Assembly: GCA_030824515.1 (NCBI GenBank)
Contig: JAVBXN010000011.1
Span: 1 to 64,000, forward strand
Source: Pelobacter sp.
GTDB lineage: Bacteria; Desulfobacterota; Desulfuromonadia; Geobacterales; Pseudopelobacteraceae
Direction: 5' to 3'
Length of the DNA stretch: 64,000 nucleotides
Part shown: positions 1 through 64,000 of the stretch, piece by piece
Layout: the number at the start of each line of letters is the position of its first letter
Position numbering within the stretch: position 1 is the stretch's first letter
The notes under the pieces: generated by a model
What the model saw: the letters and a program-made list of their open reading frames with translations, nothing else
Told to the model about the DNA's origin: nothing
The model's database searches: none
Translations under genes and position numbers: made by a program

Positions 1-255
1 AAGAGGGGGAGCTAAAGACCAAAACAAAGACAAAATCACAAGGAACCACTACAGCAGCATCCGGGCGTCCCTCCCCTTAACTTAAGGGGAGGACAGGTGG
101 GGTTACGGTGCTACATTCATAACTCCCCCCACCCCCTCTTAACTTAAGAGGGGGAGCTAAAGGCCAAAACAAAATCAAAATAACAAAGAGCCACCGCAGC
201 CTCATCCGAGCGTCCCTCCCCTTAATCTAAGGGGAGGACAGGAGGGGTTACGGTG
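1..255. repeat. palindromic intergenic repeat array, two ~145-bp direct units
   Basis: Two direct copies of a roughly 145-bp unit (about 1-145 and 146-255, the second cut short by the sucB stop region) share segments such as GAGGGGGAGCTAAAG and GGTTACGGTGCT. Each unit carries near-perfect palindromes with C/G-rich arms and a TTAA centre: 70-92 (11-bp arms around one C), 132-154 (11-bp arms) and 215-237 (10-bp arms). The window begins inside another half palindrome. There is no coding potential. The elements could act as REP/BIME-like repeats and also as rho-independent-like hairpins after sucB, which ends at 262 on the minus strand. A related palindrome recurs near 24383. Confidence 0.8.
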
Positions 256-261
256 CTGCCT

Positions 262-1563
262 TCACCCTTCCAGCAGCAACTCTTCCGGCTCCTCGATGTA
301 CTCCTTGACCTTCTTCAGGAAACCGACCGCTTCGCGGCCGTCGATCAGGCGGTGATCGTAGGACAGGGCCAGGTACATCATCGGGCGTATCACGATCTGA
401 CCATCGCGCACCACCGGCCGGTCCTGGATCGCATGCATCCCCAGAACCGCGCTCTGGGGCGGGTTCAGGATCGGCGTCGAGAGCATTGAGCCGTAGACGC
501 CGCCGTTGCTGATGCTGAAGGTCCCTCCCTGCAAATCGGCGATGGCCAGGCGATTGGTCTTGATCTTCTCGGAAAAATCGGCGATGGCCTGCTCGATTTC
601 ATACAGCTTCATGCGGTCGGCATTGCGCAGGATCGGCACAACCAGACCCTTTTCAGCGCCGATGGCGATACCGATGTCGTAAAAATTGTGCAGGACGATA
701 TCATCGCCGTCGATGCCGGCATTTACGTTCGGAAACTCTTTCAGCGCCCCGACGCAGGCCTTGACAAAGAAGGGCATGAAGCCCAGCGCAATGCCGTGGC
801 GCTGCATGAAATGCTCACGCTGGCTGCCGCGCAGCTCCTTGACGCGGGTCAGATCGGCCTCGTTGAAGGTCGTCAGCATGGCGGTCTGCTGGCGGGCGGC
901 CACCAGGCGCTCGGCAATCCGCTTGCGAATCGGCGACATCGGGCGGCGTTCCTCGCGACCGACGGCGTAAAGCGGCGCGTCCTCGGTTCGCACCGCGGTC
1001 GGCCGGATCTCCTGCTCGACCGTCGGCGGCGCGGACACCGCAACGGCCGGCGGAACCATGGCAGAGGCCGGAGCCGCCTGGATTGCGGGCGTCATGGCCG
1101 GTTTCACCGGCGGCGTCATGGGCCGGGATGCGGGCGGCAGCTTGGCGCGTTCCTCGATGCGGGCAAACAGGTCGTCCAGCGTGATGCGTCCGCCTTTGCC
1201 GGTCCCGGTCACCTCATCGGGGCGGATGTCGCGCTCAAGCATCTCGCGCCGGAGCGCCGGGGAGGAAGCCGGTTCGGCCAGTTTCTCCACCAGCTGCGAT
1301 GACGTATCAATGGCCGGCGCCTGCGGTGACGCGGCAGCCTCGGCAATCGAACCGATCACGGTTCCCACCGCCACCGTGGTTCCTTCGGCCACCGTAATCG
1401 ACAGCACCCCGGCAACATCCGCATTCAGGTCCAGCGTGATTTTGTCGGTCTCGATCTCGCAGAGCGGCTCATCCTTGGCAACCGCTGCGCCGTTACTCTT
1501 GAACCACTTGGCCAGCAGCGCTTCGCGCACCGACTCGCCGACTTCGGGTATTTTTATTTCCAT
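262..1563 (-). CDS. sucB: 2-oxoglutarate dehydrogenase E2, dihydrolipoamide succinyltransferase
   Basis: Cytoplasmic E2 core of the 2-oxoglutarate dehydrogenase complex, transferring succinyl groups from lipoamide to CoA in the TCA cycle. The 433-residue protein has an N-terminal lipoyl domain (about 1-75, lipoylated lysine in ETDKI), an Ala/Pro-rich linker, a peripheral-subunit-binding domain (about 105-140, [14 protein letters not shown]) and a C-terminal catalytic domain ending in the active-site motif [13 protein letters not shown]. The start is set at [11 protein letters not shown] because E2 proteins begin with the lipoyl domain; the frame stays open 18 codons further upstream without lipoyl homology. 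The E1 and E3 genes are not visible here. A succinyl rather than acetyl specificity is inferred from the single lipoyl domain and overall length. Confidence 0.93.
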
Positions 1564-1715
1564 GCCTGTCTCCGGGAATCTGTCAGATAAAACTGCCTTT
1601 CGCAAAACACGCCGCACATCCTAACCGATTTCCAGTAATTCTCCAAATAAAGTTAAAGGCGGCCGGCAAGGCCGCCCCAACACGGCGGAATACATCAAAC
1701 CCGGGCGCACATTCT

Positions 1716-3767
1716 TCAGAAACGCCAGGTCAGCTTACCATACACCTCGCGTCCGACGGCGGATGGTTGAGTCTGAAGATATTCAGGGCGGTACTCCTGC
1801 TGGTGCTGGTGTAGAAGATTTCGGCCCACCAGGGACAACTCCAGCGTGTTGATCGGACGCCAACCTAGCCGCACATCAAGAGTCAGATAATCGGCCAGCC
1901 TGTTTCGCTGATAATCCTGGCTTGCACCTACGTAGCGCCCCCACAGGTCCAGCTCGACGTTTTTCGCAAGCTCCAGCTGGGAGCGCAGCGAAACCTGGTG
2001 TTCCGGCGAGTTGGCCCAGGCACTATCGGTTAAGGATGTGTATGAATAGGCCAGTATCAATCGCAACCGTTCCAGAGCCTGCCAGTCGGCCGCCAACTCC
2101 CCACCCCAAGCTTCTCCGTCTTTATTATTAACAAGCGTATTGGTAACAAGCAAATAGGTCGGTGGACCTGCTACGAACTGGGGCGCGGAAGTGTTCACCC
2201 CGATCAGACGACGATAGTTATTGTAATAACCCGCCAGATCCAGAGTAATGCATTTACTTGCCTGTATCCTGACCCCGGCTTCGTAGGCCATCAGTATCTC
2301 GGCTTTCAGGTTGCCCGGACCCTGCACCGAAACCACCACCGGTGGAAATAGCGGCCCGGCCGGATTCGGGAACGCCGACTGTTTCAGAACATTGTCCGAC
2401 TCGCCGCGGGACGGGGTGTGCACCGCCCTTGAAACCGCGCCCCAGAATGACAGCCGATCATTGGGAGTCCAGATCAGACGTCCGCTGGGCTGCACTTCAA
2501 AACCGGTATAAACATTATGTTCAAACTTGGAACCGATCACCAGATGCAGTCTGTCCTCCAGGATGGTAATATCATCCTGCAGAAAGGCGCTGTAAAGTTT
2601 TTCATTGCGGTAGCCCGGATTCAGACTGAGGGTATCCGAACCTGTAAAACTCTCGTCTACAAAACGGAAAGCACCACCCCAGGAGGTTTCATGCATGCCG
2701 CCCCACTGGAAACGATGCAACAGGTCAAGATCGAAGGTATCGTAGGTGATATCCAAGACATGAGGAATCTCGCGCTTGTTCCTGTCGTAGTAAAACTGCA
2801 GCGTAACTTCGGCATCGTCGTCCAGGGCGCGAGTCCATCGGGAAAGGATATTGCCGCCAGCGACCTTGGTGTCCGCGGTACGGGTGATCGAATATCCGGG
2901 TGGATTGGCAGGAGCCGGCAGAGTAATTGTTTCCGATTCAGTGCCACCGTAAATATCGCCCTGCAGCGTGAATGAATTCAACCCGGTTTTTCCGTCCAGC
3001 CGGAAACCTCCGCGCCCCATATCCCATTCATCGTTAGCCTGACGCCCATCTTCGGTCTTTAATTCACTCCTGTTGGAATATTTTCCATAGGCGCGCACGG
3101 CGCCCCACCCACCGAGTTCGGAACCATAGCGTATCCCGCCAAAACCTTGCTCGTAGCTGCCGCCTCCGGCGACAGCCAAGCCGCCGGTGGTATCGATCGA
3201 CTTCCTGGTGATGATATTGATAACCCCGTTGACCGCGTTGGCGCCCCAGATAGTGGCCCCAGGGCCGCGGATCACCTCGATCCGCTCGATATCTTCCAGC
3301 ATGGTGTCCTGCACGTCCCAGAACACACCAGAGAACAGCGGCGTATAAACGCTGCGGCCATCTATCAGTACCAGAAGTTTCCGGGCGAAGCGGCCGTTAA
3401 AACCTCGCGCGGTTATGGCCCATTTGCTTGAGTCGATCCTGGCGACCGTAACTCCCGGCACCATCCGCAGGGCATCGGGAATATTGGTAACACCCGAACG
3501 ACGGATATCCTCATTGGTGATGACGAAGATCGCCGCAGCGGTGTCCGCCAGCGACTGCGTCTTCCTGGAGGCAGAAGTCACCTCCAGGGACATCAGGTCT
3601 TCCAGCGAAAGTTCAACCAGTTCACTGTCGCTGGGCACCGCCGCTGCCTGGGCCAATGCATTGCATGGTGCTATCAGACCGGAGCACGCAAACGTAATGC
3701 CGGAAAACAGCAAACCGCGGCACACGTCCTGGTAATGCGATGCCAACTTCCTGATCATTATCTTCAT
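1716..3767 (-). CDS. TonB-dependent outer-membrane receptor
   Basis: A 683-residue outer-membrane receptor, likely for a siderophore, metal complex or other ligand taken up with TonB energy. Residues about 1-40 form a signal peptide ending near ALAQA. A plug domain follows (about 60-190, with VIRGPGATIWGANAVNGVI, typical of TonB receptors), then a 22-strand-type beta barrel ending in an aromatic C-terminus (KLTWRF). An AGAGGA ribosome-binding site precedes the ATG. It lies downstream of a YfiR-like gene and two hybrid kinases on the same strand; this grouping recurs in bacteria and suggests kinase-linked control. The substrate cannot be read from the sequence. Confidence 0.9.
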   Translation of the reverse strand: MKIMIRKLASHYQDVCRGLLFSGITFACSGLIAPCNALAQAAAVPSDSELVELSLEDLMSLEVTSASRKTQSLADTAAAIFVITNEDIRRSGVTNIPDALRMVPGVTVARIDSSKWAITARGFNGRFARKLLVLIDGRSVYTPLFSGVFWDVQDTMLEDIERIEVIRGPGATIWGANAVNGVINIITRKSIDTTGGLAVAGGGSYEQGFGGIRYGSELGGWGAVRAYGKYSNRSELKTEDGRQANDEWDMGRGGFRLDGKTGLNSFTLQGDIYGGTESETITLPAPANPPGYSITRTADTKVAGGNILSRWTRALDDDAEVTLQFYYDRNKREIPHVLDITYDTFDLDLLHRFQWGGMHETSWGGAFRFVDESFTGSDTLSLNPGYRNEKLYSAFLQDDITILEDRLHLVIGSKFEHNVYTGFEVQPSGRLIWTPNDRLSFWGAVSRAVHTPSRGESDNVLKQSAFPNPAGPLFPPVVVSVQGPGNLKAEILMAYEAGVRIQASKCITLDLAGYYNNYRRLIGVNTSAPQFVAGPPTYLLVTNTLVNNKDGEAWGGELAADWQALERLRLILAYSYTSLTDSAWANSPEHQVSLRSQLELAKNVELDLWGRYVGASQDYQRNRLADYLTLDVRLGWRPINTLELSLVGRNLLHQHQQEYRPEYLQTQPSAVGREVYGKLTWRF

Positions 3768-3813
3768 GAAAGCATCCTCTCCGGAGCATAAAATAAAAAT
3801 AACGGCATAATGT

Positions 3814-4346
3814 TCAATTGCCGAAAATTGTTTTAGCCAGCTTCAGTAATTGTGAACTGAGCGACAAGCGTGACTTGCGGGCAGCAGCCACGTTGACTTC
3901 GAAACCGAGCCGTTTCTGGACCGGCACCAGGCCGATCATCCCCCCGGCCTCTGAAAATCCGGGCATGTCGCTGACGGTCAGGATTGGCAACAGGCTGGCT
4001 TCCTTGAGTATAACCGGCAGTGATTGGCGCTCGGAATCGGAAATAAAGAGCAGTTGCGAGCCTTTTGCCTGCCGCACATTATCGACATGCCTGACCGAGA
4101 CGCTTGCCCCGTGGACAGTCTGTCCTTTCAGCACGTTAATGAATGTGGGGGAAGGCGCTTTCCCTATGATCGCAATTGTGAAGATGTTACCGTCGCTTCT
4201 GATATCGGTGGGCCACTCGGTCAGCTTGGCAAAGTTCAATACAAAAACAGCCTTGAGCCGGCTTTCCTCAGGCTGCCCGGCATAAACAGCCGGAGACCAC
4301 CACAGCACCATCAGCAGAACGGACAGGACAGTTATGCCGTAAAGTT

Positions 4347-4356
<10 letters not shown>
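3814..4356 (-). CDS. YfiR family (DUF4154) periplasmic protein
   Basis: A 180-residue exported protein with an N-terminal hydrophobic signal segment (about 1-27) and a single YfiR/DUF4154 domain (about 30-178; landmarks [38 protein letters not shown]). YfiR of Pseudomonas is a periplasmic repressor of a membrane diguanylate cyclase. Here the adjacent partners are hybrid histidine kinases, so a periplasmic input role for them is inferred. The start codon overlaps the 3' end of the upstream kinase gene by 10 bp, pointing to translational coupling. The TonB receptor follows 46 bp downstream. Confidence 0.85.
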
Positions 4357-5968
<1,612 letters not shown>

Positions 5969-5972
<4 letters not shown>

Positions 5973-8458
5973 GGCGCCTCCCCTGTCGTCATGGCCGCAA
6001 GAGCAACGGAAACAGAACCGAATTCAGATTCAAGACTGGCAAGAAGCGGCCCGACATCCACAATCGAGTTGTTCCTTCCGGCCAGTTCCAGAGCCTTGCA
6101 CTGTTCCGCCAGCTTGACTGCCCCCAGGTTGGCGCAGCTGGACCTGAGATAGTGGGCATTCCTGAGCACTCCGTTCATGTCGTTTGCAACGGCTGCGGTC
6201 TGAATGTCAGCCAGCACCCGGGGAGACTCTTCAAGAAAGGTTGCGATAACCTTGTCCAGCAGGCGCTTGCTGCCATCAGGGTCAAGCATGCGAATGCTGT
6301 CGATGCACTGCCGGTCAAGAGACGGATCAACGTTTGACCTGGCCGTTGCGGCAAGGCCGGAAGGATCGGGCATTTTTTCCCTGATGTCGCCGGAAATTGA
6401 TATATTGTCTCCGGGCTGCATCACTGTCCCGTCAGCTGGTGGCAACCAGCGGGACAGCATCGCGGACAGCTGTTTCATCGAAAACGGCTTTGACAGATAG
6501 TCGTCCATGCCGGCATCAATGCAGATCTGGCGATCGGCCGCGCATGCATGTCCGGTCAGCGCAATCACTTTCTGATGACGTCCTCCCCCTTCCGGAGCCG
6601 GCTGGCCCTGTTCCTGTACACGCAGTATGCGGGTGGCAGAATATCCGTCCAGCACCGGCATCTGGCAATCCATCAGCACCAGTGCAAAACTGCCCCGATT
6701 CAGACAATCCAAAGCATCGCGCCCGTTTTCGGCAACAGTGACCCGACAACCTAGCCACTCCAACATTTCCCGTCCGACATCCTGATTCACGGGATTGTCC
6801 TCAACCAGCAGAATGGACACTCCCATTCCTTTGACCATTAACAATGTTTCAGCGTCAGGAGTTGGAGCATCCAAAACGGAATCCGCCGCTATACTACAGC
6901 CGAATCGTGCGGTGAAGCGGAAACAGGAACCGACACCAGGGGTACTTTCCACTGTGATGCTGCCATTCATCATCTCAGCCAACTGTTTTGCGATGGTAAG
7001 ACCGAGTCCGGTGCCTCCATATTTCCTGGTCATGGAACCGTCAGCCTGGGTGAATCCCTCGAAAATCTTGTTCAATACCTCTGGCGGGATGCCGACTCCA
7101 TTATCCCGCACGGAAAAGCACAGCGATGACTCGCTATCACTTCTGTCCGTTACGCTCACCGCCATCGCAACCTCACCCTGTTCGGTGAACTTGACAGCGT
7201 TGCTGACCAGGTTCAGCAATACCTGACGCACCCGCAAAGGGTCGCCTGTCACTACATGGGGCACATCCTCATCGATCGACAGGTTCAGTTCCACGCCTTT
7301 CTGGCCGGCGGAAGTGGCAATAAGTTCCACTACTCCGCTGACCATATCACGCAAATCAAAGGCAATTATCTCCAGCTCGATCTTTCCGGCTTCGATCTTT
7401 GAAAAATCGAGAACATCGTTGATAACTCCCAGAAGCGATGTTCCAGATTGATAGATTATCTGGGCCAACTTGCGTTGTTTTTCGGTCAGGACGGTACCAA
7501 GGAGCAGCTCCGTCATACCCAGGACACCGTTCATCGGTGTACGGATTTCATGACTCATGTTGGCAAGGAACTCGGATTTTGCCTGATTAGCAGCCTCGGC
7601 GGCATCACGCGCCACCTCGAGATCGGCAACAATCCGGCGAAGCTCCTCGGTACGCTGCTCCACAGTCGTCTCTAGCGTATCACGCTGCAGTTCCAACACC
7701 GTATCCCGCTGCTCAATCTGTCCCAGCATCTCATTGAAACCAACCGTCAACTGGCCGGTTTCATCACTGTTTTCATTAGCAACACGCAACGAATAATCCT
7801 TGGTATCGGAGACCTGCTGCATCGTCCGGGCCAGGAACATGATCGGCTGCGTGATCATATTCTGCAGCCTCGAGGCGACAAAGTAGGCCAGAAAAAGCGC
7901 GCAGAACAGAATCAAGGCCGAAAAAGCTCCCACACTGATGAACATGTCGCGAAGCTGGGATGTCGATGTGTGCAGCACCACAAAGCCGATGTTTCTGCCT
8001 TCGGACAGGATCGGACGGACCATATCGAAACAGGGGCCAAACTGCCAGAAGCCGCTGTTATTCAGCCCTCCCAGCAGAGCCAGGCGATGCGCCATGCTCC
8101 TGCTGTCGTTGATGGACTCCATGAAATGACACTTCTCGTCCGGGGAGGTGCTCTGGTAGGATGCGAACGCAGCGCCTTCGGCGTTGAAAATATATCCGCT
8201 CAGAATTATGGGATTGGCGCTGAGTGGCGAAAGAGCAGCGGAAGCTCCTTTGGGATCACTGAACATGAGAGAAGTCGCGGAAGAATAGGCCACCATGTCT
8301 GCAATGATAGCCAGATTTTTTTGAAGGTCATGACGGTAACGCAGCAATTGGTTGGCAATCAATGTGAACGAGACCAGCATTACCACCAGGAAGCTGGTTC
8401 CAAGCGTAATCAGCATGATCTTGCGTTTGATTGATGACCGTATGATGAAGTTTTTCAT
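5969..8458 (-). CDS. membrane hybrid sensor kinase (CHASE8-HAMP-HisKA-HATPase-REC-Hpt)
   Basis: An 829-residue membrane kinase. Two transmembrane segments (about 13-35 and 170-195) flank an extracytoplasmic CHASE8-type sensor region (landmark [13 protein letters not shown]). HAMP (about 195-250), a coiled coil, HisKA ([15 protein letters not shown]), HATPase_c ([13 protein letters not shown]), a receiver domain ([10 protein letters not shown]) and a C-terminal Hpt domain ([14 protein letters not shown]) follow. The start MKNFIIRSS is chosen because it sits just before the first membrane segment; the frame is open 26 codons further upstream. CHASE8 kinases are commonly encoded next to YfiR-like proteins, as here, so YfiR may gate this sensor. 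Confidence 0.9.
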
Positions 8459-8618
8459 CCAAGCCCCGGGCAGGAAATTGGGCAGATTACAAATAGTTGT
8501 GGGACAACTGCAATCTGACAGTAATATTAATAACACGCGTCTTGCGGTTAACGCAAGTTCATATTAGTTTTCAATTACTTAATACAACTCAACATCCCGG
8601 CAATCATAAATCCGAACG

Positions 8619-8653
8619 AAAAACCCCCCTGAAGATTCTACTCTACAGGGGGG
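8619..8653 (-). terminator. rho-independent terminator downstream of nifS
   Basis: Inverted repeat with arms CCCCCCTG (8624-8631) and CAGGGGGG (8646-8653) around a 14-nt loop. On the minus strand it is followed by five T residues (8623-8619), directly downstream of the nifS stop. No promoter-like signal was identified in the rest of the 8537-8696 gap. Confidence 0.85.
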
Positions 8654-8696
8654 GGATCATTAGTAAAAAAGCTGTTATTACATTAGCATGCAGCTA

Positions 8697-9872
8697 TTAT
8701 GAATGCCCTTTCAGGAACTCCCGCCCGAAGGGGGACATCTGTCGCAGACGGGCGATGATCGGCGGCATCTCGCGGACCACTGTGTCGATCTCGGCATCGG
8801 TGGTGTAGCGCGAAAGCGAGAAGCGGATCGAACCGTGGGCGCAGGTGAAGGGCACGCCCATGGCGCGCAGCACGTGGGACGGCTCCAGCGAGCCGGAGGT
8901 GCAGGCGCTGCCGGAAGAGGCGCAGATGCCCAGTTCGGACAAAAGCAGCAGGATCGCCTCGCCCTCGACAAACTCGAAGGCGATCGAGGTGGTGTTGGGC
9001 AGGCGCTCGGCTCCTCCACCGTTGATGCGGGCGTTGGGTATGGCCGCCATCAGCGCGTCCTGCAGCCGGTCGCGCATGGCCTTGACGGTCGTATTCTCGG
9101 CCTCCATGTACTGGTCGGCCAGCTGGCAGGCCTTGCCCAGGGCGATGATCGCGGCGGCGTTCTCGGTGCCGGCCCGGCGGCTTTTCTCCTGGTGACCGCC
9201 CACCAGGAAGGGACGGAAGGGGGTGCCGCGGCGCAGGTAGAGCACGCCGATCCCTTTGGGTGCGTGCAGCTTGTGGCCGGAGAGCGAGAGCATGTCGATG
9301 CCGGAATCGGCCATGTTGATCGGGATTTTGCCGATGGCCTGCACGGCATCGCTATGGAACAGCGCCCCCTTGGACTTGGCGATGGCGGCCGCCTCCTCCA
9401 CCGGGAAGATCACGCCGGTCTCGTTGTTGGCCCACATCAGCGAAACTATGGCGGTGTCGGTATCCACGGCGGCCTTCAGCTCGTCCATATCCAGGCGGCC
9501 GGCACCGTCCACGCCGATTTCGGTGACGCGGTAGCCCTTCTGGGTCAGGTTGCGGCACTGGGTCAACACGGCCGGGTGCTCGACCCGGCTGGTGATCACG
9601 TGGCGGCGGTCGGGAAAAACCTCCAGCGCCGAGCGGATCGCGGCGTTGTCGCTCTCGGTGCCGCAGGCGGTGAAGATGATCTCTTCCGGTGAAGCGCCCA
9701 GCAGCCCGGCAACGCGCTCCCTGGCCTCGGTCACCTTGCCTTGCACCTGGCCGCCGAAGAAATGCATCGAACTGGGGTTGCCGTACAGTTCGCAGAAATA
9801 GGGGCGCATCTCTTCGAAAACCGCCTCATCGACCTTGGTGGTGGCATTGTTGTCCAGATAGATCTCTTTCAT
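8697..9872 (-). CDS. nifS: cysteine desulfurase NifS
   Basis: PLP-dependent enzyme that takes sulfur from cysteine and delivers it to the NifU scaffold for Fe-S cluster assembly in the cytoplasm. The 391-residue protein begins MKEIYLDNNATTKV, has the PLP-lysine motif SGHKLHAPKG near residue 200 and the catalytic cysteine loop SSGSACTSGSLEPSHVLRAM near 325. The start codon overlaps the nifU stop by four bases (ATGA), so translation is coupled. The upstream extension of the frame is antisense or overlapping reading of nifU and was discarded. No nitrogenase genes are visible, so a general Fe-S assembly role is as likely as a nitrogen-fixation one. Confidence 0.93.
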   Translation of the reverse strand: MKEIYLDNNATTKVDEAVFEEMRPYFCELYGNPSSMHFFGGQVQGKVTEARERVAGLLGASPEEIIFTACGTESDNAAIRSALEVFPDRRHVITSRVEHPAVLTQCRNLTQKGYRVTEIGVDGAGRLDMDELKAAVDTDTAIVSLMWANNETGVIFPVEEAAAIAKSKGALFHSDAVQAIGKIPINMADSGIDMLSLSGHKLHAPKGIGVLYLRRGTPFRPFLVGGHQEKSRRAGTENAAAIIALGKACQLADQYMEAENTTVKAMRDRLQDALMAAIPNARINGGGAERLPNTTSIAFEFVEGEAILLLLSELGICASSGSACTSGSLEPSHVLRAMGVPFTCAHGSIRFSLSRYTTDAEIDTVVREMPPIIARLRQMSPFGREFLKGHS

Positions 9873-10741
9873 GCGGAGACCTCCTCTACCACGATATCCT
9901 CGGCCACCAGGTCGCGCAACTTGGCCTCGACCATGCGGGCGGTGTTGCCGGATGAAGCGCAGCCGGCGCAGGCCTTGCGGAAGGCCACCTGCACTCTGGG
10001 TCCGTCGATGTCGATCAGCTCCAGATCGCCGCCGTCGGCCCACAGCAGCGGACGGATGTCCCGCTCCAGAACCTCCTGGATCAGCTGCATCTTCTTCATA
10101 TTGGAGAGCTTTTCCGGGCGCTTGCGCGGCTGCAGCTCTTCACTGCCCAGCACCTGGGCGATCAGTTCCTGGATCTTGGGGATGCAGCCGCCGCAGGCGC
10201 CGCCAGCCTTGGTAAAGTGCGTGACCTGCTCGGCGGTCGTCAGGCGGTTGGTCTCGATCACCTTCTTCAGGAAGGTGTCGGTGATGCCGAAACATTTGCA
10301 GACGATCTCCCCTTCGTAATCCGGGTAGGCGTGGCCATGGTCATGTTCGCTGTCATGTTCGGGGATCGGCTCGCCGCGGTATTTGGCGATCGCCACCTCC
10401 AGCGCCTCCTGCCCCATCACCGAGCAGTGCATCTTCTCTTCCGGCAGACCGCCCAGAAAATCGGCGATATCCTGGTTGCTGATGGCCAACGCTTCATCCA
10501 GGTTCTTGCCCTTGACCATCTCGGTCAGGGCCGACGAAGAGGCGATGGCGCTGGCGCAGCCGAAGGTCTGGAACTTGGCGTCCACGATCTTGTCCTTGTT
10601 CTCGTCCAGCTTGAGGTAGAGTTTGAGCGCGTCGCCGCAGGCCAGGCTGCCGACTTCGCCGACCGCGTCGGCATCGGGAATATCGCCCACGTTGCGCGGG
10701 TTCAGAAAATGATCTTTAACGATTGGTGTGTAATCCCACAT
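9869..10741 (-). CDS. nifU: Fe-S cluster assembly scaffold NifU, three-domain form
   Basis: A 290-residue modular scaffold on which [2Fe-2S] and [4Fe-4S] clusters are built. Domain 1 (about 1-125) is IscU-like with Cys35, Cys62 and Cys106. Domain 2 (about 140-195) is a BFD-type [2Fe-2S] domain with Cys148, Cys150, Cys183 and Cys186. Domain 3 (about 215-288) is the Nfu domain with CAGC (Cys258, Cys261). A short His/Asp-rich linker lies between domains 1 and 2. All expected ligands are present. It is coupled to nifS downstream and lies 45 bp after a Uma2-family gene. No IscR-type repressor gene is found next to it. Confidence 0.95.
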   Translation of the reverse strand: MWDYTPIVKDHFLNPRNVGDIPDADAVGEVGSLACGDALKLYLKLDENKDKIVDAKFQTFGCASAIASSSALTEMVKGKNLDEALAISNQDIADFLGGLPEEKMHCSVMGQEALEVAIAKYRGEPIPEHDSEHDHGHAYPDYEGEIVCKCFGITDTFLKKVIETNRLTTAEQVTHFTKAGGACGGCIPKIQELIAQVLGSEELQPRKRPEKLSNMKKMQLIQEVLERDIRPLLWADGGDLELIDIDGPRVQVAFRKACAGCASSGNTARMVEAKLRDLVAEDIVVEEVSA

Positions 10742-10786
10742 TTGGATGTATCTCCTTGGCTTGATAATGTTTTTATAATCAGAATT

Positions 10787-11377
10787 TCACTCTGCAAATA
10801 CTTCTTCAAGGTTCAGCTCAAACCCATCCAGAACCGTGCTGACCGCAAAATCCCCACGGCCATACCCCTGGGGCCTGCCGTACTTTCCATCCTCTCCGAT
10901 GGTAAATACCATCAGTGATTCCTCGGCCGGGTGGATAATCCAGTATTCGCGCACTCCGTGGCGCTCATAGAGGCTGAACTTGACGCCGATATCTTTTCTG
11001 GATGTGGATGGAGAAAGGATCTCCAGAACCAGGTCAGGTGCGCCGCGACAACCGCGATCATCCAGTTTTTTCTCATCGCAGACCACGACCAGATCCGGCT
11101 GCACCACCGTCGGTACATCGTTGTCGTCCTGCTCTGAAAAATCGGGCAGACGGACGTCAAAGGGAGCAAAATAGACCTGGCAAGGCTTGCCAGCCAAAAA
11201 ATTCCCAACAACAAGCGACACACGCATCAGTATCCCTTGATGCCGGCGCACGGGAGCAGGTGTCATGTTGTAGGGAACACCGTCAATCAACTCCCAACGC
11301 TCGCCATCATCCCATTGGTAATACTGGCCATAGGTGAAGTGTTCATCGAGTTTTTCCGCAAGATTTGGCGGAGCCAT
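10787..11377 (-). CDS. Uma2 family (DUF820) putative restriction-endonuclease-fold protein
   Basis: A 196-residue protein of the Uma2 family, which has a PD-(D/E)XK nuclease-like fold but an unproven cellular role. Visible landmarks are ERWELIDGVPY near the N-terminus, PDLVVVCD, APDLVLEILSPSTSRKD (the family's acidic/Glu core) and GVREYWIIHPAEE. The start MAPPNLAEK has a strong AGGAGG site seven bases upstream; codons further upstream in frame overlap pgm. It begins 8 bp after the pgm stop and is followed by nifU, so it is probably cotranscribed with both, though a functional link is not evident. Confidence 0.85.
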   Translation of the reverse strand: MAPPNLAEKLDEHFTYGQYYQWDDGERWELIDGVPYNMTPAPVRRHQGILMRVSLVVGNFLAGKPCQVYFAPFDVRLPDFSEQDDNDVPTVVQPDLVVVCDEKKLDDRGCRGAPDLVLEILSPSTSRKDIGVKFSLYERHGVREYWIIHPAEESLMVFTIGEDGKYGRPQGYGRGDFAVSTVLDGFELNLEEVFAE

Positions 11378-11385
11378 AAAACCTC

Positions 11386-12804
11386 CTACCCCAATATGAA
11401 TTGCCGGCCGGCGCCCATTACCTCGGCCAGGCGCGCTTCGTTGCTGGCCTCGCCGTAGAGACGCACAACCGGCTCGGTGCCCGACTTGCGGAACAGCATC
11501 CAACTGCCGTCCTCAAGCAAGAGCTTGGTCCCGTCGATCCTGATAACCTCCTTGACTTTCGTCCCGGCGACTTCGGCGGGAACCGCATTGATCTTGCCGG
11601 CATAGACGCTCTCCAGCTCGGGCGACAACTTGAGGTTGTCGCGGCGGGTAACGAAGCGCCCGACTTCGCCATACAAACGCTCCAGCAGTTCGCGGACCGT
11701 CTTTCCTTCGTATGCCACCATCTCGGCCACCAGGAAGCAGGCCAGGATGCCGTCCTTCTCGGGCACATGCCCCCTGATGGTCAAACCGGCGCTCTCCTCG
11801 CCGCCGATCACCAGCTTGTCCTGGCTGATCAGTTCGCCGATATACTTGAAGCCGACCGGCGTTTCGTAAACCGGCACGCCATGTTTTTTGGCGACTGCGT
11901 CGATCAGGTGCGAGGTGGCCACGCTGCGGGCCACGCCCCCCTCCAGCTTGCGGACCCGGATCAGGTAATCCAGCAGCAGCGCAATGATATAGTTGGGCTC
12001 GATGTAGCTGCCGTCGGCGTCGATTATGCCGAAACGGTCGGCGTCGCCGTCAGTGGCCAATCCCAGCCGGATATCCGGGTTGTTCCTGACCAGCGCGATG
12101 AAATCGGGAATGTGCGCCTCGGACGGCTCGGGCGGATGCCCGCCGAAATAGGGGTCGGGACGGTCGTTGATGATGGTGTAGGGGATGCCGCGCTGGCGCA
12201 GCGGCTCGTCCAGGTAGCCGCGGGCGGTGCCGTAGAGCGGATTCAGCGCCACCTGGCCCAGGCGACCGATCATGTCGAAATCGACCTTCTGCTCCAGCGC
12301 CTTCAGGTATTCGCCGCGCGGGTCGATGGTCTCCAGCAGCCCCTGCTGCCCGGCTATTTCAAGCGAAAGTTCCCGGTAACAGGCGCTGCCGAGCATGCGG
12401 TTGGCGCGCTGTTCGATGTCGCTGGTGGTCTCCGGCAAAGCCGGACCGCCCCAGGATGGTGAAAACTTGACGCCGTTGTATTCGGGAGGATTGTGGCTGG
12501 CGGTGAAGTTGATGCCGCCGGCGGCGCCGCGACGCAGGATTTCGAAGGAGATGACCGGCGTGGGGGTGTCACGTTGGCAGAGATAGGCTTTGACACCGGC
12601 TCCGGCCAGCACGCGGGCGGCCGCCTCGACGAAGCGTTGCCCCATGAATCGGGTGTCGCAGCCGATCACGACCCCCTTGTCCTGCTCGCCGGAGGCCTTG
12701 ATGTTGTCGGCTATGGCCTGAATGACGGTCTTGACATTATCGTAGGTGAAATCCTCGCACAAGATTCCGCGCCAACCGGATGTTCCAAAGGCAATTCGCG
12801 TCAT
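11386..12804 (-). CDS. phosphoglucomutase/phosphomannomutase family enzyme
   Basis: Cytoplasmic alpha-D-phosphohexomutase of 472 residues, interconverting hexose 1- and 6-phosphates for glycogen or surface-polysaccharide precursors. The catalytic phosphoserine loop is TASHNPPEYNGVK near residue 105, the metal-binding loop is DGDADRFG near 255, the sugar-binding loop GGEESAGL lies near 335 and the phosphate-binding loop FRKSGTEP near 440. Four-domain length is normal for the family. The N-terminus MTRIAFGTSGWRG is the usual start. Whether glucose or mannose is preferred cannot be decided here. It is the first gene of the minus-strand run leading to Uma2, nifU and nifS. Confidence 0.9.
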   Translation of the reverse strand: MTRIAFGTSGWRGILCEDFTYDNVKTVIQAIADNIKASGEQDKGVVIGCDTRFMGQRFVEAAARVLAGAGVKAYLCQRDTPTPVISFEILRRGAAGGINFTASHNPPEYNGVKFSPSWGGPALPETTSDIEQRANRMLGSACYRELSLEIAGQQGLLETIDPRGEYLKALEQKVDFDMIGRLGQVALNPLYGTARGYLDEPLRQRGIPYTIINDRPDPYFGGHPPEPSEAHIPDFIALVRNNPDIRLGLATDGDADRFGIIDADGSYIEPNYIIALLLDYLIRVRKLEGGVARSVATSHLIDAVAKKHGVPVYETPVGFKYIGELISQDKLVIGGEESAGLTIRGHVPEKDGILACFLVAEMVAYEGKTVRELLERLYGEVGRFVTRRDNLKLSPELESVYAGKINAVPAEVAGTKVKEVIRIDGTKLLLEDGSWMLFRKSGTEPVVRLYGEASNEARLAEVMGAGRQFILG

Positions 12805-12923
12805 TTAATCCCCCATCGGCATAATAGGACAGCTTTAGTCGTGTTAGAGTAATACACATGTGGCCGCCCGTCAAGCGAAACGGTTTCAGTTTTATCTTCA
12901 CTGCACGCTTCCGGTTTAAATAT

Positions 12924-12951
12924 TTGACATGCATGCTTTAAGACATACAAT
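12924..12951 (+). promoter_or_regulatory. sigma-70-type promoter for the DAC-like gene
   Basis: TTGACA (12924-12929) and TACAAT (12946-12951) are separated by 16 bp, a near-consensus pair 63 bp upstream of the ATG at 13015. It lies in the 210-bp divergent gap with pgm. Confidence 0.6.
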
Positions 12952-13014
12952 ACGATACTTCAAAATGATGACAAACAGACGTAAAAGTGAAATCCGAAAG
13001 ATGGAGAGGCCAGC

Positions 13015-14289
13015 ATGCCAATTGCCGTATTCGATGCGATCAGGGGGAATATCTGCTCATTTTTGGGCGGCGCGGTTGTAGACCTGCTACCCGGAGATAC
13101 GGAGCTCGTGGTTGATGAAAAGACCATCCGCGAAATCGTCACCATCGAAGATCGTCCGTACTGTTTCATGGCCCGCCGCCAGGCGCTCTCCTTCACCCGC
13201 AGCGAAGCCGCCTTTTGCCGGGAGTTGCTGACCGCCTTTTCGGGACTGTACAGCGGGTTCAGGCAGGAAGGATATGCAGCCCAGTTCCGCACGGCGCTTC
13301 TGGCCTCGATCATGGACATCACCGTGGCCCGCTCGCTGCGGGGCGACCACCGCAAAGGTTTCTGGCCGATCCAGCAACTGATCCAGCTGCTGAAGAATCT
13401 TTCCTACCAGCACTACGAGGGGGAGCCGGCCACGACCGGCTTCATAGTTCACCGCACCACGCTCCCGCTGATGCGCAAGCTGGTGCGGGAACGGCACCAC
13501 ACACTGATTCCCCTGCAACCGCACGAGGATATTTCCCCCAACTTTTTTGACAACCCCCTGCCCTACCGCTTCGTTGACGGCACCAATCTCTTCTTTATCG
13601 CCAATATCCAGATGCAGGTGACCGGCGTGCTCCGTACCTCCCCGACCGTGGTGCACACCGACATTGAACTTTTGACCCAGCGGGAAATCTTTTCCATGGT
13701 CAGGCGCGCTGGCCGGGGGGCCTTCGCCGTGACGGTCAACGATGTCTCCGAAATCGAGGTACTGACCAGCCCGGCCAAGCTGTTGGTGCGCCGCAAGGGT
13801 GCCTGGACCATCTTTGACCCTGATATCTACCGCTCGTTTCTGGCGGGAAGCATCGACACGGAATCCATCGATGAGCTGCTCTGGACGGTCTACGCCCTTT
13901 CCAAGAAACGGCACGGCACGGTTATCCTGATCTATAACCAGGGGGCGCGCAAGCTGGCTCAGCTGAAAAAAGGATCGGTGGGGGGAGATGATCCGATCGG
14001 TCGTCTCCTGATCAGTCGCGTCAAGAGGCGGACCATCGGCGACCTGAAGAGGAGCGGGATTCTGCTGCGCATCCTGTCGGCCGACGGCATGACGGTCTTC
14101 AACAAGTCAGGCCGGCTGATGGAGACAGCATTCATCTTCGATACGTCCCACGCCCGGGAGGTAGTCACGGGCGGTGGACGGACGACGGCCGCCAGCGCCG
14201 CGTCATTTTTCGGCAAGGTTATCAAGGTTTCCCAGGACGGACCGATTGAGCTCTACCAGGACGGACAGCTGATCTATCGCTTCGGGTAA
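13015..14289 (+). CDS. diadenylate cyclase-like (DAC/DisA_N) domain protein with altered motifs
   Basis: A 424-residue soluble protein. Residues about 285-420 resemble the DisA_N/DAC domain: KKRHGTVILIY matches the opening strand, SADGMTVF (Asp357) sits where DAC enzymes have DGA, and GGGRTTAAS (386-394) sits where they have GTRHRAA, followed by the usual KVIKVSQDGPIELYQDG. Thus DGA reads DGM and RHR reads RTT. The N-terminal 280 residues look like a separate sensor region (compare the DACNV-type domain described near DAC domains), but I cannot assign it firmly. A GGAGAGG site precedes the ATG. It probably binds or makes a nucleotide, though c-di-AMP synthesis by the standard mechanism is doubtful. 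It stands alone between pgm and valS. Confidence 0.6.
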   Translation: MPIAVFDAIRGNICSFLGGAVVDLLPGDTELVVDEKTIREIVTIEDRPYCFMARRQALSFTRSEAAFCRELLTAFSGLYSGFRQEGYAAQFRTALLASIMDITVARSLRGDHRKGFWPIQQLIQLLKNLSYQHYEGEPATTGFIVHRTTLPLMRKLVRERHHTLIPLQPHEDISPNFFDNPLPYRFVDGTNLFFIANIQMQVTGVLRTSPTVVHTDIELLTQREIFSMVRRAGRGAFAVTVNDVSEIEVLTSPAKLLVRRKGAWTIFDPDIYRSFLAGSIDTESIDELLWTVYALSKKRHGTVILIYNQGARKLAQLKKGSVGGDDPIGRLLISRVKRRTIGDLKRSGILLRILSADGMTVFNKSGRLMETAFIFDTSHAREVVTGGGRTTAASAASFFGKVIKVSQDGPIELYQDGQLIYRFG

Positions 14290-14322
14290 TCCAGACCGCG
14301 GATTATGATTCCAAGTGCAGGC

Positions 14323-14352
14323 TTGACCTTGATCGGACAACAGTAGTATATG
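14323..14352 (+). promoter_or_regulatory. candidate sigma-70 promoter for valS
   Basis: TTGACC (14323-14328) and TATATG (14347-14352) are spaced by 18 bp, ending 33 bp before the valS ATG. An AAAAGGA ribosome-binding site follows. No T-box-like leader is visible in the 96-bp gap. Confidence 0.4.
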
Positions 14353-14385
14353 TTTTAGCCCAGAATATTATCAAAAGGACTATGC

Positions 14386-17112
14386 ATGACCAGAGAACTA
14401 GCCAAGGGGTACGAACCCCACAACGTTGAAAAGAGATGGTACGCCGAATGGGAGAGCAAGGGCTACTTCCACGCCGCCGCCACATCCGATAAGAAACCTT
14501 ATTCAATAGTGATCCCGCCCCCCAACGTGACCGGCGCGCTGCACATGGGGCATGCCTTGAACAACACGCTGCAGGATATCCTCTGCCGCTGGAAGCGGAT
14601 GCAGGGTTACAACGTCCTCTGGATGCCGGGTACCGACCATGCCGGCATCGCCACCCAGAACGTGGTCGAGCGCCAGCTGGCGGCCGAGGGCAAGGACCGC
14701 CACGACCTGGGACGCGAGGAATTCATCGAGCGGGTCTGGAAGTGGAAGGCCGAATCGGGCGGACAGATCATAGGCCAGCTCAAGCGGCTGGGAGCTTCCT
14801 GCGACTGGGAGCGCGAACGTTTCACCATGGACGAGGGGCTATCCAAGGCGGTCCGCACCGTGTTCGTCAAACTGTACGAGGATGGCCTGATCTACCGCGA
14901 CAACCGCCTGATCAACTGGTGCCCGCGCTGCCACACCGCGCTGTCGGACATCGAGGTCGAGCACGAGGACAAGAAGGGGCACCTCTGGCACATCCGCTAC
15001 CCGGTGGCCGGGGAGCCGGGCAAGTACGTGGTGGTGGCCACCACCCGCCCCGAGACGATGCTGGGGGATACCGCCGTGGCGGTGCACCCGGAGGACGAAC
15101 GCTACAAGCATCTGATCGGCAAGAAAGTGGTGCTGCCGCTGATCGGCCGCGAGATACCGGTGGTGGCCGACGACTACGTCGAGCTGGAGTTCGGCACCGG
15201 CGTGGTCAAGATCACCCCGGCCCACGACTTCAACGACTTCGAGGTCGGCCTGCGCCACGGCCTGGACAAGATCAACGTGCTGGACGAATCGGGCGTCATC
15301 AACGCCGCCGGCCACCAGTACGAGGGCATGGACCGCTTTGCCGCCCGCGCCCGCATCGTGGCCGAACTGGAAGAGGCCGGGCTGCTGGAGAAGATCGACG
15401 ATCACGCCATGTCGGTGGGGGGTTGCTACCGCTGCAAGACCGTGGTGGAGCCCTACCTGTCGCTGCAGTGGTACGTCAAGGTGGCGCCGCTGGCCGAGCG
15501 GGCCCTGGACGCGGTAAAATCCGGCCAGACCCGCATCCTGCCCAAACAGTGGGAAAACACCTACTACGACTGGATGGAAAATATCCGCGACTGGTGCATC
15601 TCGCGCCAGATCTGGTGGGGGCACCGCATCCCGGCCTGGTTCTGCGACCACTGCGACGGCGTCACCGTGGCGATGGAGGCACCCGGCAAATGCAGCAAGT
15701 GCGGCAGCGACGAGATCCGCCAGGAAACCGACGTGCTGGACACCTGGTTCTCCTCGGCGCTGTGGCCCTTCTCGACCATGGGGTGGCCGGACCAGACAGA
15801 AGAGCTGAAGACCTTCTACCCCACCGCCTGCCTGGTGACCGGTTTCGACATCCTCTTCTTCTGGGTGGCCCGCATGATGATGATGGGGCTGCACTTCATG
15901 GACCAGGTGCCGTTCAAGGATGTCTACATCCACGCCCTGGTGCGCGACGCCCAGGGGCAGAAGATGTCCAAGTCCAAGGGCAATGTGATCGATCCGCTGA
16001 CGATCATCGAACAGTACGGCACCGACGCCTTCCGTTTCACCCTGGCCGCCTTCGCGGCCCAGGGTCGCGACATCAAGCTGGCCGAGGAACGCATTGCCGG
16101 CTACCGCAACTTCTGCAACAAGGTCTGGAACGCGGCCCGTTTCACGATGATGAACCTGGAGGGCTTCGATCCGGACGCGGTCAGCTTCGACAGCCTGGAG
16201 TTTTCCCAGGGTGACAAGTGGATCCTGCACCGCCTGAACGAGACCGCCCGCACCCTGGACGAGACCCTGAGCGGCTATCGCTACAACGAAAGCGCCATGG
16301 CGCTCTACCAGTTCACCTGGAGCGAGTTCTGCGACTGGTACCTGGAACTCTCCAAGCAGGACCTCTACAACGGTACGCCCGAGCGCAAGCAGACTGCCCA
16401 GTTCGTGCTCTGGTACACGCTGGAAAACCTGCTGCGCCTCTTGCACCCCTTCATGCCTTTCATCACCGAGGAGATCTGGCAGGCCCTGCCGGGGACTGTA
16501 GGGGCGATGCCTTGCGCTCGCCCGCCTTTGGGTGGCGATATCGAAGAGGGCACCCGCAAGGGGATGCCCCTACAAACCATTATGCACGCTGAATATCCAA
16601 AATATTGCGACCAGCGTTCCTTCCCGGAAGCGGCAGCGGACATGGAGAAGGTGATGGCGGTCATCAGCGGCATCCGCAACATCCGCGGCGAGATGGAAGT
16701 GCCTCCCTCGAAACAGATCGCGGTGATCCTCTCCTGCGGCTCGGAGGAGAGCCGGCTGCTGATGAAGCACAACGAAGGCGCGATCATCAGCCTGGCCCGC
16801 ATCTCCGACCTGGCGATCGGCAGCGGCCTGGAGAAACCGGAGGACGCCTCGATCCAGGTGGCCGGCGATGTGCAGATCTTCGTCCCTCTCAAGGGACTGG
16901 TCAACGTCGAGGAAGAGGAAAAACGCCTGTTGAAGGAGATCGGCAAGATCGACAAGGAGATCGAGATGTTCTCCAAAAAGCTCTCCAGCCCGGCCTTCGT
17001 GGACCGCGCCCCGGCCGAGGTGGTCGAGAAGGAGCGCCAGAAGCTGGCCGAGGTGACCGGCAAGAAGCAGGTTCTGGAAGAGAGCCTGGACAAGATCAGG
17101 AAGTTGAAATAA
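14386..17112 (+). CDS. valS: valyl-tRNA synthetase
   Basis: Class Ia synthetase charging tRNA-Val, 908 residues. The HIGH motif appears as HMGH (PPPNVTGALHMGHAL, about 45-59) and the KMSKS loop as GQKMSKSKGNV near 525. A Zn-type CDHC...CSKC pair lies near 420-445, and the C-terminal 65 residues form the usual coiled-coil arm. The editing CP1 domain spans about 190-400. Residues about 705-730, within the anticodon-binding region between EEIWQALPG and IMHAEYPKY, are encoded by a 78-bp palindromic element absent from normal ValRS; the frame is kept. The rest is intact, so the enzyme is presumably functional with a surface loop. Confidence 0.97.
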   Translation: MTRELAKGYEPHNVEKRWYAEWESKGYFHAAATSDKKPYSIVIPPPNVTGALHMGHALNNTLQDILCRWKRMQGYNVLWMPGTDHAGIATQNVVERQLAAEGKDRHDLGREEFIERVWKWKAESGGQIIGQLKRLGASCDWERERFTMDEGLSKAVRTVFVKLYEDGLIYRDNRLINWCPRCHTALSDIEVEHEDKKGHLWHIRYPVAGEPGKYVVVATTRPETMLGDTAVAVHPEDERYKHLIGKKVVLPLIGREIPVVADDYVELEFGTGVVKITPAHDFNDFEVGLRHGLDKINVLDESGVINAAGHQYEGMDRFAARARIVAELEEAGLLEKIDDHAMSVGGCYRCKTVVEPYLSLQWYVKVAPLAERALDAVKSGQTRILPKQWENTYYDWMENIRDWCISRQIWWGHRIPAWFCDHCDGVTVAMEAPGKCSKCGSDEIRQETDVLDTWFSSALWPFSTMGWPDQTEELKTFYPTACLVTGFDILFFWVARMMMMGLHFMDQVPFKDVYIHALVRDAQGQKMSKSKGNVIDPLTIIEQYGTDAFRFTLAAFAAQGRDIKLAEERIAGYRNFCNKVWNAARFTMMNLEGFDPDAVSFDSLEFSQGDKWILHRLNETARTLDETLSGYRYNESAMALYQFTWSEFCDWYLELSKQDLYNGTPERKQTAQFVLWYTLENLLRLLHPFMPFITEEIWQALPGTVGAMPCARPPLGGDIEEGTRKGMPLQTIMHAEYPKYCDQRSFPEAAADMEKVMAVISGIRNIRGEMEVPPSKQIAVILSCGSEESRLLMKHNEGAIISLARISDLAIGSGLEKPEDASIQVAGDVQIFVPLKGLVNVEEEEKRLLKEIGKIDKEIEMFSKKLSSPAFVDRAPAEVVEKERQKLAEVTGKKQVLEESLDKIRKLK
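16497..16574 (+). repeat. 78-bp palindromic element inserted in frame in valS
   Basis: Two 27-nt arms (16497-16523 beginning TGTAGGGGCGATGCC, and 16548-16574 ending GGGATGCCCCTACA) are inverted copies matching at 20 of 27 positions, with outer 9 bp identical. The spacer is 24 nt. The element is exactly 26 codons long, contains no stop in the valS frame, and adds Gly/Pro/Arg-rich residues to the protein. It resembles protein-coding palindromic elements (compare the Rickettsia RPE type) and intergenic TGTAGGGGC-type repeats. Confidence 0.85.
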
Positions 17113-17148
17113 CTATCCTTTGAGATGGATGGCTGAAAGGGACAACAC

Positions 17149-17496
17149 TTGAGCTCGTTCGACTTTTCATTTGCACAAAAACTTGCCGATAGCGATAAAA
17201 TCGCTTTTAAACGCCATGCCGTCATGCGTATGCAAGAACGTGGTATTCGCGCAGACGATGTCAAGCTGATACTATTGATGGGAGAGGTTATTGAAGAATA
17301 TGCATATGACCATCCCCTGCCGAGTGCTTTAATATTGGGTGTAACGCTGGCCCAACGTCCACTTCACGCAGTGGTTGCTGTTGATTCAACCGATGGTGGA
17401 ATGTTGTGGGTTATTACCGTATATGAACCTGATTTGCGTAATTGGGATCATGATTTAAAAACAAGGAGAAACAACGATGTTGTGTCCATTGTGTAA
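17149..17496 (+). CDS. DUF4258 protein, likely toxin of a toxin-antitoxin pair
   Basis: A 115-residue protein starting at TTG with a GAAAGGG site upstream. Landmarks FKRHAVMRMQERGI and the terminal VITVYEPDLRNWDHD are typical of DUF4258, a small family related to RelE/MqsR-type toxins. The next gene, a YgiT-type zinc-finger protein, overlaps its end by 20 bp, the standard order for these pairs. The local base composition is clearly AT-richer than valS and nadK on either side, consistent with horizontal arrival. RNase activity is inferred, not shown. Confidence 0.75.
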   Translation: MSSFDFSFAQKLADSDKIAFKRHAVMRMQERGIRADDVKLILLMGEVIEEYAYDHPLPSALILGVTLAQRPLHAVVAVDSTDGGMLWVITVYEPDLRNWDHDLKTRRNNDVVSIV

Positions 17497-17707
17497 AGGT
17501 AATATGGAAAAAAGCGTTGCCAATCTTCCGTATCGTCTGTCGGAAAGAAATCTGGTGGTTTTGGTGAATGTGCCGGCGTTGGTATGTGAACAATGCGGTG
17601 ACGAATATATTGAGATTGATGTCGTGCGCAACGTTGAGAAGGTACTTGAAAGAGTGCGTGGCGATGGAATCAGCATGGGATTTGTGGAGTATGCTCTCGC
17701 GGCATGA
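17477..17707 (+). CDS. YgiT-type zinc-finger protein, likely antitoxin
   Basis: A 76-residue protein with two CxxC pairs (MLCPLCKG and CEQCGDEY) forming the YgiT-type zinc finger seen at the N-terminus of MqsA. The helix-turn-helix half of MqsA is missing, so it is a short-form antitoxin. It follows and overlaps the DUF4258 gene, preceded by a strong AAGGAG site. It probably neutralises that protein; self-repression through DNA binding is uncertain without the HTH. The 148 bp after it, up to nadK, hold no gene I can support. Confidence 0.8.
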   Translation: MLCPLCKGNMEKSVANLPYRLSERNLVVLVNVPALVCEQCGDEYIEIDVVRNVEKVLERVRGDGISMGFVEYALAA

Positions 17708-17855
17708 GCGTAGCCAGCCGGGTAGTTGGGTCGGATGCGTTGAGAATAAAGCGACACCTCTGGTTGCTGCGAACATCGAACTGACACGACTAAGCTTGTT
17801 GTAGAAGAGTTACTTGCTATTTATCTACAGTTGAGACAAACAGGAAAGAAAACTC

Positions 17856-18719
17856 ATGCATCTCAAGAGTGTCGCCATATTCGCCAAGAGGCACGACCCC
17901 CGCTGCCAGGTGGTCGCCGATGACCTGATTAACTGGCTGGAAGAGAAGAACTGCCTGCCTCTGGTGGAAAGCGACCTGGCCCGCCTGATCGGCTATGCCG
18001 GGGCCTTCAGCGACGAAGATATCCGCGAGCAGGCCGAACTGGTGGTGGTGCTGGGGGGGGACGGCACGCTGATTTCGGTGGCGCGCCTCTTCAGCGGCAA
18101 GGATGTCCCGATCGTCGGCGTCAACCTGGGAAGCCTCGGCTTTCTGACCGAGGTTACGGTGGAGGAACTCTATCCGCTGCTGGATCGCTGCCTGAGGGGT
18201 GAGCCGCGGGTTTCCGAGCGGATGATGCTGGAAGTCACCGTCTGCCGCGAGGACCAGGAGATCGAGAAGTGCCATGTGCTGAACGACATGGTCATCAACA
18301 AGGGGGCCCTGGCCCGCATCGTCGATCTGGAGACCAAGGTCAACCGCCATTTCCTGACCACCTACAAGGCGGACGGGCTGATCATATCCACGCCGACCGG
18401 ATCCACCGGCTACTCCATGTCCGCCGGCGGCCCGATCATCCACCCGCTGATGAGCTGCATCGTGATCACGCCGATCTGCCCGCACACGTTGACCAACCGA
18501 CCGATCGTGGTCACCGACGAATCGATCATCTCGATCACGATCGCCTCGTCCTTCGACGAGAAGGTTTACCTGACCCTGGATGGCCAGGTCGGCTTCAAAC
18601 TGATGCAGGGTGACACGATCGAGGTGCGCAAGGCGCTCAAGACCACCTCGCTGGTCATGTCCAAAGAACGCGATTATTTCGAGATTCTACGGACCAAACT
18701 CAAATGGGGAGAACGCTGA
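17856..18719 (+). CDS. nadK: NAD kinase
   Basis: ATP-dependent NAD kinase (also called ppnK), 287 residues, making NADP in the cytoplasm. The nucleotide-binding motif LGGDGTLISVARLF lies near 65 and the second conserved motif TPTGSTGYSMSAGGPI near 180, both intact. The start is an ATG preceded by AGGAAAG. recN begins 6 bp after its stop, a neighbour order found in many bacteria, so the two genes are probably cotranscribed. Confidence 0.95.
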   Translation: MHLKSVAIFAKRHDPRCQVVADDLINWLEEKNCLPLVESDLARLIGYAGAFSDEDIREQAELVVVLGGDGTLISVARLFSGKDVPIVGVNLGSLGFLTEVTVEELYPLLDRCLRGEPRVSERMMLEVTVCREDQEIEKCHVLNDMVINKGALARIVDLETKVNRHFLTTYKADGLIISTPTGSTGYSMSAGGPIIHPLMSCIVITPICPHTLTNRPIVVTDESIISITIASSFDEKVYLTLDGQVGFKLMQGDTIEVRKALKTTSLVMSKERDYFEILRTKLKWGER

Positions 18720-18725
18720 CGCCCC

Positions 18726-20393
<1,668 letters not shown>

Positions 20394-20446
20394 CCCCCAC
20401 CCCCGTCTACACCTCACTTGCAGTCGTACGACAGGCTGTTATTTAT

Positions 20447-20632
20447 ACTGATAACTGCATTTACTCACGCAACGGCGCAACGAACGCGACGAAATTCCGA
20501 TACTTGAAAGAATTTATAACCTCACCAATCAGATAAACTATGTTTTAGGTTAACTGTTTGATTTTACTTTGCGTCGTCGCCTAGAGGCGCCTACTTTTGG
20601 TGCGTTCGTCGCGTGAAACTGCTTTTTTCCAG
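20447..20632. repeat. long imperfect inverted-repeat element, copy 1
   Basis: A roughly 185-bp intergenic element between recN and a transposase remnant. Left-arm sequence (CACGC...CGAACGCGACGAA, about 20466-20493) is mirrored by right-arm sequence (GTGCGTTCGTCGCGTG, about 20600-20615). The core carries TAGAGGCGCCTACTTTTGG (20583-20601), which closely matches TAGAAGCGCCTACTTCTGG in a second element at 53154-53325. No open reading frame of note. Confidence 0.6.
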
Positions 20633-20637
20633 GTTCA

Positions 20638-20958
20638 TTATTCCATGCAGCGGAAACAGGAACCGGCCCTTTCCCAGGGGACGCTAATGCGATTGGTGCC
20701 GCAGGTTTTGCACAGCGTCACCGGTATCACAGCCGAGATGTGGAAGCGCATGTTCAGCAGATCATCGTGCTGCCAGCAGCCCTTGTTCGCTCCGACCCGG
20801 ACAGCCGCCCCTCCGCAGACCGGGCAGCAGAATTCGGCGCAGCTGCTGGCCGCGATTTCAAGCCGCAGGTGACGGGCTTTGCTGTCCAGAACGGCATTGG
20901 AAATGCGCCATTGCGACGAGAGTCCAAGGATCGATGAATAGAGCGATTTGTCGGGCAT
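20638..20958 (-). pseudogene. truncated ISL3-family transposase, N-terminal fragment
   Basis: A 106-residue remnant covering only the N-terminal zinc-binding region of an ISL3-type (IS204/IS1001/IS1165) transposase: SLYSSILGLSSQWRI, CPVCGG (first zinc pair), GCWQHDDLLNMRF, then CKTCG and ISVPWERAGS. Intact ISL3 transposases continue for some 300 more residues with a DDE domain; here the frame ends about where the HTH should start, at the edge of a repeat element. No terminal inverted repeats were recognised. It is a decayed insertion and presumably inactive. Confidence 0.7.
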
Positions 20959-21290
20959 GGCATGGACCACCGAATAATTAGTACCGCGTGAAGGGAAAAC
21001 CGTCTCTGTGCGCCATTTGGATTACAATTATTGTACCATCCGAGCCAACCTGACATAACAGACTGTTTTTACATGCTTCCCACCTAACAGAGCCCCGCCC
21101 GCCAGAGACCTTGGATGTATCATTTTCTTACAGCGGAATAGCTCCTTCATCGTCCCGATGCCGGTCGCCATCGTCCATGCATGGCAAAAGCAATTTTTCC
21201 GTACCTGCAAATATCTTTGCAGAGACCAGCCGATCACGCTATAGTATCCACGCTGCAGCGGCGGCGTACGAGAACCAGTGCGGAGGTACA
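20959..21290. other. 332-bp region with no recognised gene
   Basis: Between the transposase remnant and the histidine kinase gene. It contains only short frames without family resemblance and some AT-rich sequence that may hold the kinase promoter; I could not identify a convincing -35/-10 or -24/-12 pair. Part of it may be left-over insertion-sequence DNA. Confidence 0.4.
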
Positions 21291-22919
21291 ATGCAACCGG
21301 ATTCCAGGCAGCAATCACCCTTCCGGAACAGTGATCATTTACGTCTGACGGACCGGGAACGCAACCTCATGTTTTCCCCACTGCGCCTGGTGCTGACCCT
21401 GGCGCTCAGTGTCTTCATAATTGAAACATTCGTAATGATCCTGCTCTATGTCCTGCCGAACATGCCTCCCCCGCTGGAATTCCTGCTGGACTCGACCATA
21501 CTGACGCTGTTCCTCTGCCCGATACTTTACCTCTGGCTTTTCAAACCGCTGTTGCACCTGGTTAGCGAGTATCGCGAAAATGCGCTCCAGCTGCAGGGAT
21601 GCAAGATCAATCTCGAGGAGAAGGTCCGGGAAAGAACCGTCGAGCTCGATCTGGCGGTACAGATGCTGCAAAAGGAAAATGAAGCCCGGCGTGTAATCGA
21701 ATCGGCGCTGCGCGAGAGCGAGACGCGCTTCCGCCAGATCTTCGAACAGAGCGAGGATGCCATCATCCTGATTTCATCGGATGACCTCTCCTTTCTGGAT
21801 GTAAATATCCCAGCCGAACGGCTTTTCAATCGGAAAAGGAATGAACTTATCTCTTCGGGACTGGAGGGTCTCGGACTGGAACCGGCCAACGAACTGGCCG
21901 ACGCGATCGGGTTAATTTTAACAAAAAAGAAACTCAACAACATCGATCATCTTGAATGTCGCACCCTGGACAACGACACACGCATACTCTCTTTCCGTGG
22001 CAAGATGATTACCCTGCAGGGAACTGAAGTCATTCTGGCAACTTTTCGCGACATCACCAGGCGGGTGCGGATGGAGGAAGACTCCCGCAACCTGCAGTCG
22101 CGCCTGATCCACGCCAACCGCATGACCTCGCTGGGACTGTTGGTCAGCAGCGTGGCCCACGAGATCAACAATCCCACCAACTATATCCTGGCCAACGCCG
22201 GCATCATCAAGAAAGCCTGGATTGACATGGAACCGCTTCTGGAAGAGCGCTACCGCAACGAGGGAGATTTTGCGGTCGGCCAGACGACCTGGAAAGATGC
22301 GCGCACCTTCCTGCCGGACGCGTTCGACGGAATCCAGGACGGCGCCCGCCGCATCATGGAAACGGTCGACAACCTGAAGGGATACAGCCGCGACAACCAG
22401 TCACTCCGCGAAACCAGGGCCGACATCAACGACGTTGTCAGGCTGTCGGCATCAATACTGGGACACCACATTTCCCGCATGACCGGCAACTTCCGCATGG
22501 AGCTGGCGGAAAACCTGCCGCCGGTCAAAGGCAACATACGCCAACTGGAACAGGTCGTGACCAACCTGATCCAGAACGCGCTGCAGGCGCTGCCGGACAA
22601 GAGTAGCGGCGTACTGGTTTCCAGCGAATTCGACCTGACCGCCAACGAAATCATCGTCCGGATAGCGGACGAGGGGTGCGGGATCGGCAACGACCTGGCG
22701 GACCACATCATGGAACCGTTCTTCACGACCCGGCTGGAGCAGGGGGGCACCGGCCTGGGGCTGTCCATCTGCGCCACCATCGTCAAGGACCATGGTGGAC
22801 ACCTCGAGTTCAGTTCGGAAGCGGGACATGGCACGACCTTCTCGATGCACCTGCCGGCCGCGAAACATTCCGGCGACATAACACCAGACGCAGTGGAGGC
22901 AGCTCATGACAACGGATAG
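21291..22919 (+). CDS. membrane PAS sensor histidine kinase
   Basis: A 542-residue kinase starting at an ATG with GGAGGT six bases upstream; the longer frame from 21111 lacks coding character. Two transmembrane helices (about 29-53 and 63-85) with almost no periplasmic loop anchor it, followed by a coiled coil, a PAS domain (about 140-260, RQIFEQSEDAIILIS), a HisKA-like region with VAHEINNPTNYIL and an HATPase_c domain ending in GGTGLGLSICATIVKDHGG. The lack of a periplasmic domain suggests a cytoplasmic or membrane signal sensed by PAS. It overlaps the sigma-54 regulator gene by 14 bp and almost certainly phosphorylates that protein. Confidence 0.9.
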   Translation: MQPDSRQQSPFRNSDHLRLTDRERNLMFSPLRLVLTLALSVFIIETFVMILLYVLPNMPPPLEFLLDSTILTLFLCPILYLWLFKPLLHLVSEYRENALQLQGCKINLEEKVRERTVELDLAVQMLQKENEARRVIESALRESETRFRQIFEQSEDAIILISSDDLSFLDVNIPAERLFNRKRNELISSGLEGLGLEPANELADAIGLILTKKKLNNIDHLECRTLDNDTRILSFRGKMITLQGTEVILATFRDITRRVRMEEDSRNLQSRLIHANRMTSLGLLVSSVAHEINNPTNYILANAGIIKKAWIDMEPLLEERYRNEGDFAVGQTTWKDARTFLPDAFDGIQDGARRIMETVDNLKGYSRDNQSLRETRADINDVVRLSASILGHHISRMTGNFRMELAENLPPVKGNIRQLEQVVTNLIQNALQALPDKSSGVLVSSEFDLTANEIIVRIADEGCGIGNDLADHIMEPFFTTRLEQGGTGLGLSICATIVKDHGGHLEFSSEAGHGTTFSMHLPAAKHSGDITPDAVEAAHDNG

Positions 22920-24339
22920 GCAGAGCCGGATTCTGATTGTGGATGACGAGGTAAACGTCCTCAAGGCCAGCTCGTCCACCCTCAAAATGCACGGCTTCAG
23001 CAATGTACGGACCGAAGAGGACAGCCGCAGGGTTCTTGACCTGCTGGCATCAGAAAAAGTCGACCTGGTCATCCTGGATCTGTATATGCCGCATATCAGC
23101 GGCATGGAACTGTTACCCCGGATAACGGAACGATACCCGGAGATCCCGATCGTGATCGTCACAGCTGCCTATGAGATCGAACGGGCGGTATCCTGCATCA
23201 AAATGGGCGCCTTCGATTACATGGTCAAGCCGGTCGAGAACGACCGCCTGGTGACAACGATCATAAAGGCGCTGGAGCATTCGGCCCTGACCCGGCAGCT
23301 GACGCTGATCAGGGACAATCTGCTCTACAAGAGTCCGGAGCGTCCGGAAGCCTTTGACGATATAATCACCCAGGACGCCGGCCTGCTGAAACTGTTTCAG
23401 TATATCGAGATTGTGGCCCGCACGATGCAGCCGGTGCTTGTTTACGGGGAATCCGGCACCGGCAAGGAACTGATCGCCCGCGCCCTCCATCGTTTGAGCG
23501 GCTGCAAGGGGGAGCTGGTCTCGGTAAACCTGGCCGGACTGGACGACAACATGTTTTCCGACACGCTCTTCGGACATCGCCGGGGAGCTTTTACCGGAGC
23601 GGACACCACCCGCGAAGGGCTGGTTGTCAGGGCGGCTGACGGAGTGCTGTTCCTGGATGAAATCGGCGACCTGAGCCAATCTTCACAGCTCAAGCTGCTC
23701 AGGCTTATTCAGGAAAGGGAGTTCTACCCGGTAGGGTCGGATACCCCGCGCCAATGCACTGCCAGGATTGTCTGCGCCAGCAACGGGGACATCAAGGCCC
23801 TGGTCGCGGATGGGCATTTCCGTAACGACCTTTATTACCGTCTCTGCACCCACCTGATTGCGCTTCCCCCCTTAAGGAAACGCAAGCAGGACATACCGCT
23901 GCTTCTGGCGCATTTCGTCAGCCAATCCGCCACCAGGCTCGGCAAACGCATACCCGCCTATCCACGGGAGCTGGTGGATCTGCTGGCAACCTATTCCTTT
24001 CCGGGCAATATTCGTGAACTCCAGGGATTCGTGTTCGATGCGGTGGCACGCTGCACGACCGGAACGCTTTCGCTGGATCCGTTCAAAAGCATGATCTCTG
24101 GCCAGTCCCTGCCGCCGGCCACGCCGGTTTTAAACGATGATGACGCGGGAAATGACGAGCTGGCTCAACAACTGGAAGGCGTCTGGGGACACTTCCCGAC
24201 CCTGCGCGAGGCGGAGGACACGGTCGTCATGGCTGCAATGAAATCAGCGCGTGGCAATCAGGGCATCGCCGCCAGCATGCTCGGCCTGAAACGCCAGACG
24301 CTCAACATGCGACTGAAGATCATGGCCCAACGCAGTTGA
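22906..24339 (+). CDS. sigma-54-dependent NtrC-family response regulator
   Basis: A 477-residue transcription activator. The receiver domain (about 1-125) has the phospho-acceptor in LVILDLYMPHISG. The AAA+ domain (about 150-375) has Walker A GESGTGKE, the sigma-54 contact loop GAFTGAD (as RRGAFTGADTT), and Walker B VLFLDEIGDL. A Fis-type helix-turn-helix closes the protein (GIAASMLGLKRQTLNMRLK). It is cotranscribed with the preceding kinase. Its targets are unknown; the convergent copper-oxidase operon next door is one candidate, but I saw no clear -24/-12 site there. Confidence 0.93.
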   Translation: MTTDRQSRILIVDDEVNVLKASSSTLKMHGFSNVRTEEDSRRVLDLLASEKVDLVILDLYMPHISGMELLPRITERYPEIPIVIVTAAYEIERAVSCIKMGAFDYMVKPVENDRLVTTIIKALEHSALTRQLTLIRDNLLYKSPERPEAFDDIITQDAGLLKLFQYIEIVARTMQPVLVYGESGTGKELIARALHRLSGCKGELVSVNLAGLDDNMFSDTLFGHRRGAFTGADTTREGLVVRAADGVLFLDEIGDLSQSSQLKLLRLIQEREFYPVGSDTPRQCTARIVCASNGDIKALVADGHFRNDLYYRLCTHLIALPPLRKRKQDIPLLLAHFVSQSATRLGKRIPAYPRELVDLLATYSFPGNIRELQGFVFDAVARCTTGTLSLDPFKSMISGQSLPPATPVLNDDDAGNDELAQQLEGVWGHFPTLREAEDTVVMAAMKSARGNQGIAASMLGLKRQTLNMRLKIMAQRS

Positions 24340-24382
24340 GGCAAGAAAAAGCAGTCCTGATTAGTACCCATCCCCCTCCTGA

Positions 24383-24403
24383 CCTCCCCCTTGAAGGGGA
24401 GGG
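24383..24403. repeat. short palindromic repeat, same family as 1-255
   Basis: CCTCCCCCTTGAAGGGGAGG-type palindrome preceded by CCCCTCCTGA, resembling the C/G-armed palindromes at 70-92 and 215-237. It lies in the 220-bp gap between convergent genes. Confidence 0.6.
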
Positions 24404-24492
24404 AGATTTTATTAGCGAGATATCAGTGCTTCTGGAAATAGTTACCCCCGAAAGCCGTTTTTGGGGTTGAGGCTTTCCCGGTTCCGGTGATG

Positions 24493-24527
24493 AAAAAAGG
24501 GCTGCGATGGATTCGCAGCCCTTTTTG
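24493..24527. terminator. bidirectional rho-independent terminator
   Basis: A run of A, then GGGCTGCGA, a 5-nt loop, TCGCAGCCC, then a run of T. It lies between the convergent sigma-54 regulator gene (plus) and the multicopper oxidase gene (minus), with U-tracts in both directions. Confidence 0.9.
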
Positions 24528-24559
24528 TTTTGCATGACCGGCCAGGTTTTCCCGGCGGA

Positions 24560-27500
24560 TCAGTTCTCGACCCGCATGATGCCCCACTGGCCGTTCAGGA
24601 AATGGACCGGGAGCATGTCGCGGTAGAGGTAATCACCGGTGATTCCGAACGCCCCGCCCGCCCCGAACTCGGGGATGATGTCGTAATGCTCCGATGGACC
24701 AAGCTGGTCCTGGGTACCGGTCCAGTAAGACTTCTGGCTGCGGGCTATTCTGGTGGAGTTGTTGATGTACGGCTCGCGCTGCCAGACATGTCCGTTCAAC
24801 CCGAAAACGTGGTTGCGGTTCTGGCCGCCGGGGTTGACGATCCTCACCCGGACCTCGTCCCCCTTCTTGGCGGTGAAGACCGGTGTGACCGGATCCAGCG
24901 GGTTGGCCGGGTTGGACGGATCGGCGCCAAGGCCAGCCAGATTGTTGGAAAGGGCGTCGGTAAAATCCCGCTGCTTGATCTGGGCGGCGCTGGCCAGCGG
25001 ATTGATGCCCATCCTGAACCAGAGCGGCTCGCTGCGGTAGTTGTAGGCCTTGAGACCGGTATCCAGCGCATCCTCCATCCCGGTCGTGATCGGCACCGGC
25101 GTTCCGTTGCCGAACTGCATCGCGATGTTGTTCTGGATCACCAGCACCTGCTCACGGAAAGTGCTGTTGTCGGCCTTAACCACAACCGCCGAAGCCCTGG
25201 AGGGACGCTGCCCCAGTGGCACACGGGCATGGGGGGTCGGATAATCCTCCACCCAGCTGGAACCCTGCGGTTCGATCACCAGGGCGCCGATCACACCTTT
25301 GCTGGGCTGCTTGATGCCGTCGGGCGGCATCAGGTTCGCAACCCCGAACTCCACCGGCGTCGCGATACGCTGGTTGTTGACGATCCTGACATCTCCGGCG
25401 TACCAGCGGTAGGAAACCGTGTTGCCGGGGGCGACGGTCTGGTCCGGGTTGATGCCGACCCGGGTGCCGTCGGCACGGGTAATGTCGAACTCCACCAACT
25501 GGGGATGGAGTCCCACAACAGAGGAAGTCTTGACCTGATTGTAGTTGAAGTTGTCGATTATGTTGACGACCGCGCTGAAACCGGGCTGTTCATTGATCGG
25601 ATTGGTTACACGGTTGCGCAGGGTCACTTCGATGCAGTCGCCGGCAGCAGCGCGCAGCACCAGCGGCTCGATCGGCACACCGGCCACAAGTTTCGGTGGC
25701 GCCTGATTATCCAGATCGGAACTGCGGACGTAGATTATTGATGACGAGTCATTCAACGGACCGGTTCCCAGCGCGCCGGAACGGCTGTTATAGACCAGGG
25801 TGCCGCCGGGGAGGGAATCCTGGGCCGAGACCGCTGAAATATCGTAACTGCGCACCGGAGCAGTTTTAGGACAGACCCCGTTGAAATCCAGGTCGTTGCT
25901 GACTGTCGCCGGAGCCGGTCCGACCGGATTGTTGGGCAGTGGCAGCAGGTTGTTCTGACGGGTATTGTAGGAACGCAACAGGCCCCAGGTCCCGGCCCAG
26001 AGACCGTCCGCGGAAGTATTCAGCGAATACATGTAATCGGCGACACTCCCCACCTGCCCCTTGTCGGCAATTACCTGGGTATCGAAGATGAACTGCTCCG
26101 AAATGCCGGCATGCTGCGAATTGCGATAGCCCGAATTGGGCGCGCCATGCTCCTGGAGCCATTTGAGGCCATGGATGGTGGCGTTGTGCGACTCTTCGGT
26201 GGCCCCCACCTGGAAGCGGACTTTGACCTTGTCGCGATTGTAGGCCTGCAGCAGCGGGGTGTACGGGTCGCTGGGCGCCACGTTGGCGGTCAGCGGCGGA
26301 TAGAAGGTCGGCTGCACATTCAGAAGCGGATTGGCCCGGACGATATTGGAGGCATAGGCATAGGCCATGTCGCCGGCCGCACCGGCGGCCTGGGTGTTGG
26401 TCTGCGGATCGCGGACACGTTCCGCGACCGGCTCGTTGCGGTAGTTGACCAGGAAGGTGCCGTCATCGTTGACCGAAATCGCGGTGGGACATGGCGGCGC
26501 GGTGCCGTTGGGACAGATCTGCGGCTTGCGGTAGATAAACGGCAGTCCGACCTCTTCCCGTCCCGGGGGATTGATGGCCTTGGCCGGGCTGGTGCACGGG
26601 ACCGTGTGACAGGCGCCGTTTTCGTAGGCGATCGTAAAGTCGGCCACCTGGAACATGAATTCGCGGTAACTGTCGGCCGGGTTGGCGGTGATGATGTCGG
26701 CCCGCCAGCTGGTGGGACCGCCGTCAAAGCGGCCGCCGTAGAACTGGCCGGTTTCCGGGTTGCGCCAGCGGGAGCCCTGCGGCTCGGTGATCAGCGTGGC
26801 ATACAGACCGGCCTGCTGGTGGGTCGAGGGGCCGAAGTGATCGTGGGTAAAGACATTGCCCAGGGTCCGCTCCTCCCCCTTGTTGTTGAGCAGCACGTCC
26901 ACGTACCAGCGCTGGACCGTGGTCCTGGCTCCGCTGATGTCCCGGCCGTTGAAGCTGGATCCGAAATAGGAGTGCGGCCTGGGAGTCAGCAGCATCTTGC
27001 CGGTGGCTGCGTCGGTAGGAAAACCGTCACTGTCGGGCGCTTTCAGTCCGCCGGTGAAATTGATCGCATGGATCCGCTCGCGAACCTCGTCCGGGCTCAT
27101 GGTGCCGTCTTCGTAGTTGAAGCCGTTGGCCGAACCGTCGGAGGAGGTTACGTCGAACTTGACCAGGTGAATATGCTGGCCGATGATGTCGGTCGGTGTC
27201 TTGACCTGGAAATCATCCTGCTCGTAGATGCTGGGCACCAGGTTGGTGTGGAAGAAGTTGACGCACTCGTTGCTGTTGGCGCGAATAAAGAACGGTTCGG
27301 GAGGCCTTGTGCCGTCCACCGTGGCCTGGGCGTCGCCCCACAGCGAGATGATCCGTGACTGGGGGAAATGCTGGCCCAGCTTGTTCAGTTTCATGTCGAA
27401 CTGTATGTTGGCGGCCTTGTAGATGCGGTTCACCCCGGTCTGGCCGCCATTGTCGGAGCGGCAGGGATCGGCAAATGGCGCCCCGGGGATCGGCGGCATG

Positions 27501-29659
27501 CCGTTGGTAATAAACGAGGACGCCACACCATTCGGCAGGAAGGTGGGGTGGTTTCTGCGGGCATGAAAGGCCATGCCGGCCCGTTCGGCGCGGGTGCCGG
27601 TCTCGGGAATCAGGTCGGACTGCACCGCCAGCAGCTCTTTGTTGAAATCCAGCGGAGTCACGGTCGAATGGGAAGCGGCCGGATCGGCCGGGATTCCATT
27701 GGCGCTGCCGCGCACCAGGTGACGCGGCAGGCCGCCATCCTCTATGATATCCAGTGGCGGCGTAGCCGGGCGGTGTCCGGCTTTCATCCCCAGGTTGAAT
27801 GGGTAACCGGCGTTTTTATCCGGCTCGTCGTACACGATCTGGCCACCACGGTAACCGGAAGCGGAATCGGTGGCGATATGGACCTTGCCCGGAATCGGAG
27901 CCATCGGATTGGTCGGTATTGGAATAACGGCCGGTATGAAGGTTCCTGCAATTATTTCGCCATCCGGCAGTGCCCGGCTGCCCGGTTTCGGCACCTGGTG
28001 GCACTGGGGGCCGTTGGGATCGTTGGGCGGCAGGCAGAGCGGATCGGCCGGATCCGGGATCAGCTCGGTGCCGGCCTCGAAAACATCGTGGTTGCGATAC
28101 AGCGCCCACATCCCCTGGGCGAAGTGGGGATAGAAATGGCAGTGGAAAATCGCGTCACCCTGCTGGGTGTTGCGGTTGCCGCTATTGTAGACCATTTCGT
28201 AGGTATAGGCCGAACCGGGGCCGATGCCCTGGGCATCCAGGTAGGTGCCGCCGTCGTCATCGGGCGAGAACAGCCACTGCTGGGCGTGCAGGTGAAATAC
28301 GTGAAACTCCTTGCCTACATGCAGATTACGGATTTTGGCCCGGTCGCCGATATAGGAGTGGAACACGTTGGAGGGGTCGGCCGGATAAAGCGACTTGGTG
28401 GCCTTTGGCCCGGTGATCAGGTTGCCGGCGTTGTCGGTCGTATTGGCCGGAACATCCACCAGCAGTCCCGGGTCGCTGACCGCCCACGAGGTCAAAAAGA
28501 ACTCTTCGAACTTGCACTCCGGGCAATCCCAGGTGGGACCGACGCCGAGCCGGTTGGCAACCACCTCGGTCCCGACCGCGTTCGATCCGTAGTTGATCAT
28601 GAAGGCATCCTTGACGCCGGCCAGAGTGAACTTGAAGGCCGGATCGGAGAAGATCGGGAAAGGCTGGACAGCCTCGACCTCGTCATGGAAGATAACGGTA
28701 AACTCCCTGAAGGCCTTGTCGCGGTTCGGATAGGCCGGGTTCCTGGAGTAGGTGCCGCCCGGGAAATCGCCATGGTTCGGCCCGGTGATGATCGCATTAA
28801 GCTCGTTATGGACGATCCTGTTTTCAGCATTGGTGATTCTCAGGACCGGTTGCCCTTCGAAACGATGGCCGGGAGGGTAAACCGCATTATAGTCGATCAC
28901 GGGGTGCTTTCCACCCACCGCGGTCCCGGTGGTCGCCAGCAGCAATTCGGCATTGGTCACGGTGCTACGGTACCACTCGGCCCCTCGCTTCTGAACGTTC
29001 AACGAACCGAACAGGCCGAAGGAGGTCTGCCCCTGGAGCCCTTCGCCGCTGACCACGTCGGATTGGCTGGTGATGTGATAGGCGCCTTCATGTTCGCCGC
29101 GCACGGTATAGACGAATGTTCCGCCGGGACCGACCAGTCCGGACGGCGACCTGCCGACATTTACACCCTGGTCGGTGATGCTGTTGACCAGCGAGACCCC
29201 CTTGAAGGTCACCCCCACCGAGCGTGTCGCGGGTTGCTGATCGAAACCGGCCAAAGTCAACGGCGCCGGAGCCAGCAGATTCTGGAAGTTGACCTGCAGA
29301 CAGTCGCCTTCGTTGACCCTTAACGCCAGCGGGCGGGGGCGCTTGTCGTCGCGCAGTTTCACCTGTCCGGCCTGCAGCGAGTTGACGCAGGTGGCTCCGG
29401 GATTCTGGGCGGCAGGCGCCAGCACCGAGCACTCCGGCAATCCGCTGGTCTTATCCACCACATCGATGCGCAGCGCAAAGATCTCGCCGATCGGATTTAC
29501 CGCTCCCAGCCGGTTGAACATGATCTGCTGATCAAGCGCGACAACATCAGAGATCACCACATTGGAGCAAACCGCCGCCTGCGACGGTTGCGCCGGAAAC
29601 AGCACCAGCGCGCCTCCCAGCACTCCTCCTGCCAATATAAATCTAATTAGTTCTCTCAT
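24560..29659 (-). CDS. giant secreted multicopper oxidase (MofA-like size and type)
   Basis: A 1699-residue exported oxidase; signal peptide about 1-29 ending PSQA. ATG 29659 is chosen because AGGTGG precedes it; an in-frame GTG at 29668 lies inside that site. Copper motifs are visible: HVFHLH (His453, 456, 458), HCHFYPHFAQGM (His506, Cys507, His508, His512, Met517), HIH (829-831) and HDHFGPSTH (939-947). These supply one type-1 site with a Met axial ligand and a trinuclear centre. The order is permuted, since classical oxidases have both HxH motifs first. Regions about 1158-1229 and 1617-1696 resemble the 453-522 module but lack the ligands. Size and layout recall manganese-oxidase-type proteins (MofA, MnxG); the substrate is unproven. 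It is last in an operon with two large surface proteins. Confidence 0.85.
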   Translation of the reverse strand: MRELIRFILAGGVLGGALVLFPAQPSQAAVCSNVVISDVVALDQQIMFNRLGAVNPIGEIFALRIDVVDKTSGLPECSVLAPAAQNPGATCVNSLQAGQVKLRDDKRPRPLALRVNEGDCLQVNFQNLLAPAPLTLAGFDQQPATRSVGVTFKGVSLVNSITDQGVNVGRSPSGLVGPGGTFVYTVRGEHEGAYHITSQSDVVSGEGLQGQTSFGLFGSLNVQKRGAEWYRSTVTNAELLLATTGTAVGGKHPVIDYNAVYPPGHRFEGQPVLRITNAENRIVHNELNAIITGPNHGDFPGGTYSRNPAYPNRDKAFREFTVIFHDEVEAVQPFPIFSDPAFKFTLAGVKDAFMINYGSNAVGTEVVANRLGVGPTWDCPECKFEEFFLTSWAVSDPGLLVDVPANTTDNAGNLITGPKATKSLYPADPSNVFHSYIGDRAKIRNLHVGKEFHVFHLHAQQWLFSPDDDGGTYLDAQGIGPGSAYTYEMVYNSGNRNTQQGDAIFHCHFYPHFAQGMWALYRNHDVFEAGTELIPDPADPLCLPPNDPNGPQCHQVPKPGSRALPDGEIIAGTFIPAVIPIPTNPMAPIPGKVHIATDSASGYRGGQIVYDEPDKNAGYPFNLGMKAGHRPATPPLDIIEDGGLPRHLVRGSANGIPADPAASHSTVTPLDFNKELLAVQSDLIPETGTRAERAGMAFHARRNHPTFLPNGVASSFITNGMPPIPGAPFADPCRSDNGGQTGVNRIYKAANIQFDMKLNKLGQHFPQSRIISLWGDAQATVDGTRPPEPFFIRANSNECVNFFHTNLVPSIYEQDDFQVKTPTDIIGQHIHLVKFDVTSSDGSANGFNYEDGTMSPDEVRERIHAINFTGGLKAPDSDGFPTDAATGKMLLTPRPHSYFGSSFNGRDISGARTTVQRWYVDVLLNNKGEERTLGNVFTHDHFGPSTHQQAGLYATLITEPQGSRWRNPETGQFYGGRFDGGPTSWRADIITANPADSYREFMFQVADFTIAYENGACHTVPCTSPAKAINPPGREEVGLPFIYRKPQICPNGTAPPCPTAISVNDDGTFLVNYRNEPVAERVRDPQTNTQAAGAAGDMAYAYASNIVRANPLLNVQPTFYPPLTANVAPSDPYTPLLQAYNRDKVKVRFQVGATEESHNATIHGLKWLQEHGAPNSGYRNSQHAGISEQFIFDTQVIADKGQVGSVADYMYSLNTSADGLWAGTWGLLRSYNTRQNNLLPLPNNPVGPAPATVSNDLDFNGVCPKTAPVRSYDISAVSAQDSLPGGTLVYNSRSGALGTGPLNDSSSIIYVRSSDLDNQAPPKLVAGVPIEPLVLRAAAGDCIEVTLRNRVTNPINEQPGFSAVVNIIDNFNYNQVKTSSVVGLHPQLVEFDITRADGTRVGINPDQTVAPGNTVSYRWYAGDVRIVNNQRIATPVEFGVANLMPPDGIKQPSKGVIGALVIEPQGSSWVEDYPTPHARVPLGQRPSRASAVVVKADNSTFREQVLVIQNNIAMQFGNGTPVPITTGMEDALDTGLKAYNYRSEPLWFRMGINPLASAAQIKQRDFTDALSNNLAGLGADPSNPANPLDPVTPVFTAKKGDEVRVRIVNPGGQNRNHVFGLNGHVWQREPYINNSTRIARSQKSYWTGTQDQLGPSEHYDIIPEFGAGGAFGITGDYLYRDMLPVHFLNGQWGIMRVEN

Positions 29660-29699
29660 GGCATCCACCTTTTATAGATAAAAACAACTCGAATTCCGG

Positions 29700-32600
29700 T
29701 TACTTGATAATCAGTTTATCGACAACCACGCTGCCCCTGGCAACGGTCAGCGAGCCGGTTACCGTCGTGTAGCCGCCGGTATTGGCGGAGTAGATGGTGT
29801 TCCAGCCGCCGCTCAGGAGCACCGGAATCGCACGGTTGAACAGCAGGTTCTCCAGGAACTGGTAATTCTGGGCTTTGATCACCGCGCCGGAAGCGGCAAC
29901 GTCATAGGCGTCCTGGATCGCCGGATAATCCGGTGGCGAACCGGGGGCGATTCTCACCTTGAAAACCGTATTGAACGCTGCTGTTGCGCTTTTGCTGGCG
30001 TTCATCGTGGTCGTACAGGTGCCGATACCGCTGCAGGCGCCGCTGAATGTGGCCGGCTGTTTCCAGTCAACGGGCGCGGCCACCAGGGAGACCAGGGTAT
30101 TGACGGCATAAAACGCGCTGCAATTTGCCGATGACCCGCTGGTGCAGTTCAAGGCCGGGTAACCGGCTGGAACCGCGGTAACGGTCCCGGATGCCACACC
30201 GGTGTTGTTGATGGTCAGGACGAAACTGTCGGCGGCGCTGCCGCTCAGCAGTACGGTCACGATGGCCGCCCCCTCGCCGTTGGACGGAATGTCCAGGCTG
30301 GAGTTGGATACCCCTGCCGCAAGCGGCGCATAATCCACATCCAGTGTACAGGTTTCCAGCAGCCCCAGGGTTGCGCTCGAGCAGTTGTCGCTGCTCAGGC
30401 TGAAAGCGCCGGCAGGAGGTGTTATGCTGCCGATGACCAGGTTAGCCAGCCCCTTGTTGGTAATGGTAATGGTCTGTCTGTAGGAGGCTCCCACCAGCCC
30501 GTTCTCGAAGTTAAGCAGGGTCGGAGTGAGAACGATCTGCGGGGTTGGCGGCACCAGCAACTTGGACTGCAGAACCGTGCCGTTCGCTCCGACCGCGACA
30601 TAGGTGCCGTTTCCGGCGGCAATTCCGAACAGTGAGCTGTTGATGTAATCGGCTCCGGTATTGACCACCCAGCCGGCGCCGGCCGACTCTTTGGAAATGA
30701 TGAAATCATCGTTGCCGACGGCAACGAACTGTCCGTTGAAATAGGCGATGCCCTGGAACTTGTTGATCAGGGTGGCCGGTACCGGCAACAGCTCCGAAGT
30801 CCAGTTCTCGCCCTTGTCCGCAGAAACGAAGGACTCGTTTCCGATGCCGACGGCACGATAGACGCCATCGCCGTAGGCAACGCCGGTCAGGTCGAAACCG
30901 TTGATGACCGGGCTGATGACCTCATCCCACGAGATTCCGTCATCCGACCTGAGCAGCGCTCCCAGCTCCCCGGCGGCAACATAGCTGTTGTTGCCGTAGG
31001 CGATGCTGGTCAGCGGCCAGCCGGTCTGGGTGATCTTCTGTACAAAGGTCCAGTTGATGCCGTCCGTGGAGGTGAGTATCGCGGCGCCTTCCGGAAGCGG
31101 GCCGCCGGACTGGTTGTAGTCGCCCACCGCGGTGAACCTGCCGTTGGCGAAGACGATGCCGTTGATTCCGAGGAAGCTGCCGGAATTGCGGCTGATCCAG
31201 TTGATACCGTCGGCAGAGGTAAGTATGGTTGCTTTGCCGCCGGGGTTGACTGAAGCGCTGTAGCTGCTCCTGCCGACCGCCACGAAGATCCCGTTGCCGT
31301 AGGCGGACGCGGTCAGGTTCTGAGCGCCGGCCGGAACGGCCTGGGAGACCCAGGTATTGCCGTTGTCCTGGGATGTGACGATCGCCGCGCTGGCCGGAGC
31401 GTTGCCGCTGGCCGGCTCGCCGCCGACCGCAACGAAGGCGCCGTTACCGCGCGTCACACCTTTCAGTGTTGCGGAGGTGACGCTCCTCAACTGGCTGATC
31501 CAGGCCACGGCATCCGCCGAAGTCAGGATATTGCCATTGTCGCCGGCCACCAGAACCTGGGGAACATTCGGAATAACACTCCGGTTGAGCCCGATCACTG
31601 CGGTCTGGAGCACAACGCCGCTGCCGGCGTTCGAGAGCCCGGTAAACTGGCTGGTCCAGTTGACGCCCAGGTTTTCAGACGTCAGCACTTCACCGTCGCT
31701 GCCGACCGCCACGAAGATATCCTGCGGACTCCCGGCGGCGCCGATGGTCCCGAAAGCGACCCCTTTCAGATTGGCCACCGAGAAAACGCTGATCGGGTTC
31801 CAGGTGACACCGTTGTCGGAGGAAGTGGTTACCTGGCCGAAATCGCCCACCGCAACGAAGGTATCGTTGCCGTAGGTTATGGAATTGATGCTGCCTCCGC
31901 GATTTACCAGGTCATCGGGGATCCTGGTCCAGCTGACACCATTGTCGGCCGAGGTGAAGATGACTCCGCCCATTCCGACAGCCACCAGCTTGCCGGCGGC
32001 ACCCGCAGCGATATCGAACAGATCGAGTGTTTCATTGATTGCCAGCAAGGGGCTGCGATCGACCCAGTTGATGCCATCCGTGGAAGTCAGGACCGTGATT
32101 CTGGGCACGTAGGGGGGGTTCTCGTTAATCTGGCTGTTGCCGACGGCAACAAAGACCGTGCCGTTAAAAGTGACGCAGTTCAGGTGGCTGGCGGTGCCGG
32201 AGCTCTGTTCGTTCCAGGTTATGCCACCATCGATGGAGAGCAGGATCCGGCCGCCGTTTCCGACCGCCACATATTTGCCCGCGCCGGCCGCGACACCGTT
32301 CAGGTTCATGGTGCCGCTCTGGCGCATGACCCAGTCAATGCCGTTGTCGGATGTCATGATCACACCGAAATCGCCGACCGCCGCATAATTACCGGCTGCG
32401 TCCGTATCGACACTCTTGATCGTCAACCCCTGCGGAAGCGGATTGCGCCAGTTCCAGGTACGGATGTTGGTTGGAACGAAGCTGGCGTTGATGCTGGAGC
32501 CGTTGCGCATCACGTTGAAGAAGGTGAAATTGTTGACCGCGCCCAGGTGGGTTGTCACCGGATTGAAGACTCCGGTTCCGTTGCCGCCGCCATCGAGCAC

Positions 32601-35600
32601 CTCGACCATCTCCACCACGACCACGTCGGAGATGGCATAACCGAAATCGGGGGTGATGATAAAGGTTTTGTTGTCGCCAAGATTCAGCGTCACGGTGCCG
32701 ATTGGGCTCATGGTTCCGCCGGTGCCGGCGCTGGCGGCAATCGTAAGGGTGCTGGTGAAACTGACGACAACCGTATGGGTCGTCTGGACATTGTACAGTG
32801 TGAAGCTGGCCGAGGCCCCGCGCGAGATGCCGTCCACGACCACATCCAGCACGCTGTAACCCGGGTTGGGGGTGAAGACGAAGGTCTGGTTGCCCCCCGG
32901 AGTCACCGCCACGGCCCCGCTGGGTGACATGACGCCGCTGCCCGCCGGTGAAGTCGGACTGACCGAGGCGTTGACGATTATCGGCATGACGCCGTTGCCC
33001 GAGAGGTTGACGATAACCACCGGCGACAGCGGGGCATTGGAGTTGATCGTCACCAGGGCGTTTTTGGCGCCGGCCGAAGTCGGGGTAAAGGTGACGGTTG
33101 CGGTGCATGAAGCGCCGGCAGCCAGGTCGAACGGCGCGGCCGCGCCGCAGGTAGCCAGGTCAAGCGCAAACATGGCGCTGTCGGCTCCGCTCAATGCGAT
33201 TGAACTGACTGTCAGCGTGCCGCTGCCGGGGTTGCTGATCAGCAGCGATCTGGTCGGAAACGGACCGACCGAAACCGTAACGGTGCCGAAGGTTATCGCG
33301 GAAGGTGCGACGATAACCGGCTCCAGCAGCGCCGAAGGGCTGTTCTTGCCGGCAAAGGTGCCGTCTCCCAGCTGCCCGAAGCTGTTGTCGCCCCAGGCCT
33401 CCAGCACACCGGAGGCCCTGATTGCCACCGCATGTTGTCCGCCGGCGGAAACAGCTGCCCAGTCAGTGGCCAGGGTCAGCTCCCGCAGTGGCGTAGAATG
33501 CGGAACTGGATCAAAGGGGTCCGGATCGGTGCTGCCGATACCCAGCTGCCCGGCGGTGTTGCTGCCAAAAGACCAGAGCGACCCGTCCGCCTGGCGGGCT
33601 ATCGAGAAGGAATCCCCGGCCGCGAAAGCCACATAGGGTGCATTCCCGGCGTTTACGACCTGGACCGGCGCGGCCTGGTTGGCCGGATTGGGCAGGGCGG
33701 CATCGCCATTGCCCAGTTGGCCGGTGAAGTTGCTGCCCCAGGACCAGAGCGTACCGTCGGCCTGCAGCGCCAGCGAATGCCCCAGGCCGGCGGCAATGGC
33801 GACCCAGCTGCTGTTATAGCCCGTGCTGGGCGGTGTCAGGGTAACCACCTGGATCGGGGCATTGACGCCGGTTACGATCAGGGGATCGCCGAGCTGGCCG
33901 GAGCCGTTGTCGCCCCAGGCCCACAGCGTGCCATCGGCCTGCAGTGCCAGCGAATGTGTTCCTCCGGCGGCAATCGCGACCCAGTTGCGATCGAAGTTGC
34001 CGGGATTGGTTGTCACGACCCTGGTCGGCAGAGCTTTAAATGCATCTGCGGTACCGATACCGAGCTGGCCGGCGCCGTTGTCGCCAAATGCCCACAGCGT
34101 GCCATCCGCCTTGAGCGCCAGAGTGTGCAGGTCGCCGGCGGCGACCGCGCTCCAGTCGTTTGCCGCGGAGGCAGGCTGGGTGACGCTGATCAGTTGCGGG
34201 GTCGTATTGTCGGTTATGCCGGCATCGCCGAGCTGGCCACTGCTGTTGTCACCCCAGGCCCACAGCGTGCCGTTGGCCCGGATCGCCACGGTATGGCTCA
34301 AACCGGAGGCTGAAGCCAGCCAGTTTTTTGCGGCCCCGGCCACCTCGGCCGGAGTATTGCGGGGAGTAACCAGGGAGGCATCGCCCAGTTGCCCGAAACT
34401 GTTGTCACCCCAGGCCCACAGGCTGCCATTGGAACGGAGCGCCACAGTGAAGGCATTTCCGGGCTCGCTCCTGGTCCAGTTGACCGTATCGGTGGCCACC
34501 AGGACCGGAGCTGATGAAGAGAGCTGGGTGCCGACTCCGAACTGGCCGGTGCCGTTATTGCCCCAGGCATAGATGTCCCCGTTGGCAAGCAGCGCCAGCG
34601 AGTGGGTTGCACCGGCCGCAATCGACGCGACATTGTTGAATTGTGCCGGCCCGGCAACCACCGTCACCGAACTTTTGGCGATCGCTGTGCCGTCGCCAAG
34701 TTGACCGTTCAGATTCTGCCCCCAGGCGTAAACCGAGCCGTTGCGGCGCAACGCGAGCGTGTGCAGTTCGCCGGCGGCAACCGCGGCCCAGTCCCTGGCA
34801 GTGCCGACCTGGACCGGATCCGGGTGAGCCAGCGCGTCCACCGACCCGTTGCCGAGCTGTCCGGCATCGTTTCGCCCCCAGCTCCAGATAGTGCCATCGG
34901 CCATCAGGGCAACCGAATGAACATCCCCGGCCGAGATCGACTTCCAGGCTGTACCGCTTCCGACCTGCAGTGGCACGGAGCTGTTAACGTTGCTGCCGTT
35001 GCCAAGCTGCCCGTAGAGGTTGAAGCCCCAGGCCCAGAGCGTACCGTCGGCCTGCAGCGCCAGCGCATGTTCGCCGCCGGATGAAACGGCAACGTACCTG
35101 CTGTTACCGGGATTCAGAACTTGCACCGGCGTGGCCTGATCCAGCGTGCCACCGTTGCCGAGCAGTCCGGACGCGTTTTGCCCCCATGACCAGAGCGTTC
35201 CGTCGGCCTTCAGCGCAAAGGAGGAAAATCCGGCGGCGGAAACCGCCAGCCAGTCATTGGCCGCACCGATCCGGACCGGGGACAGCTTGTCCACACCGCT
35301 GCCGTCACCCACCTGGCCGAACTGGTTGCTGCCCCAGGCCCACAAACTTCCGTCGGCCTTGACAGCCAGGGAGTGGCTCAAGCCGGCCGAGACCCTGGCC
35401 CAGTTGCCGGCAGACACCTGAACCGGGGTCAGGCGGTTCTGGCCGCTGCCGTCGCCAAGCTGACCGGTCTGGTTTGAGCCGGAAGCCCAGAGGGTTCCAT
35501 CGGAACGCAGCAGCAGGCTGTGGCCGCCCCCGCCGGAAACAACGGGCGTGGCTGCCAGTGCCGTCGCCGCGGCGCCTGTTACCGTCAGCATAAAAACCGA

Positions 35601-35648
35601 CCGGAATATCAGGCTGATAGTTTTTTTGAACAATCTGAAGCTTTTCAT
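29700..35648 (-). CDS. giant secreted RCC1-repeat and BNR-like repeat protein
   Basis: A 1982-residue exported protein with signal peptide about 1-33 (ending ALAA). The ATG at 35648 has GGAGGG seven bases upstream. About 14 RCC1 repeats of 50-60 residues (pattern HSLALKADGTLWAWGDNSxGQLG) fill roughly 35-785 and should form two propellers. A choice-of-anchor-D/ASH-like domain (about 790-895) and two bacterial GxGxMSPxG repeats (about 900-1080) follow, then Ycf48/BNR-like repeats (pattern ILTSADGINWISRNSG, about 1110-1710), a second ASH-like domain and a C-terminal GWNTIYSANTGGYTTV segment. It probably acts at the cell surface through protein or polysaccharide contacts. It sits 40 bp upstream of the oxidase gene, in the same operon. 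Confidence 0.8.
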   Translation of the reverse strand: MKSFRLFKKTISLIFRSVFMLTVTGAAATALAATPVVSGGGGHSLLLRSDGTLWASGSNQTGQLGDGSGQNRLTPVQVSAGNWARVSAGLSHSLAVKADGSLWAWGSNQFGQVGDGSGVDKLSPVRIGAANDWLAVSAAGFSSFALKADGTLWSWGQNASGLLGNGGTLDQATPVQVLNPGNSRYVAVSSGGEHALALQADGTLWAWGFNLYGQLGNGSNVNSSVPLQVGSGTAWKSISAGDVHSVALMADGTIWSWGRNDAGQLGNGSVDALAHPDPVQVGTARDWAAVAAGELHTLALRRNGSVYAWGQNLNGQLGDGTAIAKSSVTVVAGPAQFNNVASIAAGATHSLALLANGDIYAWGNNGTGQFGVGTQLSSSAPVLVATDTVNWTRSEPGNAFTVALRSNGSLWAWGDNSFGQLGDASLVTPRNTPAEVAGAAKNWLASASGLSHTVAIRANGTLWAWGDNSSGQLGDAGITDNTTPQLISVTQPASAANDWSAVAAGDLHTLALKADGTLWAFGDNGAGQLGIGTADAFKALPTRVVTTNPGNFDRNWVAIAAGGTHSLALQADGTLWAWGDNGSGQLGDPLIVTGVNAPIQVVTLTPPSTGYNSSWVAIAAGLGHSLALQADGTLWSWGSNFTGQLGNGDAALPNPANQAAPVQVVNAGNAPYVAFAAGDSFSIARQADGSLWSFGSNTAGQLGIGSTDPDPFDPVPHSTPLRELTLATDWAAVSAGGQHAVAIRASGVLEAWGDNSFGQLGDGTFAGKNSPSALLEPVIVAPSAITFGTVTVSVGPFPTRSLLISNPGSGTLTVSSIALSGADSAMFALDLATCGAAAPFDLAAGASCTATVTFTPTSAGAKNALVTINSNAPLSPVVIVNLSGNGVMPIIVNASVSPTSPAGSGVMSPSGAVAVTPGGNQTFVFTPNPGYSVLDVVVDGISRGASASFTLYNVQTTHTVVVSFTSTLTIAASAGTGGTMSPIGTVTLNLGDNKTFIITPDFGYAISDVVVVEMVEVLDGGGNGTGVFNPVTTHLGAVNNFTFFNVMRNGSSINASFVPTNIRTWNWRNPLPQGLTIKSVDTDAAGNYAAVGDFGVIMTSDNGIDWVMRQSGTMNLNGVAAGAGKYVAVGNGGRILLSIDGGITWNEQSSGTASHLNCVTFNGTVFVAVGNSQINENPPYVPRITVLTSTDGINWVDRSPLLAINETLDLFDIAAGAAGKLVAVGMGGVIFTSADNGVSWTRIPDDLVNRGGSINSITYGNDTFVAVGDFGQVTTSSDNGVTWNPISVFSVANLKGVAFGTIGAAGSPQDIFVAVGSDGEVLTSENLGVNWTSQFTGLSNAGSGVVLQTAVIGLNRSVIPNVPQVLVAGDNGNILTSADAVAWISQLRSVTSATLKGVTRGNGAFVAVGGEPASGNAPASAAIVTSQDNGNTWVSQAVPAGAQNLTASAYGNGIFVAVGRSSYSASVNPGGKATILTSADGINWISRNSGSFLGINGIVFANGRFTAVGDYNQSGGPLPEGAAILTSTDGINWTFVQKITQTGWPLTSIAYGNNSYVAAGELGALLRSDDGISWDEVISPVINGFDLTGVAYGDGVYRAVGIGNESFVSADKGENWTSELLPVPATLINKFQGIAYFNGQFVAVGNDDFIISKESAGAGWVVNTGADYINSSLFGIAAGNGTYVAVGANGTVLQSKLLVPPTPQIVLTPTLLNFENGLVGASYRQTITITNKGLANLVIGSITPPAGAFSLSSDNCSSATLGLLETCTLDVDYAPLAAGVSNSSLDIPSNGEGAAIVTVLLSGSAADSFVLTINNTGVASGTVTAVPAGYPALNCTSGSSANCSAFYAVNTLVSLVAAPVDWKQPATFSGACSGIGTCTTTMNASKSATAAFNTVFKVRIAPGSPPDYPAIQDAYDVAASGAVIKAQNYQFLENLLFNRAIPVLLSGGWNTIYSANTGGYTTVTGSLTVARGSVVVDKLIIK

Positions 35649-35736
35649 CTGGATACCCTCCAAACACTGGTGCGTGTTTTCTATAGACAGTGCCGTAAAT
35701 TTGCTGTTCCGGCGGCCAACCGCAGCCGGATTGTGC

Positions 35737-38307
35737 CTAGCGTACCGTGACAGTGACGTTCTCCCTGTTTGGTGACCCCAGGCTCGAATGGAAGCTGATC
35801 CTGCGGCCGGTATTCAGGACCGGATTGACCTGCGAGAGTGTCCAGGAACCGTTGGCGGCCACATTGACCTCCGCGATCAGGCCGGTCGTCAGATCTCCCG
35901 GAACCAGGGCGCTGTTGAAGATTCTGATCTTCTGGCCATTGACCCTGGCGGTGGTATTGCCGTCGATGCGCCAGGTCCTGGTGCTGAGGGTATACTGAGC
36001 CCGGGTGATGGTCAGGGTCTCGTCGGTGGGCGGATTGACCGTAATGCTGACGGTTGCGTTGTTCGAAGTCGCGCCCTGGTTGTCCTGGATGTTATAGGTA
36101 AATGAATCGGAGCCGACAAAGCCGCCGGCCGGGAAATAGGTCACGGTCCCGTTCAGGTTGTTGGTCACGGTGCCGTTGCCGGGAGCCGAGGCGATCACCA
36201 GCGAGGCGGGAATGATCACGCCATCGGGGTCGGAGTCATTGCCGGTCAGATTGATCAGGACCGAATTGCCGGTAAAGAGCGCTGCCGAATCGGCCCCGGC
36301 AACCGGCGGAACATTGGGAGCCACGACCGTCACCGTGACGGTCGCCAGGCTGGAGGTCAGCGGCGTGCCGGGGAACAGGTCGGTTACCGTGTACTGGAAG
36401 GTGTAGATTCCGGGAACGTCGCCGATGAAGTTGACCGTGCCGGTTCCGTTGACGGTTGCGACAACCGAAGCGGCGCTGGAACCTGGCGGCACGTTCAGGT
36501 TGCTGATCACGATCGAATCGGGATTGAGCGTGCTGGTGGCAGAGGTGTCGTTGGTCAGCAGCGCGATGTTTTTCTGCGTTCCGGCAACGGCATTGCCAGT
36601 ATCGTTGTTTGCAACCGGCGCCACGTTGATCACGCTGATCGCTATATTTACTATGGCCACGTTGGAAATGATGTTGTTGCTGTCCCGGACGGTATAGGTG
36701 AAGCTGTCGCCGGTATCCGGCCCGAGATTGGGGGTATAGGTGATCACACCGGTTGCCGGGTTCACGACCGCAGTTCCATGGGCCGGAGACGACACGATCA
36801 CCACCTTGGTGGGGTCGATCGTGGCGGGCGCGGTGGCGGTATCATTGGCAAGCACATTGATTGCGACACTGCCGCCGGTAGCCACTCCGTCGGCGTCGTC
36901 AACAGCCAACGGAGGAAACAGCGTCCGGACCAGGACCGGCACCTGGTTTGTTCCGTGGGCGGCGGACAGGACCTTGACCGTGGCCGGCGGCACGTCCAGC
37001 GCCGGGATCGTCAGGATTCCGGATGCCAGCAGGCCGAAGCCTTCGGCGGAGAGAGCCGGGTTGTCGACCAGGTCACCGGAGGCGGCCCGGATGGTCAGGC
37101 TTTTGATATTCGGTTCAAAGACCGCCTCGCTGATCACCACCTCGTCCACCACGTCGCCGATAACCGGAACAGCCTGGTTATCGGAGGTGTTGGTAATGGT
37201 CAGCTGCGGCGGGATCTGGTTCGGCAACAGGCTGGTGATGTGGGCGAAGAACTTGCCGGCGCCGTTGGAGGTCATCACCAGCGGAGTCAGGTTGGCGCCG
37301 GTGATTGTCAGGCTGGAGGGCGTGTTCTGGTTGGAAATCTGGTCCGCGGTGGCAAATACATCGATCTGGGCATTGACCGCGTCACGGCGGTAGGTCAGGC
37401 GATCGATATTCAGCTTGCTCGGGATCGGAATAGTGTACTTCTGCCCTTCGAGAAAACCCAGGTCTGTTTCGATAAAATCGATGCCGGGACCGCCGATGCC
37501 GGACCCGATCGGACCGTCGCAACGGAAATAGTTGGTGCCGAAGGGGCTGCCGGTAAAGGTATGCGGAAAATTGAAGTCACCAAGGAATACGTCGCCGTTG
37601 GGCAGGCTGGTGACGGGATCGACTCCGTTCAAGGTACCATCCGGGTTCTGGATTCCGGCGATGACCCGGGCCGGGTCCACGGTCCAGGTAAAGAACGGCC
37701 CCATGTCGCCGGCAAGCGGCCCGGTAAAGGGAATACCGGTGAGACCGATGTCACGGGTGTATCGTAGCAGTCCGCCGGTGACGGTCAGGTTCTCGACGCC
37801 GTAGGGGTGGGTGATCTTGTAGTTGCCGTCCGGAACCCCCTGGGTCAGGTACACGCGAACACGGGAGAAGACTACCTGATCACCGGGAATCGGGTTTCCG
37901 GCATTGAAGGCGGCCTCCAGAGCCAGCACGATTACTATCCGCCCCTTGCCGGCTGCAAAGGCAAAGCTGTCAACATCCGGCGAGATGCTGTAGTAGAACG
38001 ACTCATCCGGAAAGTTGTAGCCGGTCGGCGGATTGGGCGGGAACGTGATCGGCAGGTTCGCGTCGAATGGGGGGATGGAGGTCGGGTTCGGCAATATGTT
38101 GCAGATCGGCAACGCCGAAACCGGAGAAACGGCCCTGGAGAAGCACTGCTGCACCGCCAGCCCGTTGTTGTCGCGGTACCAGGAAGGGAATCCGTAAATA
38201 TTCAGCGGGCCGAAATCCCTCAGAACCGCCTCCGCCCCGGTGGCGCAGACCGATAGCAGCATTACCACCGTCAGCAACAATCCCAACAATCTTCTCGTGG
38301 TTTTCAT
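35737..38307 (-). CDS. secreted protein with tandem Ig/cadherin-like repeats
   Basis: An 856-residue exported protein: signal peptide about 1-27 (MKTTRRLLGLLLTVVMLLS), an N-terminal region of about 450 residues I cannot classify, then three tandem Ig/cadherin-like repeats of about 95-110 residues (pattern PPVAxxDxA...LxNDxD...GTVTYxPxxxxxGxDSFTYxxxD, about 470-770) and a C-terminal beta domain ending ENVTVTVR. Such repeats build stalks of surface adhesins and often bind calcium. It has a GGAGG site and is the first gene of the minus-strand operon that continues to the RCC1 protein and the multicopper oxidase. No sorting motif (PEP-CTERM or LPXTG) is seen. Confidence 0.75.
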   Translation of the reverse strand: MKTTRRLLGLLLTVVMLLSVCATGAEAVLRDFGPLNIYGFPSWYRDNNGLAVQQCFSRAVSPVSALPICNILPNPTSIPPFDANLPITFPPNPPTGYNFPDESFYYSISPDVDSFAFAAGKGRIVIVLALEAAFNAGNPIPGDQVVFSRVRVYLTQGVPDGNYKITHPYGVENLTVTGGLLRYTRDIGLTGIPFTGPLAGDMGPFFTWTVDPARVIAGIQNPDGTLNGVDPVTSLPNGDVFLGDFNFPHTFTGSPFGTNYFRCDGPIGSGIGGPGIDFIETDLGFLEGQKYTIPIPSKLNIDRLTYRRDAVNAQIDVFATADQISNQNTPSSLTITGANLTPLVMTSNGAGKFFAHITSLLPNQIPPQLTITNTSDNQAVPVIGDVVDEVVISEAVFEPNIKSLTIRAASGDLVDNPALSAEGFGLLASGILTIPALDVPPATVKVLSAAHGTNQVPVLVRTLFPPLAVDDADGVATGGSVAINVLANDTATAPATIDPTKVVIVSSPAHGTAVVNPATGVITYTPNLGPDTGDSFTYTVRDSNNIISNVAIVNIAISVINVAPVANNDTGNAVAGTQKNIALLTNDTSATSTLNPDSIVISNLNVPPGSSAASVVATVNGTGTVNFIGDVPGIYTFQYTVTDLFPGTPLTSSLATVTVTVVAPNVPPVAGADSAALFTGNSVLINLTGNDSDPDGVIIPASLVIASAPGNGTVTNNLNGTVTYFPAGGFVGSDSFTYNIQDNQGATSNNATVSITVNPPTDETLTITRAQYTLSTRTWRIDGNTTARVNGQKIRIFNSALVPGDLTTGLIAEVNVAANGSWTLSQVNPVLNTGRRISFHSSLGSPNRENVTVTVR

Positions 38308-38833
38308 GATTTTCCTCCGTTACCCAATAATCTGCGGCCGTTTAATTTATGTTTCCGTCAATGAGGCGCTAAATCCGGTTCGACTGAACAGTTGACATCA
38401 CCGTTGCTTGAAATCCGACAACATCCGTCGGGTATCCATCCCATATCAACAAGCATGCCAGCACTCAAACACCCCCCCAAACCAGCATAACCGCTTGACA
38501 TTGCAGCAGTTACCCATCCGGCCGGAATCAGCCCGGGGGTGCCAAAAAAATATTGGCTGCCAGCAGCCAAATAGTAAGGACGGAATCTAACAAACCGGTT
38601 TTATTGATCATTGCTCCTGTAAAAAAAATCAGCGTCAGTCCGGATTTTTGCCATCTTGCATAAAAAAGCATTTGTGTTTAGTGTGTTAGACATGCGGAAC
38701 CATTAGGCCCAAACCAGATTCAAGCCTGAAATGTGCATGAATTGCCGCAAACAATTTTGACTATTGCAGTTAAGAACCAATTTCTCATATAGTGATCTCA
38801 ACCACATCTCGGTAGGCAAGCGGGGCTTTGACA
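38308..38833. other. divergent intergenic control region
   Basis: A 526-bp gap separates the minus-strand oxidase operon from the plus-strand chaperone/ABC operon. It is AT-richer than the genes. A 70-codon TTG-initiated frame on the minus strand (38358-38570) has no ribosome-binding site or family resemblance and is not called. The region must hold promoters for both operons; only the plus-strand candidate at 38764-38793 was convincing enough to list. No riboswitch was recognised. Confidence 0.5.
38764..38793 (+). promoter_or_regulatory. candidate sigma-70 promoter for the YVTN/SCO/ABC operon
   Basis: TTGCAG (38764-38769) and TATAGT (38788-38793), spacer 18 bp, ending 40 bp before the ATG at 38834. 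Confidence 0.4.
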
Positions 38834-40795
38834 ATGAAGAGCTACAAGTTACAGGGGGTTTGCGCGGCGCTGCTGCTGGCGGTTCTGATCTTTTCGGGAA
38901 TTGCCGCCGCCGCTGATAACGGACCAGGCCCGGAAACCACATTCAAGGCGCCGGCCGGAATCAGGGAAACGGTGCGGCAGGGCATCCGGGTGGAACTGGA
39001 TGTTGTGCCGCTTGCCGCCGCCGGGGAAACGGCAGCCGAAGTGCGCGAGGGAGAGTACGCCACCGTCAGGCTGAAACTGAGTGATGCCAACAGCGGAGCG
39101 CCGGTAACCGCCATGATGCCGAAAGTCTGGATCGACCTGCAGAAGGAATTCAAAGGGGATAAAAAAGGTCAACCGGCCATCACCTGCGCCGACAAGGTAC
39201 GCGGTTACCTGCAGGGCACCCTCAGCTTTCGCCCGGACATCGACCTGAACAGCTATTACATCCTGACCCTCAACAACGACGCCACGATCGGGGTTATCGA
39301 CCCGATCAAGGGGGTGGCGGGCTATTCGCAGCTGTATGCGATGATTGCCCTGGCACGCCCGGGAGAAGACTGGGTATACAGCCGCGACGAAAAGACGCTT
39401 TTCGTGACGATGCCCAAGGCCGGCCAGGTGGCGGTTATCGATACTGAAAGCTTCAAGGTGACCAGGAACATCGCCGCCGGCGACTCCCCCTTCAGGATCG
39501 CGCTCCAGCCGGACGGCAGATATCTCTGGATCGGCAACAATGCCGAAGGGGGCTCAAGCGGCGTCACGGTGCTGGATGCGCTCAGCGGCAAGCCGGCGGC
39601 CTGGCTGCCGACCGGGGCCGGCCATCACGAACTGGCCTTCAGCGACGACAGCAACTACGCCTTTGTCAGCAACCGCGACAGCGGAACCGTTTCGGTCATT
39701 GACATACAACGGCTGAAGAGGATCAAGGACATCAAAACCGGCGACAAACCGCTCAGCATCGCATTTTCACGACTTAGCAAGACCCTCTATGTCGCCCATG
39801 AAGGCGATGGCAGCGTGGCGGTGATCGACGGTTCGAAATTTGAAATCAGTAGCCGGGTGGCACTGGAACCGGGCCTCAAGGCGCTTCGTTTTGCGCCCGG
39901 AGACCGCTGGGGCTTCGTAATAAATTCCAGGACCCGTCAGCTCTCGGTTTTTGACGCATCCAGCAACGCAATTGCCTACGACGGCGAAGTCGGCAACGAG
40001 CCGGAACAGATCTCCTTCACCGGCGAATTCGCCTACATCCGCTCCAAAAAAACCGCCGAGGTCACGATGATTGCGCTGTCCAACCTGGGCAGGGGGGACA
40101 AGATGACCCCGCTGAGGATTTCGGGTGGCGGCATCGCGCCGAGCGAATCCACCATCCGCCCTTCCCTGGCGGACAATATCGTGGCGACTCCCGAGGGGAA
40201 CGCGGTGCTGATCGCCAGCCCGGCGGACGCGACAATCGTCTACTACATGGAAGGAATGGGGGTTCCGGCCGGAAATTTCCGCACCTACGGAAGGGTTCCG
40301 CGGGCGGTCAGCATTGTCAATCGACAGTTACGCGAGACGACTCCGGGGGTTTACACCGCCAGGGTCAGGATTCCGGCCGGCGGACGATACGACCTGGCAT
40401 TCCTGCTGGATTCGCCGCGCCTGGTGCAGTGCTTCGACTTCGAAGCCGCGGCAAATCCGGTCATATCAAAACTGAAGAACAGCCGGCCGGTTGATATCGA
40501 GTTTATCGACAAGGAGCTCCGGTTAACCGCGGGAAGTCCGCACAAGCTGCGTTTCCGGCTGAAAGACTCGTCCAGCGGCCAGCCGGTGACCGGCATCAAG
40601 GACCTGAGCGGCTTGGCCAGCCTGTCGCCGACCGGGTCCTGGAGGCAGAACCTCGCGGCCACCCCGCAGGATGACGGGAGTTACCAGATCGAGTTCAATG
40701 CGCCCAGAACCGGAAGATACACTTTCTATTTCACGATCCCGTCACTGCAGCTGAAGGTCAACCAGCTTCGTCCGCTCGACCTGCACGTGCGCTGA
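38834..40795 (+). CDS. secreted YVTN beta-propeller protein
   Basis: A 653-residue exported protein, signal peptide about 1-27 (ending IAAAA). The start is the ATG two codons after an in-frame TTG. Residues about 130-420 contain YVTN-type propeller repeats (GQVAVIDTESFKVTRNI, GTVSVIDIQRLKRIKDI, GSVAVIDGSKFEISSRV), similar to the propellers of surface and nitrite-reductase-like proteins but with no heme motif. The flanks (about 50-110 and 540-650) look like two beta-sandwich domains of the FixH/YtkA kind (RLKLSDANSGAPVTAM and RFRLKDSSSGQPVTGI), apparently a duplicated module on either side of the propeller. First gene of the plus-strand operon divergent from the oxidase operon. Confidence 0.7.
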   Translation: MKSYKLQGVCAALLLAVLIFSGIAAAADNGPGPETTFKAPAGIRETVRQGIRVELDVVPLAAAGETAAEVREGEYATVRLKLSDANSGAPVTAMMPKVWIDLQKEFKGDKKGQPAITCADKVRGYLQGTLSFRPDIDLNSYYILTLNNDATIGVIDPIKGVAGYSQLYAMIALARPGEDWVYSRDEKTLFVTMPKAGQVAVIDTESFKVTRNIAAGDSPFRIALQPDGRYLWIGNNAEGGSSGVTVLDALSGKPAAWLPTGAGHHELAFSDDSNYAFVSNRDSGTVSVIDIQRLKRIKDIKTGDKPLSIAFSRLSKTLYVAHEGDGSVAVIDGSKFEISSRVALEPGLKALRFAPGDRWGFVINSRTRQLSVFDASSNAIAYDGEVGNEPEQISFTGEFAYIRSKKTAEVTMIALSNLGRGDKMTPLRISGGGIAPSESTIRPSLADNIVATPEGNAVLIASPADATIVYYMEGMGVPAGNFRTYGRVPRAVSIVNRQLRETTPGVYTARVRIPAGGRYDLAFLLDSPRLVQCFDFEAAANPVISKLKNSRPVDIEFIDKELRLTAGSPHKLRFRLKDSSSGQPVTGIKDLSGLASLSPTGSWRQNLAATPQDDGSYQIEFNAPRTGRYTFYFTIPSLQLKVNQLRPLDLHVR

Positions 40796-40830
40796 ATGGA
40801 TCGGATCAACCCTCTGCGACCGGAGAACGT

Positions 40831-42141
40831 ATGAACCGGAAAATACTTTCCATATACCTGCTGCTGCAGGTGATTCTGAGCATGGCGGCGCTCGGCGCTG
40901 CCGAGGCCGAAGTGCAGCTGACACTGGTTCCGGAGGGCGGCAATGTTTTCATGCTCCGTGGCAGCGGACTCAAAAACCTCGCCGCGCTCGATTTCGAATT
41001 CTCCTACGATGCGGCCGCCATGAGGAATCCGCTGGCGGTCCGGGGGGAACTGATCCCGCCCGATGCGATCTTCGACTTCAACCCCTCCCTGCCGGGAGAA
41101 ATACGCCTTTTTACCCGGATCTCCAAAAAGGCGATCAACGGCAGCGGCACAATCGCCAGGCTCATATTCGAAGGGGTGGAAAATGCCGAAGGCCGCATCC
41201 TGAACATGAGCGCCAACCTGGTTTCGGTGACGGCAACACCGGTGACCGCCACGGTGCGGATCATGAGCAGAGCCCAGCAGCCACCTGCTCCGCAGCCTGA
41301 AACGTCCCCGGCAGCCACACCCGAGAACGTTGCGACGGACGTCGAGCCACCTGTACGGCAGGTCGCGAACGATTCCCGGACGCTCACGACAGCTGCAGCG
41401 GCTTCAACCATGCCGGGAGCAGTGACGATGCCGCCAAGCCAGCCTGAAAATGAAAGCGGCGCGACTCCGGCAGTCACCGCCGCCACAGAAGCGCCGCCCC
41501 CCGTACAACAGCCGGCAGCTGCGCCGCCACGGCAGCGCGAAGTACCGGAAACGGTAAAACCGGAGCCAGCGGTTCCGCTGAAAAGCGTGAGCTACCCGGA
41601 CATGTTGGATCGCATCCGGGAATATGACGGCCCGAGAACGCCACAGGCGTTGGCCGCACTGTTCGCCCCGGCTTCCGGACAGATGGTCCGGCAGGAGCCC
41701 GATGCAGCTCTCTCGGACGGTGAAAGTGTCGTCAGGCTCCGGATAGATCTGCCGCTGACGCTGAAAGAGACCCCCAGCTTCTCGTTGCGCAGAGCCAGCA
41801 TGATTACCCTGCAGCACGCCGAAGACGGAAGCTGGCTGATTGAGGCCAGACCGGCCAGGGACAGTATCGATGCCCGGCTTACGGTCAATGCCGGTGCAAG
41901 CACGATCCTGTTTCCGCTGCTGGTGGCCCCGGCGCTGGAGCCGGCCCTGCCGGCCGCGTACGGTTCGGCTGAGGAGGCATTTCTGCGCTACCTCAAGCCG
42001 GATGGCCCACAAAAAGATCCGCGCTTCGATCTGAACCATGACGGAAAGATCGATCACATCGACGACTACATCCTTACCGTCAACTATCTGGTGGAACGAA
42101 ACGGTTCCGCCCCGAAAACGGCCGGGGAAAAGCAGCCGTAA
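40831..42141 (+). CDS. secreted cohesin-like protein with C-terminal dockerin-like motif
   Basis: A 436-residue exported protein (signal about 1-26, ending AEAE). Residues about 28-140 look like a cohesin/carbohydrate-binding beta sandwich (ALDFEFSYDAAAMRN, GTIARLIFEGVEN). A long Pro/Ala/Thr linker (about 145-260) follows, then a beta domain and, near 395-425, one EF-hand-like dockerin half (DLNHDGKIDHIDDYIL). Cohesin and dockerin signatures in one chain outside cellulosomes suggest self-assembly or docking of surface proteins; this is an inference. GGAG precedes the ATG. It lies 35 bp after the propeller gene. Confidence 0.65.
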   Translation: MNRKILSIYLLLQVILSMAALGAAEAEVQLTLVPEGGNVFMLRGSGLKNLAALDFEFSYDAAAMRNPLAVRGELIPPDAIFDFNPSLPGEIRLFTRISKKAINGSGTIARLIFEGVENAEGRILNMSANLVSVTATPVTATVRIMSRAQQPPAPQPETSPAATPENVATDVEPPVRQVANDSRTLTTAAAASTMPGAVTMPPSQPENESGATPAVTAATEAPPPVQQPAAAPPRQREVPETVKPEPAVPLKSVSYPDMLDRIREYDGPRTPQALAALFAPASGQMVRQEPDAALSDGESVVRLRIDLPLTLKETPSFSLRRASMITLQHAEDGSWLIEARPARDSIDARLTVNAGASTILFPLLVAPALEPALPAAYGSAEEAFLRYLKPDGPQKDPRFDLNHDGKIDHIDDYILTVNYLVERNGSAPKTAGEKQP

Positions 42142-42178
42142 AAGCAGGTGCAGAGATTCTTTGCAAAGGAATGATCCC

Positions 42179-42763
42179 ATGAAACGAAATATACTGGCAG
42201 GCGCCATCCTGATACTGCTGGCAATCCTGACCCAACCCGGCCTTTCCCTGGGCGCCACGCCGGCAAAACCGGCCACGGTACGCGTCCAGCTGCAGGACCT
42301 GCCGCTATTGGACCAGGATGGCAGGCAATTGCGCTTCAAAAGCGACGTGATCGGTGACAAACTGGTGGCGATCACCTTCACCTACACCACCTGCACGACG
42401 ATCTGCCCGATCCTGGATTCGATTTTCGTCAAGCTGCAGGACAAGCTGCCCGGCCGTCTCGGCAAGGATGTTTTTCTGGTGACCGTCAGCATCGATCCGG
42501 TCAACGACATTCCGCCGCGGCTCAAGTCCTATGCCGGCAAGCTGAAAGCCAGGCCGGGCTGGAGTTTCATGACCGGCAACAAGGTCAACGTGGACAAAGT
42601 GCTGGTCGGACTGGACATGTTCAGCGCCGACATCCTCAACCATACCCCCTCGATACTGGTCGGAGACGGCAAATCCGGGGTCTGGAGACGCTTCTACGGC
42701 TTTCCTTCCGCGGACAAGCTGCTGGCCGCGCTGAACGAGCTGTCCGCGGCCCGTTCCAGATAA
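42179..42763 (+). CDS. SCO1/SenC-family copper chaperone, first copy
   Basis: A 194-residue exported thioredoxin-fold protein with an N-terminal signal or anchor (about 1-24). The copper-binding CxxxC pair is CTTICP and the distal histidine lies in NHTPSILV, both as in Sco proteins, which deliver copper to periplasmic oxidases. ATG 42179 is preceded by AAAGGA; the frame upstream overlaps the cohesin gene and is not coding. With a second Sco gene directly downstream and a multicopper oxidase in the divergent operon, copper delivery to that oxidase is the natural guess, since no cytochrome oxidase gene is visible. Confidence 0.9.
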   Translation: MKRNILAGAILILLAILTQPGLSLGATPAKPATVRVQLQDLPLLDQDGRQLRFKSDVIGDKLVAITFTYTTCTTICPILDSIFVKLQDKLPGRLGKDVFLVTVSIDPVNDIPPRLKSYAGKLKARPGWSFMTGNKVNVDKVLVGLDMFSADILNHTPSILVGDGKSGVWRRFYGFPSADKLLAALNELSAARSR

Positions 42764-42782
42764 AGATATCGGGAGCACTGAA

Positions 42783-43382
42783 ATGAACCTGCTCAAAACC
42801 ATGATCTGCGTTGCCCTGCTGTTTTGCGCTCTGGCGATTCCTTCTCAGGCAGCAACGGCGCTGCCGGGTGCAAAGGATAGCGATGCTGCCAGGCGCGCTT
42901 ACTTCACCGACCTCAAGGTCATCAGCAACGAGGGGCGGGAACTGCGCTTCTACTCCGATATCCTCAGGGACAAAACCGTCCTGATCAGCTTCTACTACCT
43001 GGACTGCGGCACCGTCTGCCCGCTGCAAAACAAGGTGCTGGCCGAGCTGCAGAACCTGCTGGGAGAGCGGCTGGGCAAGGACATCCTGGTCCTGTCCATA
43101 TCGGTCGATCCGGCCCGCGACAATCCCGAACTGGTCAAAGCCTATGCCAGGTCCTGGAACGCCAGGGCGGGCCGGCTGTTTCTGACCGGCAGCAAGCTCA
43201 ACGTGGACTGGATCAACTACAAGCTGGGCTATTACACCGAGGATCCCCCCACCCACAAGGCCACCTATCTGCTGGGCAATGTGAAGTCAGGGCACTGGAT
43301 GACCGTGCGCCCCGACACCAAGGCCAGGGTGCTGGCGGACAACCTGCTGAAACTGGCGGAGGGACAGAATGCCGCGCGCTGA
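42783..43382 (+). CDS. SCO1/SenC-family copper chaperone, second copy
   Basis: A 199-residue exported protein, signal about 1-23 (ending SQAAT). CGTVCP supplies the two cysteines and THKATYLLG the distal histidine, so all copper ligands are present. It differs clearly from the copy 20 bp upstream, so the pair is either an old duplication or two specialised chaperones (for example a copper carrier and a thiol reductant). Its 3' end overlaps the cytochrome/binding-protein fusion gene by 14 bp, implying translational coupling. Confidence 0.9.
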   Translation: MNLLKTMICVALLFCALAIPSQAATALPGAKDSDAARRAYFTDLKVISNEGRELRFYSDILRDKTVLISFYYLDCGTVCPLQNKVLAELQNLLGERLGKDILVLSISVDPARDNPELVKAYARSWNARAGRLFLTGSKLNVDWINYKLGYYTEDPPTHKATYLLGNVKSGHWMTVRPDTKARVLADNLLKLAEGQNAAR

Positions 43383-44982
43383 CACTTCGAACCGCTGCCG
43401 GACGGCACTGATCATCCTGCTGGCGCTGCTGAGCCTGCCTTTGCTCTGCGCACAAAAAGCCGCTGCCGCTCCGCTGACCCCGCAGGAGGAACGCGGCCGA
43501 CAGGTCTATGTCAACGGCGCCAGCCCGTCCGGCGTCCCGATCCTGGCCTATTTCGGCAAGGACCTGCTGGAAGTGCCGGGAGAATCGGCCACCTGCGCCA
43601 GCTGTCACGGATATGACGGACTGGGGCGGACCGAAAGCGGCGTGATCCCCTCCAACATCACCTGGCCCCGGATCATGAAGAGCTATGGACATATCCACCC
43701 AGACGGCCTGGAGCATGGCCCCTTCACGGTGGAGAGCCTGAAGAGCTACATGGAGGATGGCATCTACCCCGGCGGTAGGCAGGGCGACCCGTCGATGCCG
43801 GTTTACCGGATCGATGCCCGGGATCTGGACGATCTGATCGCCTACCTGAAAAGACTCGACAGCTATCTGGACCCGGGCATCAGCGATTCGCGGATCAGAG
43901 TCGGCACGCTGCTGCCATCCGGGGGCCCTTCGGCTGAACTGGGCGAGGTGATGCGACGGACTATCGAGGCATATTTCAGTGACATTAACACCCGGGGCGG
44001 GATTTATGGCCGCAGCCTGACACTGACGACGGGCAGGCCCCGCACGACGGCCGACATGTCGCGCTTCCTGCGATCAATGGCTCCGGAACAGGAAGTCTTT
44101 GCGCTGGTCAACAGCTTTACGCCCGCAATGGAATCGGAGCTGGGCAACCTGATCGAAGAACAGCACCTGCCGCTGATCGCCCCCTTCTCGCTTTTCCCGA
44201 TCGAAGACCAGCTGCTGCACCGCTACCGCTTCTACCTGTACGCCGGACTGCGGGAACAGATCCTGGTGCTGGCGCGCCATGCCACCAACAGCCTGCCGCT
44301 GAAAAATCCGCGCATACAGATCCTTTACCCGGAACGGGAGGGGCTGGCCGGTATGCTGGCAACGGCCGAGGAGATTTTCCGGTCCAAGGGGTGGAAGGAC
44401 ATCTCCCGGACAGGTTACACAGCCGCTGGCGAAATTCCGGCCGCGGCGCTGGAGCGGCTGCGCGACGGCGGATCCGACCTGTTGCTGTTTCTGGGAGGAG
44501 AAACCGAGGCCGGAACATTGTTTAAAGCATTGGGCGACGGCGGATGCGCGACCACACTGCTGATGCCGGGCGTGCCGGCGGGAAAAGCCATCTACAGCAT
44601 TCCGCTATCCTGCAAGGACAAGGTCTGGCTCTCGTTTCCGTCACTGCCCGACGACCGCAAGGAGTGGGGTTTGAGCGAATTCCGGGCCATGGCCGCCCGG
44701 CAGCAGCTGGCGGTAACCCATCCGACGGCACAGCTGGCAGCCTACTCGGCGGCCAAGATCCTGGTGGAGGGGTTGCGCCGGGCCGGCCGCAACCTGAGCC
44801 GCGAAAGGCTGCTGGAAGCGTTGGAAGGCATCTTTGAATTCGATACCGGGCTAACCCCGCTGGTCTCCTACAACAAAAACCGCCGCATCGGGGCGCTGGG
44901 AGCCCATATCGTCGGGGTCGATCCGCTGCAGGCGGGCAGCAACGGGTTCTTCATCCCGCGCGGCTGGATAGCGGCCCAATGA
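43369..44982 (+). CDS. cytochrome c fused to a periplasmic amino-acid-type binding protein
   Basis: A 537-residue periplasmic protein with signal about 1-34. A monoheme cytochrome c domain (about 38-160) has heme motif CASCH (Cys76, Cys79, His80) and a likely axial Met143 (DPSMPVY). It is joined to a type-1 periplasmic binding protein fold (about 170-525; RVGTLLPSGGPSAELG, FFIPRGW) as in branched-chain amino-acid or ligand-sensing receptors. No matching LIV permease is present; the nearby ABC genes are FtsX/LolD-like instead. The fusion may couple ligand binding to electron transfer or act as a redox-linked receptor, which is speculation. The order within the operon is fixed by overlaps. Confidence 0.8.
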   Translation: MPRADTSNRCRTALIILLALLSLPLLCAQKAAAAPLTPQEERGRQVYVNGASPSGVPILAYFGKDLLEVPGESATCASCHGYDGLGRTESGVIPSNITWPRIMKSYGHIHPDGLEHGPFTVESLKSYMEDGIYPGGRQGDPSMPVYRIDARDLDDLIAYLKRLDSYLDPGISDSRIRVGTLLPSGGPSAELGEVMRRTIEAYFSDINTRGGIYGRSLTLTTGRPRTTADMSRFLRSMAPEQEVFALVNSFTPAMESELGNLIEEQHLPLIAPFSLFPIEDQLLHRYRFYLYAGLREQILVLARHATNSLPLKNPRIQILYPEREGLAGMLATAEEIFRSKGWKDISRTGYTAAGEIPAAALERLRDGGSDLLLFLGGETEAGTLFKALGDGGCATTLLMPGVPAGKAIYSIPLSCKDKVWLSFPSLPDDRKEWGLSEFRAMAARQQLAVTHPTAQLAAYSAAKILVEGLRRAGRNLSRERLLEALEGIFEFDTGLTPLVSYNKNRRIGALGAHIVGVDPLQAGSNGFFIPRGWIAAQ

Positions 44983-45001
44983 TGCAGTTCCGGAGAAATT
45001 G

Positions 45002-45310
45002 ATGACCCTGCGCGCCTCAACCATATTCGCCACATATACGGCACTGGGCCTTTTGTTGCTGGCAGTGATCGTCATCGACTCTTCCTCGCGCTCCGTAACC
45101 GACCGGCAGAATCTTGAAGAGCGGCGGGCGCTGGTAAAGAGCCTTTCGCTGACCGACCTGGTCCTGTTCACCGATGCGCGCTACACCCGCCATCCGTCGA
45201 TGGCGGACCGCCATACACCTTTTCAGGACTACCCGCTCTCGCTGGAGCACTTTCCCTCCGGTTCCCTGATCCCCCCGCCCCCCCATGTGAGGTCCTATGG
45301 CAAATATTGA
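45002..45310 (+). CDS. small single-pass membrane protein, unknown
   Basis: A 102-residue protein with one N-terminal transmembrane helix (about 6-26) and a hydrophilic, probably periplasmic tail containing a Pro-rich stretch (IPPPPHVRSYGKY). I recognise no family. ATG 45002 is favoured over the in-frame TTG one codon earlier; GGAG lies upstream. Its end overlaps the ABC permease gene by 14 bp, so it is probably an accessory subunit or substrate-handling protein of that transporter. Confidence 0.55.
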   Translation: MTLRASTIFATYTALGLLLLAVIVIDSSSRSVTDRQNLEERRALVKSLSLTDLVLFTDARYTRHPSMADRHTPFQDYPLSLEHFPSGSLIPPPPHVRSYGKY

Positions 45311-46430
45311 AAAGCAGCGCGCGATCATAGATTTCACGCTGGCATCGCTGATGCGCAGGAAGGGCAAGAATGCGGCGCTGCTGGTGGTTTATACCCTGGT
45401 GGTGGCCGCGCTGGCCTCGGTCATGTTTCTCACCAAAAGCATCCGCTCGGAAGCCGCGGCGGTGCTGGTCGATGCGCCGGAACTGGTGGTGCAGCGGATG
45501 GTGGCCGGCCGCCACGAAATGATTCCGCTCAGCTACATCGAAAAGATCGCCTCGATTCGCGGTGTCAAGTCGGTCAGGGGCAGACTGTGGGGCTATTATT
45601 ACGACCCGGTTTTCGGTGCCAATTACACGCTGCTGGTCCCGCAGGAGTCCCCTCCCGAAGAGGGCAAGGTAGCCGTCGGCCAGGGAGTGGCGCGCAGCGC
45701 CCTGGCCGAAGTGGACAACATCATGCCGTTTCGCACCAGCCAGGGCGCCCTGTTCACGTTGACCGTAGCCAGGGTGCTGCCGGCCGGCACGGAGCTGGTT
45801 TCCTCGGACCTGGTCCTGCTCTCCGCGGCCGATTTCAAGACTCTGTTCGGCATACCCGACGGCATGGCCACCGACCTGGTGGCCGAGGTTTCCAACCCGT
45901 CCGAGATCCCGACCATCGCCGCCAAGATCGCCAGGCTACTGCCCGACACCCGCCCGATTGCCAGGGACGAAATTCTGCGCACCTACGATGCGATCTTCAA
46001 CTGGCGCAGCGGCATCCTGCTGGCGATCCTGTCCGGGGCGCTGCTGGCGTTCTTCATTTTTGCCTGGGACAAGGCCACCGGGCTGTCGGCCGAGGAACGA
46101 CGGGAGATCGGCATCCTGAAAGCGATCGGCTGGGACGTGGGCGACGTGCTGATGATGAAACTCTGGGAAGGAGCGGCCCTGTCGCTGACCGCCTTCGTGA
46201 CCGGCGTAATCCTGGCCTGGCTGCATGTATTTGCCGGCGGGGCGGCGCTTTTCGTGCCGGTGCTGAAGGGGTGGTCGGTGCTGTACCCCTCTTTCCGCCT
46301 GACTCCCTCGATCGACCTGATGCAGCTGGCGGTGCTGTTTTTTCTGACCGTGATTCCCTACACCGTCGCAACCATCGTTCCCTGCTGGCGGGCGGCCACC
46401 GCCGCGCCGGACTCGGTCATGAGAGGCTAG
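45297..46430 (+). CDS. FtsX/MacB-type ABC transporter permease
   Basis: A 377-residue inner-membrane protein: one N-terminal helix (about 25-46), a periplasmic domain (about 50-235), then three helices (about 240-260, 285-315, 335-360). The loop EERREIGILKAIGWDVGDV is the coupling region typical of FtsX-like permeases. Such permeases work by mechanotransmission in lipoprotein release or export rather than as import channels. The ATPase gene follows after 3 bp. In context it may help mature or release the large secreted proteins of the divergent operon; this is inference only. Confidence 0.88.
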   Translation: MANIEKQRAIIDFTLASLMRRKGKNAALLVVYTLVVAALASVMFLTKSIRSEAAAVLVDAPELVVQRMVAGRHEMIPLSYIEKIASIRGVKSVRGRLWGYYYDPVFGANYTLLVPQESPPEEGKVAVGQGVARSALAEVDNIMPFRTSQGALFTLTVARVLPAGTELVSSDLVLLSAADFKTLFGIPDGMATDLVAEVSNPSEIPTIAAKIARLLPDTRPIARDEILRTYDAIFNWRSGILLAILSGALLAFFIFAWDKATGLSAEERREIGILKAIGWDVGDVLMMKLWEGAALSLTAFVTGVILAWLHVFAGGAALFVPVLKGWSVLYPSFRLTPSIDLMQLAVLFFLTVIPYTVATIVPCWRAATAAPDSVMRG

Positions 46431-46433
46431 CCG

Positions 46434-47120
46434 ATGATCATCCTGAACCAGGTATCCAAGGTTTTCAACAAGGGCAAACAGAACGAATTCGTTTCGCTGC
46501 GGGAGATCAGCATCACGATCCCGCGGCAGCAGGTCACGGTACTTAAAGGTCCCAGCGGCTCGGGCAAGACCACGCTTCTAAGCATCATCGGCGGCATGTC
46601 GCGCCCAACTTCCGGCCGCGTCACGCTGGACGGGCGCGAGACAACCAGCCTGCCGGAGCGTTTTCTGGCGGCGCTGCGCCGTGAGACCTTCGGCTTCATC
46701 TTCCAGCAGTTCAACCTGATCAACGGCATCAGCATCCTCGAAAATGTGATGCTGCCGGCCGTACCCAACGGTGAACGCCATGCGCCACTAAAGGGTCGCG
46801 CCATGGATCTGCTGGCCATGTTCGGACTGGAGGCCAGGGCCGCAACACGGGTCGAGCTGCTTTCCGGAGGAGAGATGCAGCGCGTGGCCATCGCCCGGGC
46901 CCTGATCAACAACCCGCGAGTCATCATCGCCGATGAACCGACCGCCCATCTAGACTCGAAACTTTCGGGCGAACTGATCACGATCATAGGGCGGCTCAAG
47001 CAGGAAGGAAGAACCATTATCATGGCCAGCCACGACCCGCTGGTCTGCGACGCCGCAGTGGTGGACAACCTGGTCGAGATCCGCGACGGCGAAATTAGCG
47101 ACTCCGCTCCGGCGAAATGA
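46434..47120 (+). CDS. ABC transporter ATP-binding protein (LolD/MacB type)
   Basis: A 228-residue ATPase with Walker A GPSGSGKTT, Q-loop FQQFNL, signature LSGGEMQRVAIARAL, Walker B VIIADEPTAHLD and H-loop MASHDPL, all intact. It pairs with the FtsX-type permease upstream and overlaps the downstream membrane-protein gene by four bases (ATGA). One ATPase and one permease gene suggest a homodimeric permease, or a heterodimer with the unusual membrane protein encoded next. Confidence 0.93.
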   Translation: MIILNQVSKVFNKGKQNEFVSLREISITIPRQQVTVLKGPSGSGKTTLLSIIGGMSRPTSGRVTLDGRETTSLPERFLAALRRETFGFIFQQFNLINGISILENVMLPAVPNGERHAPLKGRAMDLLAMFGLEARAATRVELLSGGEMQRVAIARALINNPRVIIADEPTAHLDSKLSGELITIIGRLKQEGRTIIMASHDPLVCDAAVVDNLVEIRDGEISDSAPAK

Positions 47121-48109
47121 TCCTGCACCCGGCTGTCATAGCGTTGATCTGCGGTTCGCTGCTGACCAGCGCGATCATGCTCTACGCCTCCTTTTTCGCG
47201 CTGCGGATAATCCGCCGCTGGGATCTGGCCAGCGGCAGCGAACTGCAACTGGAACTGGAGCACCGCACCTACCTGATTTCAACTATCATGGCCTGCGGCA
47301 TGGTCTTCCAGGCCCTTTCTCTGTTTCTCTTCATCCACACCGCCGACAGCCTCAGCACGCTTTTCAAGGGAGCCATGTGCGCCGCCGGAACCCTCAACCT
47401 GAACATGTTCGGCTATCCGCTGCTGCTGCTGAAACTGGCCATCTTCCTGCTGGCCGGCCTCTGGCTGATCATCAACCACAGCGACAACCGGGGTTACGAC
47501 TATCCGCTGATCCGGGTCAAATACCTGCTGCTGCTGGGCATAACCCCGCTGATGGTGGCCGAGTCGCTGCTGCTGGGACTGTACTTCGGGCTGATGAAAC
47601 CGCACGTGATCACCTCCTGCTGCGGGAGCCTGTTCGGGTCTGAAGCAAAAGGCCTGGCCCCCGCGCTAGCGCTGGTCCCGGAGGTTCCGCTGCTGGCCGT
47701 TTTGGCCACGGTAGTGACAGCCCTGCTGTTATCAGGCGCCGGCTACCTCCGCAGCGGCCGGGGCGCCGTCCTCTTTTCGGTTCTGTCGCTGACGGCTTTC
47801 CTGTGCGGAACCGTGGCGCTGTTTTCGGCCCTGCCGGTGTACATCTACGCGCTCCCCAGCCATCACTGCCCCTTCTGCATGCTGCAGCGCGACTACGGCT
47901 TCACAGGGTATGTTTACTATGCCACGCTGCTGGGGGGGGCGGTCAGCGGGATCGGCGCCGGAATCCTGCAGCGCTTCCGCCGCATAGGGAGCCTGGCTTC
48001 GCTGCCGGCTTTCCAACGCAGCCTGGTCATCGGCGCCATGCTGCTGTTTGCGGTTTTTATGGCGCTTGCCTTCTGGCAGGTATGGTTTTCGGAGTTGCGG
48101 CTGACCTAG
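47117..48109 (+). CDS. polytopic membrane protein with CPFC motif, unknown
   Basis: A 330-residue protein with about eight transmembrane helices. Cysteine motifs stand out: ITSCCGSLF near 170 and SHHCPFCMLQRDYGFTGY near 255, the latter placed at the end of a helix as in membrane thiol oxidoreductases of the DsbB/VKOR kind, although overall family membership is not clear to me. Translation is coupled to the ATPase gene (ATGA). It is last in the plus-strand operon; with two Sco-type thioredoxin-fold proteins upstream, a role in thiol or copper redox balance at the membrane is plausible. About 95 bp follow before the next promoter and operon. Confidence 0.6.
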   Translation: MILHPAVIALICGSLLTSAIMLYASFFALRIIRRWDLASGSELQLELEHRTYLISTIMACGMVFQALSLFLFIHTADSLSTLFKGAMCAAGTLNLNMFGYPLLLLKLAIFLLAGLWLIINHSDNRGYDYPLIRVKYLLLLGITPLMVAESLLLGLYFGLMKPHVITSCCGSLFGSEAKGLAPALALVPEVPLLAVLATVVTALLLSGAGYLRSGRGAVLFSVLSLTAFLCGTVALFSALPVYIYALPSHHCPFCMLQRDYGFTGYVYYATLLGGAVSGIGAGILQRFRRIGSLASLPAFQRSLVIGAMLLFAVFMALAFWQVWFSELRLT

Positions 48110-48159
48110 TTTCCGGTTGTTGATCTGCCCGCTGCCCGATCTAACTCCAGGTTTCATGT

Positions 48160-48187
48160 TTGAATTTCTCCGGTTAACTGTTAGTAT
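48160..48187 (+). promoter_or_regulatory. candidate sigma-70 promoter of the DUF4398-cupin-rhodanese operon
   Basis: TTGAAT (48160-48165) and TAGTAT (48182-48187), spacer 16 bp, ending 30 bp before the ATG at 48218. Confidence 0.45.
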
Positions 48188-48217
48188 CGGCAAACAAATA
48201 CTTTCATGGGAGGCACT

Positions 48218-48589
48218 ATGCGAATACATCGGATACTGATCAGCGGGGCGCTGCTGCTGGCTGCCGCGACCGCCCAGGCCGCTCCGGCCGAGCAGCAGCT
48301 CAAGCAGCTGGAACAGCGCGCCGCCAAGGCGGCTGAATCGACCGCCGGGGAATACGCCAAAGACGGCCTGAACGCGGCCGGCGCCAACATTGCGGCTGCC
48401 AGGGCGGCACTGGCGGCCGGCAGGGAACGGGAAGCCATCCAGCAGGCGGAACTGGCCGAAGCGCGCCTCAATGCGGCCGAAGCCAGAGCGGCCGAAAAGG
48501 AGATGGTTGAAAAGGTGGCGGTGCGCCGCTCCGAACTGAAGAAAGCGGAAGCGCTGCTGGAACGTTATCGCCAGGGGGAGGTCAACTGA
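48218..48589 (+). CDS. DUF4398 exported helical protein
   Basis: A 123-residue protein with signal peptide about 1-20 (ending AQAAP) and an Ala/Glu-rich helical hairpin of the DUF4398 type (pattern AAxAALAAGREREAIQQAELAEARLNAAE). The start is the ATG preceded by GGGAGG; an earlier in-frame ATG at 48206 lies upstream of that site. DUF4398 proteins occur in the envelope, often with OmpA-like or other coiled-coil proteins. The next gene, also an exported coiled coil, starts two bases after its stop. Confidence 0.75.
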   Translation: MRIHRILISGALLLAAATAQAAPAEQQLKQLEQRAAKAAESTAGEYAKDGLNAAGANIAAARAALAAGREREAIQQAELAEARLNAAEARAAEKEMVEKVAVRRSELKKAEALLERYRQGEVN

Positions 48590-48590
48590 T

Positions 48591-49322
48591 ATGAAAACAC
48601 GCCTTCTGATCCTGATCACAACCCTCTGCCTTTCCGCTTCGGCGGCGCTTGCCGCTGAAAAGAACAAAGCACTGATGCAGTTGGACACGGCGCGCGCCGC
48701 CGTCGAAGCCATGGCCGCCAAGGCCGCTGACAACAGGGAAGCCGCCGCCGGCCTGGAGCTGGCCCGGGCAGCCATCAAAAAAGGGGCCGATGCCGCCGAG
48801 AAGGGGCGGCAGATGTTCGGTTTCGGCGGCATCAAGCCGGAAGCCGAACAGGAGGTCAAGAATTATGCCGACATAGCCGAACTGGAAACGGCCGCGGTGG
48901 CTTCAAGGCTGGAGAAGGGACGCTCGGCGGCCGAGCTGGAAGCGCTGGACAAGCAGCTGGCCGGTGTCAAGGCCAGGATAAAGCTTTTCGAGGATCGTAA
49001 GGCCGAGCTGGAGAAGTACAAGGCCGAAGCCGCCAAATGCCAGGGCGCCGCCGGGGAGATCGAAACCCTCAAGGCCGAAAAGGCACGGCTCTCCGCCAGG
49101 AGTGACAAGCAAGAGGCCGAGATCAGGGAGTTGAAGGCCCGCCTGGAAGAGGCCGCCAAAGCGAACGTCTGCAAGGAAGCAGCGCCAACGGCCGCACCTG
49201 TGAAAACGCTGCCGGCACCGGCCGAGACCCCGGCCGCAAAAGAGCCCGTCCCCGCCAAGCCGCTTCCGACGGTGGAAATCCCGGACGCGCAGGAACCGGC
49301 TCCGGCGGTGAAAGCCCCTTGA
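48591..49322 (+). CDS. exported coiled-coil protein, DUF4398-related
   Basis: A 243-residue exported protein: signal about 1-22 (ending ALAAE), an Ala-rich helical region (about 25-100) resembling the upstream DUF4398 protein, a Lys/Glu-rich coiled coil (about 105-195) and a Pro/Ala-rich tail (about 200-243). No enzymatic motif. It probably has a structural role in the periplasm. The stop codon overlaps the TTG start of the cupin gene (TTGA), so translation is coupled. Confidence 0.6.
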   Translation: MKTRLLILITTLCLSASAALAAEKNKALMQLDTARAAVEAMAAKAADNREAAAGLELARAAIKKGADAAEKGRQMFGFGGIKPEAEQEVKNYADIAELETAAVASRLEKGRSAAELEALDKQLAGVKARIKLFEDRKAELEKYKAEAAKCQGAAGEIETLKAEKARLSARSDKQEAEIRELKARLEEAAKANVCKEAAPTAAPVKTLPAPAETPAAKEPVPAKPLPTVEIPDAQEPAPAVKAP

Positions 49323-49678
49323 TCCCCCCGATCCGCAACATCTACGGCGAGGTTCCCCCCACCCTGCCGGCTGAGTTGATCCAGACCCTGGCGGAAGTTG
49401 AGAATGTCCGCATCGAGCGGATCATATCCGCCGGCCAGGCAACCGCCGCTGGCGCCTGGTACGACCAGTTCTGGGACGAGTGGGTGATCCTGATGTCGGG
49501 CAGCGCCGGACTGCTGTTCGAAGGCGAGCAACAGGTCAGGCAGTTAGCGCCGGGCGATCACCTGCTGATACCGGCCGGTTGCCGGCACCGGGTGGAATGG
49601 ACCGATGCGCGGCAGAAGACGGTCTGGCTGGCGGTGCATGTTCATAATCCAGTCCACGGGGAGATTGCAGCCGGATGA
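49319..49678 (+). CDS. small cupin-domain protein
   Basis: A 119-residue cytoplasmic single-domain cupin starting at TTG inside the TTGA overlap with the previous gene. Cupin landmarks are DEWVILMSGSAGLLFEGE (first motif region) and LAPGDHLLIPAGCRHRVEW (second motif with histidines for metal). Similar small proteins are annotated as phosphoribosylaminoimidazole-like or phosphomannose-isomerase-like cupins without known function. The stop overlaps the rhodanese ATG (ATGA). Confidence 0.8.
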   Translation: MIPPIRNIYGEVPPTLPAELIQTLAEVENVRIERIISAGQATAAGAWYDQFWDEWVILMSGSAGLLFEGEQQVRQLAPGDHLLIPAGCRHRVEWTDARQKTVWLAVHVHNPVHGEIAAG

Positions 49679-50088
49679 GAAGAATAATTGCAGGCATGCT
49701 GATGCTGCTGGCCGTCATAACCCTGACAGCGGCGCCTTCGGACGCCGCCGAGCCTTTTACGGTAGTGAGCGCCGTCGAATTGAAAGCCATGATCGACGGC
49801 AAAGACCCGGCTTTGGTGGTGATCGACTCCCGCAGCCGGGAAGAATTCGATGCAGCGCATATCAGTGGTGCTGTGAGCCTGCCATACCAGGAGTTGGCTG
49901 CCGACAGGAGCCTGCTCGACTTCCCCGCAAACGCGAAACTGGTCTTCTACTGCAGCGGCTCCACCTGAGGACAGAGCTATCGGGCAGCGCGTGTCGCCGC
50001 CGAAACGGGTTTCACCAACCTGTACGTGCTTAAAAACGGCCTGCCGGCCTGGAAAGAAGCCGGGCTGCCGCTGGACGGGGTAAAATGA
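49675..50088 (+). CDS. rhodanese-domain selenoprotein candidate, in-frame UGA as Sec98
   Basis: Exported single-domain rhodanese: signal about 1-24, then a rhodanese fold (about 28-137). A TGA at 49966-49968 interrupts the active-site loop after VFYCSGST; beyond it the same frame continues with GQSYRAARVAAETG, NLYVLKNGLPAWKEAGLPL and a stop, which is exactly the expected C-terminal half of a rhodanese. Related proteins have YCxxxxCxxSxxAA, so the UGA replaces the second cysteine (Cys93...Sec98). Both ends are coupled to neighbours by ATGA overlaps, the downstream one only if the UGA is read through. A SECIS-like hairpin follows. The alternative is a nonsense mutation giving a 97-residue fragment. 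Rhodanese-like selenoproteins are known from other bacteria. Confidence 0.75.
49983..50001 (+). promoter_or_regulatory. SECIS-like stem-loop downstream of the rhodanese UGA
   Basis: Arms GGCAGCG (49983-49989) and CGCCGCC (49995-50001) pair at six of seven positions around the five-base loop CGTGT. The loop G at 49991 is 23 nt from the last base of the UGA, within the spacing of bacterial SECIS elements, which place a G at the start of a short apical loop. Hand-folded only. Confidence 0.5.
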
Positions 50089-50708
50089 TGAGAAGTACCA
50101 TTGCCAATCGCCGCCATTGGGTTTTCGACCTGGACGGCACCCTGACCATAGCGGTGCACGACTTCGCCGCCATCCGCAGGGAACTGCGCATCCCGGACGG
50201 CTCCGACATCCTGGGGCACCTGGAGTCGCTGCCCCGGACGGAGGCCCTGATGCTGCAACAGCGTCTGCAGGAGATCGAGCTGGAACTTTCCCGGCTGACC
50301 GGGGCGGCCATCGGCGCGGAGGCACTGGTCGAGCAGTTGCACGCCAGCGGCGCATTCCTGGGGGTGTTGACCCGCAACACCAGGGAAAATGCGCTGAGAA
50401 CCCTGGATCTGATCGGCCTGGGTGACTATTTCGATGCGGATTACGTGTTGGGAAGGGATGAGGCGCTGCCGAAACCGGACCCGGACGGCATCCACCGCCT
50501 GGCGGGGCTATGGGAGGCCAACCCGGCCGAAATGGTGATGGTGGGTGATTATCTGTACGACCTGCAGGCCGGACGTTCCGCCGGTGCACTGACCGTCCAC
50601 ATTGATAGCGCGGGACTGTTCCGCTGGCCGGAACTGGCGGACATCATGATCGAATCGCTGGAGGAGATCACGACCGGACTTGCAGCGGATGAAGGTAAAA
50701 CAACTTGA
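50085..50708 (+). CDS. HAD-family hydrolase, phosphoglycolate-phosphatase-like
   Basis: A 207-residue haloacid-dehalogenase-superfamily phosphatase. Motif I is FDLDGTLT near residue 17, motif II is LGVLTRNT near 100, motif III Lys lies in DEALPKPDPDGI and motif IV is MVGDYLYDL. A small helical cap sits between motifs I and II, as in Gph/PGP-like enzymes. The start overlaps the rhodanese stop (ATGA). The substrate cannot be predicted. Its stop is two bases from the stop of the convergent GGDEF gene. Confidence 0.88.
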   Translation: MMRSTIANRRHWVFDLDGTLTIAVHDFAAIRRELRIPDGSDILGHLESLPRTEALMLQQRLQEIELELSRLTGAAIGAEALVEQLHASGAFLGVLTRNTRENALRTLDLIGLGDYFDADYVLGRDEALPKPDPDGIHRLAGLWEANPAEMVMVGDYLYDLQAGRSAGALTVHIDSAGLFRWPELADIMIESLEEITTGLAADEGKTT

Positions 50709-50710
50709 AA

Positions 50711-51424
50711 CTATGAGTCAACGCTGTAACGGTTCTTGCCGGCCAGTTTGGCTTTCTGCAGCGCCAGGTCGGCGCGGGTGATGCACTCGTAGATCGTCTG
50801 CCCGTGTTTGTATTCGCTCAGGCCGATGCTGATCGTGACGCGGATGCCGGGGCGCTGGGCCTTGAACTCGGTCATCAGGATCGATTCATGTACCTTGCGG
50901 GCAACGGTCTCCGCTCCCGCGATATCCGTTTCAGTCAACAGGAACAGGAACTCCTCGCCGCCCCAGCGGGCGCAGACATCCTCGCTGCGGACACAGCTCA
51001 TCAATACCCGCGCCACCTCCACCAGCACATCATCGCCGGCATTGATTCCATGCATGTCGTTGACCCGCTTGAAATGGTCCAGATCGGCCATCATCACCGA
51101 AAAGGTCCGGCCGTGCCGTTCGGCTCGGCTGAACTCGCGCTCGATCTTCTCCATGATATCGCGCCGGTTGGCCAGTCCGGTCATCGGGTCGACCCGGCTG
51201 GCGAGGTCGAGTGAACGGCTCATCTCCGCCAGCTGGGTATTGAGATCGTCCTTCTTCTTTTCCAGTGCGACGTAGCGCCGCTTGAGTCCGCAATAATCAT
51301 CATGCAGCAGGCGATATTCGGTTATCAACGGATTGCCGTCATAACGGGCATCTGTCGCAATATGCTCAAAATGGGCGCTGTGATCATTGCGGGTGATCTG
51401 TGCACTTCTGCTCTGGGTGGTCAT
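50711..51424 (-). CDS. GGDEF-domain diguanylate cyclase
   Basis: A 237-residue soluble protein with an N-terminal coiled-coil region (about 20-75) and a GGDEF domain (about 80-235) with an active-site GGEEF motif (CARWGGEEFLFLL), so it should make cyclic di-GMP. An RxxD inhibitory site is not evident directly before it. The ATG at 51424 has AAAGGAA upstream and is preferred to the frame's earlier start at 51469. There is no recognised sensor domain. It is a single-gene unit, convergent with the HAD gene. Confidence 0.9.
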   Translation of the reverse strand: MTTQSRSAQITRNDHSAHFEHIATDARYDGNPLITEYRLLHDDYCGLKRRYVALEKKKDDLNTQLAEMSRSLDLASRVDPMTGLANRRDIMEKIEREFSRAERHGRTFSVMMADLDHFKRVNDMHGINAGDDVLVEVARVLMSCVRSEDVCARWGGEEFLFLLTETDIAGAETVARKVHESILMTEFKAQRPGIRVTISIGLSEYKHGQTIYECITRADLALQKAKLAGKNRYSVDS

Positions 51425-51487
51425 GGCGGGTTCCTTTGAAGTGTCATTTCGTACGGTAATACGAGGCATCTACGAAAGCAGATTAAC

Positions 51488-51515
51488 TGTATACCATGAA
51501 TTTATATTTTGTCAC
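51488..51515 (-). promoter_or_regulatory. candidate sigma-70 promoter of the GGDEF gene
   Basis: On the minus strand GTGACA (51515-51510) and TATACA (51493-51488) are spaced by 16 bp in AT-rich sequence, 63 bp upstream of the ATG. Confidence 0.4.
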
Positions 51516-51563
51516 GAACGACTTTTTAAATTAACCGGGATTTACTCTCCGATCACAAACGAA

Positions 51564-51611
51564 GAAGCCGCATGGCAGCCACCTGATACAGGCGTGCTTC
51601 CATGCGGCTTC
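51564..51611 (-). terminator. hairpin terminator after gap
   Basis: Perfect 12-bp arms GAAGCCGCATGG (51564-51575) and CCATGCGGCTTC (51600-51611) with a 24-nt loop, just downstream of the gap stop. The T-run ATTCATTTTTTC lies on the plus-strand side (51612-51623), so the minus-strand U-tract is weak. Confidence 0.65.
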
Positions 51612-51635
51612 ATTCATTTTTTCAGTCGGCTCTGG

Positions 51636-53081
51636 TCAGTTTGGCAGATTAGGCAGATTGATTCCGGCCATCTTCTGGACCATGCGCACGACCTGGCAGC
51701 TGTAGCCGAACTCGTTGTCGTACCAGACGTACAGCACGCAACGGTTGTCCTGGGCGATGGTCGCCAGCGAATCGACCACGCCGGCATGCCGTGATCCGAC
51801 AAAATCGCTTGAGACAACTTCGGGCGAGTTGGTGAAGTCGATCTGGTTCTGCAGCGGCGAATCGAGCGAGATGTTGCGGAGATAGCTGTTGATGGCCTGA
51901 ACATCGACCTTCTGCCCCAGCTCGATATTGAGGATTGCCAGCGACACGTTGGGTGTCGGCACGCGGATCGCATTTCCGGTCAGCTTGCCGGCCAGTTCCG
52001 GAATAACCTTGGCAACCGCCTTGGCGGCGCCGGTTTCGGTGATGACCATGTTCAGGGGGGCGCTGCGGCCGCGCCGGGAAGCCTTGTGATAGTTGTCGAT
52101 CAGGTTCTGGTCGTTGGTGTAGGAATGGCAGGTTTCCATGTGGGCATGCAGGATGCCGAAACGGTCGCTGATCGCCTTCATCACCGGCACGATCGCGTTG
52201 GTGGTGCAGCTGGCGGCCGAGAAGATGCTTTCCTGGGGCGTGATCAGCTCGTTGTTGACTCCGGCCACCACGTTGGGAATATCCCCCTTGCCGGGCGCGG
52301 TCAGGATCACCTTGGCAATTCCGGCCGACTTTAAGTGTTTGCCGAGCCCTTCACGGTCGCGCCACTTGCCGGTGTTGTCGATCAGGATCGCGTTGTTGAT
52401 GCCGTATTGGGTGTAATCCACCTGGTCGGGGGCATCGGCATAGATGATGCGGATCATGTTGCCGTTGGCGATGATGGCGTTGGCTTCCTCGTCAACGGTG
52501 ATGATGCCGTTGAACTGGCCATGGATCGAATCGCGGCGCAGCAGGCTGGCGCGCTTCAGAAGGTCGTCGGCGCCTCCCTTGCGCACAACCGCGGCCCTGA
52601 TCCTCAGCTTTTCGCCGCTGCCGGATTTCTCTATCAGGATGCGGGCCAGCAGGCGGCCGATGCGGCCGAAACCGTAGAGCACTATATCCTGGGGCTCGTC
52701 ACGCAGGGCGACCCGGCCGATATTGATCGAGGCCAGTTCACTGCCGATGAACTCTTCCACCGGAACCGAACCGCCCAGACTCTTGAACTTGACCGTCAGT
52801 TTGCCGATATCGACCCTGGCCGGCGCCAAATCGAGCCGGTCCATCGCTTCCAGCAACGGGAAGGTCTCCAGCACGGAAAGTTCCGTATCCAGGATCAGGC
52901 GCGCAAAGCGGTGGGCCTTGAGAACATCGATAACCGAGCAGTGCACCAGGGTTCGTCCATATACGGTCGGAACAATATTGTGATCTCGGTACAGCCTGCC
53001 GATGATCGGCAGCATCCGTTCGGCGCAGGCCTCGTGGTTTTTCCATTCCTCCAGGTAACTGTCCTGTTTTTCCACATCCAT
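51636..53081 (-). CDS. glyceraldehyde-3-phosphate dehydrogenase, long form
   Basis: A 481-residue NAD(P)-dependent dehydrogenase. The catalytic core starts near residue 130 (IVLYGFGRIGRLLARIL, Rossmann motif) and includes the active-site cysteine in SAASCTTNAIVPVMKAI. The extra N-terminal 125 residues are found in the long GapDH group of some proteobacteria, which are about 480 residues instead of about 335. A GGAGG site precedes the ATG. Cofactor preference and direction (glycolytic or gluconeogenic) are not decidable. Single-gene unit bounded by a hairpin and a repeat element. Confidence 0.92.
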   Translation of the reverse strand: MDVEKQDSYLEEWKNHEACAERMLPIIGRLYRDHNIVPTVYGRTLVHCSVIDVLKAHRFARLILDTELSVLETFPLLEAMDRLDLAPARVDIGKLTVKFKSLGGSVPVEEFIGSELASINIGRVALRDEPQDIVLYGFGRIGRLLARILIEKSGSGEKLRIRAAVVRKGGADDLLKRASLLRRDSIHGQFNGIITVDEEANAIIANGNMIRIIYADAPDQVDYTQYGINNAILIDNTGKWRDREGLGKHLKSAGIAKVILTAPGKGDIPNVVAGVNNELITPQESIFSAASCTTNAIVPVMKAISDRFGILHAHMETCHSYTNDQNLIDNYHKASRRGRSAPLNMVITETGAAKAVAKVIPELAGKLTGNAIRVPTPNVSLAILNIELGQKVDVQAINSYLRNISLDSPLQNQIDFTNSPEVVSSDFVGSRHAGVVDSLATIAQDNRCVLYVWYDNEFGYSCQVVRMVQKMAGINLPNLPN

Positions 53082-53153
53082 CTTTACTTGCCTCCGGTTT
53101 GTTGTGTTGTTGCCGGGAGCGGTTCCCGGACATTCGGATTTAAAACCTGATAT

Positions 53154-53325
53154 GGCAGTTAACCGCCGAGAAAAACGGATACACGCCGATAAAACCTGGA
53201 CTTACATTAAAAAAGTTAATCACCTTTGGGTTGAATCTGTATTTTGTTCAAGCTTTTGATTTCTCGCTTAGAAGCGCCTACTTCTGGCGGCGTGTATCGG
53301 CGTTCATCGGCGGTTAACTGCTTTT
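53154..53325. repeat. long imperfect inverted-repeat element, copy 2
   Basis: Left arm GCAGTTAACCGCCGAGAA... (53154-53190) and right arm ...CATCGGCGGTTAACTGC (53286-53321) are inverted copies over about 35 bp with few mismatches. The core holds TAGAAGCGCCTACTTCTGG (53268-53286), nearly identical to the core of the element at 20447-20632. The gap between gap and the hyfI-like gene (53082-53336) contains this and no gene. Confidence 0.75.
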
Positions 53326-53336
53326 TCTGGATTGAT

Positions 53337-54095
53337 TTATCGCACCCGGCCGATCAGCCTCAGCAAGCCATCCAGTATCGTCAGCGGACTGGGGGGACAG
53401 CCGGGAATATAGAGATCGACCGGCACCAGACCGTCGGCGCCGTTATGCACCTCGGAGTGATCCTTGAAAGGACCGCCGTTGATGGCGCAGGCGCCGGCCA
53501 CGATCACCAGCCTGGGTTCCGGGATCGCCGCGTAGGTGTCGAGCAGCGCCAGGCGCATGTTCTCGCTGACCGGCCCGGTCACGAACAGCCCGTCGGCATG
53601 CCGGGGGCTGGCGACGAACTGTATCCCGAAGCGCCCCAGGTCCCAGCCGATCGTGGAGAGCACATTGGTATCGGCTTCACAGGCATTGCAGCCGCCGGCG
53701 CTCACCTCGCGCAGCTTGAGCGAGCGACCGAAGAGCCGCAGCAGCTCCCCCTCCAGGGCCTTGGCCGGCTGATAGGAATCAGCGGCAGTGACCTTCAACC
53801 CCTGGCGACTGCGGCTGGCCAGGCAGGCCCCGGTCGAAAAGCTGATCGCTCCGCTGGGACAGGCCTGGCTGCAATCGTCGCAGAAGAGACACTTGCCCAT
53901 GTCCAGCGAAAGCGGGCCGTTGACGGAAATTGCGCCATAGGGGCAGGCGGCGGCACAGGCTTGGCAGCCCTCCGGGCAGCGGCCCGGCTCCAGCAGCGGC
54001 AGCCCGCGGAAACGGGGGGGAAGCGCGATCGGGGCCTCGGGATAGGCCATCGTGCGGTGCCCCTGTCGATAACGCTCAAGTATTGCTTTTAACAT
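53337..54095 (-). CDS. Ehr/hydrogenase-4-type small subunit with N-terminal ferredoxin domain
   Basis: A 252-residue membrane-peripheral electron-transfer subunit similar to HyfI/HycG/NuoB, fused to a HyfH-like ferredoxin region. Two [4Fe-4S] motifs lie near 40-85 (CPEGCQACAAACPYG and CLFCDDCSQACPSG). The C-terminal NuoB-like domain keeps N2-type ligands in GGCNACEAD, AGACAINGG and PGCPPSP. ATG 54095 is chosen; the frame upstream runs into the large-subunit gene. Last gene of the operon. The clusters would connect a soluble donor to the membrane arm. Confidence 0.88.
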   Translation of the reverse strand: MLKAILERYRQGHRTMAYPEAPIALPPRFRGLPLLEPGRCPEGCQACAAACPYGAISVNGPLSLDMGKCLFCDDCSQACPSGAISFSTGACLASRSRQGLKVTAADSYQPAKALEGELLRLFGRSLKLREVSAGGCNACEADTNVLSTIGWDLGRFGIQFVASPRHADGLFVTGPVSENMRLALLDTYAAIPEPRLVIVAGACAINGGPFKDHSEVHNGADGLVPVDLYIPGCPPSPLTILDGLLRLIGRVR

Positions 54096-54114
54096 ACAAA
54101 CTCCGGATCGGGCT

Positions 54115-55635
54115 TCACAGGTCAAAACCGCAGTAGGACAGGTTGAAGCTCTTGTTGCAGAGCGGAAAATCGGAAATCTGCTGGTTACGCAGCGACAGCG
54201 CCAATCCGGACCAGTTATGGAAGGAGGGATCGGTAATCTTGTAGCGCTCGAAGCGCCCCAGTTCGTCCGTCAGGGCCAGGTGGCAGATTTCGCCGCGCCA
54301 CCCTTCGGTCAGCGCCACCGCGCAACGGTTGGCGGCAACCCCCTTGGGCCGGTTGCAATACCCTCCGCCCCGGGGCAGATGGCCCAACTGTTCGACGATG
54401 AAATCCAGCGAGCGCTCCATCTCCAGCCAGCGCACCAGCGCCCGGGCGTAGACGTCGCAGGAGGTGGCGGTTATCACCGGAATCTGGCTCATGCGGAAGA
54501 TGCCGAAGGGATGATCACGACGCACGTCCCGGTTCATGCCGCAGGCGCGGGCAGCCGGGCCGACCAGGCCGATTTCCCGGGCATCCGACTCCTTGACCGG
54601 ACCGGTGCTCTCCAGACGGGCCATCACCGACTGGGTGTTCCAGAGCAGCGAAACCGCGCCGGTCAGATCCACCCGCACGCTCTCCAGCCGTTTCAGGATC
54701 TCTCCGGCTATATCGGTCTCGCAATCATAGCCGAGCCCGCCCGGCCGGAGCAGCCCACGACCGAAACGGCTGCCGCACAGAAGCGCGGTCATGTTCAGAA
54801 AATCGCCCCTGATGCGGCCGCAGAAGGAAGCGGTCGGAAGGTAGCCCACGTCTCCGGCGATCGCCCCCAGGTCGCCGGTGTGGTTGGCCAGCCGCTCCAG
54901 CTCCAGCGCGATGCCCCGCACAGTCTCGGCCCTGGGGGGTGAGTAAACGCCTCCCAGCGACTCCATGTTCATGCAATAGGCCTGTCCATGGCCGATCGTG
55001 GTATCACCGGCGATGGTCTCCATCAGGTGCATGGTACGATGGGTCGGAGCGCCGATCAGGGCCCGCTCTATGCCGCGATGCTGGAAACCGAGCGAGATCT
55101 CCAGGTGGAAGACCTCTTCGCCATGGCACTGGAAGCGGAAATGCCCCGGTTCGATGATGCCGGCATGTACCGGGCCGACCGCAACTTCGTGGACCTCATC
55201 CCCCTCGACACGGTAATAATCCATTACGCTCGGCAGAAGACCGCCGCCGTCACTGTCGTGCCAGAAGCCCTGCCCCTGGCACAACGGCTGCTGGAAACGC
55301 ACCGGCTTGAGCCAGGGGTGTCCCTCCGGCCGCACCAGGCACTGCTCGGCGATTTCGCGCTCGAAGAGGTGCAGCTGCGGGCAGCTGGCGGCCAACGAAG
55401 GAAAAGAGCGGCCGACATTGGTAGAAATAATGCCGAGCGAGCCACGCTCCTTGGAGGCCATCAGGCAGTACAGCACGGCCCCCCCGGCGGCTGGCACGCC
55501 GAAATAGGAGCAGACGCGCCACCCCCCGGCAATGGCATCGGGAATGGTTTGGAAGAAACTGTCGTTGTCCAGCAGCGGCAGTTCGGCCCGGTCAAACGAG
55601 CTGCCGTTGTGGAGGGTCTTCATGCCGTGGCTCAT
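54115..55635 (-). CDS. Ehr-type large subunit, HyfG/HycE-like but lacking [NiFe] cysteines
   Basis: A 506-residue subunit combining NuoC-like (about 30-160) and NuoD-like (about 165-500) parts, as HycE/HyfG do. At the position of the first nickel motif (VCGICGFAHS in HycE) it reads TIAGDTTIGHG (207-217), and at the C-terminal DPCxxC it reads DPSFHNW (469-475). All four nickel-ligand cysteines are therefore missing. This matches the Ehr group (energy-converting hydrogenase-related complexes) noted in Geobacter. It cannot be a hydrogenase of the usual kind; a quinone-like or other redox partner may bind instead. It overlaps the HyfF-like gene by ATGA. The tail past residue 475 (to GFDL) would normally be removed after nickel insertion; no such need exists here. 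Confidence 0.88.
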   Translation of the reverse strand: MSHGMKTLHNGSSFDRAELPLLDNDSFFQTIPDAIAGGWRVCSYFGVPAAGGAVLYCLMASKERGSLGIISTNVGRSFPSLAASCPQLHLFEREIAEQCLVRPEGHPWLKPVRFQQPLCQGQGFWHDSDGGGLLPSVMDYYRVEGDEVHEVAVGPVHAGIIEPGHFRFQCHGEEVFHLEISLGFQHRGIERALIGAPTHRTMHLMETIAGDTTIGHGQAYCMNMESLGGVYSPPRAETVRGIALELERLANHTGDLGAIAGDVGYLPTASFCGRIRGDFLNMTALLCGSRFGRGLLRPGGLGYDCETDIAGEILKRLESVRVDLTGAVSLLWNTQSVMARLESTGPVKESDAREIGLVGPAARACGMNRDVRRDHPFGIFRMSQIPVITATSCDVYARALVRWLEMERSLDFIVEQLGHLPRGGGYCNRPKGVAANRCAVALTEGWRGEICHLALTDELGRFERYKITDPSFHNWSGLALSLRNQQISDFPLCNKSFNLSYCGFDL

Positions 55636-57065
55636 CGCGGCACCTCCAGCAGCGCCGCGGCCTCATTCAGCAGGGACATCAGCGGCTCCGGTATCCATAC
55701 ACCCAATAGAAAAACCAGCAACAGCAGTCCCAGCGGCGGCCCCACGGTCCAGACCGTGTCACGGTAGGAGGTGGATTCACTCTCCTGCGGCACCTCGCCC
55801 ATCACCATCGGCAGCACGGTCAACGCCATGCCGATGAAGATAATCGCCAGCGAGACGATGAAGATCAGGGCAACCACGACGCGCCCCTGGATGAAGGCGC
55901 TGCTGATAATCGTGAATTCACTGATGAACGGCGCAAATGGTGGCGAACCGGTGATCGCAATGAAACCGGCCAGAAACAGCGCACCCGACCAGGGCAGACG
56001 CCGCAGCACGCCCTTGACCTGCGAGGTGTTCTTGCTGTTGTAGGAGCGATGGATGTTGCCGGACGCCAGAAACATGACCCCTTTGGAGAGGCTGTTGGCA
56101 AGAATATGGAAGAGCGCGCCGAAGATCGCCTTGCCACCCAGTCCCAGCGCCACCGCCATGATACCGACATGCTCGACGCTGGAATAGGCCAGCATCCGCT
56201 TGAAATCCGCCTGGCGCGCCATGAAGATCGCGGCGAAAACCATCGATATCAAGCCCATCGAAACCAGCGCGTTCTGGAAGAAAGTGATCTCCTTGGTGGC
56301 CAGGCAGAGCTGGTAGACCCTCAAAAGCGCCAGAAAGGCCAGGTTGACCAGGCCGCCTGCCAGCATCGCGCCCACCAGTCCGGGTGCCTCGCCGTAGGCA
56401 TCCGGCTTCCAGCTGTGCAGCGGCGCCAGGCCCATCTTGGAACCGAAACCGACCAGCAGGAAGACGAAGGCGGCATGCACCCAGCCGGAAGAGAGCTTGC
56501 CCGCGTCCCGCACCAGGTCATCCAGCAACAGCGAAGGCTCCACCTTGGCGACAATGGTGGCATATGCCAGGAAGTAGAGGCCGATCAGCGCCAGGGCAAC
56601 CCCGACCGAACAGATCAGCAGGTATTTCCAGGTGGCCTCGATCGAACGGGCGTTACGATTGAAATAGATCAGCGGAGCCATGGAGATGGTGGTGGTTTCC
56701 AGCGCCACCCACATCAGCCCCAGGTGATGGGTGATGGTGACCATTGACGCGGCCGACAGGCAGACCAGCATACCCACGCAGAGTATGCGGTTGGAGCGTT
56801 CCCGGCGGTAATAGAGGTAACCGATGGAATAGACCGCGCAGAACAGGAACAGGACGCTGGTGCCGAGCAGAACGATCTTGCCCAGCGCGTCCAGCACGAA
56901 CCACCCTCCCGCGGAGGGGGGCGGAGTGTTGCTCAGGAGCTGGACCGTCAGGCCCAGATGCCCCAGGGCGAACAGCGAAAAAACCTTGGGCCGGAGACGA
57001 TCATAGGGGATCAGCCAGGTAACTGCGGCACCGATAAGCGGCAGTATGATCAGCGCGGCAAACAT
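55632..57065 (-). CDS. HyfF-like proton/ion-translocating antiporter subunit
   Basis: A 477-residue inner-membrane protein with about 14 helices of the Proton_antipo_M family (NuoN/MrpD/HyfF). Conserved features are the helix-5 glutamate in WVALETTTISM and the helix-7 lysine region GSKMGLAPLHSW, both needed for ion translocation in relatives. It starts 3 bp after the HyfE-like gene and overlaps the large-subunit gene by ATGA. With two HyfB-like subunits it would give the complex three antiporter-type pumps. Confidence 0.9.
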   Translation of the reverse strand: MFAALIILPLIGAAVTWLIPYDRLRPKVFSLFALGHLGLTVQLLSNTPPPSAGGWFVLDALGKIVLLGTSVLFLFCAVYSIGYLYYRRERSNRILCVGMLVCLSAASMVTITHHLGLMWVALETTTISMAPLIYFNRNARSIEATWKYLLICSVGVALALIGLYFLAYATIVAKVEPSLLLDDLVRDAGKLSSGWVHAAFVFLLVGFGSKMGLAPLHSWKPDAYGEAPGLVGAMLAGGLVNLAFLALLRVYQLCLATKEITFFQNALVSMGLISMVFAAIFMARQADFKRMLAYSSVEHVGIMAVALGLGGKAIFGALFHILANSLSKGVMFLASGNIHRSYNSKNTSQVKGVLRRLPWSGALFLAGFIAITGSPPFAPFISEFTIISSAFIQGRVVVALIFIVSLAIIFIGMALTVLPMVMGEVPQESESTSYRDTVWTVGPPLGLLLLVFLLGVWIPEPLMSLLNEAAALLEVPR

Positions 57066-57068
57066 GTA

Positions 57069-57710
57069 TTACTCCTCTTTCAGGGAGGTGAGGCGCGAGG
57101 TGTCCAGCGAGGAGAACTCACGGCTGATATGATTGATGACTATCCCCATCACGAATGTGCCCACCAGCAGGTCAAGCAGGGCACCGGCCTCGACCATGAT
57201 CGGCATCGCCTCGGCCAGAAGCAGGCCGAAAATAAAAATTCCGTTCTCCAGCACCAGATAACCGATCACCTGGGATATGGCCTTGCGGCGGGTGGTCAGG
57301 ATCAGGAAACCGCTCATCAGCGTGGCGATCGAGGCCGGCACGAACATGTAGTTCTGGTGCTCCGGAGCCAACGGCAGCTTGCCGGCAAAACCGAAGGAGA
57401 GCGCGGTAAAAAGCGCCCCCAGAAGCAGCGTCGGAACATAACCCAGAAACGGCTCCACCTCGCGCTTTATCTCGGCCGAACGGACGGCTCGGTTCAGCAG
57501 CAGAGGGATGATAAAGCCCTTGGCGGCAATGATCACCGCGGTGATCCCGACCAGGTGCCATGAGAAGGGATGGATCAGGCCGGGGAGTATCCCCAGGATC
57601 ACACCCTGGGCAGCCACGGCCCGGATCGAGAATATCAGTCGGCTGGTGCCCAGCGAGATGAAGTTTATCAGCAGAACCAGCACCAGGAATTGATCGGCTA
57701 ACGAGATCAT
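57069..57710 (-). CDS. HyfE-like membrane subunit
   Basis: A 213-residue protein with about six or seven transmembrane helices, resembling HyfE, whose C-terminal part is NuoK-like (LLVGTFVMGIVINHIS near the end; VLENGIFIFGLLLAEAMP holds the expected membrane glutamates). It sits between the HyfC-like gene (4 bp away) and the HyfF-like gene (3 bp away) in normal hyf order. It is part of the membrane arm of the Ehr-type complex. Confidence 0.88.
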   Translation of the reverse strand: MISLADQFLVLVLLINFISLGTSRLIFSIRAVAAQGVILGILPGLIHPFSWHLVGITAVIIAAKGFIIPLLLNRAVRSAEIKREVEPFLGYVPTLLLGALFTALSFGFAGKLPLAPEHQNYMFVPASIATLMSGFLILTTRRKAISQVIGYLVLENGIFIFGLLLAEAMPIMVEAGALLDLLVGTFVMGIVINHISREFSSLDTSRLTSLKEE

Positions 57711-57714
57711 GGCA

Positions 57715-58623
57715 TCACCGGATAATCAAAAGAGTTGAAAATGCCGCCAGAATGGTGGCGGCCACCAGCAACTGGGGAATGCGGACCAGCCTCAGACGGG
57801 CCATCACCGACTCGACGACACCGATCACGACCGCCAGCAGCAGCATCGAAGCAATAAAAACGCCCCAGTCCAGGTAGGCGTTGCCGGTCGCGAAGGGCAG
57901 CGCCAGATGAATGAAAAAAGCTCCCAGCACGAACAGCTTCAGCGCCGCGGCATACTGTATGATCCCGAAGGCCGGGCCGCTGTGGTCCAGGACCATCACC
58001 TCGTGGATCATGGTCAGCTCCAGATGGGTGTTGGGGTCGTCGAAGGGAATGCGGCAGTTCTCCACCAGCAGCACGATGAACATGCCGCCGATCAGCAGCA
58101 GCAGCGAAGCTCCGGCGTACAGCCAGGCCCCGGGGGTGACATTGGCCAGCATCTGCGAAAGGGAGTACGACCCTGACAGGCGCGAGAGGGTAATCAGCGC
58201 AAAAAAGAGGGTCGGCTCGGCCAGGCACGAATAGGTGGCCTCCCGCGCCGAACCCATCCCCTCGAAACTGGAACCGGTGTCCAGTGCCGCGGCCATCGTG
58301 AAGAAGCGTCCCAACGCGAACAGATAGGCGTACAGAATCATGTCGCCGGAGAACGATATCGGTGCCGGATGGGCGCCGAACGGCATCAGCAGGGCGGCAA
58401 CCGCCGTGGTTGCCAGCGCGACGATCGGTCCGGCCCGGAAGACCCAGGTGGTGGTCGTGCTGAAGACGCTGCCCTTGTGCAGCAGGCGCAGGATATCGTA
58501 GTACGGCTGCAGGAACGGAGCGCCGACACGCCCGCCAAAGGCCGCCTTGGTCTTGGCGATCACCCCCAAAAGCAACGGCGGCATCAGCAGGGCCAGAAAA
58601 GTATGAATGATAATGTTGGTCAT
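57715..58623 (-). CDS. HyfC/NuoH-like membrane subunit
   Basis: A 302-residue inner-membrane protein with about eight helices, homologous to HyfC/HycD and NuoH, the subunit that joins the peripheral arm to the membrane arm. Landmarks are GRVGAPFLQPYYDILRLL in the first cytoplasmic loop, and NCRIPFDDPNTHLELTMIHE, the acidic quinone-site-like loop in NuoH relatives. It lies 19 bp after the HyfB-like gene. Confidence 0.92.
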   Translation of the reverse strand: MTNIIIHTFLALLMPPLLLGVIAKTKAAFGGRVGAPFLQPYYDILRLLHKGSVFSTTTTWVFRAGPIVALATTAVAALLMPFGAHPAPISFSGDMILYAYLFALGRFFTMAAALDTGSSFEGMGSAREATYSCLAEPTLFFALITLSRLSGSYSLSQMLANVTPGAWLYAGASLLLLIGGMFIVLLVENCRIPFDDPNTHLELTMIHEVMVLDHSGPAFGIIQYAAALKLFVLGAFFIHLALPFATGNAYLDWGVFIASMLLLAVVIGVVESVMARLRLVRIPQLLVAATILAAFSTLLIIR

Positions 58624-58642
58624 ATCCTAGTTCTCCATCCGG

Positions 58643-60643
58643 TCAATGCGCCCAAATCATCAGAATGAAGAGAGTGGCGAAGATGTAGATCATATAGACA
58701 TGCATCTGGCCGTGCTGCAACCGGCGCAGAAAGGCAAAGGCGCTGCCCGCTACGGTAAAGGCCGGCGTGATGATCCGTTCCAGGACGGTTTCCGACGGCA
58801 GATCGACGCAGCGCGCCGGGCGCGGAAAGAGTCCGGACAGGACCGGGCGCTCGCTGCGTTGGCGTATGATACCATCGAAAACCGAAATGGCGATTTCCGA
58901 AAACGAACTGGCCACATACTGCATGCGGGCCGTGGCACGCTGGTAGCCGCAGCCCCAGGTTGCCGCCGACAGGACCGGCAACCGCTGCAGGCGAAGGCTC
59001 CAGAACAGCGCGATTGCCGCCGAGGCAGCCAGCAGCAGGATGCCGAGCAGCGATAGTCGCCCCAGGATCGTCATGTATTCCGAAGATTGACCAGCTGCAG
59101 CGGTCGCCATCGGCATGAAGCTGGCCAGCGCCGGCGAAATCAGGCCCAGCGCAAATTGCGGGAACAGACCTATTACCACACAACAGAGCGCAAAAAAACC
59201 CATCGGCATCAGCATCGTCGCCCCGGCTTCGTGTCCGTGGGCTGCGGCGGAGTTACGGGGGGTGCCGAGAAACACCGAGCCGTACAACTTGGTGAAGGAG
59301 ATCACGGCCAGTCCGCCTACCAACGCCAGCGCCGGCGCCAAAAGTACGATATAGGCCAGGCTTGAGCCTTGCAGCTGGGAAAACAGCCCCAGATACAGCA
59401 GGAACTCGCTGACGAACCCGTTCAGTGGAGGAATGCCGCAGATCGCCACCACTCCGACCAGGAAAAGGAGCGCGGCTTTCGGCATGCGCTTTCCCAGACC
59501 TCCCATCAGGTTCATATCTCGCGTACCGGTGGCGTGGATGACGACTCCCGAGCCGAGAAACAGCAGCGGCTTGAACAGGCTGTGGTTGAGGATATGCAGC
59601 AGAGCCGCCGCCAGGCCGAGATAGGCCAGGGTGTGGCTGTGGCTGGAATAACCGAGCATGGCGACGCCCAGAGCGGTTGTGATTATGCCGATATTTTCGA
59701 TGCTGCTGTAGGCCAGCAGGCGTTTCAGGTCGTGCTGGGCGGAGGCAAAGGCGATCCCGGCCAGCGCCGAGGTGATTCCGGCGACCGTCAGCACAGCTCC
59801 CCAGAGCAGCGGCGGATCATGAAAAAAAGTCAGGGTGCGAAAGATGCCGTACAGCCCCATCTTCAGCATCACGCCGGACATCATCGCCGAAACGTGGCTG
59901 GGAGCATTGGCATGGGCGGAGGGGAGCCAGACATGCAGCGGCATGATGCCGGCCTTGGCGCCGAAGCCCAACAGCGCGGCCACGGCAACCGACATCATCA
60001 TCGGCGGCAGCGCCGAAAGCGATCCGGCGGCCGGCAGCAGGAACGAACCGGTCCTGGCGACCAGCAGCGAAAAAAAGACCAGCAGCGCCGCGGAACCGGT
60101 ATGGGTTGCGATCAGATAGAGGATCCCGGCTCGGCGGACGTCTTCCCGCTCATGCTCGGTAACCAGCAGGAAATAGGCCGAAAGCGCCATAATTTCCCAT
60201 GTCATCAGAAAGAATACGCCGTTGCGGGCCATCACCAGCAACGCCATTGACGAGGTCAGCAGCCCGAAGAAGAAAGTCAGCCCTCTTTCGCTGGAGCGAT
60301 GCGCTGCCGCCGGCCAGTAACCGACCGCAAACAGCGAACCGGCAGCGCCGACCGCAAAGACCGGCAGCAGGAAAAAGGCCGAAAGCGGATCTATCGCCAG
60401 TTCGCAGGGACCGAACGGCAGGCCCCAGTTCAGGGTGTAAGTCACGGTGGCGCGAGCGAAGAGCAGCGCCAGCGCCGCCGGAATTCCCAGCAGGGCGGCC
60501 AGCATCTGCATGCCGACGGCAATCACCTGCCCCGCCCCGGCCGTGCGCAGGAAAAGGCCGGGAATGCCGGCGCAGCCGGTGATGAGGGCGGCGATGATCG
60601 CCAGAATTGCAGGATCGGGAAAACCCTGCGGGAACGAATACAT
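58643..60643 (-). CDS. HyfB-like antiporter subunit, operon copy 1
   Basis: A 666-residue inner-membrane protein of the Proton_antipo_M family (HyfB/NuoL-like) with about 15-16 helices. The helix-5 glutamate lies in [14 protein letters not shown] and the lysine/histidine region in [22 protein letters not shown] 60643 is preferred to a TTG nine codons earlier because AAGGGG precedes it. It is followed by the HyfC-, HyfE-, HyfF-, HyfG- and HyfI-like genes. A paralogue lies at 61402-63408, across an opposite-strand toxin-antitoxin pair. Confidence 0.92.
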
Positions 60644-60712
60644 GACGGAACCCCTTGAAACGGATTGCAAGTGAAACTATAGTGAAGCGGGCGGGCACTC
60701 TTTTAACGGCTG

Positions 60713-60741
60713 ATTGTGAACCCAGAGCCACTATGCGTCAA
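60713..60741 (-). promoter_or_regulatory. candidate promoter for the HyfB-copy-1 operon segment
   Basis: On the minus strand TTGACG (60741-60736) and CACAAT (60718-60713) are spaced by 17 bp, 70 bp before the ATG at 60643. It would let the downstream genes be expressed despite the toxin-antitoxin insertion. Confidence 0.4.
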
Positions 60742-60757
60742 TAAAAAAATAACAGTG

Positions 60758-60787
60758 TTTACTTTTTTACACGATATAATATATTAT
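60758..60787 (+). promoter_or_regulatory. toxin-antitoxin promoter with palindromic operator
   Basis: TTTACT (60758-60763) and TATATT (60780-60785), spacer 16 bp. The perfect 12-bp palindrome ATAATATATTAT (60776-60787) covers the -10 box, a position suited to autorepression by the ribbon-helix-helix antitoxin encoded 36 bp downstream. Confidence 0.55.
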
Positions 60788-60822
60788 GTGTCATTATTTT
60801 TAAAGTTGTTTTGGAGACAACC

Positions 60823-61059
60823 ATGTCGATAACAAGACTTAACATCACGCTTCCTACCCACATGGTCGATGACATAAAGGCGCTCTATGGCGGTCGCGGG
60901 ATCAGCCAGTTCCTGGAAGAAGCGGCCGGAGAAAAGCTGGCGGTCGTCAAAGCGACCGTTCACAAGGATCTGATCGAGGGATATCAATCGACCGCCGAAG
61001 CGACGGTCGAGGTTCTGAAGAAATTCGAGAATACGGTTACGGAGAAGCGTGATGTTTAA
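60823..61059 (+). CDS. ribbon-helix-helix antitoxin
   Basis: A 78-residue protein with an N-terminal RHH/CopG-like DNA-binding region (SITRLNITLPTHMVDDI) followed by a short helix (GGRGISQFLEEAAGEKL) and a charged, probably flexible C-terminal part that would bind the toxin. ATG 60823 has GGAG at 60813-60816; an in-frame TTG lies at 60811. It overlaps the toxin gene by 8 bp. It likely represses its own promoter at the palindrome overlapping the -10 box. Confidence 0.8.
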   Translation: MSITRLNITLPTHMVDDIKALYGGRGISQFLEEAAGEKLAVVKATVHKDLIEGYQSTAEATVEVLKKFENTVTEKRDV

Positions 61060-61405
61060 GCGGGGCGGCATTTATCCGGTCAACCTGACACACGGAGAAG
61101 ACAGACGGCACGAGAGCTGCCCCTGCCTGGTGGTCAGCAACAACATCAGCAACGAATACTCGCCGGTCGTGACAATCATTCCGCTTTCAACCGCCAACCT
61201 GGACAAGATCTACGAGTTCGAGTGCCTGCTGCCGGCGGCAAAATGCGGTCTCCCGCAAGATTACAAGATCAGCACCCACATCATCATCACCATCGACAAG
61301 AGCACGGTGGTCGGCGAACGGATCGGCTTCGTCAACAAGGGGCTGATGGAACAGGTCGAAAAAGCGCTGCGCTTCCAGTTGGCCCTGACCGTAGTCGAGA
61401 GCTAA
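61052..61405 (+). CDS. MazF/PemK-family endoribonuclease toxin
   Basis: A 117-residue protein with MazF/PemK landmarks: KRGGIYPVNLTHGEDRRHESCPCLVVSN at the start (the conserved arginine/histidine pocket), VVTIIPLST in the middle strand and RIGFVNKGLMEQVEKAL at the end. Such toxins cleave mRNA. ATG 61052 (a GTG precedes it) overlaps the antitoxin end. Its last four bases overlap the stop of the convergent HyfB-like gene at 61402, so the pair fits tightly into the hyf operon on the opposite strand. Confidence 0.85.
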   Translation: MFKRGGIYPVNLTHGEDRRHESCPCLVVSNNISNEYSPVVTIIPLSTANLDKIYEFECLLPAAKCGLPQDYKISTHIIITIDKSTVVGERIGFVNKGLMEQVEKALRFQLALTVVES

Positions 61406-63408
61406 AAGTAATCCACCACCAGCAGCGCCACCAGCGTTATCAGTATGTAGAGCACGTACTGCTGCAGGATGCCGCTCTGCATCTTGCGGATCGGGTTGAA
61501 ACGCGAATACAGCCGTTCCAGCGCGGGTATATAGACCAGCTCCAGCACCGCTTCGGGGACATGGCTGCGGAACTCCGCACGGACCGGATAAATTTCGGAA
61601 ATCACCGGACGGTGACTGTGGGGCCTGAGCACGAACGCGAACAGGTCCGTCAGCATCTGGGCAAAGGAGGATGCGCTGTACTGCATGCGCGGGATCGGTC
61701 GCTGGTAGCCGCAGCCCCAGGTGCCCGTTTCCCCGACCGTGGCAGTCGACAGACGGCGGCGATAACCGATCAGCAACAGGGCTATCAATAGCAGCAGGAG
61801 CGCGGCGGTCAGCGAAATCATCGACAGCGGCACCAGGGCCGCGAGCTGCTGCGGTTCCCCGGCAGGCAGGGGCGGAAGGGCCGCCTGGCTGGCCCGTTGC
61901 AGCATGTCGGCCAGCAGGCGCGGAGCAAGACCGACCGCGACACAGACAGCAGCCAGCAGCGCCATCGGCAGCAGCATCTGCCAGCCGGCTTCGTGTCTGG
62001 CGGCATATCGGTCATCGCGCGGCAATCCCAGGAAGACAATCCCGTAAACCTTGACGAAACAGGCCACCGCCAGCCCGCCGACCATCGCCAGCGCCGGAGC
62101 GGCCAGAGCGGTCATCGCCGCGGCAATCCCCTCCCCCTGCACTCCCCGGAACAGGCCCAGATACACCAGCAGTTCGCTGACAAAACCGTTCAGCGGCGGC
62201 AAACCGCAGATGGCCACCGCCCCCACGCCGAAAAACAGCGCCGTATATGGCAGGCGGCGGGCGACGCCCCCCATCAGGTCGATCTCGCGGGTACCGGTGG
62301 CATGGATCACCGAACCGGCCCCCAGAAACAGCAGCGCCTTGAAGGTGGCGTGGTTGAGCACGTGCAGCAGCGCCCCGCCCATTCCCAGCATTGTCATCGC
62401 CGCCGAGCCGGTGGCCTGGCCGACCAGCGCGATCCCCAGCCCCATGAAGATGATGCCGATATTCTCGATGCTGTGATAGGCCAGCAGGCGTTTGAGGTCG
62501 TGCTGCCCGATGGCGAAGATCACCCCCAGCAGGCCCGAGACGACTCCCAGCAGCAGCACGACACATCCCCACCACAATGGAAAGTGGTCGAAGAAGGAGA
62601 AAGTCCTGACCAGACCATAGATGCCGACCTTGAGTATCACGCCCGACATGGCGGCCGAGACGTGGCTGGGGGCATTGGCATGGGCGGAGGGGAGCCAGAC
62701 GTGCAGCGGCATCACCCCCGCCTTCAGTCCGAAGGCGAACAGCGCCACCAGGAAAACTGCGCTGGCCAGCGGGCTGCCGGCATCCAGCGAGCCGGTCCCG
62801 GGTAGCAGCCATGATCCCGAGAGCATCTTTAAAAGCGGAAACAGGGCAAACAGGCCCAGCGTACCGATATGGGTCGAAATCATGTAGAGGATTCCGGCCT
62901 GGTTGACCTCCTGCTTGCCATGCTCGGTCGATATCAGGAAATAGGCCGCCAGCGCCATGATTTCCCAGGCGAACAGGAACGTGATGCCGTCGCGGGCCAG
63001 AACCACGCCGCTCATGGCGGCGGTCATCAGCCCGAGGAAGAAGGTGATGGTTCTGATGTTTTCAGGATGGTGGTCGGCGGACCAGTAGGTGCGGGCATAC
63101 AGTGCGGAACAACCGGTGACCAGGAATATGGGGAGCAGAAACCAGGCCGAAAGCGGATCGACCCCGAAGAGGGCCTCGCCGAAAGGGAGCTTCCAGAGCA
63201 GGCTGAAGAGTTCGGAACGACCTGAAATGAGGACCAGCACGGAACCGAACAGGCCGAGGCAGGAGGCGACCAGCATCATTGCAATCGACAGCAGCTGGCC
63301 GAAGGGAGCGCTCAGACGCGGAACCACCAGGAGCGGAACACCTGAAACGGCGGCCAGCAACGTCGCGGTGACAATCAGAATACCAGGTGAAAGCAAATCC
63401 GGCGGCAT
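61402..63408 (-). CDS. HyfB-like antiporter subunit, operon copy 2
   Basis: A 668-residue paralogue of the HyfB-like protein at 58643, with the same landmarks: FAWEIMALAAYFLIS (helix-5 glutamate), [18 protein letters not shown] and [19 protein letters not shown]. The AGGAGG ribosome-binding site is supplied by the last two Arg codons of the upstream EIIA gene, so expression is coupled to that regulator. Both copies keep the charged residues expected for ion movement, so the complex may have two HyfB-type channels, or alternative subunits. Confidence 0.92.
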   Translation of the reverse strand: MPPDLLSPGILIVTATLLAAVSGVPLLVVPRLSAPFGQLLSIAMMLVASCLGLFGSVLVLISGRSELFSLLWKLPFGEALFGVDPLSAWFLLPIFLVTGCSALYARTYWSADHHPENIRTITFFLGLMTAAMSGVVLARDGITFLFAWEIMALAAYFLISTEHGKQEVNQAGILYMISTHIGTLGLFALFPLLKMLSGSWLLPGTGSLDAGSPLASAVFLVALFAFGLKAGVMPLHVWLPSAHANAPSHVSAAMSGVILKVGIYGLVRTFSFFDHFPLWWGCVVLLLGVVSGLLGVIFAIGQHDLKRLLAYHSIENIGIIFMGLGIALVGQATGSAAMTMLGMGGALLHVLNHATFKALLFLGAGSVIHATGTREIDLMGGVARRLPYTALFFGVGAVAICGLPPLNGFVSELLVYLGLFRGVQGEGIAAAMTALAAPALAMVGGLAVACFVKVYGIVFLGLPRDDRYAARHEAGWQMLLPMALLAAVCVAVGLAPRLLADMLQRASQAALPPLPAGEPQQLAALVPLSMISLTAALLLLLIALLLIGYRRRLSTATVGETGTWGCGYQRPIPRMQYSASSFAQMLTDLFAFVLRPHSHRPVISEIYPVRAEFRSHVPEAVLELVYIPALERLYSRFNPIRKMQSGILQQYVLYILITLVALLVVDYF

Positions 63409-63414
63409 TGACGA

Positions 63415-64000
63415 TTACCTCCTGATAATGGTTTCCTCAAGAGCCGTAATGGCTGACATTATTTCCGCTTCCGTTCCGGGAGCGTGCAAAAGGGCCTGAA
63501 ATGCCTGATCGTGGAGCAGGAAGGCCAGCTTTGCCAGCAGGTGCAGGTGCTCCTTGACATTTACCGTGACAAACGTGAACAGGATCGTAACCGGCTTGCC
63601 GTCGATGGCATCGAAATCGATCGGGTTCTTCAGAAAGCAGAGGCTGATGGCCGATTGCCCGGTCTGGCCGACGATCGGGTTGCGCACGTGCGGAATCGCA
63701 ATTCCATTGCCAAAGGCGGTGGAGCCGAGCGCCTCACGAGCCAGAAGCGTCTGCAGCAGGAATTCGGGATCCAGCCCCGGCGGCAGGGTCAGCCGGGCGA
63801 CCACCTCGCGCAGCGCGGTTTCCGGGCTGTCACCCGGCAGGTCATAGTGGATCCCGCCCCGTGCCAGTGCTTCGGAAACCGACGGGAGCAGCGGGGCGTC
63901 GTCATTCGCCGCGAAAACTCCGGGGGGGATCACGATCCCCTTGGCGGTCGCCCACTCCAGCAGGTCCACCCGGTTGATCTGATAGCGTTCATCCTGTTTG
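63415..64000 (-). CDS. HTH-EIIA(Ntr) PTS-like regulator, 5' end beyond window
   Basis: Partial gene (194 codons seen). The last part of an excisionase/MerR-like helix-turn-helix (ERYQINRVDLLEWATAKGI) enters from the window edge and is followed by a PTS EIIA type-2 domain (about the last 145 residues) with phosphorylatable histidine in NGIAIPHVRNP. An internal GTG could be mistaken for the start, but the upstream frame is clearly the DNA-binding part. The protein may link PTS phosphorylation or nitrogen/carbon state to expression of the Ehr-type complex encoded downstream, to which it is translationally coupled. Confidence 0.85.
   Translation of the reverse strand, partial: KQDERYQINRVDLLEWATAKGIVIPPGVFAANDDAPLLPSVSEALARGGIHYDLPGDSPETALREVVARLTLPPGLDPEFLLQTLLAREALGSTAFGNGIAIPHVRNPIVGQTGQSAISLCFLKNPIDFDAIDGKPVTILFTFVTVNVKEHLHLLAKLAFLLHDQAFQALLHAPGTEAEIMSAITALEETIIRR

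Follow-up and report, generated by a model that had tools for sequence, protein, structure and literature searches.

A REPIN in frame in valS, and a valyl-tRNA synthetase linker repeatedly entered by unrelated repeats

INTRODUCTION

How does a palindromic repeat come to lie inside the reading frame of an essential enzyme, and what becomes of it there? The question is raised by the valyl-tRNA synthetase gene (valS) of a Pelobacter sp. genome, within the 64,000-nucleotide stretch of DNA that was analysed here (the window). The palindromic elements of Rickettsia (RPE) are palindromic repeats that lie in frame in protein genes. In-frame protein repeats are usually met as single curiosities.

In what follows G000 is the window's own genome and the other G numbers are relatives of the same order, which, judged from the named relatives, comprises the Geobacteraceae and allies. 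The features of the locus are given below.

14386..17112, forward strand: valS, valyl-tRNA synthetase (ValRS), 908 aa, frame open throughout (open reading frame and NCBIfam match).
16489..16575, forward strand: ValRS linker, residues 702-730, between EEIWQAL and TIM.AEYP, which holds REPs or heptamer arrays in other genomes (ValRS comparison).
16497..16574, forward strand: REPIN, i.e. two inverted REPs, in frame in valS (arm pairing, RNA fold and shuffles).
16498..16523, forward strand: REP unit 1, a GTAG tag and then an imperfect hairpin, GGGCGA...TCGCCC (sequence).
16519..16543, forward strand: central part with its own small hairpin, differing from G005 at 2 of 25 positions and from G140 at 3 of 25.
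16548..16573, reverse strand: REP unit 2, inverted, a GTAG tag and then a hairpin, GGGCAtCCC...GGGTGCCC (sequence and genome copies).

RESULTS

A REPIN in the reading frame of valS

The open reading frame at 14386-17112 matches the NCBIfam valine--tRNA ligase model with 1321 bits (cut-off 704). The element codes for residues 705-729 and for parts of codons 704 and 730; codon 705 is the GTA of GTAG, at 16498, and the end of the element falls in codon 730. A first-pass annotation had described a 78-bp palindrome with partly matched arms, and its description is borne out by the pairing of the arms and by shuffles. The arms (each of 27 nt, at 16497-16523 and 16548-16574, separated by 24 nt) are complementary at 20 of 27 positions (74%), the outer 9 pairs match exactly, and among 200,000 mononucleotide shuffles of the 78-mer none has 20 paired positions, the best having 19. 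The predicted RNA fold of the element has an energy of -45.3 kcal/mol (z -4.98), which was equalled by none of 200 dinucleotide shuffles.

The same annotation held that 26 codons had been added in frame. The frame is indeed open, the element bringing neither a stop nor a frameshift into valS, but the size has to be revised. The insert takes the place of the KTTP stretch, so that, against relatives whose linker is the 7-residue PGTKTTP, 22 residues are gained on balance and not 26. The window has 2 matches to the tag GTAGGGRC against 2.52 expected, so the tag is not significant by itself; support for the element rests on its pairing and on copies elsewhere.

Each arm is a unit of its own, in which a hairpin of about 8 pairs follows GTAG; on the opposite strand the hairpin of the right unit reads GGGCATCCC...GGGTGCCC. 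In the available text of PMC3733652 and PMC6006769, GTAG-tagged REPs in inverted pairs are called REPINs or BIMEs. The window element has a GTAG foot on each unit, an imperfect hairpin with compensating changes and two inverted units, and it belongs to a known kind, the REPINs of the GTAG-tagged REP class. A CT stands directly 5' of the GTAG of unit 1. The TnpAREP of Escherichia coli is described as cleaving at a CT that adjoins the REP (PMC8266576, available text), and the CT in the window is compatible with the action of a RAYT, though no proof of it.

The compensating changes were measured in 14 REP units of 25 nt from the own genome. These were picked from 72 matches to a loose pattern; left out were duplicates, matches of any other length and five of 25 nt that have no REP stem, and one more paired 25-nt unit (C14:5876) was missed. 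In this set 98.2% of stem cells are paired, a share that is raised by the choice of REP-like units by eye. There are 24 double-change cells against 6.8 in shuffles, and the covariation is 0.598 against 0.213 (0 of 500 shuffles in each case), while on two of the five measures the units are not above shuffles, with 4 pairs showing double changes against 2.9 and 9 pair types against 8.8.

The few differences in the central part point to one old origin of the insert. G140 belongs to another genus, yet its central part is nearly the same as that of the window. In G005 both arms have changed in sequence and each still folds on itself, so it is the hairpins that have been kept rather than the long palindrome. 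Residues 705-730 had been expected to be unique in comparison with related ValRS proteins. Relatives with a short linker do lack the insert, but it is not confined to this genome, since diverged versions are found in G005, in G140 and in the database proteins P0001-P0007 and P0012. The insert in the window is therefore old and not fresh.

Copies in the own genome and in relatives

Further copies in the host genome, which the annotation had anticipated, were found. By the pair pattern there are nine REPIN places including that of the window (2 in the control), which is a modest number, and at C20:4806-4830 a single REP lies in frame in a different open frame, which runs for at least 757 residues and has weak similarity to squalene cyclase. 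The 27-nt stretch 16548-16574 recurs without a change at six other places in the genome. Five REPIN copies (C9, C14 twice, C44 and C62) are near-identical and have common flanks; four of these are no more than about 15 bases from the end of a contig, and some copies may therefore be counted twice in the assembly. Copies with other spacing occur at C29, C38, C55 and C57, the C55 copy being just upstream of a glcD-like gene.

The own-genome survey of REPs inside genes was partial, covering 16 of 22 listed loci and, beyond 30 loci, four copies only. Two candidate intragenic REPs were rejected, L165 because its frame looks non-coding by eye, and L176 because it lies only about 13 codons into an open frame. 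The loose single-REP pattern was also rejected as a count of REPs, since it has 72 matches against 310 in the reversed control.

The stricter REPIN pair pattern has matches in 30 of 39 genomes, with at most 2 control matches per strand in a genome. From relatives 39 REPINs were fetched (15 of 15 places in G035, 7 of 7 in G034, 6 of 6 in G032, 10 of 12 in G025 and 1 of 12 in G021), and 6 of them lie inside open frames with a Pfam or NCBIfam match. These frames are uvrA (L332), a DNA methylase (L329), a FabA-like protein (L316), a PP-binding protein (L317) and two RAYT-like frames (L313 and L314), both below the NCBI cut-off.

A RAYT family linked to the REPs

What might mobilise these repeats? 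Pfam PF01797 hits, three in the own genome and 30 loci from 15 relatives, were tried as the mobiliser and rejected, as they are not linked to REPs. In these 33 loci of other Y1 transposases (94,674 bases) there are 2 GTAGGG[GA]C motifs, one of them REP-like, and the three hits of the own genome have no such motif nearby. The linked RAYT family was reached only via the REPIN inside the RAYT-like frame L314 of G035. With L314 as the query, 49 places in 20 of 39 genomes match at E <= 1e-8; the family is divergent. G000 has no match to a RAYT of this kind at that threshold, so its REPs may be orphans and may not be mobile in G000 at present.

GTAGGG[GA]C motifs are present in all 30 of the RAYT loci that were fetched from the 49 matched places. 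Five of these loci have no intact stretch from the HUH motif to WQRNYYE and two are duplicates, which leaves 23 distinct intact genes, and in 22 of the 23 a REP lies in frame between the HUH motif and WQRNYYE. REPs are found both inside and flanking the gene in 21 of the 23; L343 has them inside only and L352 in the flanks only. L343 is not independent evidence, because the query frame itself holds the REPIN and L343 is its own locus. The REP stems differ between RAYT loci, and within a locus the REPs inside the gene often resemble those in its flanks (L350, L356, L364, L367 and L369).

The NCBIfam model REP_Tyr_transpos gives partial matches of 47.1 and 38.4 bits (cut-off 80), and no Pfam family matched. 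By analogy the RAYT family looks like the published TnpAREP subclass 2.4. The ValRS insert of G025 shares the ATTCATGAAT REP with a RAYT of that genome (L367). In G005 the likeness between the REPs of the RAYT (L344) and those in ValRS goes no further than a resemblance, and the REPs of the G011 RAYT (L351) differ from those in the G011 ValRS. That the palindrome is an inserted mobile element, as the annotation had proposed, is upheld by the copies in the own genome, the relatives that lack it, the REP anatomy and the RAYT family linked in relatives.

One linker, many repeats

The striking feature is the site and not the element, as unrelated repeat families have repeatedly entered the same ValRS linker. 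Within the order 141 genomes were searched, and valS was found in 131 at E <= 1e-160; 123 of these were fetched and read at the linker, and eight were not fetched. A script parsed 120 of the 123 linkers, and G091, G126 and G052 were read by eye or with a rewritten script. The commonest linker after EEIWQAL has 7 residues, often PGTKTTP. The linker has 6-9 residues in 88 of the 123 genomes and 11-30 in the other 35. Eleven of the long linkers come from one genus (g14), where a similar 17-residue peptide, not visibly repetitive, is present in 11 of 11 genomes read. The remaining 24 were sorted into insert classes by eye.

GTAG REPs: G000, G005 and G140; G011 and G099; G025; G091; G077 (with a heptamer array too).
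GGTTCRA arrays: G031 and G002.
GGGGACC-like arrays: G028, G079, G119, G120 and G123.
GGGGAAC-like: G097 and G090.
GCGGGAA: G089.
GGGCAAG: G003 and G010.
GCTGAAGG: G044.
Degenerate or unclear long linkers: G045, G076 and G104.

Among the best 120 database hits to ValRS, 117 of which were parsed, the linker has 7 residues in 49, 9 residues in 2 and at least 11 residues in 66, and there are 50 distinct peptides among these 66. Because the query carries the insert, this share of long linkers is raised, and the order-wide set of genomes is the fairer count. The protein P0021 (source label Pelotalea chapellei) has PKRQGPGTGDQGTA in its ValRS linker. In 68 more distant named loci (L083-L150) no comparable long linker was seen by eye.

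Is the linker exceptional within the protein? In 117 full-length ValRS sequences, the only gains of at least 4 residues between the first and last core columns fall at residues 701-708 and at one other site, residue 601. The latter is a gain of 22 residues in two sister genomes, G035 and G042; it was considered as a further repeat and rejected, as by eye it does not look like one. Of the 113 IleRS hits over 840 aa in the same clade, 106 have exactly 924 aa; the commonest length of ValRS, 886, is found in 35 of 108 hits over 840 aa.

The two heptamer types that were tested are dispersed in most of the carriers tested. Matches to (GGGGANC)3, in counts that include overlaps and the valS copies, number 42 in G028, 43 in G089, 30 in G090, 11 in G123, 9 in G120, 7 in G079, 5 in G097 and 5 in G119, with none in the non-carriers G000 and G009 (control hits: 4 in G009 and 2 in G089). 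Those of G097 are in valS and in one other place on the same contig only. Matches to (GGTTCRA)3 number 164 in G031, 43 in G002 and 27 in G077, with none in G000 and G009 and no control hits.

A tree built without the linker has at least 22 changes of insert class, and 16 changes between insert and no insert, gains and losses together. It is a quick tree, in which 42 of 114 inner branches are weak, G091 is mis-scored as having no insert despite its single REP, and G079, G090 and other fragments are left out. G001 and G101, clade mates of G000 and G005, have a short linker, so loss or recombination must also occur.

The insert in the protein

Between G000 and G005, the one genome pair compared, the insert differs 5, 5 and 6 times at codon positions 1, 2 and 3. 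The corresponding counts in the flanks are 9, 4 and 52 over 200 codons upstream and 13, 7 and 53 over 150 codons downstream; with both flanks pooled, Fisher p is 0.0024 for the third-position share and 0.0002 for amino-acid-changing codons. The insert has no third-codon-position bias in this pair, and from these counts we infer that it drifts nearly without coding constraint, save that of staying open. The frame does stay open in the relatives that bear the insert.

An AlphaFold2 model from a broad alignment has a mean pLDDT of 88.7, and residues 706-728, between the helices 691-700 and 747-769, are the sole segment below 50. A first model (mean pLDDT 60.5, from a shallow alignment) was discarded. 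According to the model that was kept, the linker insert is probably a disordered loop.

DISCUSSION

In our view it is highly probable that a REPIN of the RAYT class was inserted in frame in an ancestor, and that it persists as a tolerated, drifting and disordered loop, one that has been filled repeatedly in this order. The mobiliser would be a RAYT (TnpAREP) resembling subclass 2.4, which would have catalysed the entry of the REPIN into valS at the linker after the helix that ends in EEIWQAL. The insert would very probably be translated as a disordered loop rather than removed, and would be tolerated and drift without being of use. Within this order the loop has many times taken up further REPs as well as heptamer arrays unrelated to them. 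We propose that this is because an essential enzyme can take extra residues at very few of its points, this loop being one, and that the hotspot would come from tolerance rather than targeting. Tolerance of a disordered loop explains the hotspot most simply. Against a purely neutral reading stand the central part, which is well conserved among G000, G005 and G140, and the g14 peptide, which is similar throughout its genus. It also counts against the proposal that the insert replaces KTTP and is not a clean addition, and the heptamer arrays may come from growth by slippage.

Could the linker be a true landing pad, where a property of the DNA, of transcription or of replication directs RAYT REPs and heptamer arrays, and each lineage writes its own repeats? 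Unrelated repeat types do converge on a point of about 8 residues, and the GTAG foot (GTAA in G011, GCAG in G077) starts a codon in 7 of the 8 REP-type genomes of the order, that of G140 having decayed. However, the TAG in GTAG already bars one of the three frames on this strand, and tolerance by the protein alone predicts the same convergence, because selection removes insertions elsewhere in an essential gene. We regard such direction as unlikely. The same holds for a small inverted repeat at the empty site as the feature responsible: an exact inverted repeat with arms of at least 5 nt is present in 26 of 87 short-linker genomes, a count without a control and no evidence of targeting, but it is absent from 61. 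A tentative reading, and a rather doubtful one, takes the heptamer arrays as local slippage of a G-rich seed (CCGGGGAC) that is unrelated to mobile elements, and the REP cases alone as insertions. The baseline linker often begins with this seed, which is close to the GGGGACC heptamer, and the array of G097 has its single other place on the same contig. The dispersal of GGGGANC and GGTTCRA arrays in most carriers tested, and their absence from two non-carriers, argue the other way, and the units GGTTCRA, GCTGAAGG and GCGGGAA are not derivable from the seed. Slippage would in any case cover part of the hotspot only and leave the window element untouched.

It seems quite improbable that the inserted peptide is useful to ValRS, e.g. 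in tRNA contact, regulation or partner binding, and is kept by selection. That the window-type insert, with RPPLGGD or a variant of it as its core, persists in G000, G005, G140 and several database proteins would suit such a role, as would the similar linker in every g14 genome read; but relatives in the same genus manage without the insert, it is predicted to be disordered, and the only genome pair compared has no third-position bias. Removal of the segment from the mRNA, or its bypass, would give a mature ValRS without it, and a very stable RNA hairpin is possible. We consider this extremely unlikely, as no Rfam family is found in the window at the gathering threshold, the frame has been kept open in relatives with the insert, and we know of no mechanism that fits. 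The reading that we prefer stays that of a REPIN in a tolerated loop.

Across the order, a single site in an essential enzyme preserves a record of many insertions from different repeat families, and the nearly invariant sister enzyme, IleRS, serves as a control. Is the distribution of repeats set by where elements land, or by what selection spares? The linker lets this be asked directly, and it offers a ready-made set of insertions that an aminoacyl-tRNA synthetase has tolerated. The GTAGGGGC repeats of this order are moreover tied to a RAYT family.

The first-pass annotation took in-frame palindromic elements to be rare outside Rickettsia, which is contradicted by published cases in the available texts of PMC3733652, PMC6006769, PMC2996986 and PMC2700814. 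RPE-4 and RPE-6 are counted there among CGTC repeats, for which no transposase association was found (PMC3733652, available text). By description the element here is set apart from the RPE, as its host is different and it is of the GTAG type, with a RAYT linked in relatives. In Geobacter metallireducens and G. bemidjiensis, heptanucleotide arrays and palindromic families lie between genes, and one repeat family per species is also found inside genes without a frameshift (PMC2700814, PMC2996986); the available parts of these two papers do not mention valS or a recurrent site.

GTAG REPs in frame within genes, including uvrA and tRNA synthetases, are reported in the available text of PMC3733652, which leaves the identity of the synthetases to its supplement and has no Geobacter or Desulf- word. 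The nearest report to a recurrent site is recB of two Xanthomonas species, in which REPs lie at about the same site (PMC3733652, available text). For the intragenic REPs, that part of the paper describes no case in which unrelated repeat families meet at one site. Nor did our search of the open-licence PMC literature, supplements aside, turn up any account of repeats inserted in Geobacter valS, or of a recurrent ValRS site.

The closest known system is TnpAREP subclass 2.4, where, according to the available text of PMC6006769, REPs lie in frame in the transposase genes themselves, between the HuH and Y motifs; the words Geobacter and Desulfo do not occur in that text. The likeness is that the RAYT genes of the relatives are flanked by the same REPs and have an in-frame REP inside. 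Unlike subclass 2.4, the own genome has no matched RAYT of this kind, and unlike the systems of PMC6006769, the REP here lies in a host gene that is essential, at a site that several repeat families have entered. In the open-licence PMC literature that we searched, we met no report of one ValRS loop that is recurrently filled by unrelated repeats across an order.

The REPIN copies and the RAYT family

Five near-identical REPINs of the Pelobacter genome itself are enclosed in a larger repeat (loci L028, L029, L031 and L032; contigs C62, C44, C14 and C9). Where seen, the common flanks of this repeat have the sequence GGGATACGGTATTTAC... at one end and ...CATTTTC...ATCCC at the opposite end. Four of these five lie at contig ends, therefore the assembly breaks at the larger repeat. 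The genes of the RAYT family (loci L343-L372) carry REPs of their own: in 22 of the 23 distinct intact genes the gene's own REP lies in frame between the HUH motif and WQRNYYE, with stems that differ from locus to locus.

The valS gene and its surroundings

In genus g14, the valS genes of 11 genomes (L209-L215, L217-L219, L221) share a similar linker of 17 residues (PKGDRCSLRGSGGDW..), which is perhaps an old insert that has since become fixed. In genomes G035 and G042 (L266, L267), ValRS has gained 22 residues close to position 601, in an insertion that is not repeat-like in appearance. A REPIN of genome G032 (L339; G032:C143:21916-21987) immediately follows the valS match at its 3′ end.

In the window, valS is directly followed by two small overlapping ORFs:

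17149-17496, first small ORF, no match in NCBIfam
17477-17707, second small ORF, with a zinc-finger-like pattern, CPLC...CEQC

The two look like a toxin-antitoxin pair of the DUF4258/YgiT type.

A possible second insertion site

Another gene hosts an in-frame REPIN:

L332 275-2065, uvrA of genome G025

As uvrA is also a REP target in other species, according to PMC3733652, this gene may be a second recurrent insertion site.
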